From positions 56,199 through 120,198 of the forward strand of contig JAGOOG010000007.1 in the NCBI GenBank assembly GCA_017992605.1: a DNA stretch of 64,000 nucleotides. Direction: 5' to 3'. Every line of letters begins with the position of its first letter. Position 1 is the first letter of the stretch. Made by a program: the position numbers and the translations under genes. The stretch is from Deltaproteobacteria bacterium. Its GTDB lineage: Bacteria > Desulfobacterota > Desulfomonilia > UBA1062. Below the pieces are notes generated by a model, which was not told the origin of the DNA, searched no databases, and was given only the letters and a program-made list of their open reading frames with translations. Below, piece after piece: positions 1 through 64,000 of the stretch.

Positions 1-53
1 CTGATGATCTCGATGAGATCGGACCGATCTTTCAGATATGGCGTCTCCTGCAT
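1..53 (-). CDS. N-terminal fragment of an unidentified gene
   Basis: A minus-strand ATG at 53-51 is preceded at a suitable distance by TGGAGG, and the frame stays open to the window edge (17 codons, beginning MQETPYLKDRS). Only the first residues are visible, so no family can be named. The good ribosome binding site is the main support; the gene would run out of the window to the left. Confidence 0.5.
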   Translation of the reverse strand, partial: MQETPYLKDRSDLIEII

Positions 54-294
54 ACTGCCTCCAGGGTGGCGTGCTCCCGGATTCCTGCAGCCATAAGCCC
101 GTGAGGCGAGCATAACAAGAGACCCGGGAGGAGTCAAAGAGTTCGTGGGGCTGTATGAAGAGGAATCTTCATGGTCAACCGGACCAAGGTAGATTAGAAT
201 GTGAATGGATGCCATGGGGTCGAGGAGGTTCGATTCAGGCTATCGTGGCCAGCACGGTCTTCAGGGGCGCTGCAGGATTGAAGGAGGCGTGAAC

Positions 295-711
295 ATGAAC
301 AGGAAAGAAACACGGGCACTGGCTGCACTCGAGTTCCTGACCGGGCTCGGCATCATCCTTTTCTGGATCGGGTTCTTCACCGTCGGGCTCGCTCCGGAGA
401 ACCCTCCCCAGTGCTACCATGCGTTCGAGCACTCCTTCCCCCTGCCCGACACCATCCTGGCCCTGGCGCTCATCGGTGCCGCCTTCCTGCTCATGAAGGG
501 AAACCCCCGGGGCAGGGACCTGTCACTGGTCTGCGGCGGGGGACTCACGTTCCTGGGCGTGCTGGACTTCAGCTTCAACATACAGAACGGGATGTACGCC
601 ATCTCGGTGCTCGACACGGTCCTCAACGCGTCCATCAACGTCTGGTGCACTGCGTTCGGGCTGTTCATCGCCTTCAGGATGGCGGGAACCCGGCCCGGAA
701 TCGGCTCATGA
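295..711 (+). CDS. Small hypothetical membrane protein, four predicted TM segments
   Basis: The product is 138 residues and dominated by hydrophobic stretches: near residues 10-32, 48-64, 78-92 and 108-126, with short polar loops, so an inner-membrane protein of about four helices is likely. ATG at 295 was chosen because AAGGAGG ends 7 bases upstream; an in-frame GTG two codons earlier sits too close to that site. I do not recognise the family; the fold resembles small DoxX/DUF4345-like four-helix proteins only in size and layout. Its stop overlaps the tail of the convergent gene by a few bases. Confidence 0.7.
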   Translation: MNRKETRALAALEFLTGLGIILFWIGFFTVGLAPENPPQCYHAFEHSFPLPDTILALALIGAAFLLMKGNPRGRDLSLVCGGGLTFLGVLDFSFNIQNGMYAISVLDTVLNASINVWCTAFGLFIAFRMAGTRPGIGS

Positions 712-1452
712 CGGCCTCGCTTCCGAGCACGGAAGCCCGCAGAGACACTTGCCGCAGACATCGGCCCTGCCGAGATGCGCGAACCGCCGCTCGTTGGCCA
801 GGAGTGCTCCGTAGCACGCGTGACGGTCGAAGGCCGAGGTGCTCAGCGCCCCGACCGGGCACCGCTTCACGCAGGCACCGCAGGACCCGTCGATCCTGAA
901 GGGGCAGTACTCTTGTTCCGGCCTCGGGTCGGCCGGTATCGCGGCGTCGGTCACCAGGCTGCCGATCCTCCCGCAGCACCCCTGCTCCGTGATGAGCATG
1001 CGGTTGAGCCCGAACGTCCCGAGCCCGGCGATGTAGGCGGCGTGGCGGTGCGACCAGGGACTCAGAAGAGACTGCACGTCGAAGTTGTGGGTGGGTGCGA
1101 TGGTGCCCGCCCTGAAATCATGGGACTCGAGAACAGCGGACATGCGCGTGTTGATGTGGGCGATGAGCGCGTTGGTTTCGATGTAGGACCGGGCCCACCC
1201 ATCACTCGCATACCGGCCTGAGCTGTTGCCCGCGATGATGCCCCGGGAAAAGGGCAGGAAATACGCGATGACGGTTCTGGCGCCTCTCAGGATATCCGAG
1301 GGCTGCAGGTGGCCCGGGTTGGCAACCTCCCCGAGTCGCCCGAAGAGAGGATCGTGGGCGTCCGCGCAGGCCATGAGCGGCTCCCGCCATGAAGTGCGCC
1401 CGGGGTGAGAGGCGACGGCCCGCTGAATCTCCTCGAGAAGTCGGCCCTTCAT
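706..1452 (-). CDS. QueG-like 4Fe-4S cluster protein
   Basis: The 248-residue product has a C-terminal ferredoxin-type motif CGACVKRCP (CxxCxxxCP) followed by a second Cys group, CGKCLCGLPC, the arrangement used to bind 4Fe-4S clusters in epoxyqueuosine reductase-like proteins. The N-terminal part (LRGARTVIAYFLPF, then a GLGTFGLNRMLIT stretch) matches the QueG-related family, which includes many small anaerobe proteins that are not true QueG. The start ATG at 1452 has GAGAGG 5 bases upstream; a GTG two codons further up is less likely. It lies 9 bases after the DUF1015 gene, so they are probably cotranscribed. True epoxyqueuosine reductase activity is not established. Confidence 0.75.
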   Translation of the reverse strand: MKGRLLEEIQRAVASHPGRTSWREPLMACADAHDPLFGRLGEVANPGHLQPSDILRGARTVIAYFLPFSRGIIAGNSSGRYASDGWARSYIETNALIAHINTRMSAVLESHDFRAGTIAPTHNFDVQSLLSPWSHRHAAYIAGLGTFGLNRMLITEQGCCGRIGSLVTDAAIPADPRPEQEYCPFRIDGSCGACVKRCPVGALSTSAFDRHACYGALLANERRFAHLGRADVCGKCLCGLPCSEARPS

Positions 1453-1461
1453 GCACACCTC

Positions 1462-2784
1462 TCAGGGGACGATCTTCCTGCATTCCACATAGTAGCGCTT
1501 TTCGTCGGCGTGTCCCATGGAGAATGCCTTGCGGGGGAGCACCCCATCGAGGATGATGGTCTTGAAGAGGTCGTGCTTGGAGATGACGGGCAGGTGAAAA
1601 CCCACGGCAGAGGGTTTCGATGCCAGGTCGCGCAGCACGTCGTCGCCGTGGATGTAGTCGATGACCGCTTCCCTGTTTTCCCGGCAGTATGCATCGAGGA
1701 AGGCCTGGAGGCTCCCGACCTCGAGGTTCCATTGCGGATTCCTGATCACGACGCGGCCTTCGGACCGGGTGGTCATGTAGTCGATGACCTGGACCCGGCT
1801 GTCTTCGAAGGGGAGGGGCTCGCCCTCGGCGAGCACGGTCACCTCGGAGTCCTTGGGCGCGAAGAAGTCCTCCATGGCGGAGAACACCTGCTCGGGCTTC
1901 GCGTTGAAGAGCACCCGGTGAATGGGCTCGAACTCGAGGCCCTTGTCGTGGACATTGACGAGTTCCACCAGGGCGTACCGGGCAGGGTGCCCCATGACGG
2001 ATGCCCTGTCGGCGGCCTGGTCCCTGACCTGTTCCCAGAAGAGCTTGGCTGAGGCCAGCGAGTGGTTGCCGTCGCCAACGGCGTAGAGCAGCACGTCGGT
2101 GTTCCGCACCCCGTAGCGATCGCTGAACCTGGCGGGGTCGGCGAGCCGGGCAAGGCCTTTCGCTATGGCATCGATGGTCTTCGGGTGATCGACATGGTAC
2201 CCCCGGACGCGGCCGCCGTTCATCATGAGCTCGAAGTCATAGAGCTTGGTGAGGCGCTGACCGAACAGGGGCTCGATGACTGTCATCTCGGGATCGTCGA
2301 TGAGCACCATGATGTGCGGCAGCTCGATGGATGCCCGGGAGCGGATCTTGACGCGGACAGGGAGGCGTTCGACCACGGTCCCCTCGGTGGCCCGGATGAG
2401 GCACATGCTGCCCTCGCGGAAGTCGTAGTGCTCGAGATCGAGGCAGACGAGGAGCCCCCTGCGCAGGACGCCCCGGGCGGTCACGCGCTCGATGAGCACG
2501 AAGCCCTCTTTGAGGGGCTCGAGGACGCCCCGCTCGAGGTAGCTGTCCATGGAATCGCGGATGGCAGCGAGACGGCCGTTCTCGTCGGAACCGTTCAGGT
2601 GTGCCTCGGGATAGATGAGGCGGAGCGTGGACGGCGAAGGGCCCACGTACTCGTCGACCCGCTGCCAGTATTCTGGCTGGGAGGTGAACTGGTCGCAGGC
2701 CACCACGGACCATCTCGTGAGGTCAGATCCCGCTTTGGGCAGGAGTATCCGGGGGACGTGCAGGGCGACGCGCTCAAGGCTCAT
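1462..2784 (-). CDS. DUF1015 family protein
   Basis: The 440-residue product matches the DUF1015 (PF06245) pattern: it opens with an ARGININE-poor strand region containing RILLPKAG and VACDQFTSQPEYW, has the central VGDGNHSLASAK motif typical of the family, and ends in the usual C-terminal domain with HLPVISKHDLF. Function is unknown; the family is common in anaerobes. The start ATG at 2784 is preceded by GAGGAG 8 bases upstream, so a 13-residue upstream extension was dropped. It is the third gene of a minus-strand run (PhzF, penicillin acylase-like, DUF1015, QueG-like). Confidence 0.85.
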   Translation of the reverse strand: MSLERVALHVPRILLPKAGSDLTRWSVVACDQFTSQPEYWQRVDEYVGPSPSTLRLIYPEAHLNGSDENGRLAAIRDSMDSYLERGVLEPLKEGFVLIERVTARGVLRRGLLVCLDLEHYDFREGSMCLIRATEGTVVERLPVRVKIRSRASIELPHIMVLIDDPEMTVIEPLFGQRLTKLYDFELMMNGGRVRGYHVDHPKTIDAIAKGLARLADPARFSDRYGVRNTDVLLYAVGDGNHSLASAKLFWEQVRDQAADRASVMGHPARYALVELVNVHDKGLEFEPIHRVLFNAKPEQVFSAMEDFFAPKDSEVTVLAEGEPLPFEDSRVQVIDYMTTRSEGRVVIRNPQWNLEVGSLQAFLDAYCRENREAVIDYIHGDDVLRDLASKPSAVGFHLPVISKHDLFKTIILDGVLPRKAFSMGHADEKRYYVECRKIVP

Positions 2785-2872
2785 GGTGGGCTCTCCTCGC
2801 TGATGGAAATGTGCACTCTTCATACCAGAACCCGTGTCGTGCTTTCAACCGTCTTGAGCCGTCACGCGGGTC

Positions 2873-5440
2873 CTAGGGCGCCAGGAGCATGACGTCCTTG
2901 TACTGGGCCTTTATGGCATCCTCCCCGAAGGGAAAGGAGATGTATTTCCCCATGCGCCAGGCCATGATGCCGTCGTCGTAGTGGGGGCTCGAGGGGTTGT
3001 CGGACTGACCCGAGCTGTTCACGCCGTACATGGGTTCATCCAGGCTGAAGTCCACGATGATGCGCATGGCCGGGATCAGCCAGGTGTCGAAGTCCCTGCC
3101 CATCATGTATCCGGCCACGTTCAGGGTGAAGTAGTCGCCGGGCGCGGGGTAGGGACCCCGGTTGAAATAGGGCTTCAGAACGCCCATGGCGGATTTTGCG
3201 ATGAACCCCATGTGCGGAGACATCTTGGATGCCTCGGTCTCCCACATATAGGTATGTAAGCCGCCCCAGCTCCATGTCTGGTGGTCTTTGCCCTGGCGCG
3301 ACTCCATGAACAGCACCGCATCGGCGAGGGATCGTGCCAGGATCACCGCCTTGGTCTCCTTCGGGGTTGTCCCGGTGTCATCCCAGAAAGGGCTCTCGTC
3401 GCCCCGGACAAGGATGTGGTCGCAGGTTGCGTTGTAGCTCTCGTTGTTGATCAGGAGAAAGGCCTTGAAGGCCCGAGAGTCCTCCGGGCCGAGTTCGTCG
3501 AGGAAGACATTCCTGGTCACGCAGTGCAGCAGTGCACCCAGAAGGGCGGCATTGCCGGACTCGGACGACATGTCGCCGTCGAATTCTCCCAGCATGGAGA
3601 GGCCCAGGCGCGCCCGTGCGCGCATCCCGGCATCCCCCCACGAGGCGATCTCCTGCTCGATGCCTTGAGCCAGGTCTCTCTCGGCGAAGACCTCCTGTAG
3701 TTTCGGTACGAAGGTCGAGCGGGTATCGAGCTGCATGCCCATGGTGCTCTTGAGGGTGTGCTTGTCCGTGGCGAGCGCCATCTGGGCGATGCGCTCAGCC
3801 CGCTCGGGCCAGAACCACGAGGATGACAGGACATGGGGGTAGTCCCGGCCCACGGTGCGGTGGTTGGCAGTGCCGATGAAGCCCTCGGCAGGATTCCTGG
3901 ACCACGGCAGGACGGAAGGGTCGAGGAGACCCTGCCAGTCGTACTCCCCGGTCCAGCCTGGAGAAGGCACGAGTCCCCTCCCGGCCGTCCTCACCGGGAA
4001 GTTGCCGGTGACCTGCCAGCCGATGTTGTCCCTGTCCGCACAGACCATGTTCAGGGCGATGGACCGGATCTCTTTCATGATGGGGAAGGCCTCGTCCAGC
4101 GACCGGGCGGTGTTCAGGGCGAAGAACGAGTCGAAGGTCCTGTCGTTCTCGCTCAGGGACGCCCACTTGAGCGCGATGCCATAGGCGGTCTTCAGCGGGC
4201 CGGGCTGGAAGATGTTCCGGGGGTCGCTTCCGATGGCGTCGTTCAGCAGCGTGCCGTGGAGTGTCTCACGGACCGTTATGACGACAGGGTCCCCGCCCCT
4301 GACCTGTATGGTCTCGCTGCGTTCGGCGACCGGCAGCCACCGTCCCTTGTAAAGATAATGAACCCTGCCGTTTGTGACCTTCATCTGTTCGAGGAACAGG
4401 TCCTGGTTGTCGGCCATGACCATGGTCATGCCCCAGGCGATGTGGCCGTTGTACCCGGCGACGATGACCGGCGCGCCGGCAAGGGTCACGCCAGCGGCAT
4501 CGAAGGTGCCGCACCTGGCGTGCAGCATGTTCCACATGGATGGCAGGGACAGCATGAGATGGGTGTCGTTGGCGAAGATGCTGGCGGACCCGGCGGTCCT
4601 GGCCTTGGCAATGGCCCAGTTGTTGGACGCTGCGAACCCGCCCAGGCCCAGTGAACACAGGAGGGTCTGGGTAGTACCCACGTGTGAGAGGGACCCTGAA
4701 ACGCCTGCCAGGTCTATGCCGTCGAGCTTGCCCGTTTCACCGGCCGGTACGGGCTCATCGGGGTAGATGGGCAGCAGCCAGGCAGTCTTGTGCGGCCCCA
4801 GGGCCTGCATGACGGTCAGTGTGGCCGTTTCCTCGAAGAGGTTGAAGGAGAGCGCCAGGTTCACGAGGCAGAAGATCAGTGCGGTATCGGCGGGCTTCCA
4901 TGGCTCCGGGGCGTATCCCGCCAGTGCCAGGTCGGGGGGGAGCCTGTCCCTGTGCTGCTCCAGCCAGGCGTTCACTCCGCTGCAGTACCGTTCGAGCAGG
5001 GCCATGTTCTGCGGGCTGATGCCTTTGAGCATGATGTCCGCCGTCCGCGCGAGGCCCAGGGTGCGCATGTAGATGTCGAGGTCGAGCATGGGTGGACCCG
5101 CCATCTCCGACAGACGGCCCTGGGCCATGAGCCTGAAGCCCGCCATCTGGGTGAACCGGTCCGATGCGTGGACATACCCCATGGCCACGGCGAGGTCGGG
5201 CATGCTCTTCGCTTCCACGAAGGGTATGCCGTACGAATCCCTCCTGACGGTCACGGTTTCCGTGAGCTCGGGCAATACGAGCGTCCCGGATGGTGAATCG
5301 ACGGTATCCTGGAAGTGACGTGCCACCATGCTGGAGCACCCGGCCGCGACGAAGGACAGGGTCAGGAGGAGAGACACGGCACATGTCGTGTGCCTGACGA
5401 AGGATTCTCGTGTACGGGTCGATCGGTTCACCTGTTCCAT
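2873..5440 (-). CDS. Exported penicillin acylase family lipoprotein (N-terminal nucleophile hydrolase)
   Basis: An 855-residue Ntn-hydrolase of the penicillin/acyl-homoserine-lactone acylase family (PF01804). Residues 18-35 form a signal peptide ending in a lipobox-like VAAGC (Cys35), so the protein is probably lipid-anchored in the envelope. The autocatalytic cleavage site is visible as ASNNWAI, which makes Ser272 the expected beta-subunit N-terminal nucleophile. The alpha region carries RDSYGIPFVEA, the usual family start. Members hydrolyse amide bonds of N-acyl compounds; the substrate here cannot be told. The start ATG has GGGGAGG just upstream. It sits between a PhzF-like gene and a DUF1015 gene. 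Confidence 0.9.
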   Translation of the reverse strand: MEQVNRSTRTRESFVRHTTCAVSLLLTLSFVAAGCSSMVARHFQDTVDSPSGTLVLPELTETVTVRRDSYGIPFVEAKSMPDLAVAMGYVHASDRFTQMAGFRLMAQGRLSEMAGPPMLDLDIYMRTLGLARTADIMLKGISPQNMALLERYCSGVNAWLEQHRDRLPPDLALAGYAPEPWKPADTALIFCLVNLALSFNLFEETATLTVMQALGPHKTAWLLPIYPDEPVPAGETGKLDGIDLAGVSGSLSHVGTTQTLLCSLGLGGFAASNNWAIAKARTAGSASIFANDTHLMLSLPSMWNMLHARCGTFDAAGVTLAGAPVIVAGYNGHIAWGMTMVMADNQDLFLEQMKVTNGRVHYLYKGRWLPVAERSETIQVRGGDPVVITVRETLHGTLLNDAIGSDPRNIFQPGPLKTAYGIALKWASLSENDRTFDSFFALNTARSLDEAFPIMKEIRSIALNMVCADRDNIGWQVTGNFPVRTAGRGLVPSPGWTGEYDWQGLLDPSVLPWSRNPAEGFIGTANHRTVGRDYPHVLSSSWFWPERAERIAQMALATDKHTLKSTMGMQLDTRSTFVPKLQEVFAERDLAQGIEQEIASWGDAGMRARARLGLSMLGEFDGDMSSESGNAALLGALLHCVTRNVFLDELGPEDSRAFKAFLLINNESYNATCDHILVRGDESPFWDDTGTTPKETKAVILARSLADAVLFMESRQGKDHQTWSWGGLHTYMWETEASKMSPHMGFIAKSAMGVLKPYFNRGPYPAPGDYFTLNVAGYMMGRDFDTWLIPAMRIIVDFSLDEPMYGVNSSGQSDNPSSPHYDDGIMAWRMGKYISFPFGEDAIKAQYKDVMLLAP

Positions 5441-5508
5441 GGTTCCTCCCCTTTCATGAGAGCATGTGCGGCACAGCAAGGCCGTCCCCGAGAGAGCCTC
5501 GGGATGCG

Positions 5509-6288
5509 TCAGATGGTTATGGTCCCCCGCATGTACGTGACCGCCCGCCCCGATATGGTGACGCGCCCGCCATTGTCCCTGCAGTGGAGCTCTCCCCCCC
5601 GGCCGGACACCTGGATCGCGTGCAGGTCCTTTCTGCCGAGCCTGGCGGACCAGTACGGGACAAGGGCGCAGTGGGCCGATCCGGTCACGGGGTCTTCGTC
5701 GATGCCCAGCCTGGGGGCGAAGAACCGTGACACGAAGTCCGATGCCGCACCGGGGGCCGTCACGATGACCCCCCGCAGGTCCACCTGTCCGAGCAGATCC
5801 ATACGCGGTTTCAGCTCCCTTACCTCGTCCTCGCTCTCATAGACCACGAAGTAGTCTGCCGATCTGAGCACTTCGGAGGGTTTCCCGCCGAGACCGTCCA
5901 CGAGGGCGGCAGGTCCTTCGCAGGGGAAAGGCGGCTGGGAGGGGAAGTCCATGGAGAGCAGGGGACCGTCCCTGTCCACCCCGAGAGGTCCGCTCTTCGA
6001 CTCGAAGAGGACCGTCGAGCGGCCATGATCGATCTCGGTAAAGATGACGAAGGCCGTGGCCAGGGTTGCATGACCGCACAGATCGACCTCTTCGGCCGGG
6101 GTGAACCACCGTATGCGGTAATGGTCCCCCTCAGGCGAGAAGAAGGCGGTTTCCGACAGGTTGTTCTCCCGGGCGATGAGCTGCATGGTTTCCTCGTCGA
6201 GCCAGCTTTTCAACGGGCACACCGCCGCGGGATTGCCCCTGAAGAGTTCCGCTGTGAAGGCATCGACCTGATAGATGGGTATGAGCAT
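5509..6288 (-). CDS. PhzF family isomerase
   Basis: About 259 residues with the PhzF signature at both ends: IYQVDAFTAELFRGNPAAV, then ENNLSETAFF with the conserved acidic residue, RWFTPAEEVDLCGHAT in the N-terminal lobe, and DPVTGSAHC in the second lobe. PhzF proteins are diaminopimelate-epimerase-fold isomerases; most genomic members, including those outside phenazine clusters, have unknown substrates. No phenazine genes are near. Start is uncertain: ATG at 6288 is given, but a TTG two codons upstream has better spacing from the GAGGGGGG stretch. It appears to lead the minus-strand run through 706. Confidence 0.88.
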   Translation of the reverse strand: MLIPIYQVDAFTAELFRGNPAAVCPLKSWLDEETMQLIARENNLSETAFFSPEGDHYRIRWFTPAEEVDLCGHATLATAFVIFTEIDHGRSTVLFESKSGPLGVDRDGPLLSMDFPSQPPFPCEGPAALVDGLGGKPSEVLRSADYFVVYESEDEVRELKPRMDLLGQVDLRGVIVTAPGAASDFVSRFFAPRLGIDEDPVTGSAHCALVPYWSARLGRKDLHAIQVSGRGGELHCRDNGGRVTISGRAVTYMRGTITI

Positions 6289-6563
6289 CTCCAAAACGCC
6301 CCCCTCGGGAATAGAGCCAGTAATTGCCGGTCACTAGGGCCGACGGTCGTGGGGAGGATTGTACACGGCCGGCCGGCATGCTGCAACGGCAAAAAGGAAC
6401 AGAAATTCATAAAAAGGATAAAAATTATCCGTTCCCCCCATGGTTCCATGGAGACAGGCTCTCAACATTATGATATTCCAAGAGAAAAGAGGTGGCATGT
6501 CCCTTGCTGGGCATTCAGGGCCAGGCGCGAGGCAGACCACACGAAAGGCAGAGGCACGAGGCC

Positions 6564-6851
6564 ATGATATTCGACAGCCGCCAGCTCTCCAGGATCGAGG
6601 CTCAGCGCGAGGAAAGCCCCGATGTAGCGCGCCTCATCGCCCAGAGGGATCAGTTTCTCAAGGACCATCCGCACCTCATGGAACTTCAGAGGGAGATCGA
6701 TTCGCTCCTGGGCACCACGCTCGACCCGGTGAAAAGGCTCGAGATCCTCTTCATGGTCATGTCCGACAAGCTCATGGAGCTGAGGTCGGTCTTTGCCGAG
6801 GCGGTCCGGATCGCACGCACCGCCATCGCCGAGGACCGGGGGCTCTCCTGA
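6564..6851 (+). CDS. Small helical protein of unknown function
   Basis: A 95-residue protein, highly charged and predicted all-helical, with a central HPHLMELQREIDSLLG stretch followed by DPVKRLEILFMVM and a last helix rich in Arg and Ala. It has some resemblance to DUF3135-type short proteins, but that is only a pattern impression. ATG at 6564 starts right after a GAGGCACGAGG region; a longer frame beginning at 6492 has no good binding site. It is cytoplasmic by composition. No operon partner is evident, as both neighbours are on the other strand. Confidence 0.6.
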   Translation: MIFDSRQLSRIEAQREESPDVARLIAQRDQFLKDHPHLMELQREIDSLLGTTLDPVKRLEILFMVMSDKLMELRSVFAEAVRIARTAIAEDRGLS

Positions 6852-6887
6852 AGAAACCTCTCCGGATGAAACCGGGGACCTGACGGA

Positions 6888-7451
6888 TCAGAGGGTCTCG
6901 TCACCCTTGACGAGCTCTATCTTGCTGACGAGGTACTGCTTCCCGACGTCACCGCTGAGGAACACCGGTTTGTTCTGATATTTGAGTTCGAGCACCCTCA
7001 GTTCCGTCATTTTGAGCTTGATCACGGGGAAGGTGCTGTCCCTGGTCCCGACCGACTTCTGTTCGATGAGCTTTTTGATCTTGTCCTGGGTCGGCCCGTC
7101 CAGGGCGATGACGGTTATGCGCCTGAGGCTCTTCCGGGCTGCCTTGAAGCCTTCGCTCGATCTTTCCCTGAAGTTGCCGTATGTGGACTTGAACCTGCTG
7201 AAGTCATCCTGGGGCATGATGGCCAGCTTGCCGTCAACGTATGTGAGCGAATCGGGGTTCTTCATGGGGCGGGCGTTGAAAAGGACATAGGTGCCTTCCT
7301 CCACGTTTCCCTTGATGGCCTTCACCTCGTGATCCTTCGTCTTCAGCTCGATGATGTTGCCCTTGTCCGAGATGTCTCCCCCTGATCTCGACGTGCAGGA
7401 GGCAGCCAGCAGCAGGATCAGGATCATGGAAACACAGCGCACCTTCATCAT
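6888..7451 (-). CDS. Hypothetical lipoprotein
   Basis: The 187-residue product begins with a basic start and a hydrophobic run ending in LLLAASC, a good lipobox with Cys near residue 19, so it is probably an envelope lipoprotein. The mature part is lysine-rich and mixed alpha/beta with no motif I recognise. AAGGAGG lies 8-11 bases before the start cluster GTG-ATG-ATG, so the exact start is ambiguous among three adjacent codons; 7451 is given. It stands alone between a convergent small gene and a CYTH gene. Confidence 0.7.
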   Translation of the reverse strand: MMKVRCVSMILILLLAASCTSRSGGDISDKGNIIELKTKDHEVKAIKGNVEEGTYVLFNARPMKNPDSLTYVDGKLAIMPQDDFSRFKSTYGNFRERSSEGFKAARKSLRRITVIALDGPTQDKIKKLIEQKSVGTRDSTFPVIKLKMTELRVLELKYQNKPVFLSGDVGKQYLVSKIELVKGDETL

Positions 7452-7622
7452 CACTCTCTTGTCCTCCTTCTCGAAGCGAATGCCGGGAACGTCATTGTCA
7501 TGGACTGGGCGTCCCGTGGGGATTCCCGGTTGATATAGTCGGGGTCCGAGGAATTGTCAAGCAGGGTCGTTCCTGCCTGACAAGCCTTTCCGTGCGGCGC
7601 CTGCCCTGGTACGTGCCCCTTG

Positions 7623-8396
7623 TCAGGGGTGCTTCAAGACCGCATCGATGAGGTCATAGTCTGCCCTGGCGAGGCAGGTGCATGTTCCCGGCCTGAGCGA
7701 CAGGCTGTTTCCGGAGACGAGCCGCTCGATGGCGAAACCGGTGGTGAGCTTGTTGTATCGCCAGGTCTGCAGCGTGTCCCCGAAACGAGAGCTCAGGAGG
7801 GTGGAGATTTCCCTGACAAAGGTGGAGGCATCGGCAGTTCTCGCTTCCACCTCGATTTCATAATGGAGGATGCGGCAACTGCCGATGGCGTAGGAGACCC
7901 GGTCCAGGGCCAGTTCCGCAACGGGGCCGGAACAGGGTCCGCCGGGCAGGGAAGCGTCCTTGAGGATCCTCGTTGTCTCGCGCTCCTGTAATGCAGTGAG
8001 GCCCAGGCAGGCGAGACATTCCCCGGGGGAACAGCTTTCCGGCGGGACCTCGCAGATACCACCCTGGAGCTTGTGGAGGACAGGTAAAAGGTGGTCCATG
8101 CACTGCCGCGACCAGGGCGTCTCCATCTCGTCCCTGGATGCTGTGCCCGCGACATCGACGTGCTCGTCATGCTTGATGCAGAAAAGATGCAGTTCCCCCA
8201 CATGCCGTATCCTCACCGCGATCCCCCGGCTCGACAGCAGCCTTGACGGGGTATCGTAATAGGTGTCCTCCAGTGTCAGGACCACTCCGGGGCTGAACCG
8301 GTAAGGGCCCAGAGACCTCAGCGCCGAAACCTTCTCCAAGATGCGCTGGGGTTCATCGTGGACGACCACGAGGGTTGCCTCGATCTCCTTCGACAT
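7623..8396 (-). CDS. CYTH domain protein (triphosphate tunnel metalloenzyme-like)
   Basis: The 257-residue product starts with MSKEIEATLVV, the first strand of the CYTH fold, and continues with LEDTYYDTPSRLLSSRGIAVRIR, the classic CYTH second region (YYDT, then L..R...RIR). Further on are ELALDRVSYAIG and HYEIEVEA, matching the later acidic strands. The family includes thiamine triphosphatases, inorganic triphosphatases and class IV adenylyl cyclases. The usual ExExK motif here reads E-I-E-A-T, so the motif Lys is replaced. No CHAD domain follows. The start is inferred from the fold; no strong ribosome site is seen, and ATG three codons upstream is possible. Confidence 0.8.
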   Translation of the reverse strand: MSKEIEATLVVVHDEPQRILEKVSALRSLGPYRFSPGVVLTLEDTYYDTPSRLLSSRGIAVRIRHVGELHLFCIKHDEHVDVAGTASRDEMETPWSRQCMDHLLPVLHKLQGGICEVPPESCSPGECLACLGLTALQERETTRILKDASLPGGPCSGPVAELALDRVSYAIGSCRILHYEIEVEARTADASTFVREISTLLSSRFGDTLQTWRYNKLTTGFAIERLVSGNSLSLRPGTCTCLARADYDLIDAVLKHP

Positions 8397-8580
8397 GCAG
8401 CGCATTCTCGCATGGAACCCGCCGGGGAGCAAGGGCACCGGAGCATGCCCGCAGATACAAAGGAAAGATTCGGGTGCCCTCGTCTGGACAGCACAGCGCA
8501 TTGTCGCTACAATAGGAAACAAGCCAGCCATACATTTCCCCTCAGAAGCAGGGTGCATGTGCAGTGGAAAAGGAAGGGCC

Positions 8581-9909
8581 ATGGTCGAGAAGGTCATCAT
8601 CATGGGCGCCGCGGGCAGGGATTTCCACAACTTCAATGTCTACTTCCGCGACAATCCACGCTATCGGGTGGTGGCCTTCACTGCGGCCCAGATCCCGGAC
8701 ATCGCCCAGCGGTCATACCCGGCTGCGCTGGCGGGCAGGCTCTACCCCGATGGCGTGCCCATCTACCCGGAGGCCGAGCTGGCACGGCTCATATCAGGGC
8801 ACCAGGTGGACCTGGTGGCCTTCTCCTACAGCGATGTCCCGTACGTGGAGGTGATGCACAAGGCCTCCATCGCCATGGCCCACGGCGCGGATTTCATCAT
8901 GATCGCGGCCGCGTACACCATGCTCAGGGCCGACAAGCCGGTGGTGGCGGTCTGTGCGGTCAGGACCGGCTGCGGCAAGTCGCAGACCACCCGCAAGGTG
9001 TGCACCATCCTGCGGGAGCTCGGCAGGAAGGTGGTGGTGGTGAGGCACCCCATGCCCTACGGCGACCTCCTTGCCCAGGAGGTGCAGCGGTTCTCGACGT
9101 ACGAGGACTTCGAACTCCATCGGTGCACCATCGAGGAGCGCGAGGAGTACGAGCCCCTGGTGGCCCAGGACATCGTGGTCTATGCCGGGGTGGATTACGG
9201 CAAAATCCTCGAGAAGGCCCAGGAAGAGGCCGACATCATCGTATGGGACGGCGGCAACAACGACACGCCCTTCTACCGGCCCGACGTCCACATCGTGCTC
9301 TTCGACCCGCACCGGCCGGGTCACGAGCTGCTCTATTACCCGGGCGAGACCAACATGCGCATGGCGAACATCGCCATCATCAACAAGGTGGACAGTGCCC
9401 ATGCCTCACAGGTGGAGAGGGTCGTGGCCACCATCGAGACGTACAACCCCCGGGCGAGGATCATTCTGGCCGCCTCTCCCGTGCTCGTCAGTGAGCCCGA
9501 CAGGATCCGGGGCAGGCGTGTCCTGGTGGTGGAGGACGGGCCCACGCTCACCCACGGCGAGATGCCCTTCGGCGCCGGATCCATTGCTGCGCGGGTCTTC
9601 GGCGCCGGTGAGATCGTCGACCCCCGGCCCTTCGCAACAGGGTCCATACGGTCTACCTACCGTACCTATCCCCACATCGGGTTCGTGCTGCCCGCCATGG
9701 GCTACAGTCCCGGCCAGATCGCTGACCTCGAGGAGACCATCAACCGGTCGGACTGCGACCTGGTCCTGTTCGCCACGCCCATCCAGCTCACCAGGATCCT
9801 GTCCATCAACAAGCCAGCCGTCAGGGTCAGGTACGAGTACGAGGATCACGGCAGCCCCACCCTGAAAGAGGTTCTCCTCGGCGAGCTGGAGACGCTGGGT
9901 CTCGCATGA
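8581..9909 (+). CDS. Cyclic 2,3-diphosphoglycerate synthetase-like P-loop GTPase
   Basis: A 442-residue protein starting MVEKVIIMGAAGRDFHNFN, a Rossmann-like N-terminal domain typical of proteins annotated as cyclic 2,3-diphosphoglycerate synthetase. A P-loop RTGCGKSQTT lies near residue 130, followed by VVVVRHPMPYGDL, an IIVWDGGNNDTP region and INKVDSA, which looks like a G4 guanine-specificity motif. The archaeal enzyme makes cDPG from 2,3-DPG using ATP; a bacterial homologue beside a carbamate kinase may act on another substrate. AAGGAAGG lies just upstream of the ATG. Its stop overlaps the next ATG by 4 bases (ATGA), indicating translational coupling with the kinase. Confidence 0.82.
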   Translation: MVEKVIIMGAAGRDFHNFNVYFRDNPRYRVVAFTAAQIPDIAQRSYPAALAGRLYPDGVPIYPEAELARLISGHQVDLVAFSYSDVPYVEVMHKASIAMAHGADFIMIAAAYTMLRADKPVVAVCAVRTGCGKSQTTRKVCTILRELGRKVVVVRHPMPYGDLLAQEVQRFSTYEDFELHRCTIEEREEYEPLVAQDIVVYAGVDYGKILEKAQEEADIIVWDGGNNDTPFYRPDVHIVLFDPHRPGHELLYYPGETNMRMANIAIINKVDSAHASQVERVVATIETYNPRARIILAASPVLVSEPDRIRGRRVLVVEDGPTLTHGEMPFGAGSIAARVFGAGEIVDPRPFATGSIRSTYRTYPHIGFVLPAMGYSPGQIADLEETINRSDCDLVLFATPIQLTRILSINKPAVRVRYEYEDHGSPTLKEVLLGELETLGLA

Positions 9910-10862
9910 GCACGGAGATCCCCCGCAGGCCCGTTCTCCTCGTGGCCCTGGGCGGCAACGCCCTCATCAGGAAGGGGCAGCGGGGAACCATCGAGGAACA
10001 GTTCGCCAATCTCAGAATACCCATCGGCCAGATCGCCCAGCTGACCAGGGAGTACCGCATCATCATCACCCACGGCAACGGCCCCCAGGTGGGCAACCTC
10101 CTCCTGCAGCAGGAGTGCACCGGGGAGGTTCCCAGGATGCCCCTCGAGATCCTCGTTGCCCAGACCCAGGGGCAGATAGGCTACATGATCGAGTCGACCC
10201 TGGACAGCGAGCTCATGCGCCGGGGCATTGCCGTGAACAAGCCCCTGGTGAGCCTCATCAGCTACGTGGTGGTCGACGAGAACAGCCCCGCCTTTGAAAA
10301 CCCGACCAAGCCCATCGGTCCCGTGTTCACCGAGGAGAGGGCCGGAAAACTGCCGTACGCCACCCGCAAGACCGAGAGAGGGTACCGGAGGGTGGTGGCA
10401 TCGCCCGAGCCGCTCACCATCGTGGAGAAGAACGAGATCATGCGGCTCATCGAGATGGACTTCGTGGTCGTATGCTGCGGCGGCGGCGGTATCCCCGTGG
10501 TGCGGGAGGGCCGGTCCTTCGCCGGCGTGGATGCCGTCATCGACAAGGACCTTGCCAGTGCCAGGCTTGCCTGCGAAGTGGGGGTGGAGATCTTTGTCAT
10601 CGCCACCGACGTTTCCGGTGTGGCCGTGGGATACGGCACGCCGGGGCAGCGGTTCCTGGACGCACTCACCATCGAGCAGGCCACCAAGTACATGGAGCGG
10701 GGAGAATTCCCCGAGGGCTCCATGCTGCCCAAGATACGGGCGGCGGTCGATTTTCTCGAGGCGGGCGGGAGCAGGGCGTTCATCACCTCGATCGAGACCA
10801 TTGAGGACGCCGTTGCGGGACGGTCGGGAACCGAGATCCTGAGGGGGTCACCCCGCCCGTAA
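9906..10862 (+). CDS. arcC: Carbamate kinase
   Basis: The 318-residue product shows the amino-acid kinase fold with LLVALGGNALIRKG at the N-terminus, IITHGNGPQVGN, VNKPLVSLISYVVVDENSPAF, a glycine-rich CCGGGGIPV segment, and FAGVDAVIDKDLAS near residue 205, all standard for carbamate kinase. It transfers phosphate from carbamoyl phosphate to ADP, giving ATP and carbamate, the energy-yielding step of arginine, citrulline or allantoin fermentation. Neither ornithine carbamoyltransferase nor arginine deiminase is in the window. It is coupled to the upstream GTPase gene, and its end overlaps the convergent TIGR00300 gene by 15 bases. Confidence 0.93.
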   Translation: MSTEIPRRPVLLVALGGNALIRKGQRGTIEEQFANLRIPIGQIAQLTREYRIIITHGNGPQVGNLLLQQECTGEVPRMPLEILVAQTQGQIGYMIESTLDSELMRRGIAVNKPLVSLISYVVVDENSPAFENPTKPIGPVFTEERAGKLPYATRKTERGYRRVVASPEPLTIVEKNEIMRLIEMDFVVVCCGGGGIPVVREGRSFAGVDAVIDKDLASARLACEVGVEIFVIATDVSGVAVGYGTPGQRFLDALTIEQATKYMERGEFPEGSMLPKIRAAVDFLEAGGSRAFITSIETIEDAVAGRSGTEILRGSPRP

Positions 10863-11951
10863 CCGCAAACCCCGCTCCACCGTCACCACGAAGTCCTGTA
10901 CATTGGTCAGGATGGAGCGTGCCGTGAGCGATCCCCGGTTGGCCAGCTTGTTCACCGCGAACTCGGACATGTCCACGGTGTAGAAGTAAACCGGCCGGAC
11001 CGTCCCGTCGGTACCCACATGGTAGGACGGCGCCATGTTGCCTGTGGCTATGGCATGGAGCTGGGTGGCCATGGCGATGACCGTGGTGGCCTTTCTCGTC
11101 AGTGCCCGCATGCCGTCTTGTGCCGCATACGCATCACCGGTCACCTCGGGCAGCGGCCCATCGTCACGGATTGATCCCGCCAGCACGAAGGGGACGTCCT
11201 TCTCGATGAGGGCCTTCATGATCCCGTTCGTGAGGGCGCCCCGGACGATGGCCTCCTTCAGCGACCCGATCCTGCGGATGGTATTGATGGCGTCCAGATG
11301 ATGGTAGTGCCCCAGCGGCACGGTCCGCTTCGAGTAGATATCCTGGCCCAGGCCCGTGGAGAAGAGGCATGCCTCCACGTCATGGGTCGCCAGGGCGTTC
11401 CCGGCCAGGAGCGCGTGCACATAGCCCCTCCCCACGAGCCCGGCAAAGGCGTTTCTCGCGTCGCGGTCGAACACCACGGCAGGGCCCAGGACCCAGACGA
11501 CGAAGCCATGCTGGCGTTCGTAGTCCAGCAGGTCATAGAGCTCGTCGTAGTCGATGGAGAACGATGTCTCCCGGGTGATGCGGCTCCGGAAGGCGAACTT
11601 CTCGCTGGCAGAGTCCATGAAGTCAAAGGCCCGGGCGTGCACGAAGATGCCGTCTTCCCCGTTCTCGCGCCTGCCGCACGCCACCTCGTCGCCTGCCCTG
11701 ATATTCCTGAATTCCTTGATCTCGATCGATCCGTCATTCGCCAGGACCGCGACGCAGTCCATGCGGGATTCCCCGGGCAGGACCCACTGAGCGCTGCTCA
11801 GGTGGAAATACTCCGGAAAGATGGATGTCGCGTGGTAGTCTCCAGGCGCCACCCCGTCCTTGACCGCCCGGTCGAAACGTGCAGGTGGTGCGACGGTGAA
11901 TTCCCGTGTGCTGAAGTCAGGGTGCCGGTACGGGGGAAGGGTAAAAGGCAT
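10848..11951 (-). CDS. TIGR00300 family protein, LOR/SDH-type domain; probable ornithine cyclodeaminase-like enzyme
   Basis: The 367-residue product corresponds to the LOR/SDH-related TIGR00300 family: N-terminal FPEYFHLSSAQWVLPGESRMD, a middle DYDELYDLLDYERQHGFVVWV, then a nucleotide-fold half with LAGNALATHDVEACLF and LGHYHHLDAINTIRRIGS. In archaea and as the C-terminal part of cyanobacterial ArgZ/AgrE, this domain converts ornithine to proline with release of ammonia; that role is inferred here. GGAGGTGAGCT sits directly before the ATG. Facing the carbamate kinase gene across a 15-base overlap, it hints at arginine/ornithine breakdown. No N-terminal guanidine-hydrolase domain is present. 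Confidence 0.82.
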   Translation of the reverse strand: MPFTLPPYRHPDFSTREFTVAPPARFDRAVKDGVAPGDYHATSIFPEYFHLSSAQWVLPGESRMDCVAVLANDGSIEIKEFRNIRAGDEVACGRRENGEDGIFVHARAFDFMDSASEKFAFRSRITRETSFSIDYDELYDLLDYERQHGFVVWVLGPAVVFDRDARNAFAGLVGRGYVHALLAGNALATHDVEACLFSTGLGQDIYSKRTVPLGHYHHLDAINTIRRIGSLKEAIVRGALTNGIMKALIEKDVPFVLAGSIRDDGPLPEVTGDAYAAQDGMRALTRKATTVIAMATQLHAIATGNMAPSYHVGTDGTVRPVYFYTVDMSEFAVNKLANRGSLTARSILTNVQDFVVTVERGLRLRAG

Positions 11952-12059
11952 AGCTCACCTCCTCGAGAAGAACTTCCGCAAGAGGATCCTGGGAATTCTA
12001 TGTAATGGAAGGGGAGGCTGCTGTCAAAGACTATCGCACAGGCCTTATCCTGCAAGGCC

Positions 12060-12137
12060 TCAATCCAGGGCGGTCATCTTTCTGATGAAGACGGACAGCC
12101 CTATGAGTATGAATCCGGTAATGAACAAGCTCATCAT
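12060..12137 (-). CDS. Possible 25-residue single-span membrane peptide
   Basis: A short minus-strand frame encodes 25 residues: MM start, a hydrophobic stretch LFITGFILIGLSVFI, then RKMTALD and a stop. It reads as one transmembrane helix with a positive cytoplasmic end. GAGG lies 8 bases before the first ATG, a normal arrangement. It lies between the GTPase gene and the TIGR00300 gene on the same strand, 108 bases before the latter. Its real expression is unproven; the evidence is the combination of a sensible binding site and a well-formed TM helix. Confidence 0.45.
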   Translation of the reverse strand: MMSLFITGFILIGLSVFIRKMTALD

Positions 12138-12257
12138 GGTACCAACCTCGCGTACATGGTCTCATCTGAAGTGTGCGCGAGACTCATAGAGGACTTCAAG
12201 GGAAAAGGCAAGGGAAAACTACGGAAGGACGTCGGACGCGCAGGGGACAGGACTTGT

Positions 12258-13244
12258 CTAGAGGTGTATCTCCACGATGTCACCGTCCTGCATCACATAG
12301 TCGCGCTGCACCATCATCCCGTCGTGTACGGTCCTGCCCCATATGCGGGCATACTTGAGCTTGGTCAGGAAGTCCTTGTGGATTCTTCCTGCCAGGTCCT
12401 CGAGGGTCGAGTCCCGGGGGATGACAAAGGGCTCGTCCATGTCCGGTTCCCTGCCCGGATTCTTGGAATAGACCCTGATGATGCCTGACATGTCGTAGAT
12501 GATTCGGAGGAAGACATCCAGGTTGGTGCCGTTCAGGATGGATACGGGCAGTGCCGGAACCTTCAGCTCGGCGAGCTCAAGGAAGGCCTGGAAGTCCTCC
12601 TCTCTGCCGGGTCCGTCCACCTTGTTCACCACGACGGAGATCTTCTTCATGAACACCGGTCTTCTGATGTTCTCGGGGACCTCGGTCCCTTCGGGGAATA
12701 TCCGATATTCCTCCAGGATCCTCATGATCTCCTCGTACTGGCCGATGGGGTCGGTGGTTATGTCCAGCAGGATCACCACGATGTCGACCCTGCGCACCAG
12801 GTCCATCATGAGAGGGTCGACGTAGTCGGCCGTGATGGGCGGGGTGTCGACGAGCTGGAACTGGATGTTCTCGTATGGCGCCATGCCCGGCGTCGGTTTA
12901 TGGGTCGTGTGGGGAAACGGCGCGATCTCGGGTTCCGCGTTGGTAAGGGCGGTTATCAGGGAGGACTTCCCCGCGTTCGGCGGACCGATGACAATGACCT
13001 GGGACGCCCCCTCCTTCTCGATGGAGAACGCGCTCTTCTGTTTGGCCGCGCCCTTCTTCTTCTGTGCCTCTTCCTTGTGTCTGCTTATGCGGCGCTTGAT
13101 GTCGGCTTGCATCTTGTCCGTGCCCTTGTGCTTGGGGATGATCGCAAACATCTCCTCGAGGGCCTCGATCTTCTCCTCGGTGGTCCTGGCCTCCCGGTAG
13201 CGCCGTTCGGCCTCGAGATATGTCGGCGGCAGATTCGCAGGCAT
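12258..13244 (-). CDS. DRG/Obg-type GTPase with C-terminal TGS domain
   Basis: A 328-residue P-loop GTPase. After a charged helical N-terminus (residues 1-70, many Lys/Glu) come G1 GPPNAGKSS, the HTTHKPTPGM switch I region, G3 DTPP (most relatives have DTPG) and G4 NKVD. The last 75 residues form a TGS domain ending QDGDIVEIHL. This arrangement matches the DRG/Obg superfamily; such proteins interact with ribosomes or RNA, and TGS is seen in DRG and YchF-like members. GGAGGG precedes the ATG. It starts a minus-strand series with the possible small membrane peptide and the TIGR00300 gene. Confidence 0.88.
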   Translation of the reverse strand: MPANLPPTYLEAERRYREARTTEEKIEALEEMFAIIPKHKGTDKMQADIKRRISRHKEEAQKKKGAAKQKSAFSIEKEGASQVIVIGPPNAGKSSLITALTNAEPEIAPFPHTTHKPTPGMAPYENIQFQLVDTPPITADYVDPLMMDLVRRVDIVVILLDITTDPIGQYEEIMRILEEYRIFPEGTEVPENIRRPVFMKKISVVVNKVDGPGREEDFQAFLELAELKVPALPVSILNGTNLDVFLRIIYDMSGIIRVYSKNPGREPDMDEPFVIPRDSTLEDLAGRIHKDFLTKLKYARIWGRTVHDGMMVQRDYVMQDGDIVEIHL

Positions 13245-13339
13245 CGGTTCCCTCCACCCGTGTGTAAGGAAAAGCCTCCTTTAAATCGTGTAGCATACAC
13301 AAAACACAGTCATTATCAATTGACCGCCGGTGGTGGGTA

Positions 13340-14038
13340 TCACCATCGGGGTCTCTTCCCGCATACGATATTTATTGCGCCGAACATGTGCCGTTCGAAC
13401 GCCACCTCCACGAATCCCACGGCGCTCATCAGGGACGCGATCTGGCGGGCCGTCTTGAATGCCTGGGTGGAAGCAGGGAGGTATCGGTACGCGGCTTCGT
13501 CCCCCGTGATGAGTGCCCCGAGACGGGGTATGACCCAGTTCAGGTGGGCCTTCACGAGGGGGTTCAGGACATTCTCGGGAGGAGGACCGGCATCGAGGCA
13601 GATGACCTTTCCCCCGGGTCTGACGACACGGCACTGCTCCTCGAAGGCCCCCCGGATGTCGGGTACGTTGCGGACAAGGAATCCTGAAGCCACGGCGTCG
13701 AACACGGCATCCTCGAACGGCAGGGCCAGCACATCGGCACAGGCCCACTTCACCCGGGGAGGGCATGTCTTCACGCCGACCTTCATCATCCCGCCGGTGA
13801 GATCAATGGCGACGATGCGGGCGTGAGGGTATGTGCGGGATGCTTCGAGGGAGATCCTGCCGGTTCCCGCCCCCGCATCGAGCATGACCCCGTCTTCAGG
13901 CAGGTCGGCAAGTGCAACCACGCGTTTCCGCCAGAGCCGGTCCATGCCGAAGCTCATGAGGGTGTTCATGAAATCATACCGGTGGGCGATGTTCCCGAAC
14001 ATGGTTCGTATCTGGTCGTTCCAGCCTGGCGGATCCAT
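13340..14038 (-). CDS. UbiE/MenG-like class I SAM methyltransferase
   Basis: A 232-residue methyltransferase with the UbiE hallmark N-terminus RTMFGNIAHRYDFMNTLMSFGMDRLWRK, motif I MLDAGAGTGRIS, IDLTGGMM, ADVLALPFEDAVFDAV and LVRNVPDIRGAF. UbiE/MenG C-methylates demethylmenaquinone (or the ubiquinone precursor) using S-adenosylmethionine; an anaerobe would use it for menaquinone. It is not next to other quinone genes, so substrate remains inferred. ATG at 14038 follows a short AAGG; the upstream open frame overlaps the divergent gene and is not supported. Confidence 0.85.
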   Translation of the reverse strand: MDPPGWNDQIRTMFGNIAHRYDFMNTLMSFGMDRLWRKRVVALADLPEDGVMLDAGAGTGRISLEASRTYPHARIVAIDLTGGMMKVGVKTCPPRVKWACADVLALPFEDAVFDAVASGFLVRNVPDIRGAFEEQCRVVRPGGKVICLDAGPPPENVLNPLVKAHLNWVIPRLGALITGDEAAYRYLPASTQAFKTARQIASLMSAVGFVEVAFERHMFGAINIVCGKRPRW

Positions 14039-14189
14039 ATGCCTTCGATACCGGAGGATTCCTGCCGTGTAAAGTATATTGCCCTCTGACAGACGGTCGA
14101 GAATTGACAGGGGTCGGGACAGTTGGTACATGGTAGACAGTGGTCTCGTGACTGTATGGAATGGCCGGCTGGGTCCTTTGGAGGTATGC

Positions 14190-15107
14190 ATGGAACCCGT
14201 CATCGATGTTCACACCCATCTGGGAGACATCCTCTACCCGGGAGGTGGTTCTCTCATAGAGAAGAAAGGGGTGAGGAAGGCCCGGATCTTCGATCCCATA
14301 TCCATTTCCGAGGTTCTCCTGCACCGGGACTTCGGCGGCGGGGATACCCTGTACCGGCTCATGGGAAGATGGGTGACCAGGGCGGAACGGGCCAGGAATT
14401 TCACCGCCACCCGGGAAAACTGCCGGAAGTCCATGGACGAGGCCGGGGTCACCTACAGTGCATGCATGCCCATCGCACCCTACCTGACCTTCGAGGACCT
14501 GCGGCGCGCAGCTCAAAAGGACCCGGGCATCATCCCCTTCACCAGCGTGGACTATACCCGGGCCTACGACGTCGCGTCGGAGCTTTCCGCTCACGTGGCG
14601 GCAGGTGCGCGGGGGCTCAAGCTCCACGCCGCCATCCAGAACGTCCCGCTGACCAGCAGGGAGACCTTCGCCGCGGTGGAGGCCTTTGCCCCCCACGGCC
14701 TGCCCGTGCTCTTTCATTGCGGATACAGCTCGTACTACCTCGAGGGAGAGAGACACAAGGAAAACCCTTCCTTCTCGGAGATCCACTACTGCAGGGACCT
14801 CGTGAAGGCCTTCCCGAGGGTGAGCTTCATCGCCGGTCACGCGGGCATATACCAGGTCGGAGAGGTGATTTCCATGCTCCGTGGCTTTCCCAACGTGTCG
14901 GTGGACATCTCCTTCCAGTCGCCGGAAAAGATCAGGGATCTCCTGAACAGTTTCGGGCCGGGCCGTGTCATGTACGGTTCCGACTGGCCCTGGGGGGGCA
15001 GGAAGACGCCGGTCAAGACCGTGAAGATCGCCTGCCGGGGTGACAGGGCCCTGGAAAGGAAGATCCTCTATGAGAACGCCGCAGGGCTGCTGAAGATGGA
15101 AGCGTAG
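14190..15107 (+). CDS. Amidohydrolase 2 family (PF04909) metal-dependent hydrolase
   Basis: A 305-residue TIM-barrel hydrolase. The metal-binding HxH is at the start (VIDVHTHLGD), with later histidines in LFHCGYS and IAGHAGIYQ and the catalytic Asp in YGSDWPWGG, giving a complete PF04909 set. Members are hydrolases or decarboxylases related to aminocarboxymuconate decarboxylase. The start was placed at 14190 where GGAGG lies 6-8 bases upstream; the longer upstream frame overlaps the divergent methyltransferase. A second PF04909 protein lies two genes away, with an asparagine synthetase in between. Confidence 0.85.
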   Translation: MEPVIDVHTHLGDILYPGGGSLIEKKGVRKARIFDPISISEVLLHRDFGGGDTLYRLMGRWVTRAERARNFTATRENCRKSMDEAGVTYSACMPIAPYLTFEDLRRAAQKDPGIIPFTSVDYTRAYDVASELSAHVAAGARGLKLHAAIQNVPLTSRETFAAVEAFAPHGLPVLFHCGYSSYYLEGERHKENPSFSEIHYCRDLVKAFPRVSFIAGHAGIYQVGEVISMLRGFPNVSVDISFQSPEKIRDLLNSFGPGRVMYGSDWPWGGRKTPVKTVKIACRGDRALERKILYENAAGLLKMEA

Positions 15108-15470
15108 CCGTCAGATCGCGTCCCTGCCGCTCTCGCCGGTACGGGCTGTCTCACGGTGCCACAAGGTGCGGGCACCTGGTGCGGGTCCTCATGCCGGCAG
15201 CGCCCCGTCTCGATGCGGTGTTCCGGTGATCCCTGCCATGGGAGGAGATGGGGCGCGATGAAACAAAAACGTGCATTCCAAGACGTGTTGATACAAGAAT
15301 GATTCGACTGGACAAGGGTGCCCGGTGATACATGCATAACTGCTCGTGCCCCGGCGCTGCCGGTCAGAAGTCCTGAAGAACCCCGTGCCGACAGGGTCAT
15401 GGAACGGAGTCCGGGAGCCTGCCGCAGCCGTGGTGCATGACCTTGGCACCGATCTGGCAAACATGGACCC
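15108..15470 (+). other. 363-base intergenic region
   Basis: I see no supported gene here. Short open frames exist on the minus strand but lack binding sites and recognisable sequence. A lower-GC patch around 15250-15350 may hold the promoter for the asparagine synthetase gene that starts at 15471. Confidence 0.5.
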
Positions 15471-17381
15471 ATGTGCGGGATCATCGGGGTCTATCATCCG
15501 GGACAGGCATCGGGCGTGAGCGAGCAGGCCGTCAGGAGGATGCTGTCCAGCATGGTGCACCGGGGACCAGACGGGCAGGGCCTGTTCCAGGACGGTTCCG
15601 TGTTCATAGGCCACAGGAGGCTCTCCATCATAGACCTTGCGTCAGGAAGCCAGCCCATGAGCAACGAGGACCGCACGATCCATGTCTGCGCCAACGGGGA
15701 GATATTCAACTACCGTGAACTCATGGTCGAGCTCGCAGGGCAGGGACACCGCTTCAGGACCAGCTGCGATATCGAGGTGATCCTGCACCTCTACGAGCGG
15801 TACGGGATCGAGATGTTCGCGCACATGGAGGGCCAGTTCGCCTTCGCCCTGTGGGATACGGTCCGTCGACGGCTCGTCCTGGCGCGGGACCGCTTCGGGA
15901 TAGCCCCCCTGTACTATGCCACCCACGGCGATGCCCTCGTCTTCGCGTCCGAGATCAAGGCCATGCTGCCCGTCCTTGGCAGGCTCAGGCTGTCCCCCGA
16001 GGGGATGGCGCAGGTCTTCACCTTCTGGTCGGCTGTGGCTCCCAGGACCGTCTTCGAGGGCATCTGGCAGCTCAGGCCGGGCCAGTGCATGGTTTTCGAG
16101 GAAGGGAGAAGGAGGCCGTTCCTCTACTGGGACGTCTCGTTCCCGCCCCGGGGAGCCCATGACATCCAGGAAGAAGCCCAGGCCATGAAAGGCCTCCACG
16201 AGATTCTCGACGAGGCGGCCTCTCTGCGGCTCCGTTCCGATGTCCCGGTGGGAGCCTACCTGAGCGGCGGGCTCGACTCCAGCGTCATATCCGTGCTCGT
16301 GAAGACATACGTACCGGGCATGGAGACCTTTTCCGTGAGCTTCGCCGACCCGGCCTTCGACGAGTCGCTCTTCCAGGAGGCCATGGGCAGGAGCCTGGGG
16401 ACCCACCATCATGTGCGCAGGGTCAGCTATAACGATATCTGCGGCGTCTTCGAGCAGGTGGTCTGGCATGCCGAGACGCCGGTATTGAGGACCGCGCCTG
16501 CGCCCATGTTTCTGCTCTCCCGGCTCACGCGGGAGAACGGCATCAAGGTGGTGCTCACCGGAGAAGGCGCCGATGAGCTCTTCGGCGGGTACGACATCTT
16601 CAAGGAGGCGCTCATCAGGCGGTTCTGGGCCAGATACCCGGAATCCGCCATGAGGCCCCTCCTGCTCTATGCCCTCTACCCCTACTCGCCGGTGCAGATG
16701 AGGCGATCGGGTCGCCTCCTCATGTCGTTCTACCGGGAAGATCTCCTCGACACGGGCCACTTCGGCTATTCCCACCTTCCCACCTGGCGCAGCACATCGG
16801 CCGTCAGGCAGTATTTCACCGAGGAATTCCGAGGCTCCGTGGGGGCGTACGATCCTGTGGAGGACCTCGGCAGGCTGATGCCCGAGGCCTATGCGACCTG
16901 GCACCCCCTCAACCAGGCCCAGTACCTCGAGATCAAGCTCCTGCTGGCCGGGTATCTCCTCTCGTCCCAGGGAGAGCGCATGACCATGGCCCACGGCGTG
17001 GAAGGCCGCTACCCGTTCCTGAGCCACCGCGTGGCCGAGTTCGCATCACGGCTGAGCCCACAGCTCAAGCTCAGGGGTCTCAGGGAGAAGTATGTCCTCA
17101 AAAAGGCATTCAGGAAGGAGCTGCCCGGCGAGATCTTTTCCCGGGTCAAGCAGCCCTATGGTGCACCCAGCACGGAGTCGTTCTTCCATCGCGGCTCCCT
17201 GAGAGCGGAGGTGGCACCTTACCTCGACCGTGAAGCCATTGCGGCCGGGGGCGTCTTCGATCCGGACAGGGTGGAGGCGCTGATCGCCAAGTGCTCCCGC
17301 CTCAAGCGTGCCGGGTTCAGGGACACCAGCGCGCTGATCGGAGTGCTCTCCACCCAGATACTCATGAGACAGTTCTGCTGA
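15471..17381 (+). CDS. asnB: Asparagine synthase (glutamine-hydrolysing)
   Basis: A 636-residue two-domain enzyme. The N-terminal Ntn glutaminase starts MCGIIGVY with the nucleophile Cys2, and carries MVHRGPDGQG and the ANGEIFNY motif. The synthetase half has the PPi loop AYLSGGLDSS and the later GEGADELFGGYD segment. It makes asparagine from aspartate, ATP and glutamine-derived ammonia; in some genomes such long forms modify peptides or exopolysaccharide instead. Its length (636) is that of the Bacillus AsnB/AsnO class rather than the 554-residue E. coli type. No strong ribosome site is seen before the ATG, but Cys2 fixes the start. Confidence 0.92.
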   Translation: MCGIIGVYHPGQASGVSEQAVRRMLSSMVHRGPDGQGLFQDGSVFIGHRRLSIIDLASGSQPMSNEDRTIHVCANGEIFNYRELMVELAGQGHRFRTSCDIEVILHLYERYGIEMFAHMEGQFAFALWDTVRRRLVLARDRFGIAPLYYATHGDALVFASEIKAMLPVLGRLRLSPEGMAQVFTFWSAVAPRTVFEGIWQLRPGQCMVFEEGRRRPFLYWDVSFPPRGAHDIQEEAQAMKGLHEILDEAASLRLRSDVPVGAYLSGGLDSSVISVLVKTYVPGMETFSVSFADPAFDESLFQEAMGRSLGTHHHVRRVSYNDICGVFEQVVWHAETPVLRTAPAPMFLLSRLTRENGIKVVLTGEGADELFGGYDIFKEALIRRFWARYPESAMRPLLLYALYPYSPVQMRRSGRLLMSFYREDLLDTGHFGYSHLPTWRSTSAVRQYFTEEFRGSVGAYDPVEDLGRLMPEAYATWHPLNQAQYLEIKLLLAGYLLSSQGERMTMAHGVEGRYPFLSHRVAEFASRLSPQLKLRGLREKYVLKKAFRKELPGEIFSRVKQPYGAPSTESFFHRGSLRAEVAPYLDREAIAAGGVFDPDRVEALIAKCSRLKRAGFRDTSALIGVLSTQILMRQFC

Positions 17382-17497
17382 AAAAGACCACGCCTCCCCT
17401 GGTTCCTTGTGATATCCTTTCCGTGGTATGAGTGTAACGTATGATTCCTTCACGACCGCCGAGGAGCGGTCATAGTCCATGCATATAAGGAGGGTTC

Positions 17498-18370
17498 ATG
17501 ATCATCGACTGTCATTATCACCTCGAGGAAAAGGTTTTTTCAGAGGATGCACTGCTCAGGGAGATGGATGCGAGCGGGGTGGAGAAGAACGCCCTCATGG
17601 GGAGCATGGTGGCGCCCTTCCACGAGCCTCCCAGGTTTCTCATCTCGATTATGCAGGCCCTCATCGAGAACAGCATAACCAGGCCCCTGGCCAAGGTGTT
17701 CGTATCGAATTTCACGGACAGGGGAGAGGTCAAGATCCTGGGCAAACCGTACTTCGTCGAACCCGACCCGGACAACCGGAAGGTGTTCGATGCGGTGAAG
17801 AGGCACCCGGACCGCTTCCTCGGGTGGGTTTTCGTCAATCCTCGGGGCAGGAAGGACCCGGTGGCCGAGTTCGAACGCTACAGGGACAGCCCCGGGTTCA
17901 TCGGGGTGAAGGCGCATCCCTTCTGGCATCATTTCAGGCCGGTGGAGCTCGCACCTGTCGCGATGCGCCTGGCGGCGACGGGGAAACCGCTTCTTCTCCA
18001 TGTGGGTTTCGGCGAGGAGGGTGACTACGAAGCCCTCCTTGCTCACGTGCCCAACCTCAGCCTCATCCTGGCCCACGCTGGATTCCCGGAGTACGGGGAT
18101 ACGTGGGCAAGAATCAGGGGCCGCTCGAACGTGTATCTCGATCTCTCCCAGACGAGCTACACGAGCGAACGCGCGACACGGGAGGCTGTGGCATACATGG
18201 GTCCTGACAGGCTGTTCTTCGGCACGGACGGTCCGTACGGTTTCCATGGGCCCGACGGCAGGTATGACTACGGCTTCATCAAGCGGCGCATCGAACGGCT
18301 GTTCCCCGACAGGGAACTCCAGGCCAAACTGCTGGGCGGCAACTTCGCCAGGCTCGTCGGCCTGGTCTAG
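17498..18370 (+). CDS. Amidohydrolase 2 family (PF04909) metal-dependent hydrolase
   Basis: A 290-residue TIM-barrel hydrolase with the metal ligands MIIDCHYHLEE (HxH), LLLHVGFGEEGD, LILAHAGFPEYGD and the Asp of FFGTDGPYGF. The start ATG has AAGGAGG 6 bases upstream. It is related to, but clearly diverged from, the amidohydrolase at 14190, suggesting an old duplication or recruitment of two enzymes of one pathway around the asparagine synthetase gene. Substrate unknown. A strong hairpin follows 13 bases after its stop. Confidence 0.87.
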   Translation: MIIDCHYHLEEKVFSEDALLREMDASGVEKNALMGSMVAPFHEPPRFLISIMQALIENSITRPLAKVFVSNFTDRGEVKILGKPYFVEPDPDNRKVFDAVKRHPDRFLGWVFVNPRGRKDPVAEFERYRDSPGFIGVKAHPFWHHFRPVELAPVAMRLAATGKPLLLHVGFGEEGDYEALLAHVPNLSLILAHAGFPEYGDTWARIRGRSNVYLDLSQTSYTSERATREAVAYMGPDRLFFGTDGPYGFHGPDGRYDYGFIKRRIERLFPDRELQAKLLGGNFARLVGLV

Positions 18371-18382
18371 GAGAGAGCCGGA

Positions 18383-18431
18383 ACATGCAGAAAGGGCATG
18401 GATACCCGATATCCATGCCCTTTCTGCATGT
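18383..18431 (+). repeat. Perfect 22-bp inverted repeat with 5-base loop
   Basis: Left arm 18383-18404 and right arm 18410-18431 are exact reverse complements, with loop CCCGA between. There is no T-run after either side, so it is not a textbook intrinsic terminator, although it lies just after the amidohydrolase stop and could stop transcription or protect the mRNA 3' end. It may also mark the junction of a deletion, since the gene that follows is truncated at its N-terminus. Confidence 0.85.
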
Positions 18432-18476
18432 GACACCCCGCCCCTGGTGCGCTAGTGCTCAGATACAGTCACGTGA

Positions 18477-18899
18477 AGGAGAATCCGGCACGGCGCCGCC
18501 CTGCCGGCCGAGAAGACCCTCAAGGCGCAGGGGATCCCCCACAAGATCGTGCCCGAACCCAAGCATATCAGCCCGGACTGCGGTGTGTGCATACGTGTCG
18601 ATGACGAGCACCTGAAACGGGCGGGGAAGGCACTCGACGGCACGGTGAAGGTCCTGGATATCCGGATGATACCCTCGGGGACCAAAGGGGAACTCTTTCT
18701 CCGCGACCCTGAATCTCGTATCATCATTCCAATGGGGCCGAGTCGATGGTATGATATGACGATCACGAAGAATCGGGACTGGTCTCATGGGGTCGCGGGA
18801 GACAGACCATGGGACGGCAAGGGCAATGCCGACATGGCAGCGATGCACTTCACCAGGGTATATTCGATAGAAAGGAGACGGTATGAAGAAAGTCAATGA
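18477..18899 (+). pseudogene. DUF3343 (putative Se/S carrier-like) gene remnant
   Basis: The frame opens right after a stop at 18474 and reads HGAALPAEKTLKAQGIPHKIVPEP, then ISPDCGVCIRV, which matches the core of DUF3343 proteins (a helix, the P-x-P loop, then SxxCG). The first strand and a start codon are missing, and the frame runs on past the normal domain end into the next gene. DUF3343 proteins have been linked to selenium or sulphur handling and are common in selenium-using anaerobes. Loss of the N-terminus next to the 18383 hairpin suggests a deletion. A GTG at 18549 could still give a partial product. Confidence 0.5.
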
Positions 18900-19677
18900 A
18901 GGCAAGTTGTGTTCCTACTCCGCCAACGAGTTGGGGGTCGCCCTCATGGAGATCAACAACCCACCCATGAATGCACTCAGCAGGCCCGTTCTGGCCGATA
19001 TCCGCGACACCCTGACCAAGGCGCTGGCCGACAGGGACGTGAGGGTCGTCGTGTTCACCGGGGCGGGCAAGGCATTCATCGCCGGGGCGGATATCAGCGA
19101 GCTCAACGATTTCGAGACCGCCCAGGAGGGGGCGGACTTCCTGATTCCCGGCCAGGAGATCACCGACCTGATCATGCATGCGGACAAACCCATCATCGCA
19201 GCCGTCAACGGGTTCTGCCTCGGGGGCGGCATGGAGATGGCGCTGGCCTGCCACATACGCCTTGCAGACGAGGCCGCGACGCTCGGCCTGCCGGAGATCA
19301 AGCTGGGCATCATACCGGGATACGGTGGGACGCAGCGGACCCCGCGGCTCATCGGCACGGGAAGGGCGCTGGAACTGATCCTTTCCGGCAATTTCATCAA
19401 CGGGAAGCAGGCCGAGCAATACGGCCTGGTAAACAGGGCAGTGCCCAAGGGGACCGTGGTGGAGGAGGCGATGAAGCTCGCGGCTACCATTGCCTCCAAG
19501 AGCAGGATCGCGGTCCAGGCAGCGTTGAGGGCCGTTCACGAGGGTATCGCCATGGACCTCCATGCGGCCATGAAGTACGAGCGCGAGCAGTTCGGCATCT
19601 GCTATGCGAGCCAGGACAAGAAGGAGGGAGTGGACGCCTTCGCCAAGAAGCGTGAGCCCAAGTTCAAGGATAAGTAA
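18883..19677 (+). CDS. Enoyl-CoA hydratase (crotonase family)
   Basis: A 264-residue crotonase. The oxyanion-hole strand AGKAFIAGADISEL is present and both catalytic glutamates are in place: Glu118 in GGGMEMALACH and Glu138 in LPEIKLGIIPG, followed by YGGTQRTPRL. This set indicates a true hydratase that adds water to trans-2-enoyl-CoA in fatty or organic acid beta-oxidation. AAAGGAG lies 5-6 bases before the ATG. The start overlaps the decayed DUF3343 frame. It fits with the two acyl-CoA ligases later in the window. Confidence 0.92.
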   Translation: MKKVNEGKLCSYSANELGVALMEINNPPMNALSRPVLADIRDTLTKALADRDVRVVVFTGAGKAFIAGADISELNDFETAQEGADFLIPGQEITDLIMHADKPIIAAVNGFCLGGGMEMALACHIRLADEAATLGLPEIKLGIIPGYGGTQRTPRLIGTGRALELILSGNFINGKQAEQYGLVNRAVPKGTVVEEAMKLAATIASKSRIAVQAALRAVHEGIAMDLHAAMKYEREQFGICYASQDKKEGVDAFAKKREPKFKDK

Positions 19678-19697
19678 CCTGTATCTCGAGACCAGGG

Positions 19698-19727
19698 GGG
19701 CAGTACAGGTGATCCACTGTACTGCCC
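19698..19727 (+). terminator. Hairpin terminator between convergent genes
   Basis: Arms 19698-19708 and 19717-19727 are perfect 11-base complements, extended by a wobble pair and one more G-C pair, and followed by TCTTCCC. It lies between the stop of the enoyl-CoA hydratase gene and the stop of the convergent thioesterase gene, so it could serve both directions. Confidence 0.65.
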
Positions 19728-19742
19728 TCTTCCCAACCGAGC

Positions 19743-20216
19743 CTAGTGACGTCTCCCCATGGTCGCGGGCATCCTCACGGCGACGACCCTGCCCGTTGCG
19801 CACGCGGCTCCCTTCGCATAGACCGTGCTGGTCACCACGACCTTGCGCTCCGAAATCTCCTCCACCCTCCCGCGGATGGTGAGCTCCACGCCGAGGGGTG
19901 TTGGCTGGAGGTAATCCACGTGCAGCGACGCGGTCACGAACCTGAGGGCGGGCTCGCTGTCCATGGCTCGACCTTCCCTCCGGTAGGCAGCCGCCGCAGC
20001 GGTGCCTGTGGAGTGGCAGTCGACGAGCGATGCGATGAGTCCGCCGAAGACGAAACCGGGCATCGCCATGTGGAAGGGCTCCGGGGTGAGCCGGGCCACA
20101 CTCTCGTCCCCCTCCCAGTAGCTCCTGATGTGGTGGCCGTGTTCGTTGAGCCTTCCGCACCCGTAGCAGTGGCTCAGGTCCTCGGGGTAACACTCCTGAA
20201 AAGCCTTTTCCTTCAT
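19743..20216 (-). CDS. PaaI-type hotdog thioesterase
   Basis: A 157-residue hotdog-fold protein with MAMPGFVFGGLIASLVDCHSTGTA, the helix containing the family's G-G-hhhhhhD motif (Asp being catalytic in PaaI-like enzymes), and HVDYLQPTPLG on the following strand. The N-terminal CYGCGRLNEHG is common in this thioesterase subgroup. Probable reaction is hydrolysis of an acyl-CoA; substrate unknown. GGAGGAGCG precedes the ATG. It is convergent to the enoyl-CoA hydratase gene. Confidence 0.83.
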   Translation of the reverse strand: MKEKAFQECYPEDLSHCYGCGRLNEHGHHIRSYWEGDESVARLTPEPFHMAMPGFVFGGLIASLVDCHSTGTAAAAAYRREGRAMDSEPALRFVTASLHVDYLQPTPLGVELTIRGRVEEISERKVVVTSTVYAKGAACATGRVVAVRMPATMGRRH

Positions 20217-20511
20217 CGCTCCTCCGTTCGTGGTTTTCTGCCGCCGCCCGGTATTTTCAAGGGTTGGCCGTCACACGTATCACCGATAACGGTATACGGA
20301 CCCCGTTTTCCGGGCCGTTCCTGGATGCTTCGACACGAACCGGATATGCCACGAAGGTGTGCGTATCGAGTACGTGTCCCCCCGGCATCGTTCTCCCGGG
20401 TGCGGTAGTGCACGGGTACCATGCGGGTCCGGTGCGCACATACTATCACAGGAAAAGAACGGCGACAGGTTCATTTTTCATGAATATCGCCGGGAGAAGG
20501 CACGTTCCTGA

Positions 20512-21315
20512 TCATCGGCTTCCCAGAATCTCGGCAAAGAAGACCTTCATGTGTTCCCAGGAGCGCCTGTCGGCCTTCTCGTCATAGGCCGCACCACGCG
20601 ACGGCTCAGAGCCGGAGTCCGGGTTGGTGAAGCTGTGGACCGCCCCGCCGTACATGACGAGCTGCCAGTCAGCCCCGGCGCTGCGCATCTCTTCCTGGAA
20701 GGCGCTTACCTGGGCGGGCGGGACACTCGGGTCGTCGGCGCCGTGCAGCACCAGGACCTTTGCCTTGAGGTTCCCTGCAGTGGCCGGTTTCGGCGTGTCG
20801 AGTCCGCCGTGGAAGCTGACCACACCGGCGATGTCGGCACCGCTGCGCGCCAGTTCGAGCACCGTGGTGCCGCCGAAGCAGTACCCGATGGCCGCCACGT
20901 GTCTCTTGTCCACGAGGGGGTTGCTCAGGAGCGCCTGGAGTCCGGCGTTGACCCTGCCCCGCAGGAGGGCCCGGTCTCCTCCCCTGAATTTCCCGGCCAT
21001 GGATCCCGCTTCCGTGCGGTCCTTCGCCACGAGGCCCTCGCCATAGATATCGGCGGCAAATGCCACATATCCCAGCTCGGCCAGCTGCCTGGTCCGTTTC
21101 TTGGTGTAGTCGTTGAGCCCCCACCATTCGTGTACGACCAGAACCGCCGGTCGGGGATCTTTGACTGCGTCGTCATAGGCCAGGTAGCCGACGAGCCTGG
21201 TGCCGTCGTGTTCGTAGGGTACGGCCTGGCTGCACAGGTCAGCCCTGGAGACCTCAGGGGAGAGAAGGGCCGACAAGACGAGGGATAGGACGAACCACAC
21301 CTTGGTTTGTTTCAT
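20512..21315 (-). CDS. Exported dienelactone hydrolase family protein
   Basis: A 267-residue alpha/beta hydrolase with a cleavable signal peptide (hydrophobic VWFVLSLVLSALLS, cleavage probably after SRA near residue 25). The DLH catalytic triad is visible: Cys146 in GYCFGG, an Asp in HGADDPSVP and His227 in GGAVHSF. VVHEWWGLNDY is the usual DLH motif. Members hydrolyse lactones or esters; export to the periplasm is unusual for catabolic dienelactone hydrolase but common in this subgroup. The start ATG follows a suitable GGAGG. Confidence 0.87.
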   Translation of the reverse strand: MKQTKVWFVLSLVLSALLSPEVSRADLCSQAVPYEHDGTRLVGYLAYDDAVKDPRPAVLVVHEWWGLNDYTKKRTRQLAELGYVAFAADIYGEGLVAKDRTEAGSMAGKFRGGDRALLRGRVNAGLQALLSNPLVDKRHVAAIGYCFGGTTVLELARSGADIAGVVSFHGGLDTPKPATAGNLKAKVLVLHGADDPSVPPAQVSAFQEEMRSAGADWQLVMYGGAVHSFTNPDSGSEPSRGAAYDEKADRRSWEHMKVFFAEILGSR

Positions 21316-21600
21316 GACGTTCCTCCGTTGACGACCTTGTGCGCCGTCTCAGGGGAAGGTCATGCATGCTGCCCACAATGCCGCGCTCTGGTTTTATGCC
21401 TTCTATAGGTACCTGGACGACCGGAAGCAAGGCCTGCAAGTGGCCGGATCATTCCGGCTCGTCAAGGATCAATCCGCTATCCGCTTGACCGTCCGGTCTG
21501 CGATGAGGTCGTTGAGCTCCTGCAGGAGGACCTTCTCGTGGGCGTCAGGGGCATCGACCGTTCTATGGGAAATCGAGGGATGGATGACGCGGGCAGGGAA

Positions 21601-21632
21601 AGGCCCCCGGAAGCCGGAACTCCCGGGGGCCT
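21601..21632 (-). terminator. Bidirectional intrinsic terminator
   Basis: A 10-bp perfect GC-rich stem (21601-21610 with 21623-21632) with T-rich sequence on both exits: a TTTTTT shortly after on the plus strand, TTTCCC on the minus strand. It lies just after the minus-strand selenoprotein gene, which it probably terminates. The rest of the interval from 21316 shows no gene. Confidence 0.75.
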
Positions 21633-21648
21633 GATGATTTTTTACGGC

Positions 21649-21963
21649 TCAGCAGCTGGTACAGCCGCCGCAGTCTGTGGATTTCTTCATGCCCGTGTTG
21701 ATGACGAACCCCTCACCCCGTGGCGTGATGACATAATCCACAGTGATGGGCTTCGCCTCGTCGAGGAGTTTCTTCTCGACGACGAACGTGAACCCGTTGT
21801 TCTCGAACACCTCGTCGTTCTCGTTTGACTCGTCCAGAGCCATCCCCAGCTGGGGACCGCCTCAGCCTATGCCTGAGATGAAGATGCGCAGGGGCTCCAC
21901 CTTCTCCCTGTTCTTGAAGAACTCTCCGACCATTTCGGACGCCTTTTCCGTGACGTTGAACAT
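21649..21963 (-). CDS. HesB/IscA-like selenoprotein with in-frame UGA (selenocysteine 34)
   Basis: Reading through a UGA at 21864-21862 gives a 104-residue HesB/IscA-like protein: N-terminal MFNVTEKASEMVGEFF, then LRIFISGIG-U-GGPQLGMALDE, where U sits exactly at the first conserved Cys of IscA (normally GxGCGG). The other two A-type Cys are at the end, CGGCTSC. Both sides of the UGA match the family without frameshift, and AAGGAG precedes the ATG. The stretch after the UGA contains a small hairpin that could serve as a SECIS element. HesB-like selenoproteins are known in selenium-using anaerobes; a cytoplasmic Fe-S or redox role is inferred. A conventional gene caller would report only the part from 21843. 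Confidence 0.88.
21844..21855 (-). promoter_or_regulatory. Candidate bacterial SECIS hairpin
   Basis: Immediately 3' of the selenocysteine UGA on the minus strand, after a 6-base spacer, CCCC-AGCT-GGGG forms a 4-bp GC stem, extended by one A-U and one G-U pair, with a G in the loop. Bacterial SECIS elements are hairpins within about 40 bases of the UGA with a G near the loop start. This one is short and close to the UGA, and a larger alternative fold using downstream sequence is possible. Confidence 0.5.
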
Positions 21964-22249
21964 CAGGTACTCTCCTTTGCAGGTTTAATGTCTTTCTTGC
22001 ATGTATCGGCTCATTCTATACCTTCAACGAATGGTTTCGCCAACCGTCTTTTTCCACTGCACTGGACCAGGCATCCCGGCAGCAATTCGTGGCCGAGGAG
22101 AGGACAGGGTTTTCGTCTCCCATCGTTACCTGTGTGACTCGAGAAAAACCCCTGTACGGCTCGCTGTGATGGTACGACACGCAGAAAGGATTCTCCGGTG
22201 AACGGGAGACGGTCCATGTATGCTGCTGCAGCCCTGAATGCCTCCGGTA

Positions 22250-22489
22250 CTATTCCTTCTTGTCGATGGATTTCAGATCGAGGAGGTTGATGTCGGTTTT
22301 GGGTTGATATTTCTTGATGAGTACCCCGATCGCCTCGTTCACGAGCAGCGAGAGTTCCTTGCCGGTAAGGGCTGACAGAACGGTCAGGGCCTTTGCATGG
22401 CGCTCTTCGATGTAATAGTTCCTTTTGATGAGCGTGGTCTTGTTGTCGCCGTTCCGTATGGTCAAGGGTTTTCTTCCCCGGGTAGCCAT
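22250..22489 (-). CDS. Small ribbon-helix-helix-like protein
   Basis: A 79-residue basic protein. The N-terminus MATRGRKPLTIRNGD is a flexible basic arm, followed by a strand-like TTLIKRNYYI and two helices (EERHAKALTVLSALTG and ELSLLVNEAIGVLIKKY), the layout of a ribbon-helix-helix DNA-binding protein. No partner toxin gene is adjacent, so an antitoxin role is not supported. GAGG lies 8 bases before the ATG. The regions on either side (21964-22249 and 22490-22681) show no other gene. Confidence 0.6.
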   Translation of the reverse strand: MATRGRKPLTIRNGDNKTTLIKRNYYIEERHAKALTVLSALTGKELSLLVNEAIGVLIKKYQPKTDINLLDLKSIDKKE

Positions 22490-22681
22490 AGTGATCACCT
22501 CACAGATGTTTGATGAATGGGTATCATTACTGTTGGATGATTTTCAATCCACAAGGATTCAAAATGTCATAGAGAGAATAATATCGGTGGATTTGATATG
22601 ATCATGACACGGAAAGGGGACACTTCCAGCACCAGAAGCTGCAGGGCACTCCTGAAAAGGGAAGCGTCCCTCCCTGGTTGC

Positions 22682-24499
22682 TCACGCCTCTTCCCTGTAC
22701 AGGGCCTCGATCATGTCGCTGAACTTTTCGGTGATGACCCTGCGCTTGAGTTTCATGGTCTGGGTGAGCATCCCGTTTTCCAGCGTGAAGGGCTCCGTGA
22801 CGAACAGGAACTTCTTGGGTATCTCGTAGCTGCCGTACTTGGTCTTCAAGGCGGCGAGGATCTCTTGCGTGATCATCTTCCTGACGTCTTCCCGCTCGAC
22901 GAGTTCCCTGACATCACCGGAGAGGTTGTTCCGCTGTGCATATGCCTTCAGGGCAACCGCGTCGGGAATGATCATGCAGACGGTATACGGTCGGTTGGCG
23001 CCGTAGACCAGGGCGTTCTGCACGAAGTGGTTCAGACAGATATCCTCTTCCAGCGCCGCCGGGAAGACATACTTGCCGTTCTCCAGCTTGAACTGCTCCT
23101 TGATCCTTCCCGTGATCCAGAGGAACCCGTCCTCGTCGAAACGGCCCCGGTCGCCGGTCCTGATGCCGCCGTCTTGGGTCATGATCTCACTGGTTGCCTC
23201 GGGCTTGTGGTGGTAGCCCTTCATGACGTTGGGGCCGTAGCAGATGATCTCCCCGTCTTTCGCCCCGGGCTCCACCACGGACTGGTCGATGACCACCCTG
23301 ACCTTGTCCATGACCGGGCCCACGCTCCCGATCCTGAACTTCGACGGGCAGTTCATGGTGATGCCGGGTGTGGTCTCGGTCATGCCGTAGGCATCGTAGA
23401 GCGGGATGCCGATATCGTAGAAGAACCTGGAGATGTCGGGGTTCATGGCGGCGCTGCCTGTCATGGACCCGCGGAGCCTGCCCCCGAAGAGGTCACGGAT
23501 CTTCTGGAACACGATCTTGTCCACGAGCTTGAACTTGAGGTCCACGAGGAAGCTCGATCTGCCCTGCTCTGCCAGGAGACGCCGCTGCTTGGCCGCCTCG
23601 ACCCCCATGTCGAAGAGTTTCTTCTTGAAACCGCCGGCATCGTTCACCTTGGTGACGATGGTGTCGTAGACCTTGTTGAAGATGCGGGGCACGGCGATGA
23701 GGAAGGTCGGCCTGATGGCGGCCATGTCCTGCACCACGGTGTTCGTGCTCTCCATGAAGCCCGAGGACCCCCCCAGGGCCGTGAAGGTATGGAGCTCTCC
23801 CAGGCCGAAGCAGTGGGCCCAGGGCAGCAGGGACAGGGAACGGTCGTTCTCGTTGAACTCGGGATAGGCCTTTGCCCGGGCATGGTGGTTGCTCGTCCAG
23901 TTCATGTGCATGAGGAGGACGCCCTTGGGATCACCCGTGGTGCCCGAGGTATAGACGAGGACCGCCACGTCCTCGGGGTCCGGATAGATGGATGTGACGG
24001 GATTCTTCTCCCCGATCCTCTCCAGCTCCGACATCGTGCCCTCGCCCTGACCGGGGATCAGGTAGATCTTCTCGAGGGATGGAATACGGGACGGGAAGTC
24101 TCTGATCTTGTCCAGGATCTCCGGCTTGGAGACGAAGAGGACCTTTGTCCCGCTGTCCCTGATGATGTACTCCCATACGTGGACCAGCTCCGCCTCGTAC
24201 ATGGGCACGTAGAAGGCACCGAGGCCCACGGTGGCGTAGTGGCCCACGGCCCAGTCGGTGCTGTTGTTGGAGATGATGCCCACGGCGTCGCCCCTCTTCA
24301 CGCCGATGCCCGCGAGTCCACCGCGCAGGTTGTCCACGCGACGGCCGACCTCCCTGAAGGTGACCCACTCATATGCGCCCTGCTTGTTCTTGGTGCCAAG
24401 GAACGGCCTGTCGGAAAACTTCTTAACGCTGTTCTCGAAGAGCTCCACGAGATTGTCCGGCTTGTCGAGTTGATACTGTACCACGATACCCCCCTGCAT
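22682..24499 (-). CDS. Long-chain acyl-CoA synthetase (AMP-forming)
   Basis: A 605-residue ANL-superfamily enzyme with the adenylation loop VLVYTSGTTGDPKGVLL, the A5 motif YGMTETTPG, A7 region IRTGDRGRFDEDGFLWITGRIKEQFKL and a C-terminal GMLTQTMKLKRR carrying the A10 lysine. The 600-residue size and the long insert (residues 270-330) match the FadD15/FAA-type long-chain ligases. It activates fatty acids to acyl-CoA through acyl-AMP. The start is ATG at 24499 or a GTG five codons later that has a better AGGGGGG upstream. It differs from the second ligase at 28259. Confidence 0.9.
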   Translation of the reverse strand: MQGGIVVQYQLDKPDNLVELFENSVKKFSDRPFLGTKNKQGAYEWVTFREVGRRVDNLRGGLAGIGVKRGDAVGIISNNSTDWAVGHYATVGLGAFYVPMYEAELVHVWEYIIRDSGTKVLFVSKPEILDKIRDFPSRIPSLEKIYLIPGQGEGTMSELERIGEKNPVTSIYPDPEDVAVLVYTSGTTGDPKGVLLMHMNWTSNHHARAKAYPEFNENDRSLSLLPWAHCFGLGELHTFTALGGSSGFMESTNTVVQDMAAIRPTFLIAVPRIFNKVYDTIVTKVNDAGGFKKKLFDMGVEAAKQRRLLAEQGRSSFLVDLKFKLVDKIVFQKIRDLFGGRLRGSMTGSAAMNPDISRFFYDIGIPLYDAYGMTETTPGITMNCPSKFRIGSVGPVMDKVRVVIDQSVVEPGAKDGEIICYGPNVMKGYHHKPEATSEIMTQDGGIRTGDRGRFDEDGFLWITGRIKEQFKLENGKYVFPAALEEDICLNHFVQNALVYGANRPYTVCMIIPDAVALKAYAQRNNLSGDVRELVEREDVRKMITQEILAALKTKYGSYEIPKKFLFVTEPFTLENGMLTQTMKLKRRVITEKFSDMIEALYREEA

Positions 24500-24619
24500 G
24501 GTTTGTTTCCTGCGAATCGTGCTGCGGTAGAATCACCCATAATGACGAAAAATGCAAGGATATCCCGTGCACGTGCAGGCATCTCCTTGGAACGCCTCCA
24601 GGAAGAGGCGCCTGGCCCC

Positions 24620-26725
24620 TCAGGGGTTCCTGATGAAGCTGCTGAGCACCCCCTTGAGATAAGACGTGGAGTTCGAGCGGGCCATGGTTTTCATGACATC
24701 GATGTTGGAGTGGAGGTAGCGGGTGTCCAGGACCCACACGGCGTGCCTCTTCCGGTACTGAATGCCTGCCCTGTCCATGTAATCGCAGGGAAACACCTGC
24801 ACGGGGACCGGGCCGGTTTCATACTCCACGCTGCACGTGCCGATGGCTGCATGGAGCACATACCAGGGCACTCGGCTGTCCCGGGGAACGATGACCTTGA
24901 TGCCGTTGATGAGCTCCGCGAGATTGATGCCCCTGTCGGTCCGGTCCATGATGAGGTATGCCTGGGGCAGGCCATCGTGAATCAGCGTGTATACCCTGCA
25001 CACCCGGTGAAAACCGTATCTTGCATACGTGACCTCGATGGACTGCCCCCTGGTCCCGGGGGTGTCGAGGCAGAAGGCGTCCAGCATGATGCCGCTGGAG
25101 ATCTGCCGGTATGCCGCATGGAGATCCCGTATGTCCCCGGGAGCGCTCTCCCTCATGGTCCAGCCTCCGGGCAGGGCGGGGGTCGGCCCGGAAAGATCTA
25201 CGCCCAGGCTCGCAAACACGTCCATGGACAGGTGTGAAGGGTCGTTCAGTGCCCGGTACACCCCGCTGAAGAAGTCGTTGGGAAAACGTTGTTCCTGGGG
25301 AAAGTGGACGAGTATGTAATCCATGCCTATGGACGGCATGCGGGTTATGCTGTCGAAGTAGTTCAGGATCTGGCCCAGGACATGGTATCCGGTCATCTTC
25401 ATCCCGATGTCCTTGGCCGCCAGGTGGTTGACCATCCACGCCCTCTCGTATGCCTTGATCAGGGACACGTGACCATAAATGACGCCGTTGCGCTGATAGG
25501 TCAGGCTTGCGAAGATGTCCGGGCACTGGTGGTAGAGCTTTCTGTACGATTCCTTGAAGTCGTCCTTGTACTGGGCAATGGACGTGTATGTCTCCGGGTA
25601 GATGAAGCCGGACTCGAAAAAGAAGCTCCACAGGGACGCCATGTCCACGTCGTAGGACACGCGCGCGCAGGGATCGTCGGCCCTGGATATGACCCCGAAG
25701 AGCCTGTTGTAGGACTGGACGTCGATGTCCGTGATCATGAAGCCGTACTGGGTGGAGTGTTTCTTCTTCTTTTCCCCGTGCACCACCTGGACCGGGCAGC
25801 CCAGTCTCAATCCTCCCGCGAACTCGATGAAGGCCTCGTCGATGATCATGCCCGGCATGAGGAGCGAGGAATCCGTTTCCACCATCACGGAGAAGCCCGA
25901 TGCGTTTATCTCGACGATGTCGTAGGACACGGCATTCCCGGTCAGGGGATGGGTGAACTTTACCTCGGGGCTCGGCACGAGGTTCAGCCGCGGGTTCCGG
26001 TTTTTCCTCTCGCTGTATTGCTTCCGGGGAATGTTCATGGGGGCCAGCACGATGGTCCTGCCAAGGTTTTCGGTGCGGATGAGTTTCGCCATGCCGGAGA
26101 AGACCGGGCGCCCGTTCCGGGTCAGGTCGACCTTGATCGGTTCGGAAACGCTCTCGGATTCCGTAGGGATCCACGCGAGGCCTTTCAGCTCGATGCGGAG
26201 TCCTGCCGGGTTGAACTCGTAGAGGGCCCCGGCGTATTCAAAATCTCCGTGACAGACCCGGGCATTGACATCCCGGCACAGGTACCTCCTGCTGCGGCGC
26301 GCATGGTAAATGACGCCTGTCTTCCGCAGGCGCATGGTGAGCGTTTCGGGGGAGATGAGAACGGGATCGGCCTGCATCATCATCACCGATTTGCCGTTGT
26401 CGATCACCATGCCCTTGCAGATGAAGTCCTCGAAGCTCTGTGCGGATCCTTCCGGGAGCGAGAAGGTTACCTCGGAGCGGCTGCATGGACCGGGGACCAC
26501 CTTGAAGAGAAACTCCTCCCTGGTATGCGGGTAGGCCATGTGGGCGAACATCTGCCCGTCCACGAAGTTCTTCAGGTTGATGGCATTGATGAATTGATGC
26601 TGGTCGATGATGGATGAGAAGAATGGGAAACGCTTCAGGTCGGAGCGCCTGAAGGGGATAAGGTAAGGGTTCTCAGCCAATGAATGATCCCGGGTGTTCA
26701 TTCCGCCGTGAACAGAACTGTCCAT
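24620..26725 (-). CDS. Large protein with a PilZ-like domain and an uncharacterised C-terminal half
   Basis: The 701-residue product has a segment around residues 230-340 resembling PilZ (c-di-GMP receptor): RKQYSERKNRNPRLN with clustered arginines, then IVEINASGFSV, close to the (D/N)xSxxG motif but with Ser at the last position. The N-terminal third has an LFKVVPGPCSRSEVTFSL region of its own, and the C-terminal third (after about 480) looks like an acyltransferase-type fold with repeated strands, though I cannot name it. The start has GGGGGG just upstream. No TM segments. The function could be c-di-GMP control of an enzyme, but this is a guess. Confidence 0.7.
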   Translation of the reverse strand: MDSSVHGGMNTRDHSLAENPYLIPFRRSDLKRFPFFSSIIDQHQFINAINLKNFVDGQMFAHMAYPHTREEFLFKVVPGPCSRSEVTFSLPEGSAQSFEDFICKGMVIDNGKSVMMMQADPVLISPETLTMRLRKTGVIYHARRSRRYLCRDVNARVCHGDFEYAGALYEFNPAGLRIELKGLAWIPTESESVSEPIKVDLTRNGRPVFSGMAKLIRTENLGRTIVLAPMNIPRKQYSERKNRNPRLNLVPSPEVKFTHPLTGNAVSYDIVEINASGFSVMVETDSSLLMPGMIIDEAFIEFAGGLRLGCPVQVVHGEKKKKHSTQYGFMITDIDVQSYNRLFGVISRADDPCARVSYDVDMASLWSFFFESGFIYPETYTSIAQYKDDFKESYRKLYHQCPDIFASLTYQRNGVIYGHVSLIKAYERAWMVNHLAAKDIGMKMTGYHVLGQILNYFDSITRMPSIGMDYILVHFPQEQRFPNDFFSGVYRALNDPSHLSMDVFASLGVDLSGPTPALPGGWTMRESAPGDIRDLHAAYRQISSGIMLDAFCLDTPGTRGQSIEVTYARYGFHRVCRVYTLIHDGLPQAYLIMDRTDRGINLAELINGIKVIVPRDSRVPWYVLHAAIGTCSVEYETGPVPVQVFPCDYMDRAGIQYRKRHAVWVLDTRYLHSNIDVMKTMARSNSTSYLKGVLSSFIRNP

Positions 26726-26919
26726 CGAAAGCCCCCCTCTCACGTGAATGAAATGTCTCTGTGCAATCCTCCCATGTCTTGTAGTGGTGCATTACATGTG
26801 ATGATCATACATGTATTGTGCTCCAAGACAAGTGGTTTTCTTCGATGTGCGGTGCAGCGGGAATCATCGGTGCCTGCTTCATGCCGCACCTGAGGGGACG
26901 AACCGGCGGGCTCAGGCGA

Positions 26920-27324
26920 TCATGAACCGATGGCCTTCGCCAGTTCCTGCACGTGATCCTCGTCCGGGATGAATCCATCGTCCACGACATAGGATTTCCG
27001 GTGGACGTAGATCTTGAGGAAGAGCTCGTTGTCGTCGAGCCAGCCTTTTCTGCCGCGCTCGACGCGGGTGATATCGGATTTCAGGATCGTCCACTGCCTG
27101 AATCCGCGATGAACGATCTTTTCATCGTCGATGTCGAGAAAATGTGCCTGGCCCTTGCGTACGACCCACCCGCCGGCGATGAACACCATCCCGCATGAAA
27201 AGAAGATAGCCCGTGCGTCGATATCCGTGCGTGAGAATGCGGCGAGGAATACGCAGGCAAAACCGACCAGCAGCGAAACGACAGGAATGAAGCTCCGTTT
27301 ATGGAACTGCTTGTAGTATCTCAT
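26920..27324 (-). CDS. Small membrane protein with two TM helices and a cytoplasmic beta domain
   Basis: A 134-residue protein: a basic start (MRYYKQFHKRSF), two TM helices at about 12-31 and 38-54, then an 80-residue polar domain of alternating strands (FLDIDDEKIVHRGFRQWTIL onward) resembling the bacterial PH-like (bPH/YcxB-type) domains that follow short TM hairpins. The ATG at 27324 follows a GGGGG stretch; a GTG seven codons earlier is an alternative. No neighbour on this strand is close enough to form an operon with certainty. Confidence 0.7.
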   Translation of the reverse strand: MRYYKQFHKRSFIPVVSLLVGFACVFLAAFSRTDIDARAIFFSCGMVFIAGGWVVRKGQAHFLDIDDEKIVHRGFRQWTILKSDITRVERGRKGWLDDNELFLKIYVHRKSYVVDDGFIPDEDHVQELAKAIGS

Positions 27325-27528
27325 GGAGGCCGCCCCCTGGGCCACGTCGTATTTTAATTATAAGCATAACCCCCGTATCGACATATCCCCTGGCGGACAT
27401 GAATGAGGCCAGGTCTGGTGTCCCGGTCGCATGCAGACCACCTGTGTCTGGTGTACTGCGGCGATGTGGGGTATAGAGGATGAAGTTGATCGTTCGTGAC
27501 ATGAAATGAGGAGGTCATCAGGGGAACC

Positions 27529-28068
27529 ATGGCCGGTTCGGCTCGCGTGGTGGTGCCCGGCCGCCCCCATCACGTCACCCAGCGGGGGAACAGGCGGCAG
27601 CGGGTGTTTTTCTCCAGGGGGGATTTTCTCGCATATCGGGAACTGACGGCCCGCTGGTGCTATGTGTACGGGATCGAGATATGGAGCTACTGCCTCATGC
27701 CGAACCATGTCCATCTTCTGGCGGTTCCACGCTCGGGAGACGGGCTGGCACGAGCGTTCGGGCAGGTGCACCGACGGTATACGAGGATGGTGAACGCCCG
27801 GCACGGATGGAAAGGTCACCTGTGGCAGGGCAGGTTTTCTTCCTGGGTCGTAGACGGGGATGCCCTTCTGGCCACGGCCCGCTATATCGAGAGGAACCCT
27901 GTCCGCGCCGGACTTGTCTCGGCGCCGGAAGACTACGAGTGGAGCAGTGCCCGGGCGCACGTGAAAGGTGACTTCGACGTCCTGGCGCGGGGAGGGCCGT
28001 TTCAGGACATGGGGAGCGACTGGAAGAGGTTCCTGGAATGCGGACGGGAAGAGGGGAATGCCCCATGA
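27529..28068 (+). mobile_element. REP-associated tyrosine transposase (Y1_Tnp, RAYT)
   Basis: The 179-residue protein has the Y1 transposase fold: RPHHVTQRGNRRQRVF at the start, the HUH motif PNHVHLL (His60, His62), and the catalytic tyrosine Tyr119 in ARYIERNPVRAGLV. RAYTs nick single-stranded DNA at REP hairpins and are usually single-copy domesticated enzymes rather than insertion sequences; no terminal repeats were found flanking it. AGGGG lies just before the ATG. A strong terminator follows at 28122. Confidence 0.88.
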
Positions 28069-28121
28069 TATGACCTGTCCCGGGGCAGGCTCCGGGAAAC
28101 CGAGGACATGGGCACACGCAA

Positions 28122-28149
28122 CGGGCGCCTCGTGGCGCCCGATTTTTTT
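28122..28149 (+). terminator. Intrinsic terminator
   Basis: Arms CGGGCGCC (28122-28129) and GGCGCCCG (28134-28141) with a TCGT loop are followed by ATTTTTTT. This is a textbook rho-independent terminator located 50 bases after the transposase stop, separating it from the acyl-CoA ligase gene. Confidence 0.92.
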
Positions 28150-28258
28150 GTCCATTTGACATAGACACTGGTTCGATTATTATTGTAATACTATAAGACA
28201 TGCTGTCGCTCCCGGGAAGGGTCCGGGTTTTCTCTACCACGTTCATGAGGGGGGTTTT

Positions 28259-29944
28259 ATGGGCTTTGACAGGATCTGGCACAAGAACTATCCGAAGGCC
28301 GTACCGAAAGAGATCACCTTTGACCGCATCACCATGCCCGAGGTGCTGACCCGGACGGCAAAGCGTTTCCCGGACAAGGCGGGCCTCAACTACATGGGCA
28401 AGCTTATCAGCTACGAGAAGCTGGACCGCATGGTGAACGTGTTCGCCAGGGCGCTGACGGGGCTCGGCGTGAAGAAGGGCGATACGGTTGCCATGCTGCT
28501 GCCCAACATACCCCAGGTGGTCATCGCCAACTACGCCACCTGGCGCATCGGCGCCGTCGCAGCCCAGAACAACCCGCTGTATACCGAGCGCGAGCTCGCC
28601 TACCAGCTGAACGACTCCGATGCGAAGGTGCTCATAACCCTCGACCTCCTGCTGCCGAGGGCCATCAAGATCAAGCCTGAAACGAAGATAGAGCACATCG
28701 TGACCTGCCACATCAACGACTACCTCCCCTTTCCCAAGAAGCAGCTCTTCCCGCTCGTGAAGAAGCAGATGTACCGCAAGGTGGAGCCGGGCCGCGATGT
28801 ATTGCGGTTCACCGACCTCATGGCGCGGTACGATGACTCGCCCGTGGCGCCCGAGGCGGCCTGGGACGACGTGGGAACGCTCATCTACACGGGCGGCACC
28901 ACCGGGGTGAGCAAGGGCGTCATGCTCACGCACGCGAACATGTCCTGCAACGTGCAGCAGCTCAAGGCCTGGTTCTACGACGTCATTGACGGCCAGGGGA
29001 GCATCATGGCCATCTTCCCGTTCTTCCACTCTGCCGGGTTCACGGGCATCCAGAACTTCACGGTCTGGGGCGGGTGGACCGATGTCCTGGTACCGAGACC
29101 CGAGCCGTCGGTGATCATCGAGCTGCTGAAGAAGTACAGGCCCGAGTTCATGCCCGGGGTGCCGACCATCTTCATCGGCCTGCTCAACAACGAGGAGTTC
29201 CGGAAGATGGACCTGCGCTTCATCAAGGGCTTCATAGCCGGTGCCGCACCGCTGTCCGTGGAGACCATCAACGAACTGAAGAACCTGACCGGCGGCGACC
29301 TCATCAATGTCTACGGCCTCACCGAGACGTCGCCCATGGGTACCGCATCGCCCTGGAAGGGCGACATCAAGCCGGGTACCGTGGGTGTGCCGTTTTCGAG
29401 CACCGACCTGAAGATCATGGACGTGGAGACCGGCACGGTGGAGATGAAGGTTGGAGAATCAGGCGAGATCTGCTTCAAGGGGCCGCAGGTCATGAAAGGG
29501 TACTACAAGAAGCCCGAGGAGACCGACAAGGTTCTCAGGGACGGCTGGCTCTTCACCGGGGACATCGGTGTCCTTGGCGAGGACGGCTACCTCACCATCG
29601 TGGACCGCAAGAAGGACATGATAGTGGCTGCCGGCTACAACATCTTCCCCCAGGAGATCGACGAGATCCTTTTCTCGCACCCCAAGGTGCTCGAGGCCTG
29701 CACCATCGGCGTCCCGGACTCGTACCGGGGCGAGGCGCCCAAGGCCTTCGTGGTGCCCAAACCCGGGGAGGCCATTGACAAGGAAGAGCTGGTGGCCTTC
29801 TGCAGGGAGAAGCTCGCTGCCTACAAGGTGCCCAGTCACATAGAGTTCATGACCGAGCTCCCGAAGAGTGCGGTGGGCAAGATCCTGCGCAAGGAGCTGC
29901 GGGACCTGGACAGGAAGAACAAGAAGAAGGATGGTGCCGTCTAG
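28259..29944 (+). CDS. Long-chain fatty acid-CoA ligase (AMP-forming)
   Basis: A 561-residue ANL enzyme with the P-loop TLIYTGGTTGVSKGVMLTH, A5 motif NVYGLTETSPMG, A7 WLFTGDIGVLGEDGYLTIVDRKKDMIV and the A10 lysine in PKSAVGKILRKEL. Size and motifs match the FadD class. It activates fatty acids for degradation or lipid synthesis. GAGGGGGG precedes the ATG. With the 605-residue ligase at 22682 this gives two different acyl-CoA ligases within 8 kb, plus crotonase genes, pointing to fatty-acid catabolism. Confidence 0.93.
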   Translation: MGFDRIWHKNYPKAVPKEITFDRITMPEVLTRTAKRFPDKAGLNYMGKLISYEKLDRMVNVFARALTGLGVKKGDTVAMLLPNIPQVVIANYATWRIGAVAAQNNPLYTERELAYQLNDSDAKVLITLDLLLPRAIKIKPETKIEHIVTCHINDYLPFPKKQLFPLVKKQMYRKVEPGRDVLRFTDLMARYDDSPVAPEAAWDDVGTLIYTGGTTGVSKGVMLTHANMSCNVQQLKAWFYDVIDGQGSIMAIFPFFHSAGFTGIQNFTVWGGWTDVLVPRPEPSVIIELLKKYRPEFMPGVPTIFIGLLNNEEFRKMDLRFIKGFIAGAAPLSVETINELKNLTGGDLINVYGLTETSPMGTASPWKGDIKPGTVGVPFSSTDLKIMDVETGTVEMKVGESGEICFKGPQVMKGYYKKPEETDKVLRDGWLFTGDIGVLGEDGYLTIVDRKKDMIVAAGYNIFPQEIDEILFSHPKVLEACTIGVPDSYRGEAPKAFVVPKPGEAIDKEELVAFCREKLAAYKVPSHIEFMTELPKSAVGKILRKELRDLDRKNKKKDGAV

Positions 29945-29974
29945 CGCGTATGGGGGACGCCATCCGGCCAGATG

Positions 29975-30001
29975 GAGCCCTGCCTTCACGCTGCAGGGCT
30001 C
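29975..30001 (+). terminator. Terminator hairpin between convergent genes
   Basis: Arms GAGCCCTGC (29975-29983) and GCAGGGCTC (29993-30001) with a 9-base loop are followed by ATTTCTC on the plus strand. It lies just after the acyl-CoA ligase stop and overlaps the end of the convergent MsrAB gene. Confidence 0.65.
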
Positions 30002-31076
30002 ATTTCTCGAACAGCCCCAGAAACTTACCGTAGCCCTCCTTCTCAAGGTCCTCCTTCGGGATGAACCGCATGGAGGCCGAGTTCATGCAGTACCGCAGCC
30101 CTGTCGGCGCCGGGCCATCGGCGAACACGTGTCCGAGGTGGGAATCCGCATGCCTGCTCCTCACCTCGGTTCGCGTCATGAAGAGGCGCGTGTCCTTCCT
30201 TTCCACGATGCTGCCGGGTACGAGCGGCCTGGTGAAGCTCGGCCAGCCGGTTCCGGAGTCGAACTTGTCGCGGGAACTGAACAGGGGCTCTCCCGATACG
30301 ACATCCACATAGATGCCTTCACGATGGTTGTCCCAGTACTCGTTTCTGAATGGCGGCTCGGTGCCCTCCTCCTGGGTGACCTCGTACTGCAGGGGCGACA
30401 GTGCCTTTCTCAGGGTTTCCCTGCCCGGCTTCCTGTAGTTCTCCGCCGTGTAGGTCGGCAGTCTGATGGAGCCGGGGGCCTCGTCCCCCCAGGTCTTGCG
30501 CAGATACTGGTCCCGCCCCGAATTGTGGCGGTAGAACTTGTACCGTATGGAGTTCTTCCTGAAATAGTCCTGGTGATAGTCCTCGGCCGGGTAGAACTTC
30601 CCCGCCCTCGTGATCTCCGTGATGATCGGCCCGTGATATTTCCCCGACCTCTCCAGGTTCTTCTTGGACTCTTCCGCAAGGCGTCTCTGCTCATCGGTGT
30701 GGTAGAATATCCCGGTGCGGTACTGGGACCCGCGGTCCACGAACTGTCCCCCCCCATCGGTGGGATCGATCTGCCGCCAGAACACGTCGAGCAGCCGGGA
30801 ATAGGTCACCCTCTTCGGGTCGTAGGTCACCTGGACAGCCTCGGCATGACCCGTGGACCCGGATGAGACGTCCTCATAGGTCGGGTCTTCAGTGGTGCCC
30901 CCCGTGTACCCGGACACCACGCTGATGACGCCCGGCACACCCTCGAAGGCGGACTCCACGCACCAGAAGCAGCCCCCCGCAAAGGTTGCCACCTCGTGTT
31001 TCTGGCCGGCCGCAAGGCCGGTGAACGGATTCAGCACAAGCATGACAAGCAGTCCTTTCATCGTCTTTCTGAACAT
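30000..31076 (-). CDS. msrAB: Exported bifunctional peptide methionine sulfoxide reductase MsrA-MsrB
   Basis: A 358-residue fusion. Residues 7-24 form a signal peptide, so it acts in the periplasm. The MsrA domain starts with [12 protein letters not shown] (catalytic Cys36), and the MsrB domain with [11 protein letters not shown] ends in [11 protein letters not shown] (catalytic Cys330). The MsrB metal-binding CxxC pairs are absent. It reduces both stereoisomers of methionine sulfoxide in exported proteins. The start at 31076 is preceded by AAGGAG and an upstream extension was rejected. It is divergent from ftsH across a 179-base gap that must hold both promoters. Confidence 0.92.
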
Positions 31077-31255
31077 GAGTCTCTTCTCCTTCCCCCTGCC
31101 ACCGTCCTCCCATACACCCTTAGAGGCGCAGGAGGGTCCGAACGGTTCAAAGACAAGGATTGTGCCCGTTGATGACCGGGATGTCCTTGAATTTCCATGC
31201 AGGGTCACTATACAATGGATACAGGCTCATGCTCGCCGGCTCAGAGGAGGATTTT

Positions 31256-33046
31256 TTGGAAAAGCACTACAAGTTTTCCATCTGGTACGTGCTCATCGGC
31301 ATCTGGGTGGTTCTCCTTGTGCAGAACTACATTGCGCACATGTTCGTGGTGAAGACCATCCCGTACAGCCAGTTCCTCAACCTCCTCAAGGACGGAAAGG
31401 TCACCGAGATCGCCATCAGCGAAAACCAGATACAGGGCAAGATGAAGGATGAGGCGGGTGAGCTGGTGGACTTCAAGAGTGTCCGCGTGGACCCCGAGCT
31501 CTCGCAGATGCTCGACCAGTACAAGGTAACCTTCAAGGGAGAGGTCGAGCCGACCTTCTTCCGGGACCTCCTGTCATGGGTGCTGCCCATCCTCATCTTC
31601 ATCGGTGTCTGGTATTTTCTCATGAAGCGCATGGCCGGACAGCAGCCGGGGTTCATGTCCCTGGGCAAGAACAAGGCCAAGATCTACATGGAGAACGAGC
31701 TCAAGGTCCGTTTCACCGACGTGGCCGGCGTGGACGAGGCCAAGCAGGAGCTCGTGGAGGTCATCGACTTCCTCAAGAACCCGGACAAGTTCGGAGAGCT
31801 GGGGGGCAGGATCCCCAAGGGCATCCTCCTGGTGGGGCCGCCGGGCACGGGCAAGACCCTGCTGGCCAAGGCCGTTGCCGGTGAGAGCGGGGTGCCGTTC
31901 TTCTCGATGAGCGGCTCCGACTTCGTGGAGATGTTCGTGGGGCTCGGCGCGGCACGGGTGCGAGACCTCTTCACCCAGGCAAAGGGCAAGGCGCCCTGCA
32001 TCATCTTCATCGACGAGCTCGACGCTCTCGGCAAGGCCCGGGGCGTAGGCATGACCGGGGGCCACGAGGAGCGCGAGCAGACGCTGAACCAGCTCCTCGT
32101 CGAGATGGACGGCTTCGATCCCAAGGTGGGGGTCATCCTCATGGCCGCCACCAACCGTCCCGAGATCCTCGACCCTGCCCTGCTGAGGCCGGGCAGGTTC
32201 GACCGCCACGTGCTGGTGGACCGGCCCGACAGGACCGGGCGCGTGGAGATTCTCAGGGTCCACCTTCGGGGCATCAAGGCAGGTGACGATGTCGACGTAG
32301 AGCGTCTTGCAGCCATGACCCCGGGCATGGTTGGGGCGGACCTGGCGAACCTCGTGAACGAAGCGGCGCTCCTGGCAGTGCGCAGGGGCAGGAAGCTCGT
32401 GGGCATGAGCGAGTTCGAAGAGGCGGTGGAGCGCATCGTCGCGGGTCTCGAGAAGAAGAACCGTCTCATCAACGCCCGCGAGCGCGAGATCGTGGCCCAC
32501 CACGAGATGGGCCACGCCATCGTCGCCCTGAGCCTGCCCGGAACCGACCCGGTGCACAAGATCTCCATCATTCCCCGAGGCATAGCGGCGCTGGGCTACA
32601 CCATGCAGGTGCCCACCGACGACCGGTTCCTCATGAGCAAGACCGAGCTCATGAACAAGATCGCCACGCTCCTGGGCGGCAGGGCGGCCGAGGAGCTCGT
32701 GTTCAGCGACGTCTCCACCGGGGCGCACAACGACCTGTCGCGGGCCACGGACATCGCCAAGAGCATGGTCAAGGAGTACGGCATGAGCGGCGTGCTGGGT
32801 CAGGTCTACCTGTCCCACGACCGGCGTAACCAGTTCCTCGACCTGGGACAGCAGCCCCGGGGCGACTACAGCGAGGCCACGGCCCAGGCCATCGACGCCG
32901 AGGTGAAGGAGATCATCAGTGCCCAGTACAAGGTGGCCCTCGAGATCCTCAACGAGAGGAAGGACGTGCTCAAGAATGGCGCCGGTATCCTGCTCCAGAA
33001 GGAAAAGATCGACGGCGAGGAGATCCGGGCACTCATGCAGGCATGA
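31256..33046 (+). CDS. ftsH: ATP-dependent zinc metalloprotease FtsH
   Basis: A membrane AAA+ protease of about 596 residues. Two TM helices near 8-32 and 105-125 flank a periplasmic domain, followed by Walker A GPPGTGKT (194-201), Walker [12 protein letters not shown], the SRH region [18 protein letters not shown], and the zinc site HEMGH (416-420). It degrades membrane and regulatory proteins, classically sigma-32. A TTG start at 31256 is chosen because AGGAGG lies 5 bases upstream; an ATG nine codons earlier lacks a good site. Convergent with a sigma-70-family gene. Confidence 0.92.
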
Positions 33047-33194
33047 AGCACCCGGAGAGGTTCACGTACAGGGCCGTGGTTCCACCTTCCGTTGCCCGTT
33101 CAGTGGTGAGAGAATCGAGGCCTCGTTATCACCGTGATTCCGACGCGTCACCCGAAACCGGGCGACAGCGCGGAGACAACGGTTCCGGCATCCG

Positions 33195-33980
33195 TCAGTT
33201 CTGATGGGATCCCTTTTCCAAGATCCCCGACTGCCCGTTTCGCGGAAATGGATGGGAATCAACGGTCTCGTACTCCAGAAGCCTTCCTGGGGGGTCCTCC
33301 AGGATCTTCTTGAGCTTCTTTATGGATTTGGCCTCTATCTGCCTCACGCGTTCCCTGCTCACGCCAAGCTGGTCAGCGATCTGTTTCAGGGTCAAAGGCG
33401 GATCCGAAAAGAATCGTTTCCTGAGGATGAACACTTCTCTCTTGGAGAGGAACCTGAAACTCTCTGCGAGCAGAGACGAGATGTTGTCCGATACCTGCCT
33501 GACATGGAACAGCTTCTCCGGGTCGTCCTCGTCGGTCAGGAAGTCGAGCAGCCGGCTGTTCGTGGCATCGTCGCTCCCGAGTTGCTCGTCAAGGGATACG
33601 AGCTCTCTGGCATGCGTCAAGGTTCCCGTGTGCACCTTTGTGCTCTTGTACATGAATTTCTTGATGAAGGCCTTGATCCACCAGACAGCATAGGAGGTGA
33701 AGCGCACCCCCCGTTCAGGGTCGAAACGTTTCAATGCCTGTATCAGTCCGAGATTGCCTTCCTGGATGATATCGAGATAATTGTGGCCGCTGTAGAAATA
33801 TCTCCGGCACACGTTCACGACGAACATGAGGTTCGTCTTCACTATCTCCTGCCCGGCTGCCTCGTTGCCCTCCTGGTATTGTCTCGTGAGCTTGTATTCC
33901 TCCTCATGGCTGAGCCGGCGGTACTGCCTCACTTCACGGCAATACTGATTCAGATCCAGATAGTTAGAAGTATCGTCCAT
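33195..33980 (-). CDS. Sigma-70 family factor, RpoH-like architecture
   Basis: A 261-residue factor with region 2 (LTRQYQEGNEAAGQEIVKTNLMFVV, then YLDIIQEGNLGLIQALKRFDPERGVRFTSYAVWWIKAFI) and region 4 (REVFILRKRFF, LTLKQIADQLGVSRERVRQIEAKSIKKL). The sequence resembles RpoH, but after VHTGT the RpoH box (QRKLFFNLR) is absent, replaced by LTHARELVSLDE, so a true heat-shock role is doubtful. GGAAGGGATG lies upstream of the ATG. It ends 148 bases from convergent ftsH; in Escherichia coli FtsH degrades RpoH. Confidence 0.87.
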   Translation of the reverse strand: MDDTSNYLDLNQYCREVRQYRRLSHEEEYKLTRQYQEGNEAAGQEIVKTNLMFVVNVCRRYFYSGHNYLDIIQEGNLGLIQALKRFDPERGVRFTSYAVWWIKAFIKKFMYKSTKVHTGTLTHARELVSLDEQLGSDDATNSRLLDFLTDEDDPEKLFHVRQVSDNISSLLAESFRFLSKREVFILRKRFFSDPPLTLKQIADQLGVSRERVRQIEAKSIKKLKKILEDPPGRLLEYETVDSHPFPRNGQSGILEKGSHQN

Positions 33981-34066
33981 AGATCACATCCCTTCCTCTC
34001 GCTCGGTGGTCGTGCCGCCGGATGAAGTGTGACGGGTGTCTGCTCTGTGCCCTGCCTTTGATTGCA

Positions 34067-34171
34067 TCACGCCCCCCCATACATGACTTCCTGGAATGCC
34101 TGAGGCAGGTCTTTGATGGTGAGGGGCTTCAGGATGAACTCGCTGATGCCCGGATTTCTTGTCTGCTTCAT
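34067..34171 (-). pseudogene. Response-regulator receiver remnant (C-terminal 34 residues)
   Basis: The frame reads MKQTRNPGISEFILKPL then TIKDLPQAFQEVM, which matches the last strand and helix of a receiver domain (the conserved FILKP/FLLKP lysine-proline followed by the alpha5 helix). The phosphoacceptor half is missing, and a stop lies two codons upstream in frame. It looks like a decayed or truncated response regulator on the minus strand, close to the PAS-LuxR gene. Translation of the fragment as a small protein cannot be excluded. Confidence 0.5.
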
Positions 34172-34212
34172 ACAGTCTCACTCCAGCCGGTCGTCTGTAT
34201 CCGTATTAAAAC

Positions 34213-34243
34213 GTGGCATAGGCACCGGAGATGCCTATGCCAC
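34213..34243 (-). terminator. 12-bp hairpin followed by a short T-run on the minus strand
   Basis: Arms 34213-34224 and 34232-34243 are exact complements with a 7-base loop. On the minus strand they are followed by GTTTTAAT, so this could be a terminator belonging to a lost minus-strand gene. It lies upstream of the receiver-domain remnant in that direction. Confidence 0.55.
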
Positions 34244-34320
34244 TTGCAAGAAAGTACTGACTTTTCTTTCTCAAAGAGACGGTACTTCGCCAAAGATATA
34301 GTGATCATGCCGCCCTGTCG

Positions 34321-34363
34321 ATTATGATAATAAAAGTAGCTAATAGTGATGAAATATCATAAT
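34321..34363 (+). promoter_or_regulatory. AT-rich interval with a 9-base inverted repeat before the PAS-LuxR gene
   Basis: ATTATGATA at 34321-34329 and its exact reverse complement TATCATAAT at 34355-34363 lie about 70-110 bases before the start of the PAS-LuxR gene in a strikingly AT-rich patch of this high-GC window. It may contain the promoter and an operator. No further match to a known site was identified. Confidence 0.4.
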
Positions 34364-34430
34364 AAATAAGTTGATTTTGTGGTGGGCACGGGAGAGATCA
34401 CTGCCCATGTCGATGAGAAGGGGGGCTTTC

Positions 34431-36182
34431 ATGCAAAGCATTCAAGGGCATATGGCAGCAATGACCAGCTGGGAGAGGATCATCGACTGCGTGGGAGATG
34501 GGCTCTTCCTTCTCGATGGTTCAGGAACGGTCATTGCCGTCAACCGTGCGTACGAGGTCATGTCGGGCTTCAGCAGAGAGGAGATCGTCGGGACCGACTG
34601 CGTCGAGGTGGCAAGAAAAACCATCACGGCCGGAGACCTGGACAGGGTTCTGCGGGTTCTCAGGGACGCGCTCGAGGGCAAGGACATCCCTCCCACCCGT
34701 ACAACCATCTCGACAAAGGACGGCCGGGAAAAACCGATATATTATTCTACTTCTTTCATCAGGAAAGACGATGGAAAGCCAGAGGCGATCGTTTCGGTCA
34801 TCAAGGACATCAGCGATGTCACCAGGGCCGAAGAGTTGTTGCAGGAGAGCGAGCGGCGGTTCGAGGCATTCATGGACAACAGCCACTTCATCTCCTGGAT
34901 GAAGGATGAACATGGACGGATCGTCTACCTCAGCAAGCCCTACGAGAGAAGGTTCGGGGTGAGGCTCGAGGATGTGAGAGGAAAGACCGATTTCGAGATC
35001 TGGCCTGAGGATGTGGCAGAGCAGTTCTGGAAGAATGACCAGCTAATCCTGCAGAGCTGGCATCCCTCCGAGATGGTCGAGCAGGCTCTCAACCCCGATG
35101 GGAGCACATCTTACTGGTGGAACATGAAATTCCCCTTCCAGGATGCGATGCGAAGGCGGTATGTCGGGGGGATCGGCATCGACATCACCGAGCACAGGCT
35201 CATCGAGGAGACCCTCAGGGAGAGGGAGCAACTCCTCATCGCCACCCAGGCATTGAGCAAGGTCGGCGGCTGGGAATGGGACGTACAGAACAAGACCATG
35301 GTATGGACGAAGGAAACCTACCGTATTCACGGCATGGTACCGGGAGAATGTGCCCCGGGGTCGCCGGAGCACATCGAGAAGAGCGAGGCATGTTATGCCC
35401 CCGAGGCCCGCGCTGCCATCATGGACGCCTTCCGTCGTTGCTGTGAGCAGGGCACACCCTACGACATGGAGCTCCCCTTCACCAATGTCCAGGGCCGTGC
35501 CATGTGGGTTCGAACCAAGGCAGAAGCTTTGTTCGACGGCGATCGGGTTGTGAAGGTCAACGGCAACATCATGGATATCACCGAGCGCAGGCAGGTGGAG
35601 GAGGAACTCAGGAGGCACAGGGATTATCTCGACGACATGGTCAGGGAACGCACTGCCGAGGTGACCAGGGCGTACCAGGAACTGGAGCTGGAGAACAGGT
35701 TGAGAAAAAAGAAAGAGGCCGCCTTGAGGGCAAGGGAAAGGCAGCTCAAGAGGGAACAGGCGGAGGTCAGCGAAGTGAACACTGCCCTGAAGGTTCTTCT
35801 CAAGCACAGAGAAGAAGACAAGATACACATGGGAGAGAATATCGCCTCGAATATCAAGGTATCCATAGTGCCGTTCTTGAAGAGACTCGAGGATTCCGGG
35901 TTGGGAGATGACCAGAGGAAGATCCTGTCCATCGTGAAGTCCGGGCTCGAAGACATATCCTCGCCCTTCATCAGAAAGGTGTCTTCCGAGCATCTGGGCC
36001 TCACCCCGAGTGAGCTGAAGGTGGCAACCCTTATCAGAGAAGGCAAGACATCCAAGGAGATAGCAGAATTATTGCATGTCTCTTACAACACCACCATCAC
36101 GCACCGGTCCAATGTCAGGAAAAAGCTCGGGTTGTCAAACAAGAAAGAGAACCTGAGGCTGTATCTTCAGAGCCTGGATTGA
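34431..36182 (+). CDS. PAS-domain transcriptional regulator with C-terminal LuxR-type HTH
   Basis: A 583-residue cytoplasmic protein with about three PAS domains (residues 10-130, 145-270 and 285-395; for example GDGLFLLDGSGTVIAVNRAYEVMSG and ISWMKDEHGRIVYLSKPYERRFG), a charged coiled coil (about 395-450) and a C-terminal LuxR HTH: LTPSELKVATLIREGKTSKEIAELL, then NTTITHRSNVRKKLGLSNKKENLR. There is no kinase domain, so signals sensed by PAS would act directly on DNA binding. GGGGGG lies 5 bases before ATG 34431. It shares an alpha-helical linker (LKVLL...REE.K) with the regulator at 59553. Confidence 0.87.
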   Translation: MQSIQGHMAAMTSWERIIDCVGDGLFLLDGSGTVIAVNRAYEVMSGFSREEIVGTDCVEVARKTITAGDLDRVLRVLRDALEGKDIPPTRTTISTKDGREKPIYYSTSFIRKDDGKPEAIVSVIKDISDVTRAEELLQESERRFEAFMDNSHFISWMKDEHGRIVYLSKPYERRFGVRLEDVRGKTDFEIWPEDVAEQFWKNDQLILQSWHPSEMVEQALNPDGSTSYWWNMKFPFQDAMRRRYVGGIGIDITEHRLIEETLREREQLLIATQALSKVGGWEWDVQNKTMVWTKETYRIHGMVPGECAPGSPEHIEKSEACYAPEARAAIMDAFRRCCEQGTPYDMELPFTNVQGRAMWVRTKAEALFDGDRVVKVNGNIMDITERRQVEEELRRHRDYLDDMVRERTAEVTRAYQELELENRLRKKKEAALRARERQLKREQAEVSEVNTALKVLLKHREEDKIHMGENIASNIKVSIVPFLKRLEDSGLGDDQRKILSIVKSGLEDISSPFIRKVSSEHLGLTPSELKVATLIREGKTSKEIAELLHVSYNTTITHRSNVRKKLGLSNKKENLRLYLQSLD

Positions 36183-36381
36183 GGGTGCACCACCACTTGC
36201 TTCAGGTGTCGCGTACGGGTCACGGGAGTGCCCCGTCATTCGTTTCGCAGTACAAAACCGACATAAATAATCATGAAACACGGTATGTTATCCTTGCACG
36301 CACGTGTCATCTATTGCTTTATGGTTGTCAAAGGGTTAATTTTTTAAGAGGAACAAACCATTCATCGAAGGGGAGGTAACC

Positions 36382-36690
36382 ATGGGCAAATCGTTTGCAG
36401 CATTTCTCAGGGGTATTCTTTCGGCGGTCGTCATCCTGGTCTTTGTTTTCGCAATCTCCAGCTGCCAGAAGAAGGAAGGCGCCATGGAGGAAATGGGGAA
36501 GACGGCTGATGAAGCGATAGAAGCCACCACAGACGCTGCAGAAGATGTCGGGGCAAAGATAGGCGAAGGTGTGGAAGCGACAAAGGAGGCTGTGGAAGAT
36601 GCCGGTCAGGCCGTGAGTGAAGGGGCCGAGAAGACGGTAGAAGCAGTGGAAGGTGCCGCAGAGGAGGTTGAGAAAGCCGTAACGGAATAA
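36382..36690 (+). CDS. Small lipoprotein with a helical Glu/Ala-rich tail
   Basis: A 102-residue protein: a basic N-terminus, hydrophobic segment ILSAVVILVFVFAI and lipobox-like ISSCQKK (Cys about 28), followed by a long amphipathic helix built from repeated DEAIEATTDAAEDV-like units, rich in Ala, Glu and Lys with no strand-breaking residues. Such tails often form coiled coils. Probably a lipid-anchored envelope protein of unknown function. AAGGGGAGG precedes the ATG. Confidence 0.75.
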   Translation: MGKSFAAFLRGILSAVVILVFVFAISSCQKKEGAMEEMGKTADEAIEATTDAAEDVGAKIGEGVEATKEAVEDAGQAVSEGAEKTVEAVEGAAEEVEKAVTE

Positions 36691-36806
36691 GCGTCCTGTC
36701 CTTGTAAGCCGGGGCGGAAGCCTCAAAACGATCCTGACGAAGATGGAAATGCCAGTGCCGTGTCGAGGTATGCCCACAGCACTTCGACCTCGGGAAAGGT
36801 GAAACC

Positions 36807-37049
36807 ATGAGTATACTACTGTTCTTGGTTATCGGTGCCGTGGCGGGTTGGTTGGCCGGGAAGATAATGCGAGGGGGCGGTTTCGGCCTTCTGGGCAACA
36901 TAGTGATAGGCATCGTCGGTGCGGTGGTCGGGGGGTTCGCCTTCGGGTTGCTCGGCATCAAGGCGGGAGGAACCATTGGCTCTCTCGTGACAGCCACGGC
37001 AGGGGCCGTACTGGTGTTGTACCTCGTGTCGTTGATCAAGAAGCAATGA
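36807..37049 (+). CDS. GlsB/YeaQ/YmgE family stress-response membrane protein
   Basis: An 80-residue protein of three TM helices separated by Gly-rich turns: MSILLFLVIGAVAGWLAGKIMRGGGFGLLGN, IVIGIVGAVVGGFAFGLLG and ATAGAVLVLYLVSLIKK. This is the YeaQ/YmgE/Transgly-associated fold, found in many bacteria and induced by stress; its molecular role is not established. It lies after the small lipoprotein and before a convergent aquaporin gene. Confidence 0.85.
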   Translation: MSILLFLVIGAVAGWLAGKIMRGGGFGLLGNIVIGIVGAVVGGFAFGLLGIKAGGTIGSLVTATAGAVLVLYLVSLIKKQ

Positions 37050-37158
37050 TGCCGTACCCCGTTCCGTGACCGGTGAGGGTGACCGGCGGCACCTGACCGG
37101 TCACCACCACCTGTGCCGAGCTCCTGGTGGCTCCCCGTGCCCGGCGATGGTCTCGACC

Positions 37159-37851
37159 TCATGCTTTCGAGCTTCCCAGTATCCTGTAGACAATCCCCCC
37201 GAGAACCCCGCCGACTATGGGGGCGACCCAGAACAGCCACAACTGCTGGATCGCCCATCCGCCGGCGAACAGGGCAACCCCGGTGCTCCGGGCCGGGTTC
37301 ACCGATGTGTTCGTGACCGGAATGCTTATGAGATGGATGAGGGTCAGGCACAGGCCGATGGCGATCGGCGCGAATCCTTCAGGTGCCTTCTCGTCAGTGG
37401 ACCCCATGATGACAAAGAGGAACATGAAGGTCATGACGATCTCGCAGACCAGGGCGGAGACGAGCGAGTATCCGCCTGGGGAGTGTTCCCCGTACCCGTT
37501 GCTGGCAAAGCCGGATGCCACGTCGAAGCCTGCGGCGCCGCTTGCGATGACGTAGAGGACGAAGGCTGCAGCTATCCCTCCGATCACCTGGGCTATGACG
37601 TACGGGATGAGGTCTTTTGCCGGAAACCGTCCGCCTGCAACGAGCCCGAAGGTGACGGCAGGGTTCAGATGGCAGCCCGAGATGTGCCCGATGGCAAAGG
37701 CCATGGTCAGAACAGTCAGGCCGAAGGCAAGGGCGACCCCGAGCAGTCCTATGCCTACCTCCGGAAAGGCGGCAGCCAGGACCGCACTGCCGCAGCCGCC
37801 GAGCACCAGCCAGAATGTCCCGAAAAACTCCGCGCCTAGTCTTCTCGTCAT
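37159..37851 (-). CDS. aqpZ: Aquaporin Z-type water channel
   Basis: A 230-residue six-TM MIP-family channel with both NPA boxes: [13 protein letters not shown] near residue 62 and [13 protein letters not shown] near residue 185. The residues just after the boxes (ARS after the second NPA) are typical of water-specific AqpZ; the residue at the arginine position of the constriction is R in NPARS. It carries water across the inner membrane in osmotic adjustment. AGGGAGG lies 6 bases before the ATG. It sits among other envelope-stress genes. Confidence 0.93.
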
Positions 37852-38098
37852 CGAGATCCTCCCTTCAAGGTATGAAAATATACGAAATGCGAGATTCCTT
37901 CCTGCACACTAGAATAATCCCGATCATTTTCCAGGCAAGGTCTGTCTCGCATAGACGCGGATGCAGCCGCTGCCCGGCTGGTCATCTCATGCCGCCCCGA
38001 GGCGCCGTGCACGGCCTCACGGATAATCGACCTTGTTTTTGTGGCGGGAAAGTGTAAGCTGATGGGTCACGATCACACTGAACGTTGAGGGGATGGAC

Positions 38099-38743
38099 AT
38101 GAAAGTGCGGGAAATCGTTTTCACCATGGTCATATTCGGTCTTGCGGGATGCAGCACCATGTACTACGGGGCCATGGAAAAGGTCGGCGTGCACAAGAGA
38201 GACATCATGGTAAACCGTGTCAAGGCGGCACGCGAGTCGCAGAGTGAAGCGAAGCAGCAGTTCCTGACGGCCATGGATCAGTTCAAGCGCGTCGTCAAGT
38301 TCCAGGGTGGTGACCTGGAGGCGGAGTACGACAGGCTCAACGGGACCCTGCAGAAGACCGAGGCCGGGGCGGCCGACGTCCGAAACCGCATTGCGGCCGT
38401 GGAGGACGTCTCGGAGGCCCTCTTCAGCGAGTGGCGCGCGGAGATTCAGCAGTACACGAGCGACGCCCTCAGGAAGTCGAGCCAGCAGAAGTACGATGCC
38501 ACGAAGCAGAAATACGGGCAACTCATCGCGGCCATGAAATCGGCCGAATCGAAACTCGAACCCGCGCTGGCCCCCTTGAGAGACCAGGTCCTGTTCATGA
38601 AGCACAACCTGAACGCACGTGCCATAGCCGGCCTGAGCAGCGAGGTGGTGAGCGTGCAGACGAATGTCGACAGGCTCGTGCGTGACATGGAAAAGGCCAT
38701 CGCCCAGGCCGACACGTTCATCGCCGCCCTGCAGGCGGAATGA
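38099..38743 (+). CDS. DUF2959 family lipoprotein
   Basis: A 214-residue protein starting with a signal peptide whose lipobox reads IFGLAGCSTMYYG, so it is lipid-anchored. YYGAMEKVGVHKRDIMVNRVKAARESQ is the DUF2959 signature. The rest is a long charged helical region (residues 30-210), suggesting coiled coils. GAGGGG lies 6 bases before ATG 38099; an ATG two codons earlier is less well placed. Its function is unknown; the position beside YeaQ and aquaporin suggests an envelope role. Confidence 0.85.
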   Translation: MKVREIVFTMVIFGLAGCSTMYYGAMEKVGVHKRDIMVNRVKAARESQSEAKQQFLTAMDQFKRVVKFQGGDLEAEYDRLNGTLQKTEAGAADVRNRIAAVEDVSEALFSEWRAEIQQYTSDALRKSSQQKYDATKQKYGQLIAAMKSAESKLEPALAPLRDQVLFMKHNLNARAIAGLSSEVVSVQTNVDRLVRDMEKAIAQADTFIAALQAE

Positions 38744-38933
38744 TCTCCGCCCGGAGGGTCTGTCATGACCCGAAGAGTCCGGCCAGCTCCCTGTCCGGTG
38801 TCCTGTGGCAAATCAACAACAATGCCCCGTGAGGGCCCTGTGATATTTTGGGGGGTTACCGTGGCACATGTTATGCTTGGAACATGCGTATCGAATGGGT
38901 ATGTGCCTTTGAGTCTTCATATGGGGATGCCTT

Positions 38934-41231
38934 ATGACAGACGCGTCCAAGACACGCAAAGGGCTTCAAGACGACATGGCCGGGGCACGTCGGGTGGCCG
39001 ACGGCGAACCGGGGACCTCCGCGACCGAACGCAGACGGATCGAAGAGGCCATCAGGGGGGGTGAATCCCGTTACCGCAGTCTGGTGGAGAACGCCCTTGA
39101 CGTGCTGTGGGTCTTTGACCTCGACCTGGGCTACACGTATATCAGCCCTTCGGTCAGACGCCTGCTGGGGTACAGCGTCGAAGAGGCGAAGACACGTTCC
39201 CTGGAGCAGCTGCTGACCCCCGAATCGGCACAGAAGGCACGGGATCTCTTCGCGAAGGAGCGGCTTCTCGGTGTCACCGGGCATCCTCACGGACCTGACT
39301 GGTCCCTCACGACCGACTTTGAGATGATCCACAAGGACGGTTCAACGTTCTGGGCGGAGATCACCATGAACCCCTTCTCCGATGAGGCAGGCCGGATCAA
39401 GGGCATCATGGGCATCACCCGTGACATCACCCAGCGCAAGAAGATCGAGGAGGACCTGAAGAGACACCGTGACAGCCTCGAAGACATGGTGAAGGCCCGA
39501 ACGGCCGACCTCGTCCGGGCCAACGAGGAGCTGAAGGCCGAAATACTCGAGCGCAGACGGGCGGAGGATGCCCTGCGCGAGATGACAGAGAAATTCCGCA
39601 TCCATTTTGCCCTTGCCAACGATGTCATGTTCTCCTACGACAACCAGTTCAGGGTGCTCAGCGTCACGCCGAACGTCGAGCGGGTCCTTGGATACAAGCC
39701 TGAAGAGTTCATCGGCAAGACCTTCCAGGAGGCCGGGGTGCTGCATCCCGACTCCATGGACAGTGCATTTCACAACGCGCTTCACATTCTCTCCGGAGAA
39801 CCTGTCTACTCATCGGTCTACAAGTTCATCAGCAGAGACGGTCGGACGCTCTACGGAGAGGTGAGCGGCGTGCCCTGCATGCGGAACGGGTGCGTATACG
39901 CGGTGACGACGATTGCCAGGGACATCACACAACGGGTGGAAATGGCCGCCGCCATACAGGAGAGCGAGGAGAGATACCGCGTGACCCTTCAGGGCGTACC
40001 GGATGCCGTGAGCATCATGAGGGTATCGGATTGCGAGTATCTCTATGTGAACAATGCGTTCAGCAAGATCCTGGGATATTCCCTCGAAGAAGTGAAGGGG
40101 AAGACCCCCTTTGACCTGAACCTGCCCGTATCTGCCGATGCCCTTGACCTTTGCATGCATCTCGTCCGGAACAATGAACCGTTCGAAAGCATGGAACGTC
40201 AATTCAGGACGAGCAACGGCACCGTCATCGATACGCTCCTGTCTGCAAGGCCGGTTCACTACGACGGGCAGGACTGTGTGGTCACGGTGATAAAGGATAT
40301 CACCGTGCTCAAGCAGATGGTGGAGGAGAGGAAAAGGGTGGAATTCCAGTCCGGCAAGATGGAGTCCATCGGGACCCTGGCGAGCGGCATTGCACACGAT
40401 TTCAACAACATCCTGACATCAATCATAGGATACACCCGGATGTCGATGAAGGATATCCTGAGGCTGGCGCAGGGCGAGAAGGACGTGGAGGCGGTTCGCA
40501 GCGATCTCGAAGAGGTGGGCAAGGCGGCCCGCAGGGCACAGGATCTGGTGAATCACATCCTTGCCTTCAGCCGGCATGGAGAAAAGGCATACAGCACCGT
40601 TGACCTGGCCTCTACGTTCAGGGAATCGCTCAAGGTGCTCCGAACGACCCTGCCCTCGAATGTCAAGGTCCACGAGGACCTGGGGGAGGGGTACATGATC
40701 TCGGGAGACCCGGCGCTGCTTCACCAGGTGATAACGAATCTCTGCACCAACGCGGTCCATGCCATGGACAGGACGGGGGGAGATCTCGAGGTGGGTCTTC
40801 GTTGTGTACGTGTCAAGGATGCTGAGCTCGAACCTGAAGTGGCACCGGGGAATTACATCAGGCTCAGCGTGAAGGACACCGGGCCGGGCATGTCCTCGGC
40901 CGTCATGGCACGGATCTTCGACCCTTATTTCACCACCCGATGGAAAGGTCATGGCACGGGCCTCGGCCTGTCGATCGTACACGGCATCGTGAAGAACCAT
41001 GGAGGTGCCATCATGTGCAGGAGTGCGCCCGGGAAGGGGACCTCCTTCGAGGTCTATTTCCCGGAGTATGCGCATGAGCACGAAGCCACGGAACCGAGCG
41101 CCAGCCAGACCGGTCTCGTCGAGGACAGGAGGATCCTCGATCTCGATGAGGGGATGTCCGGCACCGGAACGAGGGGAAAACCCGTGAAGAACAGGGGTGT
41201 TCATCACAAGCAGGACGTCCCGGGAAAGTGA
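38934..41231 (+). CDS. PAS-domain sensor histidine kinase
   Basis: A 765-residue soluble kinase with three PAS domains (about 45-170, 210-330 and 340-455; the second is YSPSYDN-type with LGYKPEEFIGKTFQEAG), a coiled coil at 170-205, then HisKA with the H-box GIAHDFNNILTS (His488), and HATPase with N-box NLCTNAVHAM, DTGPGMS, FDPYFTTRWKGHGTGLGLSIVHG. The HDFNN motif is the class common in Desulfobacterota hybrid kinases. No TM helix is present. The C-terminal tail (VEDRRILDLDEG onward) looks like a degraded start of a receiver domain. No cognate regulator is adjacent. Confidence 0.9.
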   Translation: MTDASKTRKGLQDDMAGARRVADGEPGTSATERRRIEEAIRGGESRYRSLVENALDVLWVFDLDLGYTYISPSVRRLLGYSVEEAKTRSLEQLLTPESAQKARDLFAKERLLGVTGHPHGPDWSLTTDFEMIHKDGSTFWAEITMNPFSDEAGRIKGIMGITRDITQRKKIEEDLKRHRDSLEDMVKARTADLVRANEELKAEILERRRAEDALREMTEKFRIHFALANDVMFSYDNQFRVLSVTPNVERVLGYKPEEFIGKTFQEAGVLHPDSMDSAFHNALHILSGEPVYSSVYKFISRDGRTLYGEVSGVPCMRNGCVYAVTTIARDITQRVEMAAAIQESEERYRVTLQGVPDAVSIMRVSDCEYLYVNNAFSKILGYSLEEVKGKTPFDLNLPVSADALDLCMHLVRNNEPFESMERQFRTSNGTVIDTLLSARPVHYDGQDCVVTVIKDITVLKQMVEERKRVEFQSGKMESIGTLASGIAHDFNNILTSIIGYTRMSMKDILRLAQGEKDVEAVRSDLEEVGKAARRAQDLVNHILAFSRHGEKAYSTVDLASTFRESLKVLRTTLPSNVKVHEDLGEGYMISGDPALLHQVITNLCTNAVHAMDRTGGDLEVGLRCVRVKDAELEPEVAPGNYIRLSVKDTGPGMSSAVMARIFDPYFTTRWKGHGTGLGLSIVHGIVKNHGGAIMCRSAPGKGTSFEVYFPEYAHEHEATEPSASQTGLVEDRRILDLDEGMSGTGTRGKPVKNRGVHHKQDVPGK

Positions 41232-41329
41232 TGCGGAGTCATCCGCGACCCGAGGTCGTGCCCATGCCGGGACGGTGGGCAGGGATTTGAGGGGTTGACC
41301 GGGGCGCGTTTTGAAACTAAGGAGACAGC

Positions 41330-42172
41330 ATGCGCTGGAAAGGAAGAAGGCAAAGTTCGAATGTCGAAGATCGTCGGGGTCGGACCACGAAGGGGGTGGT
41401 CGGGGGTGGAATAGGTACGATCATCATCGCGCTCGCCATATACTTTCTCGGCGGCGATCCGACACCCATCCTGGAAAATGCGCAGTTGAGCACTGCGCAG
41501 ACCGGGGCGCCCTATCAGGAGACGGCCGAGGAGAAGGAGCTCGCCCAGTTCGTGTCGGTGGTCCTCGCCGAGACCGAAGATGTATGGACTGAACTGCTCC
41601 GCAGGGAAGGACTGGAGTATCAGTGTCCGGCCCTGGTGCTCTATTCCGGCAGTGTCCAGTCCGCGTGCGGGCTTTCCGGTGCGGCCACCGGCCCCTTCTA
41701 TTGCCCGGGCGACCACAAGGTCTACATCGACCTGAGTTTCTATGACGAGCTGCAGCAGCGATTCAAGGCTCCGGGTGACTTTGCCATGGCGTACGTGATC
41801 GCCCACGAAGTGGGGCACCACGTCCAGACGCTCCTCGGCGTCATGGAGAAGGTGATGGCCCTCCGGTCGAGGCTCAGCGAGAAGGAGTTCAACCAGTACC
41901 TCGTCCGTCTCGAACTGCAGGCGGATTATCTGGCCGGGGTGTGGGCCCATCACGCGAAAAGGATGAACCTGCTCGATGAGGGGGACCTCGACGAGGCGAT
42001 CAATGCCGCCAGCGCAGTCGGTGACGACCGCATTCAGAAGAGCATGCAGGGCTATGTCGTGCCGGACAGCTTCACCCATGGGACGTCTGAGCAAAGAAAG
42101 CAGTGGTTCTATAAAGGATTCAGAGCGGGCGATCTGAGCGGATGGAACACCTTCCAGGAAGGAAACCTGTAG
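41330..42172 (+). CDS. YpfJ-like neutral zinc metallopeptidase
   Basis: A 280-residue protein of the PF04228 family: MRWKGRRQSSNVEDRRG, a single N-terminal TM helix at about 22-42, then a conserved domain with CPGDHKVYIDLSFY and the zinc-binding VIAHEVGHHVQ, with a third ligand region further on (ELQADYLAGVWAHH). Membership in this family is clear; the substrate is unknown. AAGGAG lies before the ATG. Together with the next gene it forms a pair of putative membrane metalloproteases. Confidence 0.9.
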   Translation: MRWKGRRQSSNVEDRRGRTTKGVVGGGIGTIIIALAIYFLGGDPTPILENAQLSTAQTGAPYQETAEEKELAQFVSVVLAETEDVWTELLRREGLEYQCPALVLYSGSVQSACGLSGAATGPFYCPGDHKVYIDLSFYDELQQRFKAPGDFAMAYVIAHEVGHHVQTLLGVMEKVMALRSRLSEKEFNQYLVRLELQADYLAGVWAHHAKRMNLLDEGDLDEAINAASAVGDDRIQKSMQGYVVPDSFTHGTSEQRKQWFYKGFRAGDLSGWNTFQEGNL

Positions 42173-42200
42173 ACCCGGGCGGAACACGGGGCCTCGACGC

Positions 42201-42632
42201 GTGTACGTGAAGATGATGAGCCGCTCGGCCCGCATAGTGCGCTATGCGTGGGCGTCGCCGTACTCCTTTGCGGGACTGCTGCTGGCCCTTGTGGCCATCC
42301 TGTCCGGCGCCTCCCTCCATCTCCGGGACGGGACCCTTGAAGTCGCGGGCGGGAGAATCGGTGCGTGGGTTAATCGTCTGCCCCGGTCCCTGCGTTTCTA
42401 CGCCATCACCCTCGGTCACGTCATCCTTGGCTCGAGCCACGACCTTCTCGACCTCCATCGTGCACACGAGCGCACGCATGTGAGGCAATACGAGCGCTGG
42501 GGCGTCCTGTTCGTGCCGCTGTATCTCCTGATGAGCCTCCTGCAGGTCCTTCGGGGCCGTGATCCCTACCGAGGGAACACCTTCGAGCGGGAAGCCGGGG
42601 TGCACCCCGGCACGGTCGAGGGCATACGCTGA
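42201..42632 (+). CDS. Small membrane protein with HExxH motif
   Basis: A 143-residue protein with two hydrophobic segments (PYSFAGLLLALVAILSG near the start and VLFVPLYLLMSLLQVL near residue 105) and the sequence AHERTHVRQYERWG. HERTH fits HExxH and is followed by xxQ, as in zinc peptidases of the DUF4157 kind. The family is not one I can name. The start is uncertain: GTG at 42201 is given, ATG at 42213 is possible. It lies 28 bases after the YpfJ-like gene and is probably cotranscribed. Confidence 0.65.
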   Translation: MYVKMMSRSARIVRYAWASPYSFAGLLLALVAILSGASLHLRDGTLEVAGGRIGAWVNRLPRSLRFYAITLGHVILGSSHDLLDLHRAHERTHVRQYERWGVLFVPLYLLMSLLQVLRGRDPYRGNTFEREAGVHPGTVEGIR

Positions 42633-42769
42633 AACATCCAGGAATGACGGGATATTGCAGCTGACGCTCCTTGCTTTCCGTTTTCAGAAGCTTATGTATA
42701 GGAAAGGGTGCCTCGTCAGTGTTCGCCTGCAGGGTGCTCATTCATGGCATGCATGGAAAGGAGATTACC

Positions 42770-43183
42770 ATGGGATTATTCGACCAAATCGTGGGTGGTC
42801 TGGCAGGAAAGTTCAGCGGCAAAGGTGACCAGAGCAACCTCATCGAGAGCGTCATGGGAATGCTCAACAACCCTCAGCTCGGTGGGCTGGAAGGGCTGGT
42901 GAAGAGTTTCAAGGAAAAGGGGCTCGAAAACGTTATCAGCTCGTGGATCGGCACGGGCGATAACAAGGCAATTTCCGGTGAACAGCTCCAGAAGGTCATC
43001 AGCGGCGACAGCATCAAGAAGATCGCCGACAAGATAGGCTCAACGAAGGAAGAGGCATCAAATCTTCTGGCCGGTATGTTGCCCCAGCTCATTGACAAGC
43101 TGACGCCTGACGGGAAACTGCCTGAGGGCAATCTGCTGGAAAAGGGGATGAGCCTCCTGAAGGACAAGCTCCTGAAGGAGTGA
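42770..43183 (+). CDS. YidB-like DUF937 protein
   Basis: A 137-residue protein matching the YidB/DUF937 pattern: MGLFDQIVGGLAGK, then GMLNNPQLGGLEGLVKSFKEKGLENVISSW, IGTGDNKAISGEQL, and a C-terminal ISGDSIKKIADKIG, LAGMLPQLIDKLTPDGKLP. Function is unknown. AAAGGAG lies 6 bases before the ATG at 42770, so an upstream extension was not used. Soluble, no TM helix. Confidence 0.88.
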   Translation: MGLFDQIVGGLAGKFSGKGDQSNLIESVMGMLNNPQLGGLEGLVKSFKEKGLENVISSWIGTGDNKAISGEQLQKVISGDSIKKIADKIGSTKEEASNLLAGMLPQLIDKLTPDGKLPEGNLLEKGMSLLKDKLLKE

Positions 43184-43254
43184 AATTCCCCAGACTGATG
43201 TAGACTTCGTCGCCTCCCCGATCGTCTGTACCGGTAGAGAAAGGAGATGCCGAG

Positions 43255-43854
43255 ATGAGACGAACCATGGTCGGGCCGCCGAAGATGACAATGTTCCTGG
43301 CGATTCTGGGACTCTTCGTGAGCGTCGTGGTCGCTCCGTCGCCTGTCATCGCAGAGACCTTCTGGAGCTTCGGATTCTCCGGGGGAAGCGCGGGTATCAA
43401 CGGGTTCACCCTGTCCATCAGTGATTACTGCGGCGGTTCCTGTGGGATCCCCGTGATCGTCGACCGCTATGGACCCCCTTACGGAAACGCATACGGCTCT
43501 TACCACAACCACCCGAGGCGTGACTGGAGGAGGCACGATGCCCACGGCGGCGGCTTTCCGCACCACATGAACAGGCCGGACGGGTACCACCAGGATTATC
43601 CGAGAGCTCACCACAACGATCAGCGTTTCAGCAGACCGGACGGGTATCAGCAGAATCATGCCAGGACGAACCGATACAACCAGGGCATGACAAGACCGAA
43701 TTCACACGACCAGAACTTCGGCAGGCCGGAGAGGTATCAGGACAATGGTCCTCGTCATGACCGGCAGGGCAAGAACATGGCCATGCAGAAGAGAGAGAAG
43801 CAGCGCCAGTGGGAGACGAGCATGATGAACAGGGGCCTGAACTTCCCCCGCTGA
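43255..43854 (+). CDS. Exported His/Asn/Arg-rich repeat protein
   Basis: A 199-residue protein with a signal peptide (TMFLAILGLFVSVVV, cleavage after IAE-like AET), a short conserved GGSAGINGF and YCGGSCGIP region, then a low-complexity tail (residues 75-170) of imperfect units RPDGYxQ...  with many His, Asn, Gln, Arg and Tyr. The tail could bind metal, polyanions or cell wall. AAGGAG is well placed. I do not recognise a family; the composition is unlike that of its neighbours. Confidence 0.7.
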   Translation: MRRTMVGPPKMTMFLAILGLFVSVVVAPSPVIAETFWSFGFSGGSAGINGFTLSISDYCGGSCGIPVIVDRYGPPYGNAYGSYHNHPRRDWRRHDAHGGGFPHHMNRPDGYHQDYPRAHHNDQRFSRPDGYQQNHARTNRYNQGMTRPNSHDQNFGRPERYQDNGPRHDRQGKNMAMQKREKQRQWETSMMNRGLNFPR

Positions 43855-43883
43855 TCGACTGCGCGTGGTTTTCAGAAGGGCAC

Positions 43884-43908
43884 GGGGAGCCTTACCACCA
43901 GGCTCCCC
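43884..43908 (+). terminator. GC hairpin between convergent genes
   Basis: GGGGAGCCT (43884-43892) and AGGCTCCCC (43900-43908) pair perfectly around a 7-base loop in the gap between two convergent stops. There is no T-run, so efficient intrinsic termination is uncertain. Confidence 0.5.
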
Positions 43909-43973
43909 TCGAGTTGCGATCCGGCCTGTTCCGCCCAGACCCGTGGCGGCATCGGCATCCTGAGGGAGAGCAG

Positions 43974-44480
43974 TCACACGTCGGTCTTCCCGTTCAGCAC
44001 GTCGATGACCGTTTTGATCAGCAGGAAGAGATACCCGATGTCCTCGTCGCTCAAGGGGTCCAGTTCATCGTCCTCGGGGACCTCGAAGAATGCGTCGACG
44101 ACATACTTGATCACGTAGGGCTGGCTCGCGAGCTGGACCTCGGCGGCCCGTTCCAGGAACCGGTAATGCGCCGACTCCAGACTTTCCATGAGGTCGGCGT
44201 TCGCCTCGTAGCACGCGATGATCTCGTCGGGGGAAACCTGCCCGATCTTTCCGGCGTGCCACTTCTCGAAGATCCGGTAGACCACGAAGAACAGGTAGAT
44301 GCCGAGGTCTATGGCCTGGGGTTCGAGGTCCTGGGTGAATTCCACCATGAAGGCAAGGAGCTCGGGCTGATCCTCTCCGATCCTCTTCATCTCCCCGGAG
44401 GCATGGTCCGGAGTATAGGCGGCGACCTCCTGCCAGGTCTGCTCGACGAGATTCTCGGGTATGGGTTCCATGCTGTTCAT
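43974..44480 (-). CDS. Hypothetical acidic helical protein
   Basis: A 168-residue acidic protein without signal peptide; three helices rich in hydrophobics (IDLGIYLFFVVYRIFEKW, EIIACYEANADLME, YVIKYVVDAFFEVPEDDELD) and an end ILFLLIKTVIDVL. No motif is recognised. The start is either the ATG at 44480 or the one three codons later; both have weak binding sites. It is alone, convergent to the preceding exported protein and divergent from the thioesterase. Confidence 0.65.
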   Translation of the reverse strand: MNSMEPIPENLVEQTWQEVAAYTPDHASGEMKRIGEDQPELLAFMVEFTQDLEPQAIDLGIYLFFVVYRIFEKWHAGKIGQVSPDEIIACYEANADLMESLESAHYRFLERAAEVQLASQPYVIKYVVDAFFEVPEDDELDPLSDEDIGYLFLLIKTVIDVLNGKTDV

Positions 44481-44617
44481 TCCGGTCCATCAACCTTGTG
44501 CGGTCACCATAGCACTCGGGGAGGAAGAATACCATGACGGCTTGTGGGCAGGGCTTCTTTGTGGCACATTTGTCGCAGGCGTGATGTGGGATGATGTCGC
44601 CGAGGGGGAGTCAGGCC

Positions 44618-45034
44618 ATGACACAGATCGTTCATGAGCGGATAAAGAACGCGTTCGGGCAGGAGCCCTTTGCCCGGATGCTCGGTCTCAATGTCCTGGA
44701 AGTGGGGAGCGGGTACGCCGTGGTGGAGCTCGTGGTCAGACCGGATCACCTCAACCTCCACGGGACGGCCCACGGGGGGATCGTGTTCTCCGTGATCGAT
44801 GCCGCTTTCGAACTGGCGAGCAACTCCCACGGTACGTCAGCCATGGCCCTGTCCGTGACGATGAATTTTCTCAGGGCGGTCCAGGACGGAGACACCCTCA
44901 CGGCCGAGGCCCGCGAGGTGGACCTGACGAGGCGAACCGGCAACTACCGGTTCCTGGTGAGGAACCAGCATGGCACCCTCGTCGCCCACGGCCAGGGCCT
45001 GGTACACCGGAAGGACGAGCCGCTGCCACGGTGA
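44618..45034 (+). CDS. PaaI-type hotdog thioesterase
   Basis: A 138-residue hotdog protein with LNLHGTAHGGIVFSVIDAAFELASN, the PaaI helix motif including the catalytic Asp in VIDAA, and MNFLRAVQDGDTLTAEA. This is the phenylacetate-type/hydroxyphenylacetyl-CoA thioesterase group. GGGGAG lies 7 bases before ATG 44618. A second thioesterase of this kind is at 19743, but the two are only distantly similar. Substrate: an acyl-CoA, unknown. Confidence 0.87.
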   Translation: MTQIVHERIKNAFGQEPFARMLGLNVLEVGSGYAVVELVVRPDHLNLHGTAHGGIVFSVIDAAFELASNSHGTSAMALSVTMNFLRAVQDGDTLTAEAREVDLTRRTGNYRFLVRNQHGTLVAHGQGLVHRKDEPLPR

Positions 45035-45067
45035 TGCCGCACTGCGGGGGAAGCGGGAAGAAGGGGC

Positions 45068-45328
45068 TCAGCGGGAGAAGAAGTAGATGAGGACCGTGCC
45101 CAGCAGGAGGCCGAGGGCACCCGAGGCCACATCCACGGGATCGATGTGGCCCGTGAAGGCATAGCCCAGCCGGCCGAGGCCGGCAAAGGCGAGCATGATG
45201 GCGCCGGCGATCAGGGTTGCACCCGCCAGGCACGCCCATTGGCCGACCGGCAGGAGCATGGCGAACACCCACGTGCCGGCGAGGGCCAGGCCGAACCACG
45301 TGAGGTGACTTCTGTCGGTCCTTTCCAT
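45068..45328 (-). CDS. Small three-helix membrane protein
   Basis: An 86-residue protein with three TM helices (WFGLALAGTWVFAMLLPVG, LAGATLIAGAIMLAFAGLG, VASGALGLLLGTVLIYFFS) and a charged N-terminus. The frame starts with an ATG 10 bases after the stop of the upstream amidohydrolase gene, so it is translated from the same mRNA; only a weak AGGG precedes the start. Family unknown. Its constant company with sulfatase and D-aminoacylase genes could indicate a cell-envelope role. Confidence 0.65.
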   Translation of the reverse strand: MERTDRSHLTWFGLALAGTWVFAMLLPVGQWACLAGATLIAGAIMLAFAGLGRLGYAFTGHIDPVDVASGALGLLLGTVLIYFFSR

Positions 45329-45338
45329 GGTGTCGGCC

Positions 45339-46967
45339 CTAAAGTCGCAGCACCCTGCCGGCGCGCTGCTCGCCTGACACCGTGCCTGCCCTGACCACGT
45401 GCCTCCCGTTGATGAAGACGTGGTGTATTCCTTTCGGCCTGCCCGCGGGCCGTGAGTCGACCGGGGGCGTGTCCGACAGGGTCTCCGGGTCGAAGACCAC
45501 CAGGTCGGCCGCGGCACCCGTCCTGACGACGCCCCTGTCCGAGATGCTGAAGCGTTGAGCGCTGGCACCGGTGGACCGATGGACGGCCTGCTCCAGGGTG
45601 AAGAGCCTCCGGTCGCGCACCAGGGGGCCGCAGATGCGGGGGAAGGCCCCCACGGCTGCGGGGTTGGGGTAGCCCCGGCCCGTGATGAGGGCATCGGTCT
45701 CGTACAGGCACAACTCGTGTGAGAGCACGGCATCGATGGCGCCTTCCCTCCCCGGCACGCCGCTGTAGGCGTGAAAGAGCGCAAGGGTGGTCCACGTGCC
45801 GAGCTCGCACAGCCTGAGCAGGGCATCGAAGGGGCTCACCTTCCACTTCCGTGCGATCTCGGTCACGCGCAATCCCCGGAGGTCATCGTATCCCTCGAGA
45901 TCTATGTTCATGACCTGGAAGTCCTCGTACATGAAGCCCAAGAGACGGAACCCTGCCTCCAGCTCTGCCCTGAGCCGCAGCTTGAGGAGGGGATTCCGGT
46001 AGGCCCCGGGCGCACGCTTCAGGAACCAGTGGGGGATGACCACGCTGATGGTGGTGTTGCCGCAGGTGTAGGGAAAGGCGTCGAACATGACGTCCAGGCC
46101 GTCGTGCCGGGCCAGCTCCACCATGCGGAGGGCCTTGTGTGCAGTCCAGAAGCTGTTCCTGCCCACGAAGATGAAGTGCGAGAGCTGCAGCTTCACCCAG
46201 GCGGCGCGGGCTACCCCGAGCATTTCCCTGAGCGCCAGGAGGTTGTGAGGCTCCAGGGTGGTCGGGGGGTAGGTGGGAGAGACGGCCGAGAGGGCCTTCA
46301 GGTGCACGGTGACGGGTTTGCCCCTGGCGGCGGCTACACGGCAGAACGCCTCGAGCTCGTCCGGCGGCGAGTACATGCCCGGTTCGTACCCGAGGCCGAG
46401 GCTCAGTCCGCAGGCCCCCTCGTCGAGGGATCGGGCCAGGAGGTCGAGGCAGTGCCCGAGCTCTTCGTCGCTCATCCTCCCCCGCATGGTCGATGCCGCG
46501 GCGAGGCGGATGCTGGCATGACCTGCCAGCTGGGCCACGTTCAGGCACGGGCCGAGGGCCTGTACCCGGTTGAGGAAATCCCCCATGCCTTCCCAGCCGA
46601 AGCCAGGCGCGTGCACCATCAGGGGCATGAACTGCCTGAACCGCTCGAGGGTCTCCCGCCTGAGGGGTGCGGGCGAGAACCCGCAGTTGCCGGCAACCAC
46701 GGTCGTGATACCCTGCTCCAGGAGGCACCCCAGCATGTCCTGGTTCTCCTCCAGGCACACGGCCCAGTCCGCATGGGAGTGCATGTCGATGAACCCCGGG
46801 CATATCGCAAGCCCCTGCACGTCGATCACGGTCCTAGCCGGCGGGGTCCCGGCGCCTCCCGGGACGATCTCCCGTATGATGTCACCTTCGATGAGCACGT
46901 GGCCTGCGAACCGGGGCCGGCCGGTGCCGTCGATGATGGTACCGTTCTTCAGGAGGATGGTCGACAT
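45339..46967 (-). CDS. N-acyl-D-amino-acid deacylase (amidohydrolase 3 family)
   Basis: A 542-residue amidohydrolase. The N-terminal beta-sandwich carries MSTILLKNGTIIDGTGRP, then ICPGFIDMHSHADW (metal-binding HxH), ITTVVAGNCGFSPAP (the NCGFS motif of D-aminoacylase), VHLKAL, SHFIFVGR and an Asp late in the barrel; it ends with GAAADLVVFDPE. Family enzymes deacylate N-acyl-D-amino acids or D-glutamate; the exact substrate here is unknown. AGGAG precedes the ATG. It lies 22 bases after the sulfatase gene. Confidence 0.88.
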   Translation of the reverse strand: MSTILLKNGTIIDGTGRPRFAGHVLIEGDIIREIVPGGAGTPPARTVIDVQGLAICPGFIDMHSHADWAVCLEENQDMLGCLLEQGITTVVAGNCGFSPAPLRRETLERFRQFMPLMVHAPGFGWEGMGDFLNRVQALGPCLNVAQLAGHASIRLAAASTMRGRMSDEELGHCLDLLARSLDEGACGLSLGLGYEPGMYSPPDELEAFCRVAAARGKPVTVHLKALSAVSPTYPPTTLEPHNLLALREMLGVARAAWVKLQLSHFIFVGRNSFWTAHKALRMVELARHDGLDVMFDAFPYTCGNTTISVVIPHWFLKRAPGAYRNPLLKLRLRAELEAGFRLLGFMYEDFQVMNIDLEGYDDLRGLRVTEIARKWKVSPFDALLRLCELGTWTTLALFHAYSGVPGREGAIDAVLSHELCLYETDALITGRGYPNPAAVGAFPRICGPLVRDRRLFTLEQAVHRSTGASAQRFSISDRGVVRTGAAADLVVFDPETLSDTPPVDSRPAGRPKGIHHVFINGRHVVRAGTVSGEQRAGRVLRL

Positions 46968-46989
46968 GGCTGGTTCTCCTGGGTGGTCA

Positions 46990-48396
46990 TCAGATGATAC
47001 CCGCCTCCTTCTTCAGGCGGTCGAGCTCTCTCTTGAGCGCAGGGAGCGCGTTCGCGCCGGCTTCAGTGCCCACGAGGTTGCGCCGCTCCTTCGGGTCGTC
47101 CACGATGTCGTAGAGCTCGGGGGGGTGACAGGGGCTGTCGGTCTCCACGTACTTGTGGGTCCGGGTCCTCACGGCGAAGATGTCCGGCACGGTGTACGGG
47201 TAGTCCTTGAAACATTCGTAGAGCCAGGCGCTCCGCCAGGACACCTGCCGGGACGACAGGAACGGGGCGAAGCTCAGGCCCTCCATGGTTCGGGGCGGTG
47301 CCTTCCCGGCGAGATCCAGCAGTGTCGGCGCGAGATCCACGTTCAGCACCATGTCGCCGATCCGCGTGCCTGGTCTGTTGACCAGCCGAGGGTAACGCAC
47401 GATGAAGGGGATCCGGATGGACTCCTCGTAGGCCCACCGCTTGTCCACGCGGTGGTGCTCTCCCCAGAGAAAGCCGTTGTCCCCTGCATAGACCACGATG
47501 GTGTTCTCGCCGAGCCCCCGACTGTCAAGGGCTTCCAGAAGCCTGCCCATCTCGCTGTCCAGGGCGGTGATGGTCTCGCAGTAGCGCCGGTAGAGGTCCG
47601 GGAGCCTGCCCAGCATGCCGTAGGTGATGTTGTTGTCCACCAGCCCCACCCACGGATCGGCCTCCGGCGGCAGCTTCAGGTCGCTGATCCGGTCGTACAT
47701 GCCCTTGAACGGCTCCGGCGCCGTCCACTGGTGGTGCACGGCCTTGTGCGCCAGGTACAGGCAGAAGGGGCGGTCGCGCCTTGCGTCGATGAACTCGATG
47801 GCGTAATCGGTGAGCTCCTCGGTGATGTATTCCCTGCGGGAGTCTCTCCACCGACCGTCCACGTAGAGCGGGCAATCGAGGTATCTGCCCTGGCCGCGTT
47901 CGGCCGTGAACGACACGAACCGGTCCACGCCGCGCAACCTCGGCAGGCCGCTGCCCGGCATGTGCCACTTCCCGATGAAGGCGGTGTCGTAGCCTGCCTT
48001 CTTCAGCAGCTCCAGGAAGGTGACGTTCCGGTCGTTCCATGGCGTGATGTTGTTCCTCACGCCGTGGGTGTGCGGGTACTGCCCGGTGAGGAAGCATGCG
48101 CGGCTCGGGCTGCACAGCGAGGTGGCCACGAAGGCGTTCTCGAAGATGACGCCCTGCGAGGCCAGCCTGTCCATGGAGGGGGTCTTCACGAAGGGGTGGC
48201 CCATGCAGCCCAGGTGGTCCCACCGGTGATCGTCCGAGAGGATGAACACCATGTTGGGCCCGGGGGCGCTCGCGGCCCGCGTGAGCCCGGGAAGGCCCGC
48301 AGCGGCCAGCGCGGCAAGGGACCCCGCCCCCGCGTGGAGGAACTCTCTCCTGGTCATGCCGGACACGCCGTTGCGGAGGTTGTACCCTGAGGCCAT
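46990..48396 (-). CDS. Tat-exported Cys-type sulfatase
   Basis: A 468-residue sulfatase. The N-terminus has the twin-arginine signal TRREFLHAGAGSLAALAAAG, so it would fold in the cytoplasm before export. The family motif CSPSR (Cys95) is the site for conversion to formylglycine; NMVFILSDDHRWD provides the first metal-binding Asp pair, and YAGDNGFLWGEHH is the second. Cys-type sulfatases need the radical SAM maturase or FGE, not seen in the window. CAGGAG lies before ATG 48396. It follows the membrane protein at 48414 by 17 bases. Confidence 0.9.
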   Translation of the reverse strand: MASGYNLRNGVSGMTRREFLHAGAGSLAALAAAGLPGLTRAASAPGPNMVFILSDDHRWDHLGCMGHPFVKTPSMDRLASQGVIFENAFVATSLCSPSRACFLTGQYPHTHGVRNNITPWNDRNVTFLELLKKAGYDTAFIGKWHMPGSGLPRLRGVDRFVSFTAERGQGRYLDCPLYVDGRWRDSRREYITEELTDYAIEFIDARRDRPFCLYLAHKAVHHQWTAPEPFKGMYDRISDLKLPPEADPWVGLVDNNITYGMLGRLPDLYRRYCETITALDSEMGRLLEALDSRGLGENTIVVYAGDNGFLWGEHHRVDKRWAYEESIRIPFIVRYPRLVNRPGTRIGDMVLNVDLAPTLLDLAGKAPPRTMEGLSFAPFLSSRQVSWRSAWLYECFKDYPYTVPDIFAVRTRTHKYVETDSPCHPPELYDIVDDPKERRNLVGTEAGANALPALKRELDRLKKEAGII

Positions 48397-48413
48397 GGCT
48401 GACTCCTGTCTCA

Positions 48414-48989
48414 TCACGTGAAGAGGCTGGTGTAGATGTCCACGAACAGGTAGAAATAGTGGATCCCGCCACCCGCCAGGGATAGGGCGAGGATCGCGCT
48501 GCCGACGACGATCATGGCGATGGCCCAGGGTTTGAATGCCCGCGTGGCGGGGATGAACGGCCTTCTTGCCACGAGGCTGCACACGATCTCGGAGATGCCG
48601 GTGTTCATGACGGAGACGGCAAAGGCATTCAGCGCCAGGGGGTAGAAGATGAAGTATGCGAGTTCCCAGCCCGAGTAGACGCACGATGTGGTGAAGAGCA
48701 TCTTGCCTATCCACGCGCATCCCGGTATGATCCCAGCCGCCACGCGCTCCTTGACGCCGGCGCCTGCAAAGAAGGCGAGGGGGTGGGAGATGAATGCGCC
48801 CATCCATACGGTCATGAACATGCCCGCGGCACCGAGGTCGACGAGCAGGCGTGCGGTGCCCGACAGGCCGTACACCAGGGAGACGCCATGGTCATAGACA
48901 AGAATGGAGACGGCCATGAGCCCTATCACGATGGCCGGCGGGACGATGAACCTTCTCATGAGGCCCTTTCGAGGGCCGGAACCAGACAT
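48414..48989 (-). CDS. Multi-span membrane protein, first gene of the sulfatase operon
   Basis: A 191-residue protein with about five TM helices (FIVPPAIVIGLMAVSILVY, LVDLGAAGMFMTVWMGAFIS, WELAYFIFYPLALNAFAV, AIAMIVVGSAILALSLAG). I do not recognise it. GAGAG lies just before the ATG. The gene is followed closely by the sulfatase, D-aminoacylase and a small membrane gene, so a common operon is likely. It could be a sulfated-substrate transporter component or a modified-envelope protein, but there is no direct sign of either. Confidence 0.75.
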   Translation of the reverse strand: MSGSGPRKGLMRRFIVPPAIVIGLMAVSILVYDHGVSLVYGLSGTARLLVDLGAAGMFMTVWMGAFISHPLAFFAGAGVKERVAAGIIPGCAWIGKMLFTTSCVYSGWELAYFIFYPLALNAFAVSVMNTGISEIVCSLVARRPFIPATRAFKPWAIAMIVVGSAILALSLAGGGIHYFYLFVDIYTSLFT

Positions 48990-49114
48990 GTTCTCTCAAT
49001 ATAATGATCCTGCATGGAGATGCAATCCCATGGTACGGTCCGGGTGGCCGACGCACTTGACTGTCATGGGGATTGCATTATGAATGGTACACAGAGCGGA
49101 CAGGGACGAGTTCC

Positions 49115-51382
49115 ATGAAAGAAAACAAGGACCTCTTTTTCCAGTGCTTCAACCTGAACCCCATTCCGGCGGCCATCACCACCATCGACGACGGCGTCAT
49201 CGTCGACGTCAATGACGCCTTCTGTGAGCTGAGCGGACACCGGAGGGAGGGCCTGCTCGGCAGGACCGTCATGGACATCCGCCTCTGGGTGGATACGGCC
49301 CAGCGGGAGAGCGTCCTGCAGGAGGGCCGGCAAAAGGGCGTCGTGAAGAACCGTGAGGTGCTGCTGCGCCACGCGAACGGGGAGGCGCACCACTGCCTCC
49401 TCTTCACCAAGGTGTTCGAGTACGACGGGAAACCCCACCATCTCTCCATGGCCATCGACATCTCCGAAAGGAAGCGATCCGAGGATGAGCTGGGATACGC
49501 GGAAGCCCGCTACCGGGCCATGGTGGAGAACACCCTGAGCGGTGTCGCCATCTTCAGGGCGCTCGGCGACTGCGAGGACTTCGAGTACCTGGAATTCAAC
49601 AAGGCCGCCGAGAGGATCGACCTCGTCTCGAGGGAAGAGGTTGTCGGGAAGACCTTGCTGGAGGCGTTCCCTGGATCCCGCGAGTCGGGCCTCTACCAGG
49701 CACTGTGCAGGGTGTGGAGGAACGGGATCGGGGAGAACCTCCCGGTGTATTATTATCAGGACGACAGGATCTCGGGCTGGCGTGAAAGTTTCGTCTACCG
49801 GCTGCCCTCCGGCGAGCTCGTGGAGGTCTACTCGGACCACACGGCACTCATCCGGATGGAGGAGGACCTTTCCGAACGGAACAGGGAACTCTACACCCTC
49901 ATCAGCAATCTGCCCGGCATGGTCTACCGCCGCGTCCACGACGGCGAATGGACCATGGTGGAGGTCAGCCAGGGGAGTTTCAAGCTCACGGGGTATAGGA
50001 GAGAGGAGCTCGTCGGGAACAAGAAGATCTCCTGGGGAAGGGTCATCCACCTCGAGGACCGGGACGTGGTCTTTCACGAGATCCACCGGGCCCTCGAGAA
50101 GAGGGACCATTTCCAGGTCGTCTATCGGATCCGGACCGCCGACGACAGGATCAAGTGGGTGTGGGATCATGGCAGCGGCGTGTTCTCGGCCGAGGGGGGG
50201 CTCCAGTTCCTCGAGGGTTTCGCCTTTGACATCACCGACCACATGAGGATCCAGGAAGAGCTGCGGATGACCGAGGAGCGGTTCGCCAAGATCTTCCAGG
50301 CGAGTCCGGACTGGGTTTCCATCACCACCCTGGAGGACGGGGCCTACATCGACGTGAATGACGGATACCTCAAGGCGTCTGGGTACACCAGGGACGAGGT
50401 GATGGGTCACACCTCTCTCGAGATCGACATCTGGGAGAGGGCCTCCGACCGCAGGAGGCTCGTCAGGAAGATCAGGGATCAGGGCCTGGTCCGCAACGAG
50501 GAGGTCAGGTTCAGGACGAAGACCGGGAACCTGCGCAGCGTCCTGTGGTCGGCGGTGCCCATCACGCTCGGTGACAGGGAATGTATCCTGGGCTGGGGAC
50601 GCGACATAACCGAGTACAAGTACCTCGAGGACGAGCTCCTGCGCACACAGAAGATGGAGGCGGTGGGCAGACTGGCCGGGACCATCGCCCATGACTTCAA
50701 CAATTACCTTTCCGCCATCGATGGATTCTGTGAACTCGCACTCCTGAAGGTCGGGAACGCGGAGGCCATAACGAGGAACATCGGGAAGATCAGGGACGTC
50801 AAGGTAACGGCCTCATCGCTCATCAAGCAGCTCCTTTCCTTCAGCAGAAAACAGCCCGCCAAGCCGGTTCCCGTGGATCTCAACGACGTCATCCGGAGCA
50901 TGCAGGAGCTCCTCGTGCCGGTCATGGGGTCCAAGATAGAGCTCGGGCTTACCCTCGGCACGGACAAGTGCCTCATCCTGTCCGACAGGAGCCAGCTCGA
51001 ACAGGTGATCATGAACCTCTCGCTCAACGCCAGGGACGCAATGCCCAAAGGCGGCTGCTTCAGGATCTCCACCGAACATGTCTTCGTGGATGAGGAATCT
51101 GCAGGCATGCATGTGGACCTCAGCGCCGGTGAATACGTGAGGCTGCTCGTGAGCGACAACGGCATGGGGATGGACAAGGATACCGTCTCCCACGTGTTCG
51201 ACCCGTATTTCACCACCAAGTCTCTCGGCAAGGGCAGCGGGCTGGGCCTGACCATCGTGTACACCATCGTGAGGCAGTCGGGCGGGTGCATCAGCCTGCA
51301 GTCCGAGCCGGGCAAGGGGTCGACCTTCACCATATTTCTTCCCGTGTACAAGGCGGGGGCGGAGGAAAAACATCTATTGTGA
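49115..51382 (+). CDS. Multi-PAS sensor histidine kinase
   Basis: A 755-residue soluble kinase with four PAS domains (about 5-120, 130-250, 255-370 and 380-500), including SNLPGMVYRRVHDGEWTMVEVS and VSITTLEDGAYIDVNDGYLKASGY. HisKA has GTIAHDFNNYLSAIDG (His526), and the ATPase has NLSLNARDAM, SDNGMGMD, FDPYFTTKSLGKGSGLGLTIVY and a final GKGSTFTIFLP. No TM helix and no receiver. Start ATG 49115 has a weak GGACGAG. It differs from the kinase at 38934 in PAS number and lacks a partner nearby. Confidence 0.9.
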   Translation: MKENKDLFFQCFNLNPIPAAITTIDDGVIVDVNDAFCELSGHRREGLLGRTVMDIRLWVDTAQRESVLQEGRQKGVVKNREVLLRHANGEAHHCLLFTKVFEYDGKPHHLSMAIDISERKRSEDELGYAEARYRAMVENTLSGVAIFRALGDCEDFEYLEFNKAAERIDLVSREEVVGKTLLEAFPGSRESGLYQALCRVWRNGIGENLPVYYYQDDRISGWRESFVYRLPSGELVEVYSDHTALIRMEEDLSERNRELYTLISNLPGMVYRRVHDGEWTMVEVSQGSFKLTGYRREELVGNKKISWGRVIHLEDRDVVFHEIHRALEKRDHFQVVYRIRTADDRIKWVWDHGSGVFSAEGGLQFLEGFAFDITDHMRIQEELRMTEERFAKIFQASPDWVSITTLEDGAYIDVNDGYLKASGYTRDEVMGHTSLEIDIWERASDRRRLVRKIRDQGLVRNEEVRFRTKTGNLRSVLWSAVPITLGDRECILGWGRDITEYKYLEDELLRTQKMEAVGRLAGTIAHDFNNYLSAIDGFCELALLKVGNAEAITRNIGKIRDVKVTASSLIKQLLSFSRKQPAKPVPVDLNDVIRSMQELLVPVMGSKIELGLTLGTDKCLILSDRSQLEQVIMNLSLNARDAMPKGGCFRISTEHVFVDEESAGMHVDLSAGEYVRLLVSDNGMGMDKDTVSHVFDPYFTTKSLGKGSGLGLTIVYTIVRQSGGCISLQSEPGKGSTFTIFLPVYKAGAEEKHLL

Positions 51383-51441
51383 AGCACCGGAGGTATTCCC
51401 GGGGATGGCCATAGGACCGGAGAGTATCACCATGCTCGGTA

Positions 51442-51526
51442 AAATGGGGTCAGAGTCGATTTTCCGTGTCCGTCCATCCATGGCGGGTCATACGAATCGT
51501 TGAAAAATCGACTCTGACCCCATTTT
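51442..51526. repeat. REP-like 23-bp inverted repeat
   Basis: Arms 51442-51464 and 51504-51526 are perfect reverse complements around 39 bases, and both arms have AAAATGGGGTCAGAGTCGAT as core. This sequence type, GGGGTCAGA(G/C)TCGA, is familiar to me from RAYT-associated repeats in many bacteria. It lies between the histidine kinase stop and the convergent CoA-transferase stop, where it may also act as a terminator (TTTTTT follows the right arm). Confidence 0.75.
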
Positions 51527-51584
51527 TTGCATTTTTTGAAATACGAGATGCACGAATTGGGCAGGCCAGGGTTTCGCCTGGAGT

Positions 51585-53495
51585 CTATTCCGCGTCCGAG
51601 AAGGTGATCCACAGCGAAAGCACGCCGTCGCCGATGGTGCGCTGCACGTCGAAGCCCCGGTCACGGAACCGCTTCAGCATGCGCAGCACGGGCCGGTTGT
51701 CCGCGAAGACCTCGCCGGTGAATCCCAGCAGGCCCTGTTTCCTGGCCAGCAGGGTCACGTAGTCGAGCAGCTCGGAACCGACACCCTGGTTCTGGTAGTC
51801 GTCACGCACCACGATGGCCAGCACCGCCCGGTGGATGTCGTCTTCGACCGCATAGCGCGCAACTCCCACGATCTCCTCCCTGTCCTCGTGCTCGATGATG
51901 GCCAGGATGGCCATGTGCCGGGTGTAATCGATGACCACGAGCCTCTGCCGGTCCCGGCGCGGGACTTCGGCCCGGGGGACGAGGAAGCGCATGTAGAGGC
52001 TCTGGTCGGACAGCGAATAGACGAATTCCTTGTGCAACGCCTCGTCGCTGATCTTGATGGGCCTCAGGAACACGGTGAGGCCCGTCCTGGTGGTCCTGTG
52101 GGTTTCCAGGTCCGCAGGGTACTCGCCCTGCTCGCCCGGGAAGAACGCCTGGTCCGGGAAGATGAGCCTGTGCCGCTTGGCCTCATCGATGAGCCATGGC
52201 CTGAACTTAGGGTGGGCGATGGCGATGAGCGACATGGCCCGCTCCCGGATGTTCTTCCCGTGGAGATAACAGATGCCGTATTCCGTGACCACGTAGTGGA
52301 CGTCAGCCCGGTTGTAGGTCACCCCGGCGCCCGTGGACAGGAACGGCACGATGCGGGACACGCCGTTGCCCTGCGCCGTGGACGGCAGCACGAGGATGGT
52401 CCTGCCGGCCGGCGAGGCGGCTACGGCCCTCATGAAGTCGGTGTTCCCCCCGATGCCGCTGTAGAATTCCTCTCCGATGGACTCGGAGGTTGCCTGTCCG
52501 GTCAGGTCGATCTGAAGGGCGGTGTTGATGGCCACCATGTTCGTCTGCCCCGCGATGACGGCGGGATTGTTGGTGTAGTCCACGGGCATGAAGGAGAAGG
52601 CCGGGTTGTCGTGGACGTAGTCGTATATATCACTGGTTCCCAGGCACAGCGACGCGACGGTCCTGCCCGTGTCAGAGCTCTTCTTTGTGTTGTCCACGAC
52701 GCCGCGCCTCATGAGGTCGACGATGCCGCTGCCGAGCAGCTCGGTGTGTACCCCGAGATGTTTCTTCCCGTGCAGGGCAGAGAGCACGGCGTTCGGCACC
52801 CGGCCGTACCCGACCTGGATGGTGCTCCCGTCCGGGATGATCCTGGCAACGAGCGTGCCTATCCTTGACACGGCATCACCCCCTCCGGGGATGACGTATT
52901 CGAGGAGCCCCTCGTCGTGGTGGATGAAAAAGTCCACCTCTTCCGGATCTATGAGGCTCTCCCCATGGGAGAAAGGCATGCGCGCGTTCACCTGGGCGAT
53001 GACCAGGGGACAGTTCCTGATGGCCTCCTTCATGATATCCACGCTGATGCCCAGGCTCAGGAACCCGTTCTCTCCCGGCGGCGAGACCTGGATGAAGGCC
53101 ACGTCTATGGGTATGAGCCTGCGCCGGATGAGGCGCGGGACCTGGGACAGCGCGATGGGGGTGTAGTCCGCCTGACCGCTGTTGACGGCATCGCGGGTGC
53201 TGTCCGCGACGTAGAAGAAATTCTGGCGGAAGTTCGGCCTGAATGCCTCGAAGGAGTGCGGCGTCAGCCCGAGGGCGAGGAGGTGGGAGAGCTCGGCGTC
53301 GAAGAAGGCCTTGGGATGAGCCCGGGCATGTTCCATGAAGGCCTTCACCAGGTGCCGGGGCTCGCTGCACCCCGTTCCGACGAAGATGCGGTCTCCCCTG
53401 CGGATGTTGCGAAAGATCTCCTCGTGTTTCAGGAACTTGCCTGGGTAAAGTTCCTTGAGTTCCGCGATCCTCCGGTCTGCATCGGCAAAGGGCAT
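51585..53495 (-). CDS. Acetyl-CoA hydrolase/transferase family protein fused to a GNAT domain
   Basis: A 636-residue fusion. Residues 1-430 are a class I CoA-transferase/acetyl-CoA hydrolase: VSPPGENGFLSLGISVD, IQVGYGRVPNAVL, GIGGNTDFMRAVAAS, and RADVHYVVTEYG. Residues about 480-636 form a GNAT acetyltransferase with VGVARYAV and VVRDDYQNQGVGSELLDYV (the acetyl-CoA loop Q-x-x-G-x-G/S). The CoA-transferase part would exchange CoA between acyl-CoAs and a carboxylate; the GNAT part may acetylate a protein. AGGAGG precedes ATG 53495. Such fusions occur in several anaerobes. Confidence 0.88.
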   Translation of the reverse strand: MPFADADRRIAELKELYPGKFLKHEEIFRNIRRGDRIFVGTGCSEPRHLVKAFMEHARAHPKAFFDAELSHLLALGLTPHSFEAFRPNFRQNFFYVADSTRDAVNSGQADYTPIALSQVPRLIRRRLIPIDVAFIQVSPPGENGFLSLGISVDIMKEAIRNCPLVIAQVNARMPFSHGESLIDPEEVDFFIHHDEGLLEYVIPGGGDAVSRIGTLVARIIPDGSTIQVGYGRVPNAVLSALHGKKHLGVHTELLGSGIVDLMRRGVVDNTKKSSDTGRTVASLCLGTSDIYDYVHDNPAFSFMPVDYTNNPAVIAGQTNMVAINTALQIDLTGQATSESIGEEFYSGIGGNTDFMRAVAASPAGRTILVLPSTAQGNGVSRIVPFLSTGAGVTYNRADVHYVVTEYGICYLHGKNIRERAMSLIAIAHPKFRPWLIDEAKRHRLIFPDQAFFPGEQGEYPADLETHRTTRTGLTVFLRPIKISDEALHKEFVYSLSDQSLYMRFLVPRAEVPRRDRQRLVVIDYTRHMAILAIIEHEDREEIVGVARYAVEDDIHRAVLAIVVRDDYQNQGVGSELLDYVTLLARKQGLLGFTGEVFADNRPVLRMLKRFRDRGFDVQRTIGDGVLSLWITFSDAE

Positions 53496-53608
53496 CTGGT
53501 CCTCCTGTTCTCCGACATGGTTATTCCAGAATTGACGGATGGAATCAAGGAAGAGGATGATTGTCTCCATTGACTCCCTGGATCGTCACCTGGCATTATG
53601 CACGAGCC

Positions 53609-54250
53609 ATGCCTGTGGAAAAGATTTTCTGGGAAGATCCCTACCTCGTCGAGCTCGATTCCCGTCTGAGCGGTGTCGACGGGGACATCGTCACCCTCGA
53701 GAGGACCATCTTCTATGCCGCGTCCGGGGGGCAGGAATCCGATGCGGGTTCCATAGGCGGCTTCAGTGTCGTCGACGCCGAGAAGCGTGGCCCGGAGATT
53801 TACTATACTTTGAAGGGACCGCATGGCCTCAAGACCGGCGACGAGGTTCCGATCCGCATAGACTGGGACCGTCGCTACCGCCTCATGCGTCTGCACTTTG
53901 CCGCCGAGATCATACTGGAGCTCGTCTACCGGCTCTATGGGAGACCTCACAAGATCGGGGCGCACATCGCCCCGGAAAAGGCGAGGCTCGACTTCGCCTG
54001 GGAGGGCAGGATCTCGGATGCCTTCGAGCCACTCATGGAGCGTGCCGGAATGATCATCGAAGCGGATCTGCCCATCGTCAGCGCTTACAGCGACCGGGAG
54101 CGGGAACAGCGCTTCTGGGAGATCGACGGTTTTGCCAGGGTATCATGTGGCGGCACACACCTCAGGAGGACAGGGGAGGTGGGTGCCATCCGCCTGAAGC
54201 GCGACAACATAGGCAAGGGCAAGGAGAGGATAGAGATCCGTCTGGCATGA
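53609..54250 (+). CDS. AlaX-type alanyl-tRNA editing protein, altered zinc motif
   Basis: A 213-residue stand-alone editing domain starting MPVEKIFWEDPYLVELD, with TIFYAASGGQESD (normally YPxGGGQ), and the second zinc motif CGGTH (Cys180, His184). The first zinc motif, usually HxxxH, reads H-F-A-A-E with Glu100 in place of the second His. AlaX hydrolyses mischarged Ser- or Gly-tRNA(Ala). A TTG start 16 codons earlier has a reasonable binding site (GGAAGAGG) but the given start fits the family. Divergent from the CoA-transferase gene. Confidence 0.85.
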   Translation: MPVEKIFWEDPYLVELDSRLSGVDGDIVTLERTIFYAASGGQESDAGSIGGFSVVDAEKRGPEIYYTLKGPHGLKTGDEVPIRIDWDRRYRLMRLHFAAEIILELVYRLYGRPHKIGAHIAPEKARLDFAWEGRISDAFEPLMERAGMIIEADLPIVSAYSDREREQRFWEIDGFARVSCGGTHLRRTGEVGAIRLKRDNIGKGKERIEIRLA

Positions 54251-54323
54251 CCCCCCTCAAATGAATTTTCAACACCGTGCCAATCTGTGCTATGGTGGGC
54301 AATAACCTTCAGAGGAGGCTACC

Positions 54324-55043
54324 ATGGCTGTCGTGGAATGGAAAAAGGATGGGACCGTGGCCATCCTGACAATGAACACCCCCGAGAACCGGCACAACCC
54401 CACGTTCACCTCCGGCATGCTCCAGGCCCTGGACGAGATCGAGGCCGACCAGGAGGTCAAGTCCATCGTGCTGGCATCGAGCGACAAGAAGAACTGGTCG
54501 CTGGGCATCGACCTGGCCTGGATGATGGATGCGGTGAACACCAACAGGCCCCAGGACATCAAGGACTTCATGTACGAGCTCAACAAGCTTTTCAAGCGCA
54601 TACTGACCATCCCCATGCCGGTGATCGCCGCCATGAACGGGCATGCCTTCGGTGACGGGGCCATCATATTCTGCACCTGCGACTTCCGGTTCATGCGTTC
54701 CGACCGCGGCTATTTCTGCTTCCCCGAGGTGGACATCAACATCCCCTTCCTGCCCGGCATGCTGGCCATGATGAAGAAGGCCATGCCCTACCACAAGCTG
54801 GAGGAGCTCGTCTTCTCGGGCAAGAGGGCCACGGGCAAGGAGCTCGAGGAGTGCTCCATGGTGGTCAAGGCATGCGACGGCGAGGAGGAGCTCATGAAGG
54901 AGGCGCTCGCCTATGCCCGGACCTTCACCAAGGGCAGGACGATCTTCAGGGAGCACAAGTGGCGCCTGAACAGGCACATCGTGGAGATCATGGACAAGGA
55001 AGACCCTGCCTACATCGAACCGCTCAACCTCATGGTCTCCTGA
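54324..55043 (+). CDS. Crotonase family, probable enoyl-CoA isomerase-type
   Basis: A 239-residue crotonase: TMNTPENRHNPTF at the start, the oxyanion-loop region WSLGIDLAWM, and MNGHAFGDGAIIFCTCD, where the first catalytic Glu of hydratases is absent; the second Glu is kept (FPEVDI, Glu135). That pattern matches delta3-delta2-enoyl-CoA isomerases or other crotonase activities rather than a hydratase. GAGG lies before the ATG. It precedes a YheT-like hydrolase gene by 25 bases, so they are probably transcribed together. Confidence 0.85.
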   Translation: MAVVEWKKDGTVAILTMNTPENRHNPTFTSGMLQALDEIEADQEVKSIVLASSDKKNWSLGIDLAWMMDAVNTNRPQDIKDFMYELNKLFKRILTIPMPVIAAMNGHAFGDGAIIFCTCDFRFMRSDRGYFCFPEVDINIPFLPGMLAMMKKAMPYHKLEELVFSGKRATGKELEECSMVVKACDGEEELMKEALAYARTFTKGRTIFREHKWRLNRHIVEIMDKEDPAYIEPLNLMVS

Positions 55044-55068
55044 AGGCCGGCTGGTGGGGGGTGAACCC

Positions 55069-56046
55069 ATGACCGACAACGACAGGTTCATCCCCCCGAG
55101 ATACCTGAGGGGCAGCTATACCCAGACCGTCCTTGCGTCGGCACGGATACGGGCCATGGGCAGGAATCCCATGAGGGATGCCTCCAGGGAGATGATCATC
55201 GACGCCGGCGACGGCGTGAGGCTCCAGGGGTTTTTCTCACCCCGTCCCGGACAGCGGCCGGCCGGGCTGGTGATCCTCCTGCACGGATGGGAAGGCAGCG
55301 CGGAATCCACCTATATCCTCCACTCGGGCAGATTCTTCTTCGAACAGGGGTTCTCCGTGTTCAGACTCAACTATCGAGACCACGGAAACACCCACCACTT
55401 GAACGAGGGCATCTTCCGCGCCATCATGCTCGATGAGGTCTTCAATGCGGTCGCGAAGGCGGCCGGCCTCGAGGAAAACGTGCCGTGCCACCTCATGGGG
55501 TTCTCGCTGGGGGGGAACTTCGCCCTGAGGATAGCCAGGAGGTGTTCCGAAAAGCCCATTGCGAACGTGCGCCACGTAATCTCGGTGAGCCCGGTGATCG
55601 ACCCGAGCAGGGCCACCGATGCCATCGACCACAGCCCGCTGCTGCGATACTATTTCCTCAAGAAATGGAGGCGATCCCTGGCACTGAAGCAGGAGCGCTT
55701 CCCCCACCTGTACGATTTCAGGGACATCATGAGGAGGGACACCATCCGGTCCCTGACGGACGCGCTCTTCGAGAGGTATAACACAGGGTTCGACACCGAG
55801 TCCTATTTCCGTGAGTATGCCATACATCGCGATGCCCTCGCGGACGTGACCACCCCCACCACCATCGTGACCGCCCGGGACGACCCTGCCATTCCTGCGG
55901 AGGATTTTCCCGGACTCCTCTTGAGCCCGAGCGTGCGCCTCATAATGCACGAATACGGCGGGCATAACGGGTTCCTGGAGGGTGTGCTCGCCGCGACGTG
56001 GTACGAGAAGAAGGCACTCGAACTCTTTTCGGCCGGGAGTCAATGA
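55069..56046 (+). CDS. YheT-like alpha/beta hydrolase
   Basis: A 325-residue alpha/beta hydrolase of the YheT/ABHD1 group: RYLRGSYTQTVLAS at the start, the oxyanion LLHGWEGSAEST, nucleophile elbow MGFSLGGN (Ser146), an acidic ARDDPAIP and the catalytic His in YGGHNGF. Ester or thioester hydrolysis of lipid-like substrates is expected; the substrate is unknown. GGGGGG lies before the ATG. It follows the isomerase-type crotonase. Confidence 0.88.
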   Translation: MTDNDRFIPPRYLRGSYTQTVLASARIRAMGRNPMRDASREMIIDAGDGVRLQGFFSPRPGQRPAGLVILLHGWEGSAESTYILHSGRFFFEQGFSVFRLNYRDHGNTHHLNEGIFRAIMLDEVFNAVAKAAGLEENVPCHLMGFSLGGNFALRIARRCSEKPIANVRHVISVSPVIDPSRATDAIDHSPLLRYYFLKKWRRSLALKQERFPHLYDFRDIMRRDTIRSLTDALFERYNTGFDTESYFREYAIHRDALADVTTPTTIVTARDDPAIPAEDFPGLLLSPSVRLIMHEYGGHNGFLEGVLAATWYEKKALELFSAGSQ

Positions 56047-56127
56047 CGACACGGGGGTGCGATGGCTCCTCATGAAACTTGAAACCGATCCCCCAGGTCA
56101 TTATTAGGTTGGTAGAGAGCCTGAAGC

Positions 56128-56871
56128 ATGAAGATCGACAAGCCCCATGGCAACCTCCTCGACTATGTCGCCTGCACCGTGGACAGCGGGGCGGACACCA
56201 CGTACCGCCACGAGGCCGCCCTCGTCCAGATCGAGCTCTTCGAGAACATGGTGCGGAACTGTGCCGTGGCCATGTTCGCCATCGATGCGAAACACCGGGT
56301 GATATACTGGAACAGGGCCTGCGAGGAGCTCACCGGCATACCCGGCTCCCGGATTCTCGGCACGACGGACCAGTGGACGCCTTTCTACGAATCCCGGCGT
56401 CCCACCGTGTCGGACATCGTCGTTGACGGTGAGCCGGACAGGATGAAGGACCTCTACACCGTGTACAGCCCCTCCCTGCTCATCCCCAACGGCCTGCACG
56501 CCGAAGGCTGGTATTCGGGGCTGGGAGGGAAGAGGCGCTACCTCATCTTCGACGCATCTCCGGTCTGTCACAGCAACGGCGAACTGCTCGGAGCGGTCCA
56601 GACCCTCCAGGACATCACGCGGCTCAAGCAGATCGAGGAGGAGCAGGAGCGTCTCAACGTGGAGCTCAAGGAGGCCCTCAACCAGATCAAGACACTGAGC
56701 GGCCTCATTCCCATATGCGCTGCCTGCAAGAAGATCAGGGATGACAAGGGGTACTGGAACCAGCTCGAGCAGTACCTCGAGGAACATTCCGACGCTGTCT
56801 TCAGTCACGGGCTGTGCCCCGAGTGTTTCCGCGAATACTTCCCGGAGGCGGCCAAGCCGAGGAAGGAATAG
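56128..56871 (+). CDS. PAS-domain protein with a Cys-rich C-terminal domain
   Basis: A 247-residue protein: one PAS domain (about 35-170; MFAIDAKHRVIYWNRACEELTG) followed by a helical linker and a conserved tail reading GLIPICAACKKIRDDKGYWNQ, then SHGLCPECFREYFPE. The tail has two CxxC pairs (ICAAC and LCPEC), which look like a zinc- or cluster-binding site. This tail occurs on many PAS and receiver proteins in sulphur- and metal-reducing bacteria but has no settled function. No kinase or HTH is present, so it may act by protein contacts. Confidence 0.83.
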   Translation: MKIDKPHGNLLDYVACTVDSGADTTYRHEAALVQIELFENMVRNCAVAMFAIDAKHRVIYWNRACEELTGIPGSRILGTTDQWTPFYESRRPTVSDIVVDGEPDRMKDLYTVYSPSLLIPNGLHAEGWYSGLGGKRRYLIFDASPVCHSNGELLGAVQTLQDITRLKQIEEEQERLNVELKEALNQIKTLSGLIPICAACKKIRDDKGYWNQLEQYLEEHSDAVFSHGLCPECFREYFPEAAKPRKE

Positions 56872-56966
56872 CACCCTTCTCGGGCCAGGTTCGCCGTACA
56901 TCGCGCATTCACTAATCCCCTTGCATTCCGAGCGGTTTCCCGATACCTATCCCAGTGAGACCGTCC

Positions 56967-58085
56967 ATGAAGAACTTCTCGCTCAAACTCATCCCCGGTG
57001 ACGGGATCGGCATCGAGGTCATGCACGAAGGCCTGCGCGTTCTGAGGGCCATCGAGGACATTCACGGCGGCATAACCTTCTCCTGCCAGGAGCTCGACTG
57101 GAGCTGCAGGTATTACCTCGACCACGGATCCATGATGCCTCACGACGGCCTGGAGATTCTCTCCCAGTGCGATGCGATACTGCTCGGTGCAGTCGGTTCT
57201 CCCGGGGTGCCCGACCACGTGTCGATCAAGGGACTGCTGCTGCCCATCAGGCAGGGTTTCGACCAGTACATCAACCTGAGACCCATCAGGCTCCTGGCCG
57301 GTCTCGACTCGCCGCTGAAGGTGACCTCGTCCGACGATATCGACTTCGTGGTCATCAGGGAGAACTCGGAGGGAGAGTACTGCGGGAAGGGTGCGGTGCT
57401 CAATGCAGGGACCCATGACGAGACCGCCGTCCAGGAGGGCTGGTTCACCAGGAAAGGCGTGAGCCGGGTGATACGGTACGCCTTCGAGTTTGCGCTCAGG
57501 AACGGCCGCTCGAGCCTTGTCAGCGCCACCAAGTCCAACGCGCTTAACTATTCCATGGTCTTCTGGGACCGGATCTTCGACGAGATCCGGGCGGGGTATC
57601 CGGGGATCGAGTCGCGGAGCATGCACGTCGATGCACTCGCAGGGCTCATGATCATGAAACCGAAGGCCTTCGACGTGATCGTGGCGAGCAACCTCTTCGG
57701 CGACATCCTCACCGATCTCGGGTCCGCCATGCTCGGCAGCATCGGCATTTCGCCCTCGGCAAACATCAACCCCGAGAAGCGGTTCCCCAGCATGTTCGAA
57801 CCCATACACGGCTCTGCGCCCGACATCGCCGGCAGGGGTCTGGCCAACCCGGTGGGCATGATGTGGTCCATGGTGCTCATGCTCGAGCACCTCGGGCAGA
57901 ACGATGCAGCCGCGCTGCTCATGGGAGCCCTGGAACAGGTCCTCGCCGCGGGGAGGGTGCGTACCCCGGACATGGGAGGCAGGAGCACGACGGCAGAGGT
58001 CGCAGACGAGGTGTGCGGCGCACTCCGTTCCTGGGAGCGCCGGCCGTTCACGTTCCAGGCCCACGGACCGATGACGGAAAAATGA
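56967..58085 (+). CDS. Tartrate/D-malate dehydrogenase-like isocitrate/IPM dehydrogenase family enzyme
   Basis: A 372-residue beta-decarboxylating dehydrogenase. It starts LKLIPGDGIGIEVM, has VGSPGVPDHVSIKGLLLPIRQ with the substrate-binding arginines, VVIRENSEGEY, and the Asp pair in FGDILTDLGSAM; FEPIHGSAPDIAG lies near the NAD site. The LDWSCRYYLDHGSMMP region resembles tartrate dehydrogenase/D-malic enzyme (DmlA/TtuC) more than LeuB, and no leucine genes are near. It probably oxidises a 2-hydroxy acid with NAD. The start (ATG 56967) has a weak binding site. Confidence 0.85.
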   Translation: MKNFSLKLIPGDGIGIEVMHEGLRVLRAIEDIHGGITFSCQELDWSCRYYLDHGSMMPHDGLEILSQCDAILLGAVGSPGVPDHVSIKGLLLPIRQGFDQYINLRPIRLLAGLDSPLKVTSSDDIDFVVIRENSEGEYCGKGAVLNAGTHDETAVQEGWFTRKGVSRVIRYAFEFALRNGRSSLVSATKSNALNYSMVFWDRIFDEIRAGYPGIESRSMHVDALAGLMIMKPKAFDVIVASNLFGDILTDLGSAMLGSIGISPSANINPEKRFPSMFEPIHGSAPDIAGRGLANPVGMMWSMVLMLEHLGQNDAAALLMGALEQVLAAGRVRTPDMGGRSTTAEVADEVCGALRSWERRPFTFQAHGPMTEK

Positions 58086-58148
58086 GGCCTTGTCTCGCCG
58101 CCTGTCTTTTTGCGAGAGGCCACGAAGATTACAGCTGAGGAGACCGAG

Positions 58149-59348
58149 ATGCTCACGGCAAAGCACCTGCAGAGATACGCCGATGTTCTCGTCTGGGGCC
58201 TGAAGACCGCCCGCGCCGAACGATTCAGGAAGGGCGACATCGTGCTCGTCCGCTACGACCCGGCAGCCCTGCCGCTGGCCGAAGTGGTCTATGCGAAGCT
58301 GCTGGAGATGGGGCTGAACCCGGTTCAGCGGGTGGCACTGACACCCAGCATGGAACACGATTTCTATGCCATTTCCTCCACGAAGCAGCTTACCTTCAGG
58401 ACCCCCGGAGACGAGGAGCTCTTCGGTGCCGTGCACGGCAGCATCTCGCTGCGCGCGCCGGATTCCATCACCCACCTGAGCGATGTGAGGCCGGAAAAGA
58501 TAGGCAGGGCGGCAGTGGCCCGCAAATATATCAACGACATCCTGGACCGGCGCGAGGCGCAGGGGGCGTTCGGGTGGACCCTGTGCGTCTATCCCACCGC
58601 GGAACTCGCCCGTCATGCAGGGCTCACCCTGGAGCAGTATGCCGACCAGATCCTCCGGGCCTGTTCCCTGAACAAGGCTGACCCGGTCGGCTGGTGGCAG
58701 TCCATCTACAGGGACGCGCAGGAGATCAAGCGGTGGCTCAACGGCATGAAGGTGAGCCGCTATCGTGTCGAGTCGGAGCATACGGACCTCACGGTGACAC
58801 CCGGCCTCCAGCGGAAATGGGTCGGCATATCCGGGCACAACATCCCGAGTTTCGAGCTGTTCCTCTCGCCCGACTGGCGGGGGACCGAGGGGCATTACTA
58901 CGCCGACCAGCCCACCTACCGCAGCGGCAACTACGTGCAGGGGATCAGGCTCCAGTTCAGGGCCGGATCGGTGGTGAAGGCAGCTGCCGAACAGGGAGAG
59001 GACTTCCTCGTCAAGCAGATCGCCATGGACAGGGGGGCACGGAAACTCGGCGAGTTCTCCCTGACGGACAAGCGTTTCTCCAGGATCACCTCCTTCATGG
59101 CCAATACCCTCTATGACGAGAACTACGGGGGGGCCAACGGGAACTGCCATGTCGCCCTGGGTGCGTCCTACTCGGACACCTACGACGGCGATGCCTCGGG
59201 GCTCACCCCGGACAGGAAGAAAGAGCTCGGGTTCAACGACTCCGCCCTCCACTGGGACCTGGTCAATACCGAGAGAAAGCGTGTCGTCGCCCATGTGAGC
59301 GGCGGCAGGAGCGTCACCATCTACGAGGACGGGGTGTTTACCTGCTGA
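58149..59348 (+). CDS. M29-type metal aminopeptidase
   Basis: A 399-residue protein resembling M29 aminopeptidase T: MLTAKHLQRYADVLVWGL at the start, YRVESEHTDLTVTPG, HNIPSFELFLSPDW with the glutamate-rich metal site near, and GGANGNCHVALGASYSDTY at the end. M29 enzymes use two metal ions and release N-terminal residues. GAGGAG precedes the ATG at 58149. It lies 63 bases after the dehydrogenase gene, on the same strand. Confidence 0.85.
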   Translation: MLTAKHLQRYADVLVWGLKTARAERFRKGDIVLVRYDPAALPLAEVVYAKLLEMGLNPVQRVALTPSMEHDFYAISSTKQLTFRTPGDEELFGAVHGSISLRAPDSITHLSDVRPEKIGRAAVARKYINDILDRREAQGAFGWTLCVYPTAELARHAGLTLEQYADQILRACSLNKADPVGWWQSIYRDAQEIKRWLNGMKVSRYRVESEHTDLTVTPGLQRKWVGISGHNIPSFELFLSPDWRGTEGHYYADQPTYRSGNYVQGIRLQFRAGSVVKAAAEQGEDFLVKQIAMDRGARKLGEFSLTDKRFSRITSFMANTLYDENYGGANGNCHVALGASYSDTYDGDASGLTPDRKKELGFNDSALHWDLVNTERKRVVAHVSGGRSVTIYEDGVFTC

Positions 59349-59552
59349 GATTTCAGAGGATGTACCCTTACCTCCCACATATTTTCACGAATTTTGCCGA
59401 TAACCGTCCATTTTTAAGCATCAGGGAGCATAACACCCGGATGAATTCCGAAACGAGAATTGTCCGTCAATGGTGAATCGAGTACTATAGCATCTATTAT
59501 AGTGCATTGAATATATTCCTCCTCTACCACACACTCCCCTTGAGAGAAGAGG

Positions 59553-60863
59553 ATGAACGAGAGGTCCCTATACCAGGAACTGAAGAAGAGGGTGCGCGAT
59601 CTCGAGAAGGTAGTGACCGACCGCAGGAAAACGGAAGAGGATCTCCTGGATCTCGCCGAGAAGTACCGGATACACTTCTCCCTGGCCAACGATGTCATCT
59701 ACACCACGGACAGGAATTTCACGGTGACGAGCGTGTCCCCAAGCGTCCAGGACGTCCTGGGGTACAAGCCCGAGGAACTCGTGGGGAAGACGCTGCATGA
59801 GGTGAAGGTCATTCCTCCCGAGTATGTCGAGAAGGCCCTCCAGGAGACCCTGCGGGTTCTGCAGGGGGAGAAGATCATATCGTCCACCTACCAGTTCATA
59901 ACAAAGGACGGCGCGACCAAGTACGGCGAAATAAGCGGCGTGCCCTACATACGCAACGGGCAGGTGCGAGAGATAATCTCCGTGGCCAGGGACATCACCG
60001 AGCGGATCGAGATGGAACGGTCGCTGCGGGAGAGCGAGGAGCGGTTCAGGACGATCTTCGAATCGGCGCAGGACTGCATCTTCATCAAGAACCTCGACCT
60101 GGAGTATGTCTTCGTGAATCCCTGCATGGAGAAGGTCTTCGGCCTTCCGTCGGAAGAGATTCTCGGAAAGAGGAACGAAGCCCTGTTCCCTGATGGCTCC
60201 GGAGCGGAGTCCGTTGAGGTCGACCGGCGCGTCCTTTCGGGTGAAGTCGTCGAGGGAGAGTATTCGAGGTCTATCGGCGGCGACAGCCTGACCTTCCACG
60301 CCATCAAGGTTCCCATGCGCGACAGCATGGGCGCCATCACCGGCCTGTGCGGCATAGCCCGGGACATCACGGAAAGGAAGAGGTTCGAGGAGCAGCTGAT
60401 GACCAAGGAGCGGGAGCTCGCCAGCCAGGCCCGCTACCTCGAGGAGATGAACATCACGCTCAAGGTGCTGCTCGATTCCCGTGAAAGGGAGAAGAAACAT
60501 GCCCAGGAGGCCATCGTATCCAAGGCACGGAAGGTCATCTACCCCTATCTGGAGAAGGTCGAGGCCTGCACCCTGGACGAGGAATGCCGCGTCTACCTGA
60601 ACATCATAAGGGACAACCTCGACGAATTCCTGGCCCCGTACTGGAACCCGTCCTCACAGCAGTACCTCGACTTCACGCCCATGGAGATGAGGATCGCGGA
60701 CCTCATCAAGCAGGGGAAGTCCACCAAGGAGATCGCATCGATGCTCAAGGTGTCGCCTTTTGCCGTGTCCTTCCACCGGAGCAACATAAGGAAAAAGTGC
60801 GGCATTCACAACGAGAAGAAGAATCTGAGGGCATATCTCGCCACCATGGACCAGGACCGCTGA
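59553..60863 (+). CDS. PAS-domain transcriptional regulator with C-terminal LuxR-type HTH
   Basis: A 436-residue protein: N-terminal helix, two PAS domains (about 30-150 and 160-280; YTTDRNFTVTSVSPSVQDV and IFESAQDCIFIKNLDLEYVFVN), a coiled-coil linker (LKVLLDSREREK.. near residue 310) and a C-terminal LuxR HTH: FTPMEMRIADLIKQGKSTKEIASML, SPFAVSFHRSNIRKKCGIHNEKKN. The linker and HTH are clearly paralogous to the regulator at 34431. The first PAS is similar to PAS2 of the kinase at 38934. No kinase domain. Start is uncertain: GAAGAGG directly abuts ATG 59553. Confidence 0.87.
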   Translation: MNERSLYQELKKRVRDLEKVVTDRRKTEEDLLDLAEKYRIHFSLANDVIYTTDRNFTVTSVSPSVQDVLGYKPEELVGKTLHEVKVIPPEYVEKALQETLRVLQGEKIISSTYQFITKDGATKYGEISGVPYIRNGQVREIISVARDITERIEMERSLRESEERFRTIFESAQDCIFIKNLDLEYVFVNPCMEKVFGLPSEEILGKRNEALFPDGSGAESVEVDRRVLSGEVVEGEYSRSIGGDSLTFHAIKVPMRDSMGAITGLCGIARDITERKRFEEQLMTKERELASQARYLEEMNITLKVLLDSREREKKHAQEAIVSKARKVIYPYLEKVEACTLDEECRVYLNIIRDNLDEFLAPYWNPSSQQYLDFTPMEMRIADLIKQGKSTKEIASMLKVSPFAVSFHRSNIRKKCGIHNEKKNLRAYLATMDQDR

Positions 60864-60979
60864 GCAGAATGTCAGGCTCACCCTGTTAATTATCTATTTA
60901 ATTTTTGGCATTTTAAAAGGTCAATACTTATGGCATGAAAAAACGTATGTAAAGGAGGGTATAGATTTTTGTTATTTGG

Positions 60980-61024
60980 CTTCATTGTCCGGCCCCCATG
61001 CAGGGACAATGAAGTCTTTTTTTT
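60980..61024 (+). terminator. Intrinsic terminator
   Basis: CTTCATTGTCC (60980-60990) and GGACAATGAAG (61004-61014) form an 11-bp stem with a 13-base loop followed by TCTTTTTTTT. It lies 117 bases downstream of the PAS-LuxR stop, in a short AT-rich gap, and appears to end that transcript. Confidence 0.87.
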
Positions 61025-61100
61025 CAGGAGATCGACGATACGCTCAGCCTTCCTGGAACACGCCGTTGCGGAATCCATGAACCCGCGTCGAGGTCTGCGT

Positions 61101-62660
61101 TCACGCGACGTCCACGCAGAACAGGGGCGGGATGACCTGATAGAAAACGCGCGATGACGGACCGGTCATCTCCCGTGCCCTGTCAAGCGCCCGTTCCAGG
61201 GTGGGTTCCGGGAGGAACCCGATCTTTTCCGCCGTCAGAGGTTCTTTCGCCCCGGCGAGGATCACGGCCTTGACGTGCCTGAGCCCCATGCCGCTCCACA
61301 TCCAGTTGATGAGGCCGTGGGTGCCGTGGTACGCGAAGGCTTCCCGGTAGAGACGCACGTACCGGGGATTGTCCGCATATGCCTCGGCAAGGGACTCCCA
61401 GCATTCAACGGGGTCGAAGTGCCCCGCCAGGTCGTTGTTCCAGAAGTCTATGTAGGCTCGATGGTGACCCTCGTGGAATTTCTCAAGCCCCGGGTTACAG
61501 GCCACGATGACGCCGCCTTCCCTGACGAGGGGCTTGCCCCTGAACAGGCCCAGGAGGTAGCCGAGCACCAGCGAGCGGAGCAGGATCGGGTTGAATACCG
61601 ACAGGGCGCTGTAGGGGCTCAGGTTGGGAACGCCCAGAACGAGGATGTCCGCCTGTCCGTCCACCGGCACGTTCTGCTGCCTGAACAGGAGCTCCAGGGT
61701 CTTCTCGTGGACCTTCTCGACATCGCCCGCATGCACCCCGCAGGGCCTGTAGTCGGAGCGGACGAGGTTGTTGCGAACCCATCGCTTGACCGCCTGGGGC
61801 GCCAGCGTCGCCGCCGACAGCACCGTCCTGAGAGGTCTGCCGGGCGGCATCCCTCCCCGGCCGTTGTGGACGGGCTGCAGGAGACGGTCCAGGGGGAAGG
61901 GCCAGACCCTGTTGTTGGCCAGGGTCTCGATCTGGAACACGTTGCAGTGCTGTTTCACGAGCACGGACATCTCGTTCAGGATGGCATGCATGGGGCAGGT
62001 CAGCGGGTCCATGACCGAGTGGTCCGTGTTCCACTGGGCAGGGCTGTGGTGGTGCCTGATGCTTCTCCACGAGCCGAGGCCGACCAGGATGCTCTTGGCC
62101 CCCCCGTTCATGCTGGTGAAGTTCATGTTCACGTAGATGACGGCGTCCGCCTCCACGGCGGCCCGGTTGATTTCCACCTCGTGTCCGGAATCCGTGGTGC
62201 CCAGACAGATCAGAGCGCTCTCCCTGGTGGCGTCGTGGCACGTGATGCGGTCGCCCATCTCGGAGATCACCTTTTTCCCCAGCACGAGGGAGAGCTCGTC
62301 AAGGGTCCACTTCCGGTGCAGGCCGTTGGCGCAGACGAGGCTCATGCGCTCGCGGCTGATGCCGATCCTGAAGAGCCTCTTCAGCAGTTCCTCCATGACC
62401 ACGGCGCGGGTGTCCCGGAGCATGAGGGGCACCGGCAGGCAGGGGTCGTCGAAGGCGATGGTCACGCGGCTGCCTGGGCCGAGCTGCCTTTCCAGGGGGA
62501 GGCACCCCATGGGGGCGTCGAGCGCGGCATTGACGGCACCGGCGAAGTCGCCGATCTCCGGGAGGGCAGGGTTCGCGTGGATCAGCCTGGTATCGACCGG
62601 GAACCGGCCGATGCGGATGTCGTCACCGCAGAAGATGAACTCCTCGATGAAACCGCTCAT
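61101..62660 (-). CDS. LarA-like (DUF2088) lactate racemase family protein
   Basis: A 519-residue LarA-family protein: the N-terminal DUF2088 domain has VTIAFDDPCLPVPLM, VCANGLHRKWTLDEL (a metal-site His), and SGHEVEINRAAVEAD; the following stretch reads MNFTSMNGGAKSILVGLGS, then SIRHHHSPAQW. Lactobacillus LarA binds a nickel-pincer nucleotide through a Lys with two histidines; here the Lys (GGAKS) and the HHH are present, but the His expected 10 residues before the Lys is missing. LarB, LarC and LarE are not near. Length exceeds LarA (424). GGAGG precedes the ATG. It follows the SDR gene by 9 bases. Confidence 0.83.
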   Translation of the reverse strand: MSGFIEEFIFCGDDIRIGRFPVDTRLIHANPALPEIGDFAGAVNAALDAPMGCLPLERQLGPGSRVTIAFDDPCLPVPLMLRDTRAVVMEELLKRLFRIGISRERMSLVCANGLHRKWTLDELSLVLGKKVISEMGDRITCHDATRESALICLGTTDSGHEVEINRAAVEADAVIYVNMNFTSMNGGAKSILVGLGSWRSIRHHHSPAQWNTDHSVMDPLTCPMHAILNEMSVLVKQHCNVFQIETLANNRVWPFPLDRLLQPVHNGRGGMPPGRPLRTVLSAATLAPQAVKRWVRNNLVRSDYRPCGVHAGDVEKVHEKTLELLFRQQNVPVDGQADILVLGVPNLSPYSALSVFNPILLRSLVLGYLLGLFRGKPLVREGGVIVACNPGLEKFHEGHHRAYIDFWNNDLAGHFDPVECWESLAEAYADNPRYVRLYREAFAYHGTHGLINWMWSGMGLRHVKAVILAGAKEPLTAEKIGFLPEPTLERALDRAREMTGPSSRVFYQVIPPLFCVDVA

Positions 62661-62669
62661 GGTGCCTCC

Positions 62670-63518
62670 TCAGCGCTTTCCCGTCCGCAGATCCGAGACC
62701 GCGGTCCCCTTCCACCCCTGCATGAAGAAGCGCGAGAACGCGTCCACCACCGGCCGCGGGGAGATGCGCACGAGCAGGTCGTGGATGACCCTGTTCGACA
62801 GGCCGGGGATATAGATCATCCTCCCCTTCTCGAAGGCCTTGATAGCCTTTCGGGCCAGCCACTGAGTGCTCTTCTTGCCGCTGATGGCAAAGAACCGCAG
62901 GTCTTCGGGATAGCCTTCCGAGCGGAGCAGCCGGGTGTCGATGTACGGGGGGTTCAGGGTGCACACGGTGACCCCGGTGCCCTTGAGCTCGGCCCTGACG
63001 CCCTGGGACAGGCTCTGGAGACCGGCCTTGCTGGCGCCGTACACGGTCTGGAACGGGGTCGGCTGGAGGGCCGAGACGCTCGAGACGTTGAAGACGACCC
63101 CTCCGCCCTGCTCGGTCATGTCCTGCAGGAACAGGTACATGAGCCTCATGGGCACGAACAGGTTGAGCCTCATGGTGGCATCCTGTCGTTCCCAGGAGGT
63201 GTTCCAGAACGGCCCGTAGGCCACGGTCCCCGCATTGTTGACCAGTGCGAAGACGTTCCCGAGTGCGGCCTTCACCTCCCGGTGGAGCCGGTCCGGTCCC
63301 CCTTCGTCGAGCAGGTCGACGGGAAATGTCCAGACCGGGATGCCGTGTCGGGTCCTGAGCTCCGATGCCCATTGTTCGAGCTCCTGCGCCTCGCCGGGCA
63401 GCGATCCCAGGGCGAGGTGCGCCCCCCGCTTGGCGAACTCGCCTGACAACGCCTTTCCTATGCCGGCTGAAGCGCCGGTGATGAGCACCTTCCTCCCGGA
63501 AAAATCAAACCGGTTCAT
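62670..63518 (-). CDS. Short-chain dehydrogenase/reductase (SDR)
   Basis: A 282-residue SDR with the cofactor loop ITGASAGIG, NNAGTVAYGPF, SSVSALQ with the catalytic Ser, and the YGASKAG catalytic Tyr-x-x-x-Lys. The acidic residue expected for NAD specificity after the first strand is Gly/Ser-rich, so NADP is possible. The C-terminal VIHDLLVRISPRPVVD tail resembles the DltE/YdfG-like ketoreductase group. GGGGGGG precedes the ATG. The tight coupling to the LarA-like gene suggests related 2-hydroxy acid metabolism, but the substrate is unknown. Confidence 0.88.
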   Translation of the reverse strand: MNRFDFSGRKVLITGASAGIGKALSGEFAKRGAHLALGSLPGEAQELEQWASELRTRHGIPVWTFPVDLLDEGGPDRLHREVKAALGNVFALVNNAGTVAYGPFWNTSWERQDATMRLNLFVPMRLMYLFLQDMTEQGGGVVFNVSSVSALQPTPFQTVYGASKAGLQSLSQGVRAELKGTGVTVCTLNPPYIDTRLLRSEGYPEDLRFFAISGKKSTQWLARKAIKAFEKGRMIYIPGLSNRVIHDLLVRISPRPVVDAFSRFFMQGWKGTAVSDLRTGKR

Positions 63519-63677
63519 GCGGCCCCCCCTGGTAGCACATGCATTGCAATACCCGTCATAATACTATCGGAATGCCGCAGAGGGAAGGGCCGATCACATC
63601 TCGTGTGCCGTGTGGAAATCCTTTGACTCGCACCGGGCGTTTCTCTATACGTGTGATACCTGCGGGGAGGGGATGAT

Positions 63678-64000
63678 TTGGTTCAGGCGGCCAGGAGAGG
63701 CGACAAGGTCAGGGTCAACTATACCGGGAAGTCCGAGGACGGGCAGGTCTTTGAGTCGTCGGTGGGGCTGATGCCGTTCATGTTCACCATCGGTGCCGAC
63801 GAGGTCATCAAGGGCTTCGAGGATGCCGTCATCGGCATGGTGCCCGGTGAACGCAAGACCTTTGTCGTGGAGCCCGAGGACGGCTATGGCATGTACGACG
63901 AGGAACTCGTCATCGAGATACCCCTGGACAGCCTGCCGGAGGACCTCGATCTCCACGTGGGCATGGATTTCGAGGTCGAGGACGACGACGGGAACGTGAT
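63678..64000 (+). CDS. SlyD-like FKBP-type peptidyl-prolyl isomerase (5' part)
   Basis: The frame starts at a TTG with AGGGG 5 bases upstream and runs out of the window after 107 codons. It reads MVQAARRGDKVRVNYTGK, FESSVGLMPFMFTIG, EVIKGFEDAVIGMVPGE, then EPEDGYGMYDEELVIEI. This is the SlyD-type FKBP with an IF-domain insert, a cytoplasmic folding catalyst and often a metal-binding protein. The C-terminal part, including any metal-binding His tail, is outside the window. Confidence 0.88.
   Translation, partial: MVQAARRGDKVRVNYTGKSEDGQVFESSVGLMPFMFTIGADEVIKGFEDAVIGMVPGERKTFVVEPEDGYGMYDEELVIEIPLDSLPEDLDLHVGMDFEVEDDDGNV

Follow-up and report, generated by a model that had tools for sequence, protein, structure and literature searches.

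An in-frame UGA, very likely read as selenocysteine, in a HesB-like gene of a deltaproteobacterial draft genome

The stretch of deltaproteobacterial DNA analyzed here (64,000 nucleotides; hereafter the window) carries on its minus strand, at 21649..21963, a HesB-like gene of the family NF038090 in which, we conclude with high confidence, an in-frame UGA is decoded as selenocysteine (Sec), probably by means of a conserved SECIS-type hairpin that lies 25 nt downstream. The gene has 104 codons and ends with a TGA stop at 21651-21649; the frame 21963-21649 contains a single internal TGA, at 21862..21864 (minus strand), likely encoding Sec34 at the position of the first conserved cysteine of A-type proteins. 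On re-reading, the coordinates, the TGA at 21864-21862, its SGIG-U-GGPQLG context and the 104-residue read-through product were all as the first-pass annotation had given them, and its expectation that the gene would be called truncated agrees with the table-11 list of open reading frames, where the sole entry in the hesB frame is a 64-residue ORF from the ATG at 21843. A likely ribosome-binding site, AAGGAG, judged from the sequence, lies at 21972..21977 (minus strand), 8 nt upstream of the ATG, and a promoter scan returned no promoter. Directly past the stop codon, a 14-pair GC hairpin followed by TTT (21601..21632, minus strand; folding energy -29.8 kcal/mol, z -4.3) forms a likely transcription terminator; it is absent from the list of a consensus terminator scan, probably because of the short T run. 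Given this strong GC hairpin and TTT just past its stop, the HesB-like gene probably ends its own transcript.

The read-through product matches NCBIfam NF038090 (IscA_HesB_Se) at 107.3 bits, over the curated cut-off of 85, along profile positions 1-100 of 101, and differs from that family by ordinary divergence only. With Pfam PF01521 (Fe-S_biosyn) it scores 24.3 bits, just below the gathering threshold of 26.3, and with TIGR01911 (HesB_rel_seleno) 47.2 bits, below the cut-off of 66.35; it is likewise under the cut-offs of TIGR00049 and of the IscA, ErpA and SufA models, lying far under these last three equivalogs. The nearest solved relatives by sequence are AQ_1857, HI1723 and E. coli IscA (yfhF), and the UGA codon aligns with their conserved GCSG cysteine. 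An AlphaFold2 model (pLDDT 84.2, pTM 0.68, from a 38-row alignment; residues 99-104 below pLDDT 50) matches IscA 1r94 best (TM 0.73), with 1x0g, which is IscA with a [2Fe-2S] cluster, also among its top PDB matches, so that the predicted fold is of the IscA type.

The C-terminal tail, DCGGCTSC, is a CxxCxxC arrangement of C98, C101 and C104; among 38 aligned relatives, chosen from the 68 distinct rows described below, conservation reaches at least 90% at C98 and C104 but not at C101. The earlier proposal that Sec replaces the first of three cysteines while the other two are kept as CTSC therefore holds for the first cysteine, whereas CTSC is an approximate description of a tail in which C101 is not conserved. 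The tail motif of IscA is CxC. Compared with the A-type carriers IscA, ErpA and SufA, the product is alike in predicted fold and in the position of the first ligand, and differs in having Sec for the first cysteine and CxxCxxC instead of CxC. It is probably an A-type carrier of Fe-S clusters or metal; counting against an Fe-S function are the tail without the CxC of IscA, the low pLDDT of that tail in the model (below 50), and an unpublished observation, quoted in a passage of PMC11097638, that nitrogen fixation was unimpaired in an M. maripaludis hesB-like disruption mutant.

What is decisive for the Sec reading is a silent-site constraint in the UGA copies of the gene that the Cys copies do not share. 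Relatives were taken as every stop-to-stop frame of at least 60 residues scoring above 100 against the window protein, from three sets of 30, 30 and 4 loci (the best-scoring loci, not a random sample), and the resulting 77 rows were reduced to 68 by dropping those that share the same 150 bases around the codon. In these distinct relatives the codon at the UGA position is TGA in 58 and Cys in 10. Similarly, one TGA occurs in 35 of the 41 NF038090 matches listed for the 24 genomes of the family and none in the other six, while among the 21 matches over the NF038090 cut-off 18 contain one TGA; its position was read only for those matches fetched as loci. One in-frame TGA is also found in most phylum rows among the matches listed.

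Eight codons past the UGA, alanine is encoded by GCT in all 57 UGA copies that have Ala there (the one remaining row carries TCT, for Ser) and by GCC in all nine Cys copies that do (the tenth has Thr), a split with a Fisher p of 2.7e-11 when related rows are treated as independent. The next leucine is CTG in 53 of 53 UGA copies, five further rows having Gln, as against 4 of 10 Cys copies (Fisher p 3e-6, likewise treating related rows as independent). At other positions of the UGA genes, GCT accounts for 36 of the 311 Ala codons, and thinning to 45 UGA rows of less than 85% nucleotide identity leaves 44 with GCT and one with TCT.

The constrained GCT codon sits inside a hairpin at 21826..21842 (minus strand), TGGCTC-TGGAC-GAGTCA, whose stem has six pairs, one of them G-U, and which is likely the SECIS, as pair conservation suggests. 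Numbered from the T of the TGA, the core pairs 24-38, 25-37, 26-36, 27-35 and 28-34 are formed in 57/57 distinct UGA copies and the outer pair 23-39 in 54/57, with a loop starting TGGA or AGGA in 56/57. In the Cys copies, pair 27-35 is formed in 0/10 and pair 25-37 in 3/10, pairs 24-38, 26-36 and 28-34 are formed in 9/10, 9/10 and 8/10, and the loop is TGGAT or TGGAC in 5/10, so the contrast between the two groups rests on two pairs and codon choice. Mean hairpin energy is -9.0 across the 57 UGA copies vs. -4.35 across the 10 Cys copies. A short consensus, GGCTC-WGGAY-GAGYC, describes the UGA copies read with few exceptions.

We checked the published bSECISearch constraints by hand. The bacterial SECIS model, as set out in a 2026 review (PMC13188914), has a loop of 3-9 nt, a stem of 4-16 pairs, a G within the first two positions of the loop, a UGA-to-loop distance of 16-37 nt and an energy of -7.5 kcal/mol or lower. 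The candidate, with its loop TGGAC, G at loop position 2 and a UGA-to-loop spacing of 25 nt, agrees with this description in loop, stem, loop G and spacing; the isolated hairpin, at -6.6 kcal/mol (z -3.4), misses the energy limit of -7.5 kcal/mol. Rfam gave zero matches at gathering within the 64-kb window, and near the hesB gene chance-level matches only.

Nearer the UGA lies a GC-rich hairpin, CCCCAGCTGGGG (21842..21857, minus strand), which is strong in the window sequence and is favored over the SECIS candidate by the naked RNA fold. We rejected it as the SECIS: it is unconserved, since one of its pairs is present in 57/57 UGA copies but the others in 12 to 46. The first-pass annotation had reported that a hairpin follows the UGA, which is correct as far as it goes, but the strong GC hairpin is the unconserved one and the conserved hairpin is the next, TGGCTC-TGGAC-GAGTCA.

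The host genome, a draft of 2.71 Mb in 63 contigs (98.5% complete), was searched for the Sec machinery, as had been proposed. The search for selB, selC and selD succeeded, all three scoring over their family cut-offs: SelB at 329.4 (cut-off 242.25) in an open frame of 635 aa, SelD at 373.2 (cut-off 125), which itself has an in-frame TGA, in HGAG-U-ACK, and tRNA-Sec (selC) at 72.6 bits (gathering 47), the sole match of 12 to exceed the threshold. Neither of two family models, TIGR00474 and PF03841, detected SelA in this draft. At the selD locus (L017, G000:C24:130880-131806), the TGA is followed by a hairpin of 8 pairs with a GGT loop (-12.9 kcal/mol), which differs in sequence from the hesB hairpin.

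Within the family, selA is present in 17 of 24 genomes (13 of the 16 of good quality), and in the phylum sample in 359 of 395 (305 of the 328 of good quality). Three drafts, all at least 98% complete, have no detected selA yet carry hesB copies with an internal TGA: the host (G000), G400 and G251. In two same-genus genomes (G402 and G272), selA stands between a divergent gene of ~300 residues and one which we take to encode a patatin from its GGGGVRG motif. The divergent neighbor had zero matches in the host genome, in a search without a positive control; the best match of the second neighbor there is only 41% identical, a figure with no yardstick for true orthologues; and a DNA stretch of the same-genus selA region gave one 43-base match. 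Because a block of genes is absent (selA together with its ~300-aa neighbor), a gap in the draft fits better than the loss of a single gene, and the missing selA is likely such a gap.

The same absences would also be expected if the genome had lost SelA and its Sec decoding were decaying, with the HesB-like gene a recent relic here: SelA and the divergent 300-aa neighbor are both missing, the other neighbor's best match is 41% identical, and the family genomes G400 and G251 (at least 98% complete) are also without SelA. We give this account a slim chance, as SelB has a full-length open frame, the score of tRNA-Sec is high, SelD retains its UGA and the hesB hairpin is intact, while an absent gene block in a draft of 63 contigs fits a gap. 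The points that weigh against Sec decoding are that SelA was not found, that the hairpin energy falls short of the limit and that the naked fold prefers the GC hairpin; a further one is that, of the five core pairs, three still form in 8 or 9 of the 10 Cys copies.

The missing SelA would also be in keeping with a UGA that truly ends translation or that stems from a sequencing error, leaving either a pseudogene or a functional 64-residue piece from 21843. An ORF of that length does open at the ATG at 21843, and 17 of 32 database relatives are 63-65 residues long, the length to be expected of pieces that begin past the UGA. The same TGA, however, recurs in 58 of 68 distinct relatives from many families, the segment upstream of it is conserved and open among the aligned relatives, and the hairpin is under a silent-site constraint not shared by the Cys copies, all of which makes a stop or an error very improbable. 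The database entries read were two short and 13 longer ones (P0032 and P0033 left out); nine of the 13 have Cys at the UGA position (P0002-P0009, P0012) and four, all metagenome proteins, have Trp (P0019, P0020, P0021, P0025). Readthrough as another residue, e.g., Trp, without selenium, would suit these four entries but is barely credible, since they probably come from gene calling under a genetic code that assigns TGA to Trp, the 10 rows without UGA among the 68 all carry Cys and none Trp, and tRNA-Sec and SelB are present.

We therefore return to the Sec reading, and consider it very likely that the UGA at 21864-21862 is read as selenocysteine with the help of the conserved downstream RNA hairpin. 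The proposal of a HesB-like selenoprotein is thus borne out by an NF038090 score over the cut-off, a UGA at a Cys position, the silent-site constraint and the presence of selC, selB and selD in the genome. With a ribosome stopped at the UGA, the dozen bases that follow would be covered, which would block the GC hairpin and leave the SECIS free to form, and SelB with Sec-tRNA would bind the hairpin 21842-21826, as hairpin conservation and the presence of SelB suggest. For the 104-residue product an IscA-type fold is predicted, which would place Sec34 at the first ligand cysteine of IscA and add a flexible CxxCxxC tail; Sec and the tail cysteines may then bind an Fe-S cluster or metal and, by analogy with A-type carriers, pass it on.

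The nearest named records are MAG contigs of Thermodesulfobacteriota/Deltaproteobacteria (L096 and L097 at 88 and 89% identity, L098 at 73%, L099 at 53%), and plasmid relatives comprise 20 records, all below 60% identity. UGA and Cys copies of hesB stand side by side in nine loci (L021, L022, L023, L030, L043, L047, L048, L067, and L075). On a tree of the 68 rows (106 columns), the Cys copies need five changes, at least three of them forced by starred branches; those three may be one gain and two losses, and the Cys copies likely have more than one origin. The host genome has one NF038090 match and is without a Cys twin. As this profile, at the same threshold, has matches in 8 of 14 control genomes, E. 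coli included, HesB-Sec may be the only A-type protein of the host genome, insofar as NF038090 detects them.

The hesB gene is flanked on one side by an AMP-binding ligase and an 82-aa protein without a Pfam match, and on the other by a dienelactone hydrolase, a thioesterase and an enoyl-CoA hydratase; no operon partner was found among these neighbors. Within the genus, part of the arrangement around hesB recurs: side and strand agree with those in the window for the 707-aa protein and the thioesterase in L096, and for three genes in L098, namely those of the 82-aa protein and the enoyl-CoA hydratase and the gene at 28259. The neighbor comparison covered 14 loci, several being overlapping pieces of one genome, and in the loci of other genera (flanks of ~1.5 kb) found no window neighbor except DUF3343.

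A tblastn search of the window, L019-L048 and L066-L099 placed DUF3343 beside hesB in two loci. In these two relatives of different genera, DUF3343 lies tail to tail with hesB-Sec, less than 150 nt apart (L068, DUF3343 at 1152-1376 on the plus strand and hesB-Sec at 1495-1806 on the minus strand; L069, DUF3343 at 1076-1342 on the plus strand and hesB-Sec at 1489-1800 on the minus strand). Two loci are too few to claim a link between hesB and DUF3343, which has been proposed as a Se or S trafficking protein in a text that does not mention HesB (PMC5322559). The window has its own, distant DUF3343-like frame at 18495-18899 (plus strand), which scores 19.3 with Pfam PF11823 (gathering 25) and shares 50% identity with the DUF3343 gene of L068 across 60 residues; the frame seemingly lacks the N-terminal strand and the start codon, and an in-frame TGA upstream of it is probably there by chance. 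A bolder reading, speculative and with a small chance of being right, would make HesB-Sec a selenium-gated A-type carrier working with the Se/S carrier DUF3343 (PF11823), the neighboring Cys twin serving as a low-selenium substitute in several lineages. In the host genome, where HesB-Sec is the only A-type protein detected by the family profile, cluster delivery would then depend on selenium.

Selenium in such proteins had been described as expected rather than new, and HesB-like is indeed already a listed selenoprotein family in PMC1794560 and PMC13188914. The 2006 tally, as given there, counted 11 HesB-like selenoproteins and two Sec-to-Cys events, naming Geobacter sulfurreducens, Desulfovibrio, Syntrophobacter and others, and a SECIS-like structure was shown for a Cys HesB-like protein too (PMC1794560). 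Set beside those proteins by their description in that source, the window gene is alike in encoding Sec in a HesB-like protein of anaerobic deltaproteobacteria, and the U-G-G-P of its product fits the motif UxGP listed for HesB-like proteins in the 2026 review (PMC13188914). The HesB-like selenoprotein of M. maripaludis, identified through mutagenesis and selenium-75 labeling, is similar in containing Sec and in being distantly related to IscA, according to a passage of PMC11097638 that cites the original work. It differs in that the reviews file HesB-like proteins under TIGR01911, where the window protein scores 47.2 against a cut-off of 66.35, and in that archaeal SECIS elements are described as being of another type (PMC13188914).

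On the sequence evidence, the HesB-like gene appears to be a well-supported selenoprotein gene of a known family, ordinary for its group, with its SECIS located and the bases of that hairpin constrained. It adds support for a further selenoprotein gene whose entry in the databases begins past the UGA, and for this gene and its relatives many entries consist of that downstream piece alone. A constraint on silent sites that holds in UGA copies and is unshared by Cys copies offers a clean test for Sec genes from sequence, and the consensus GGCTC-WGGAY-GAGYC could find further such genes.
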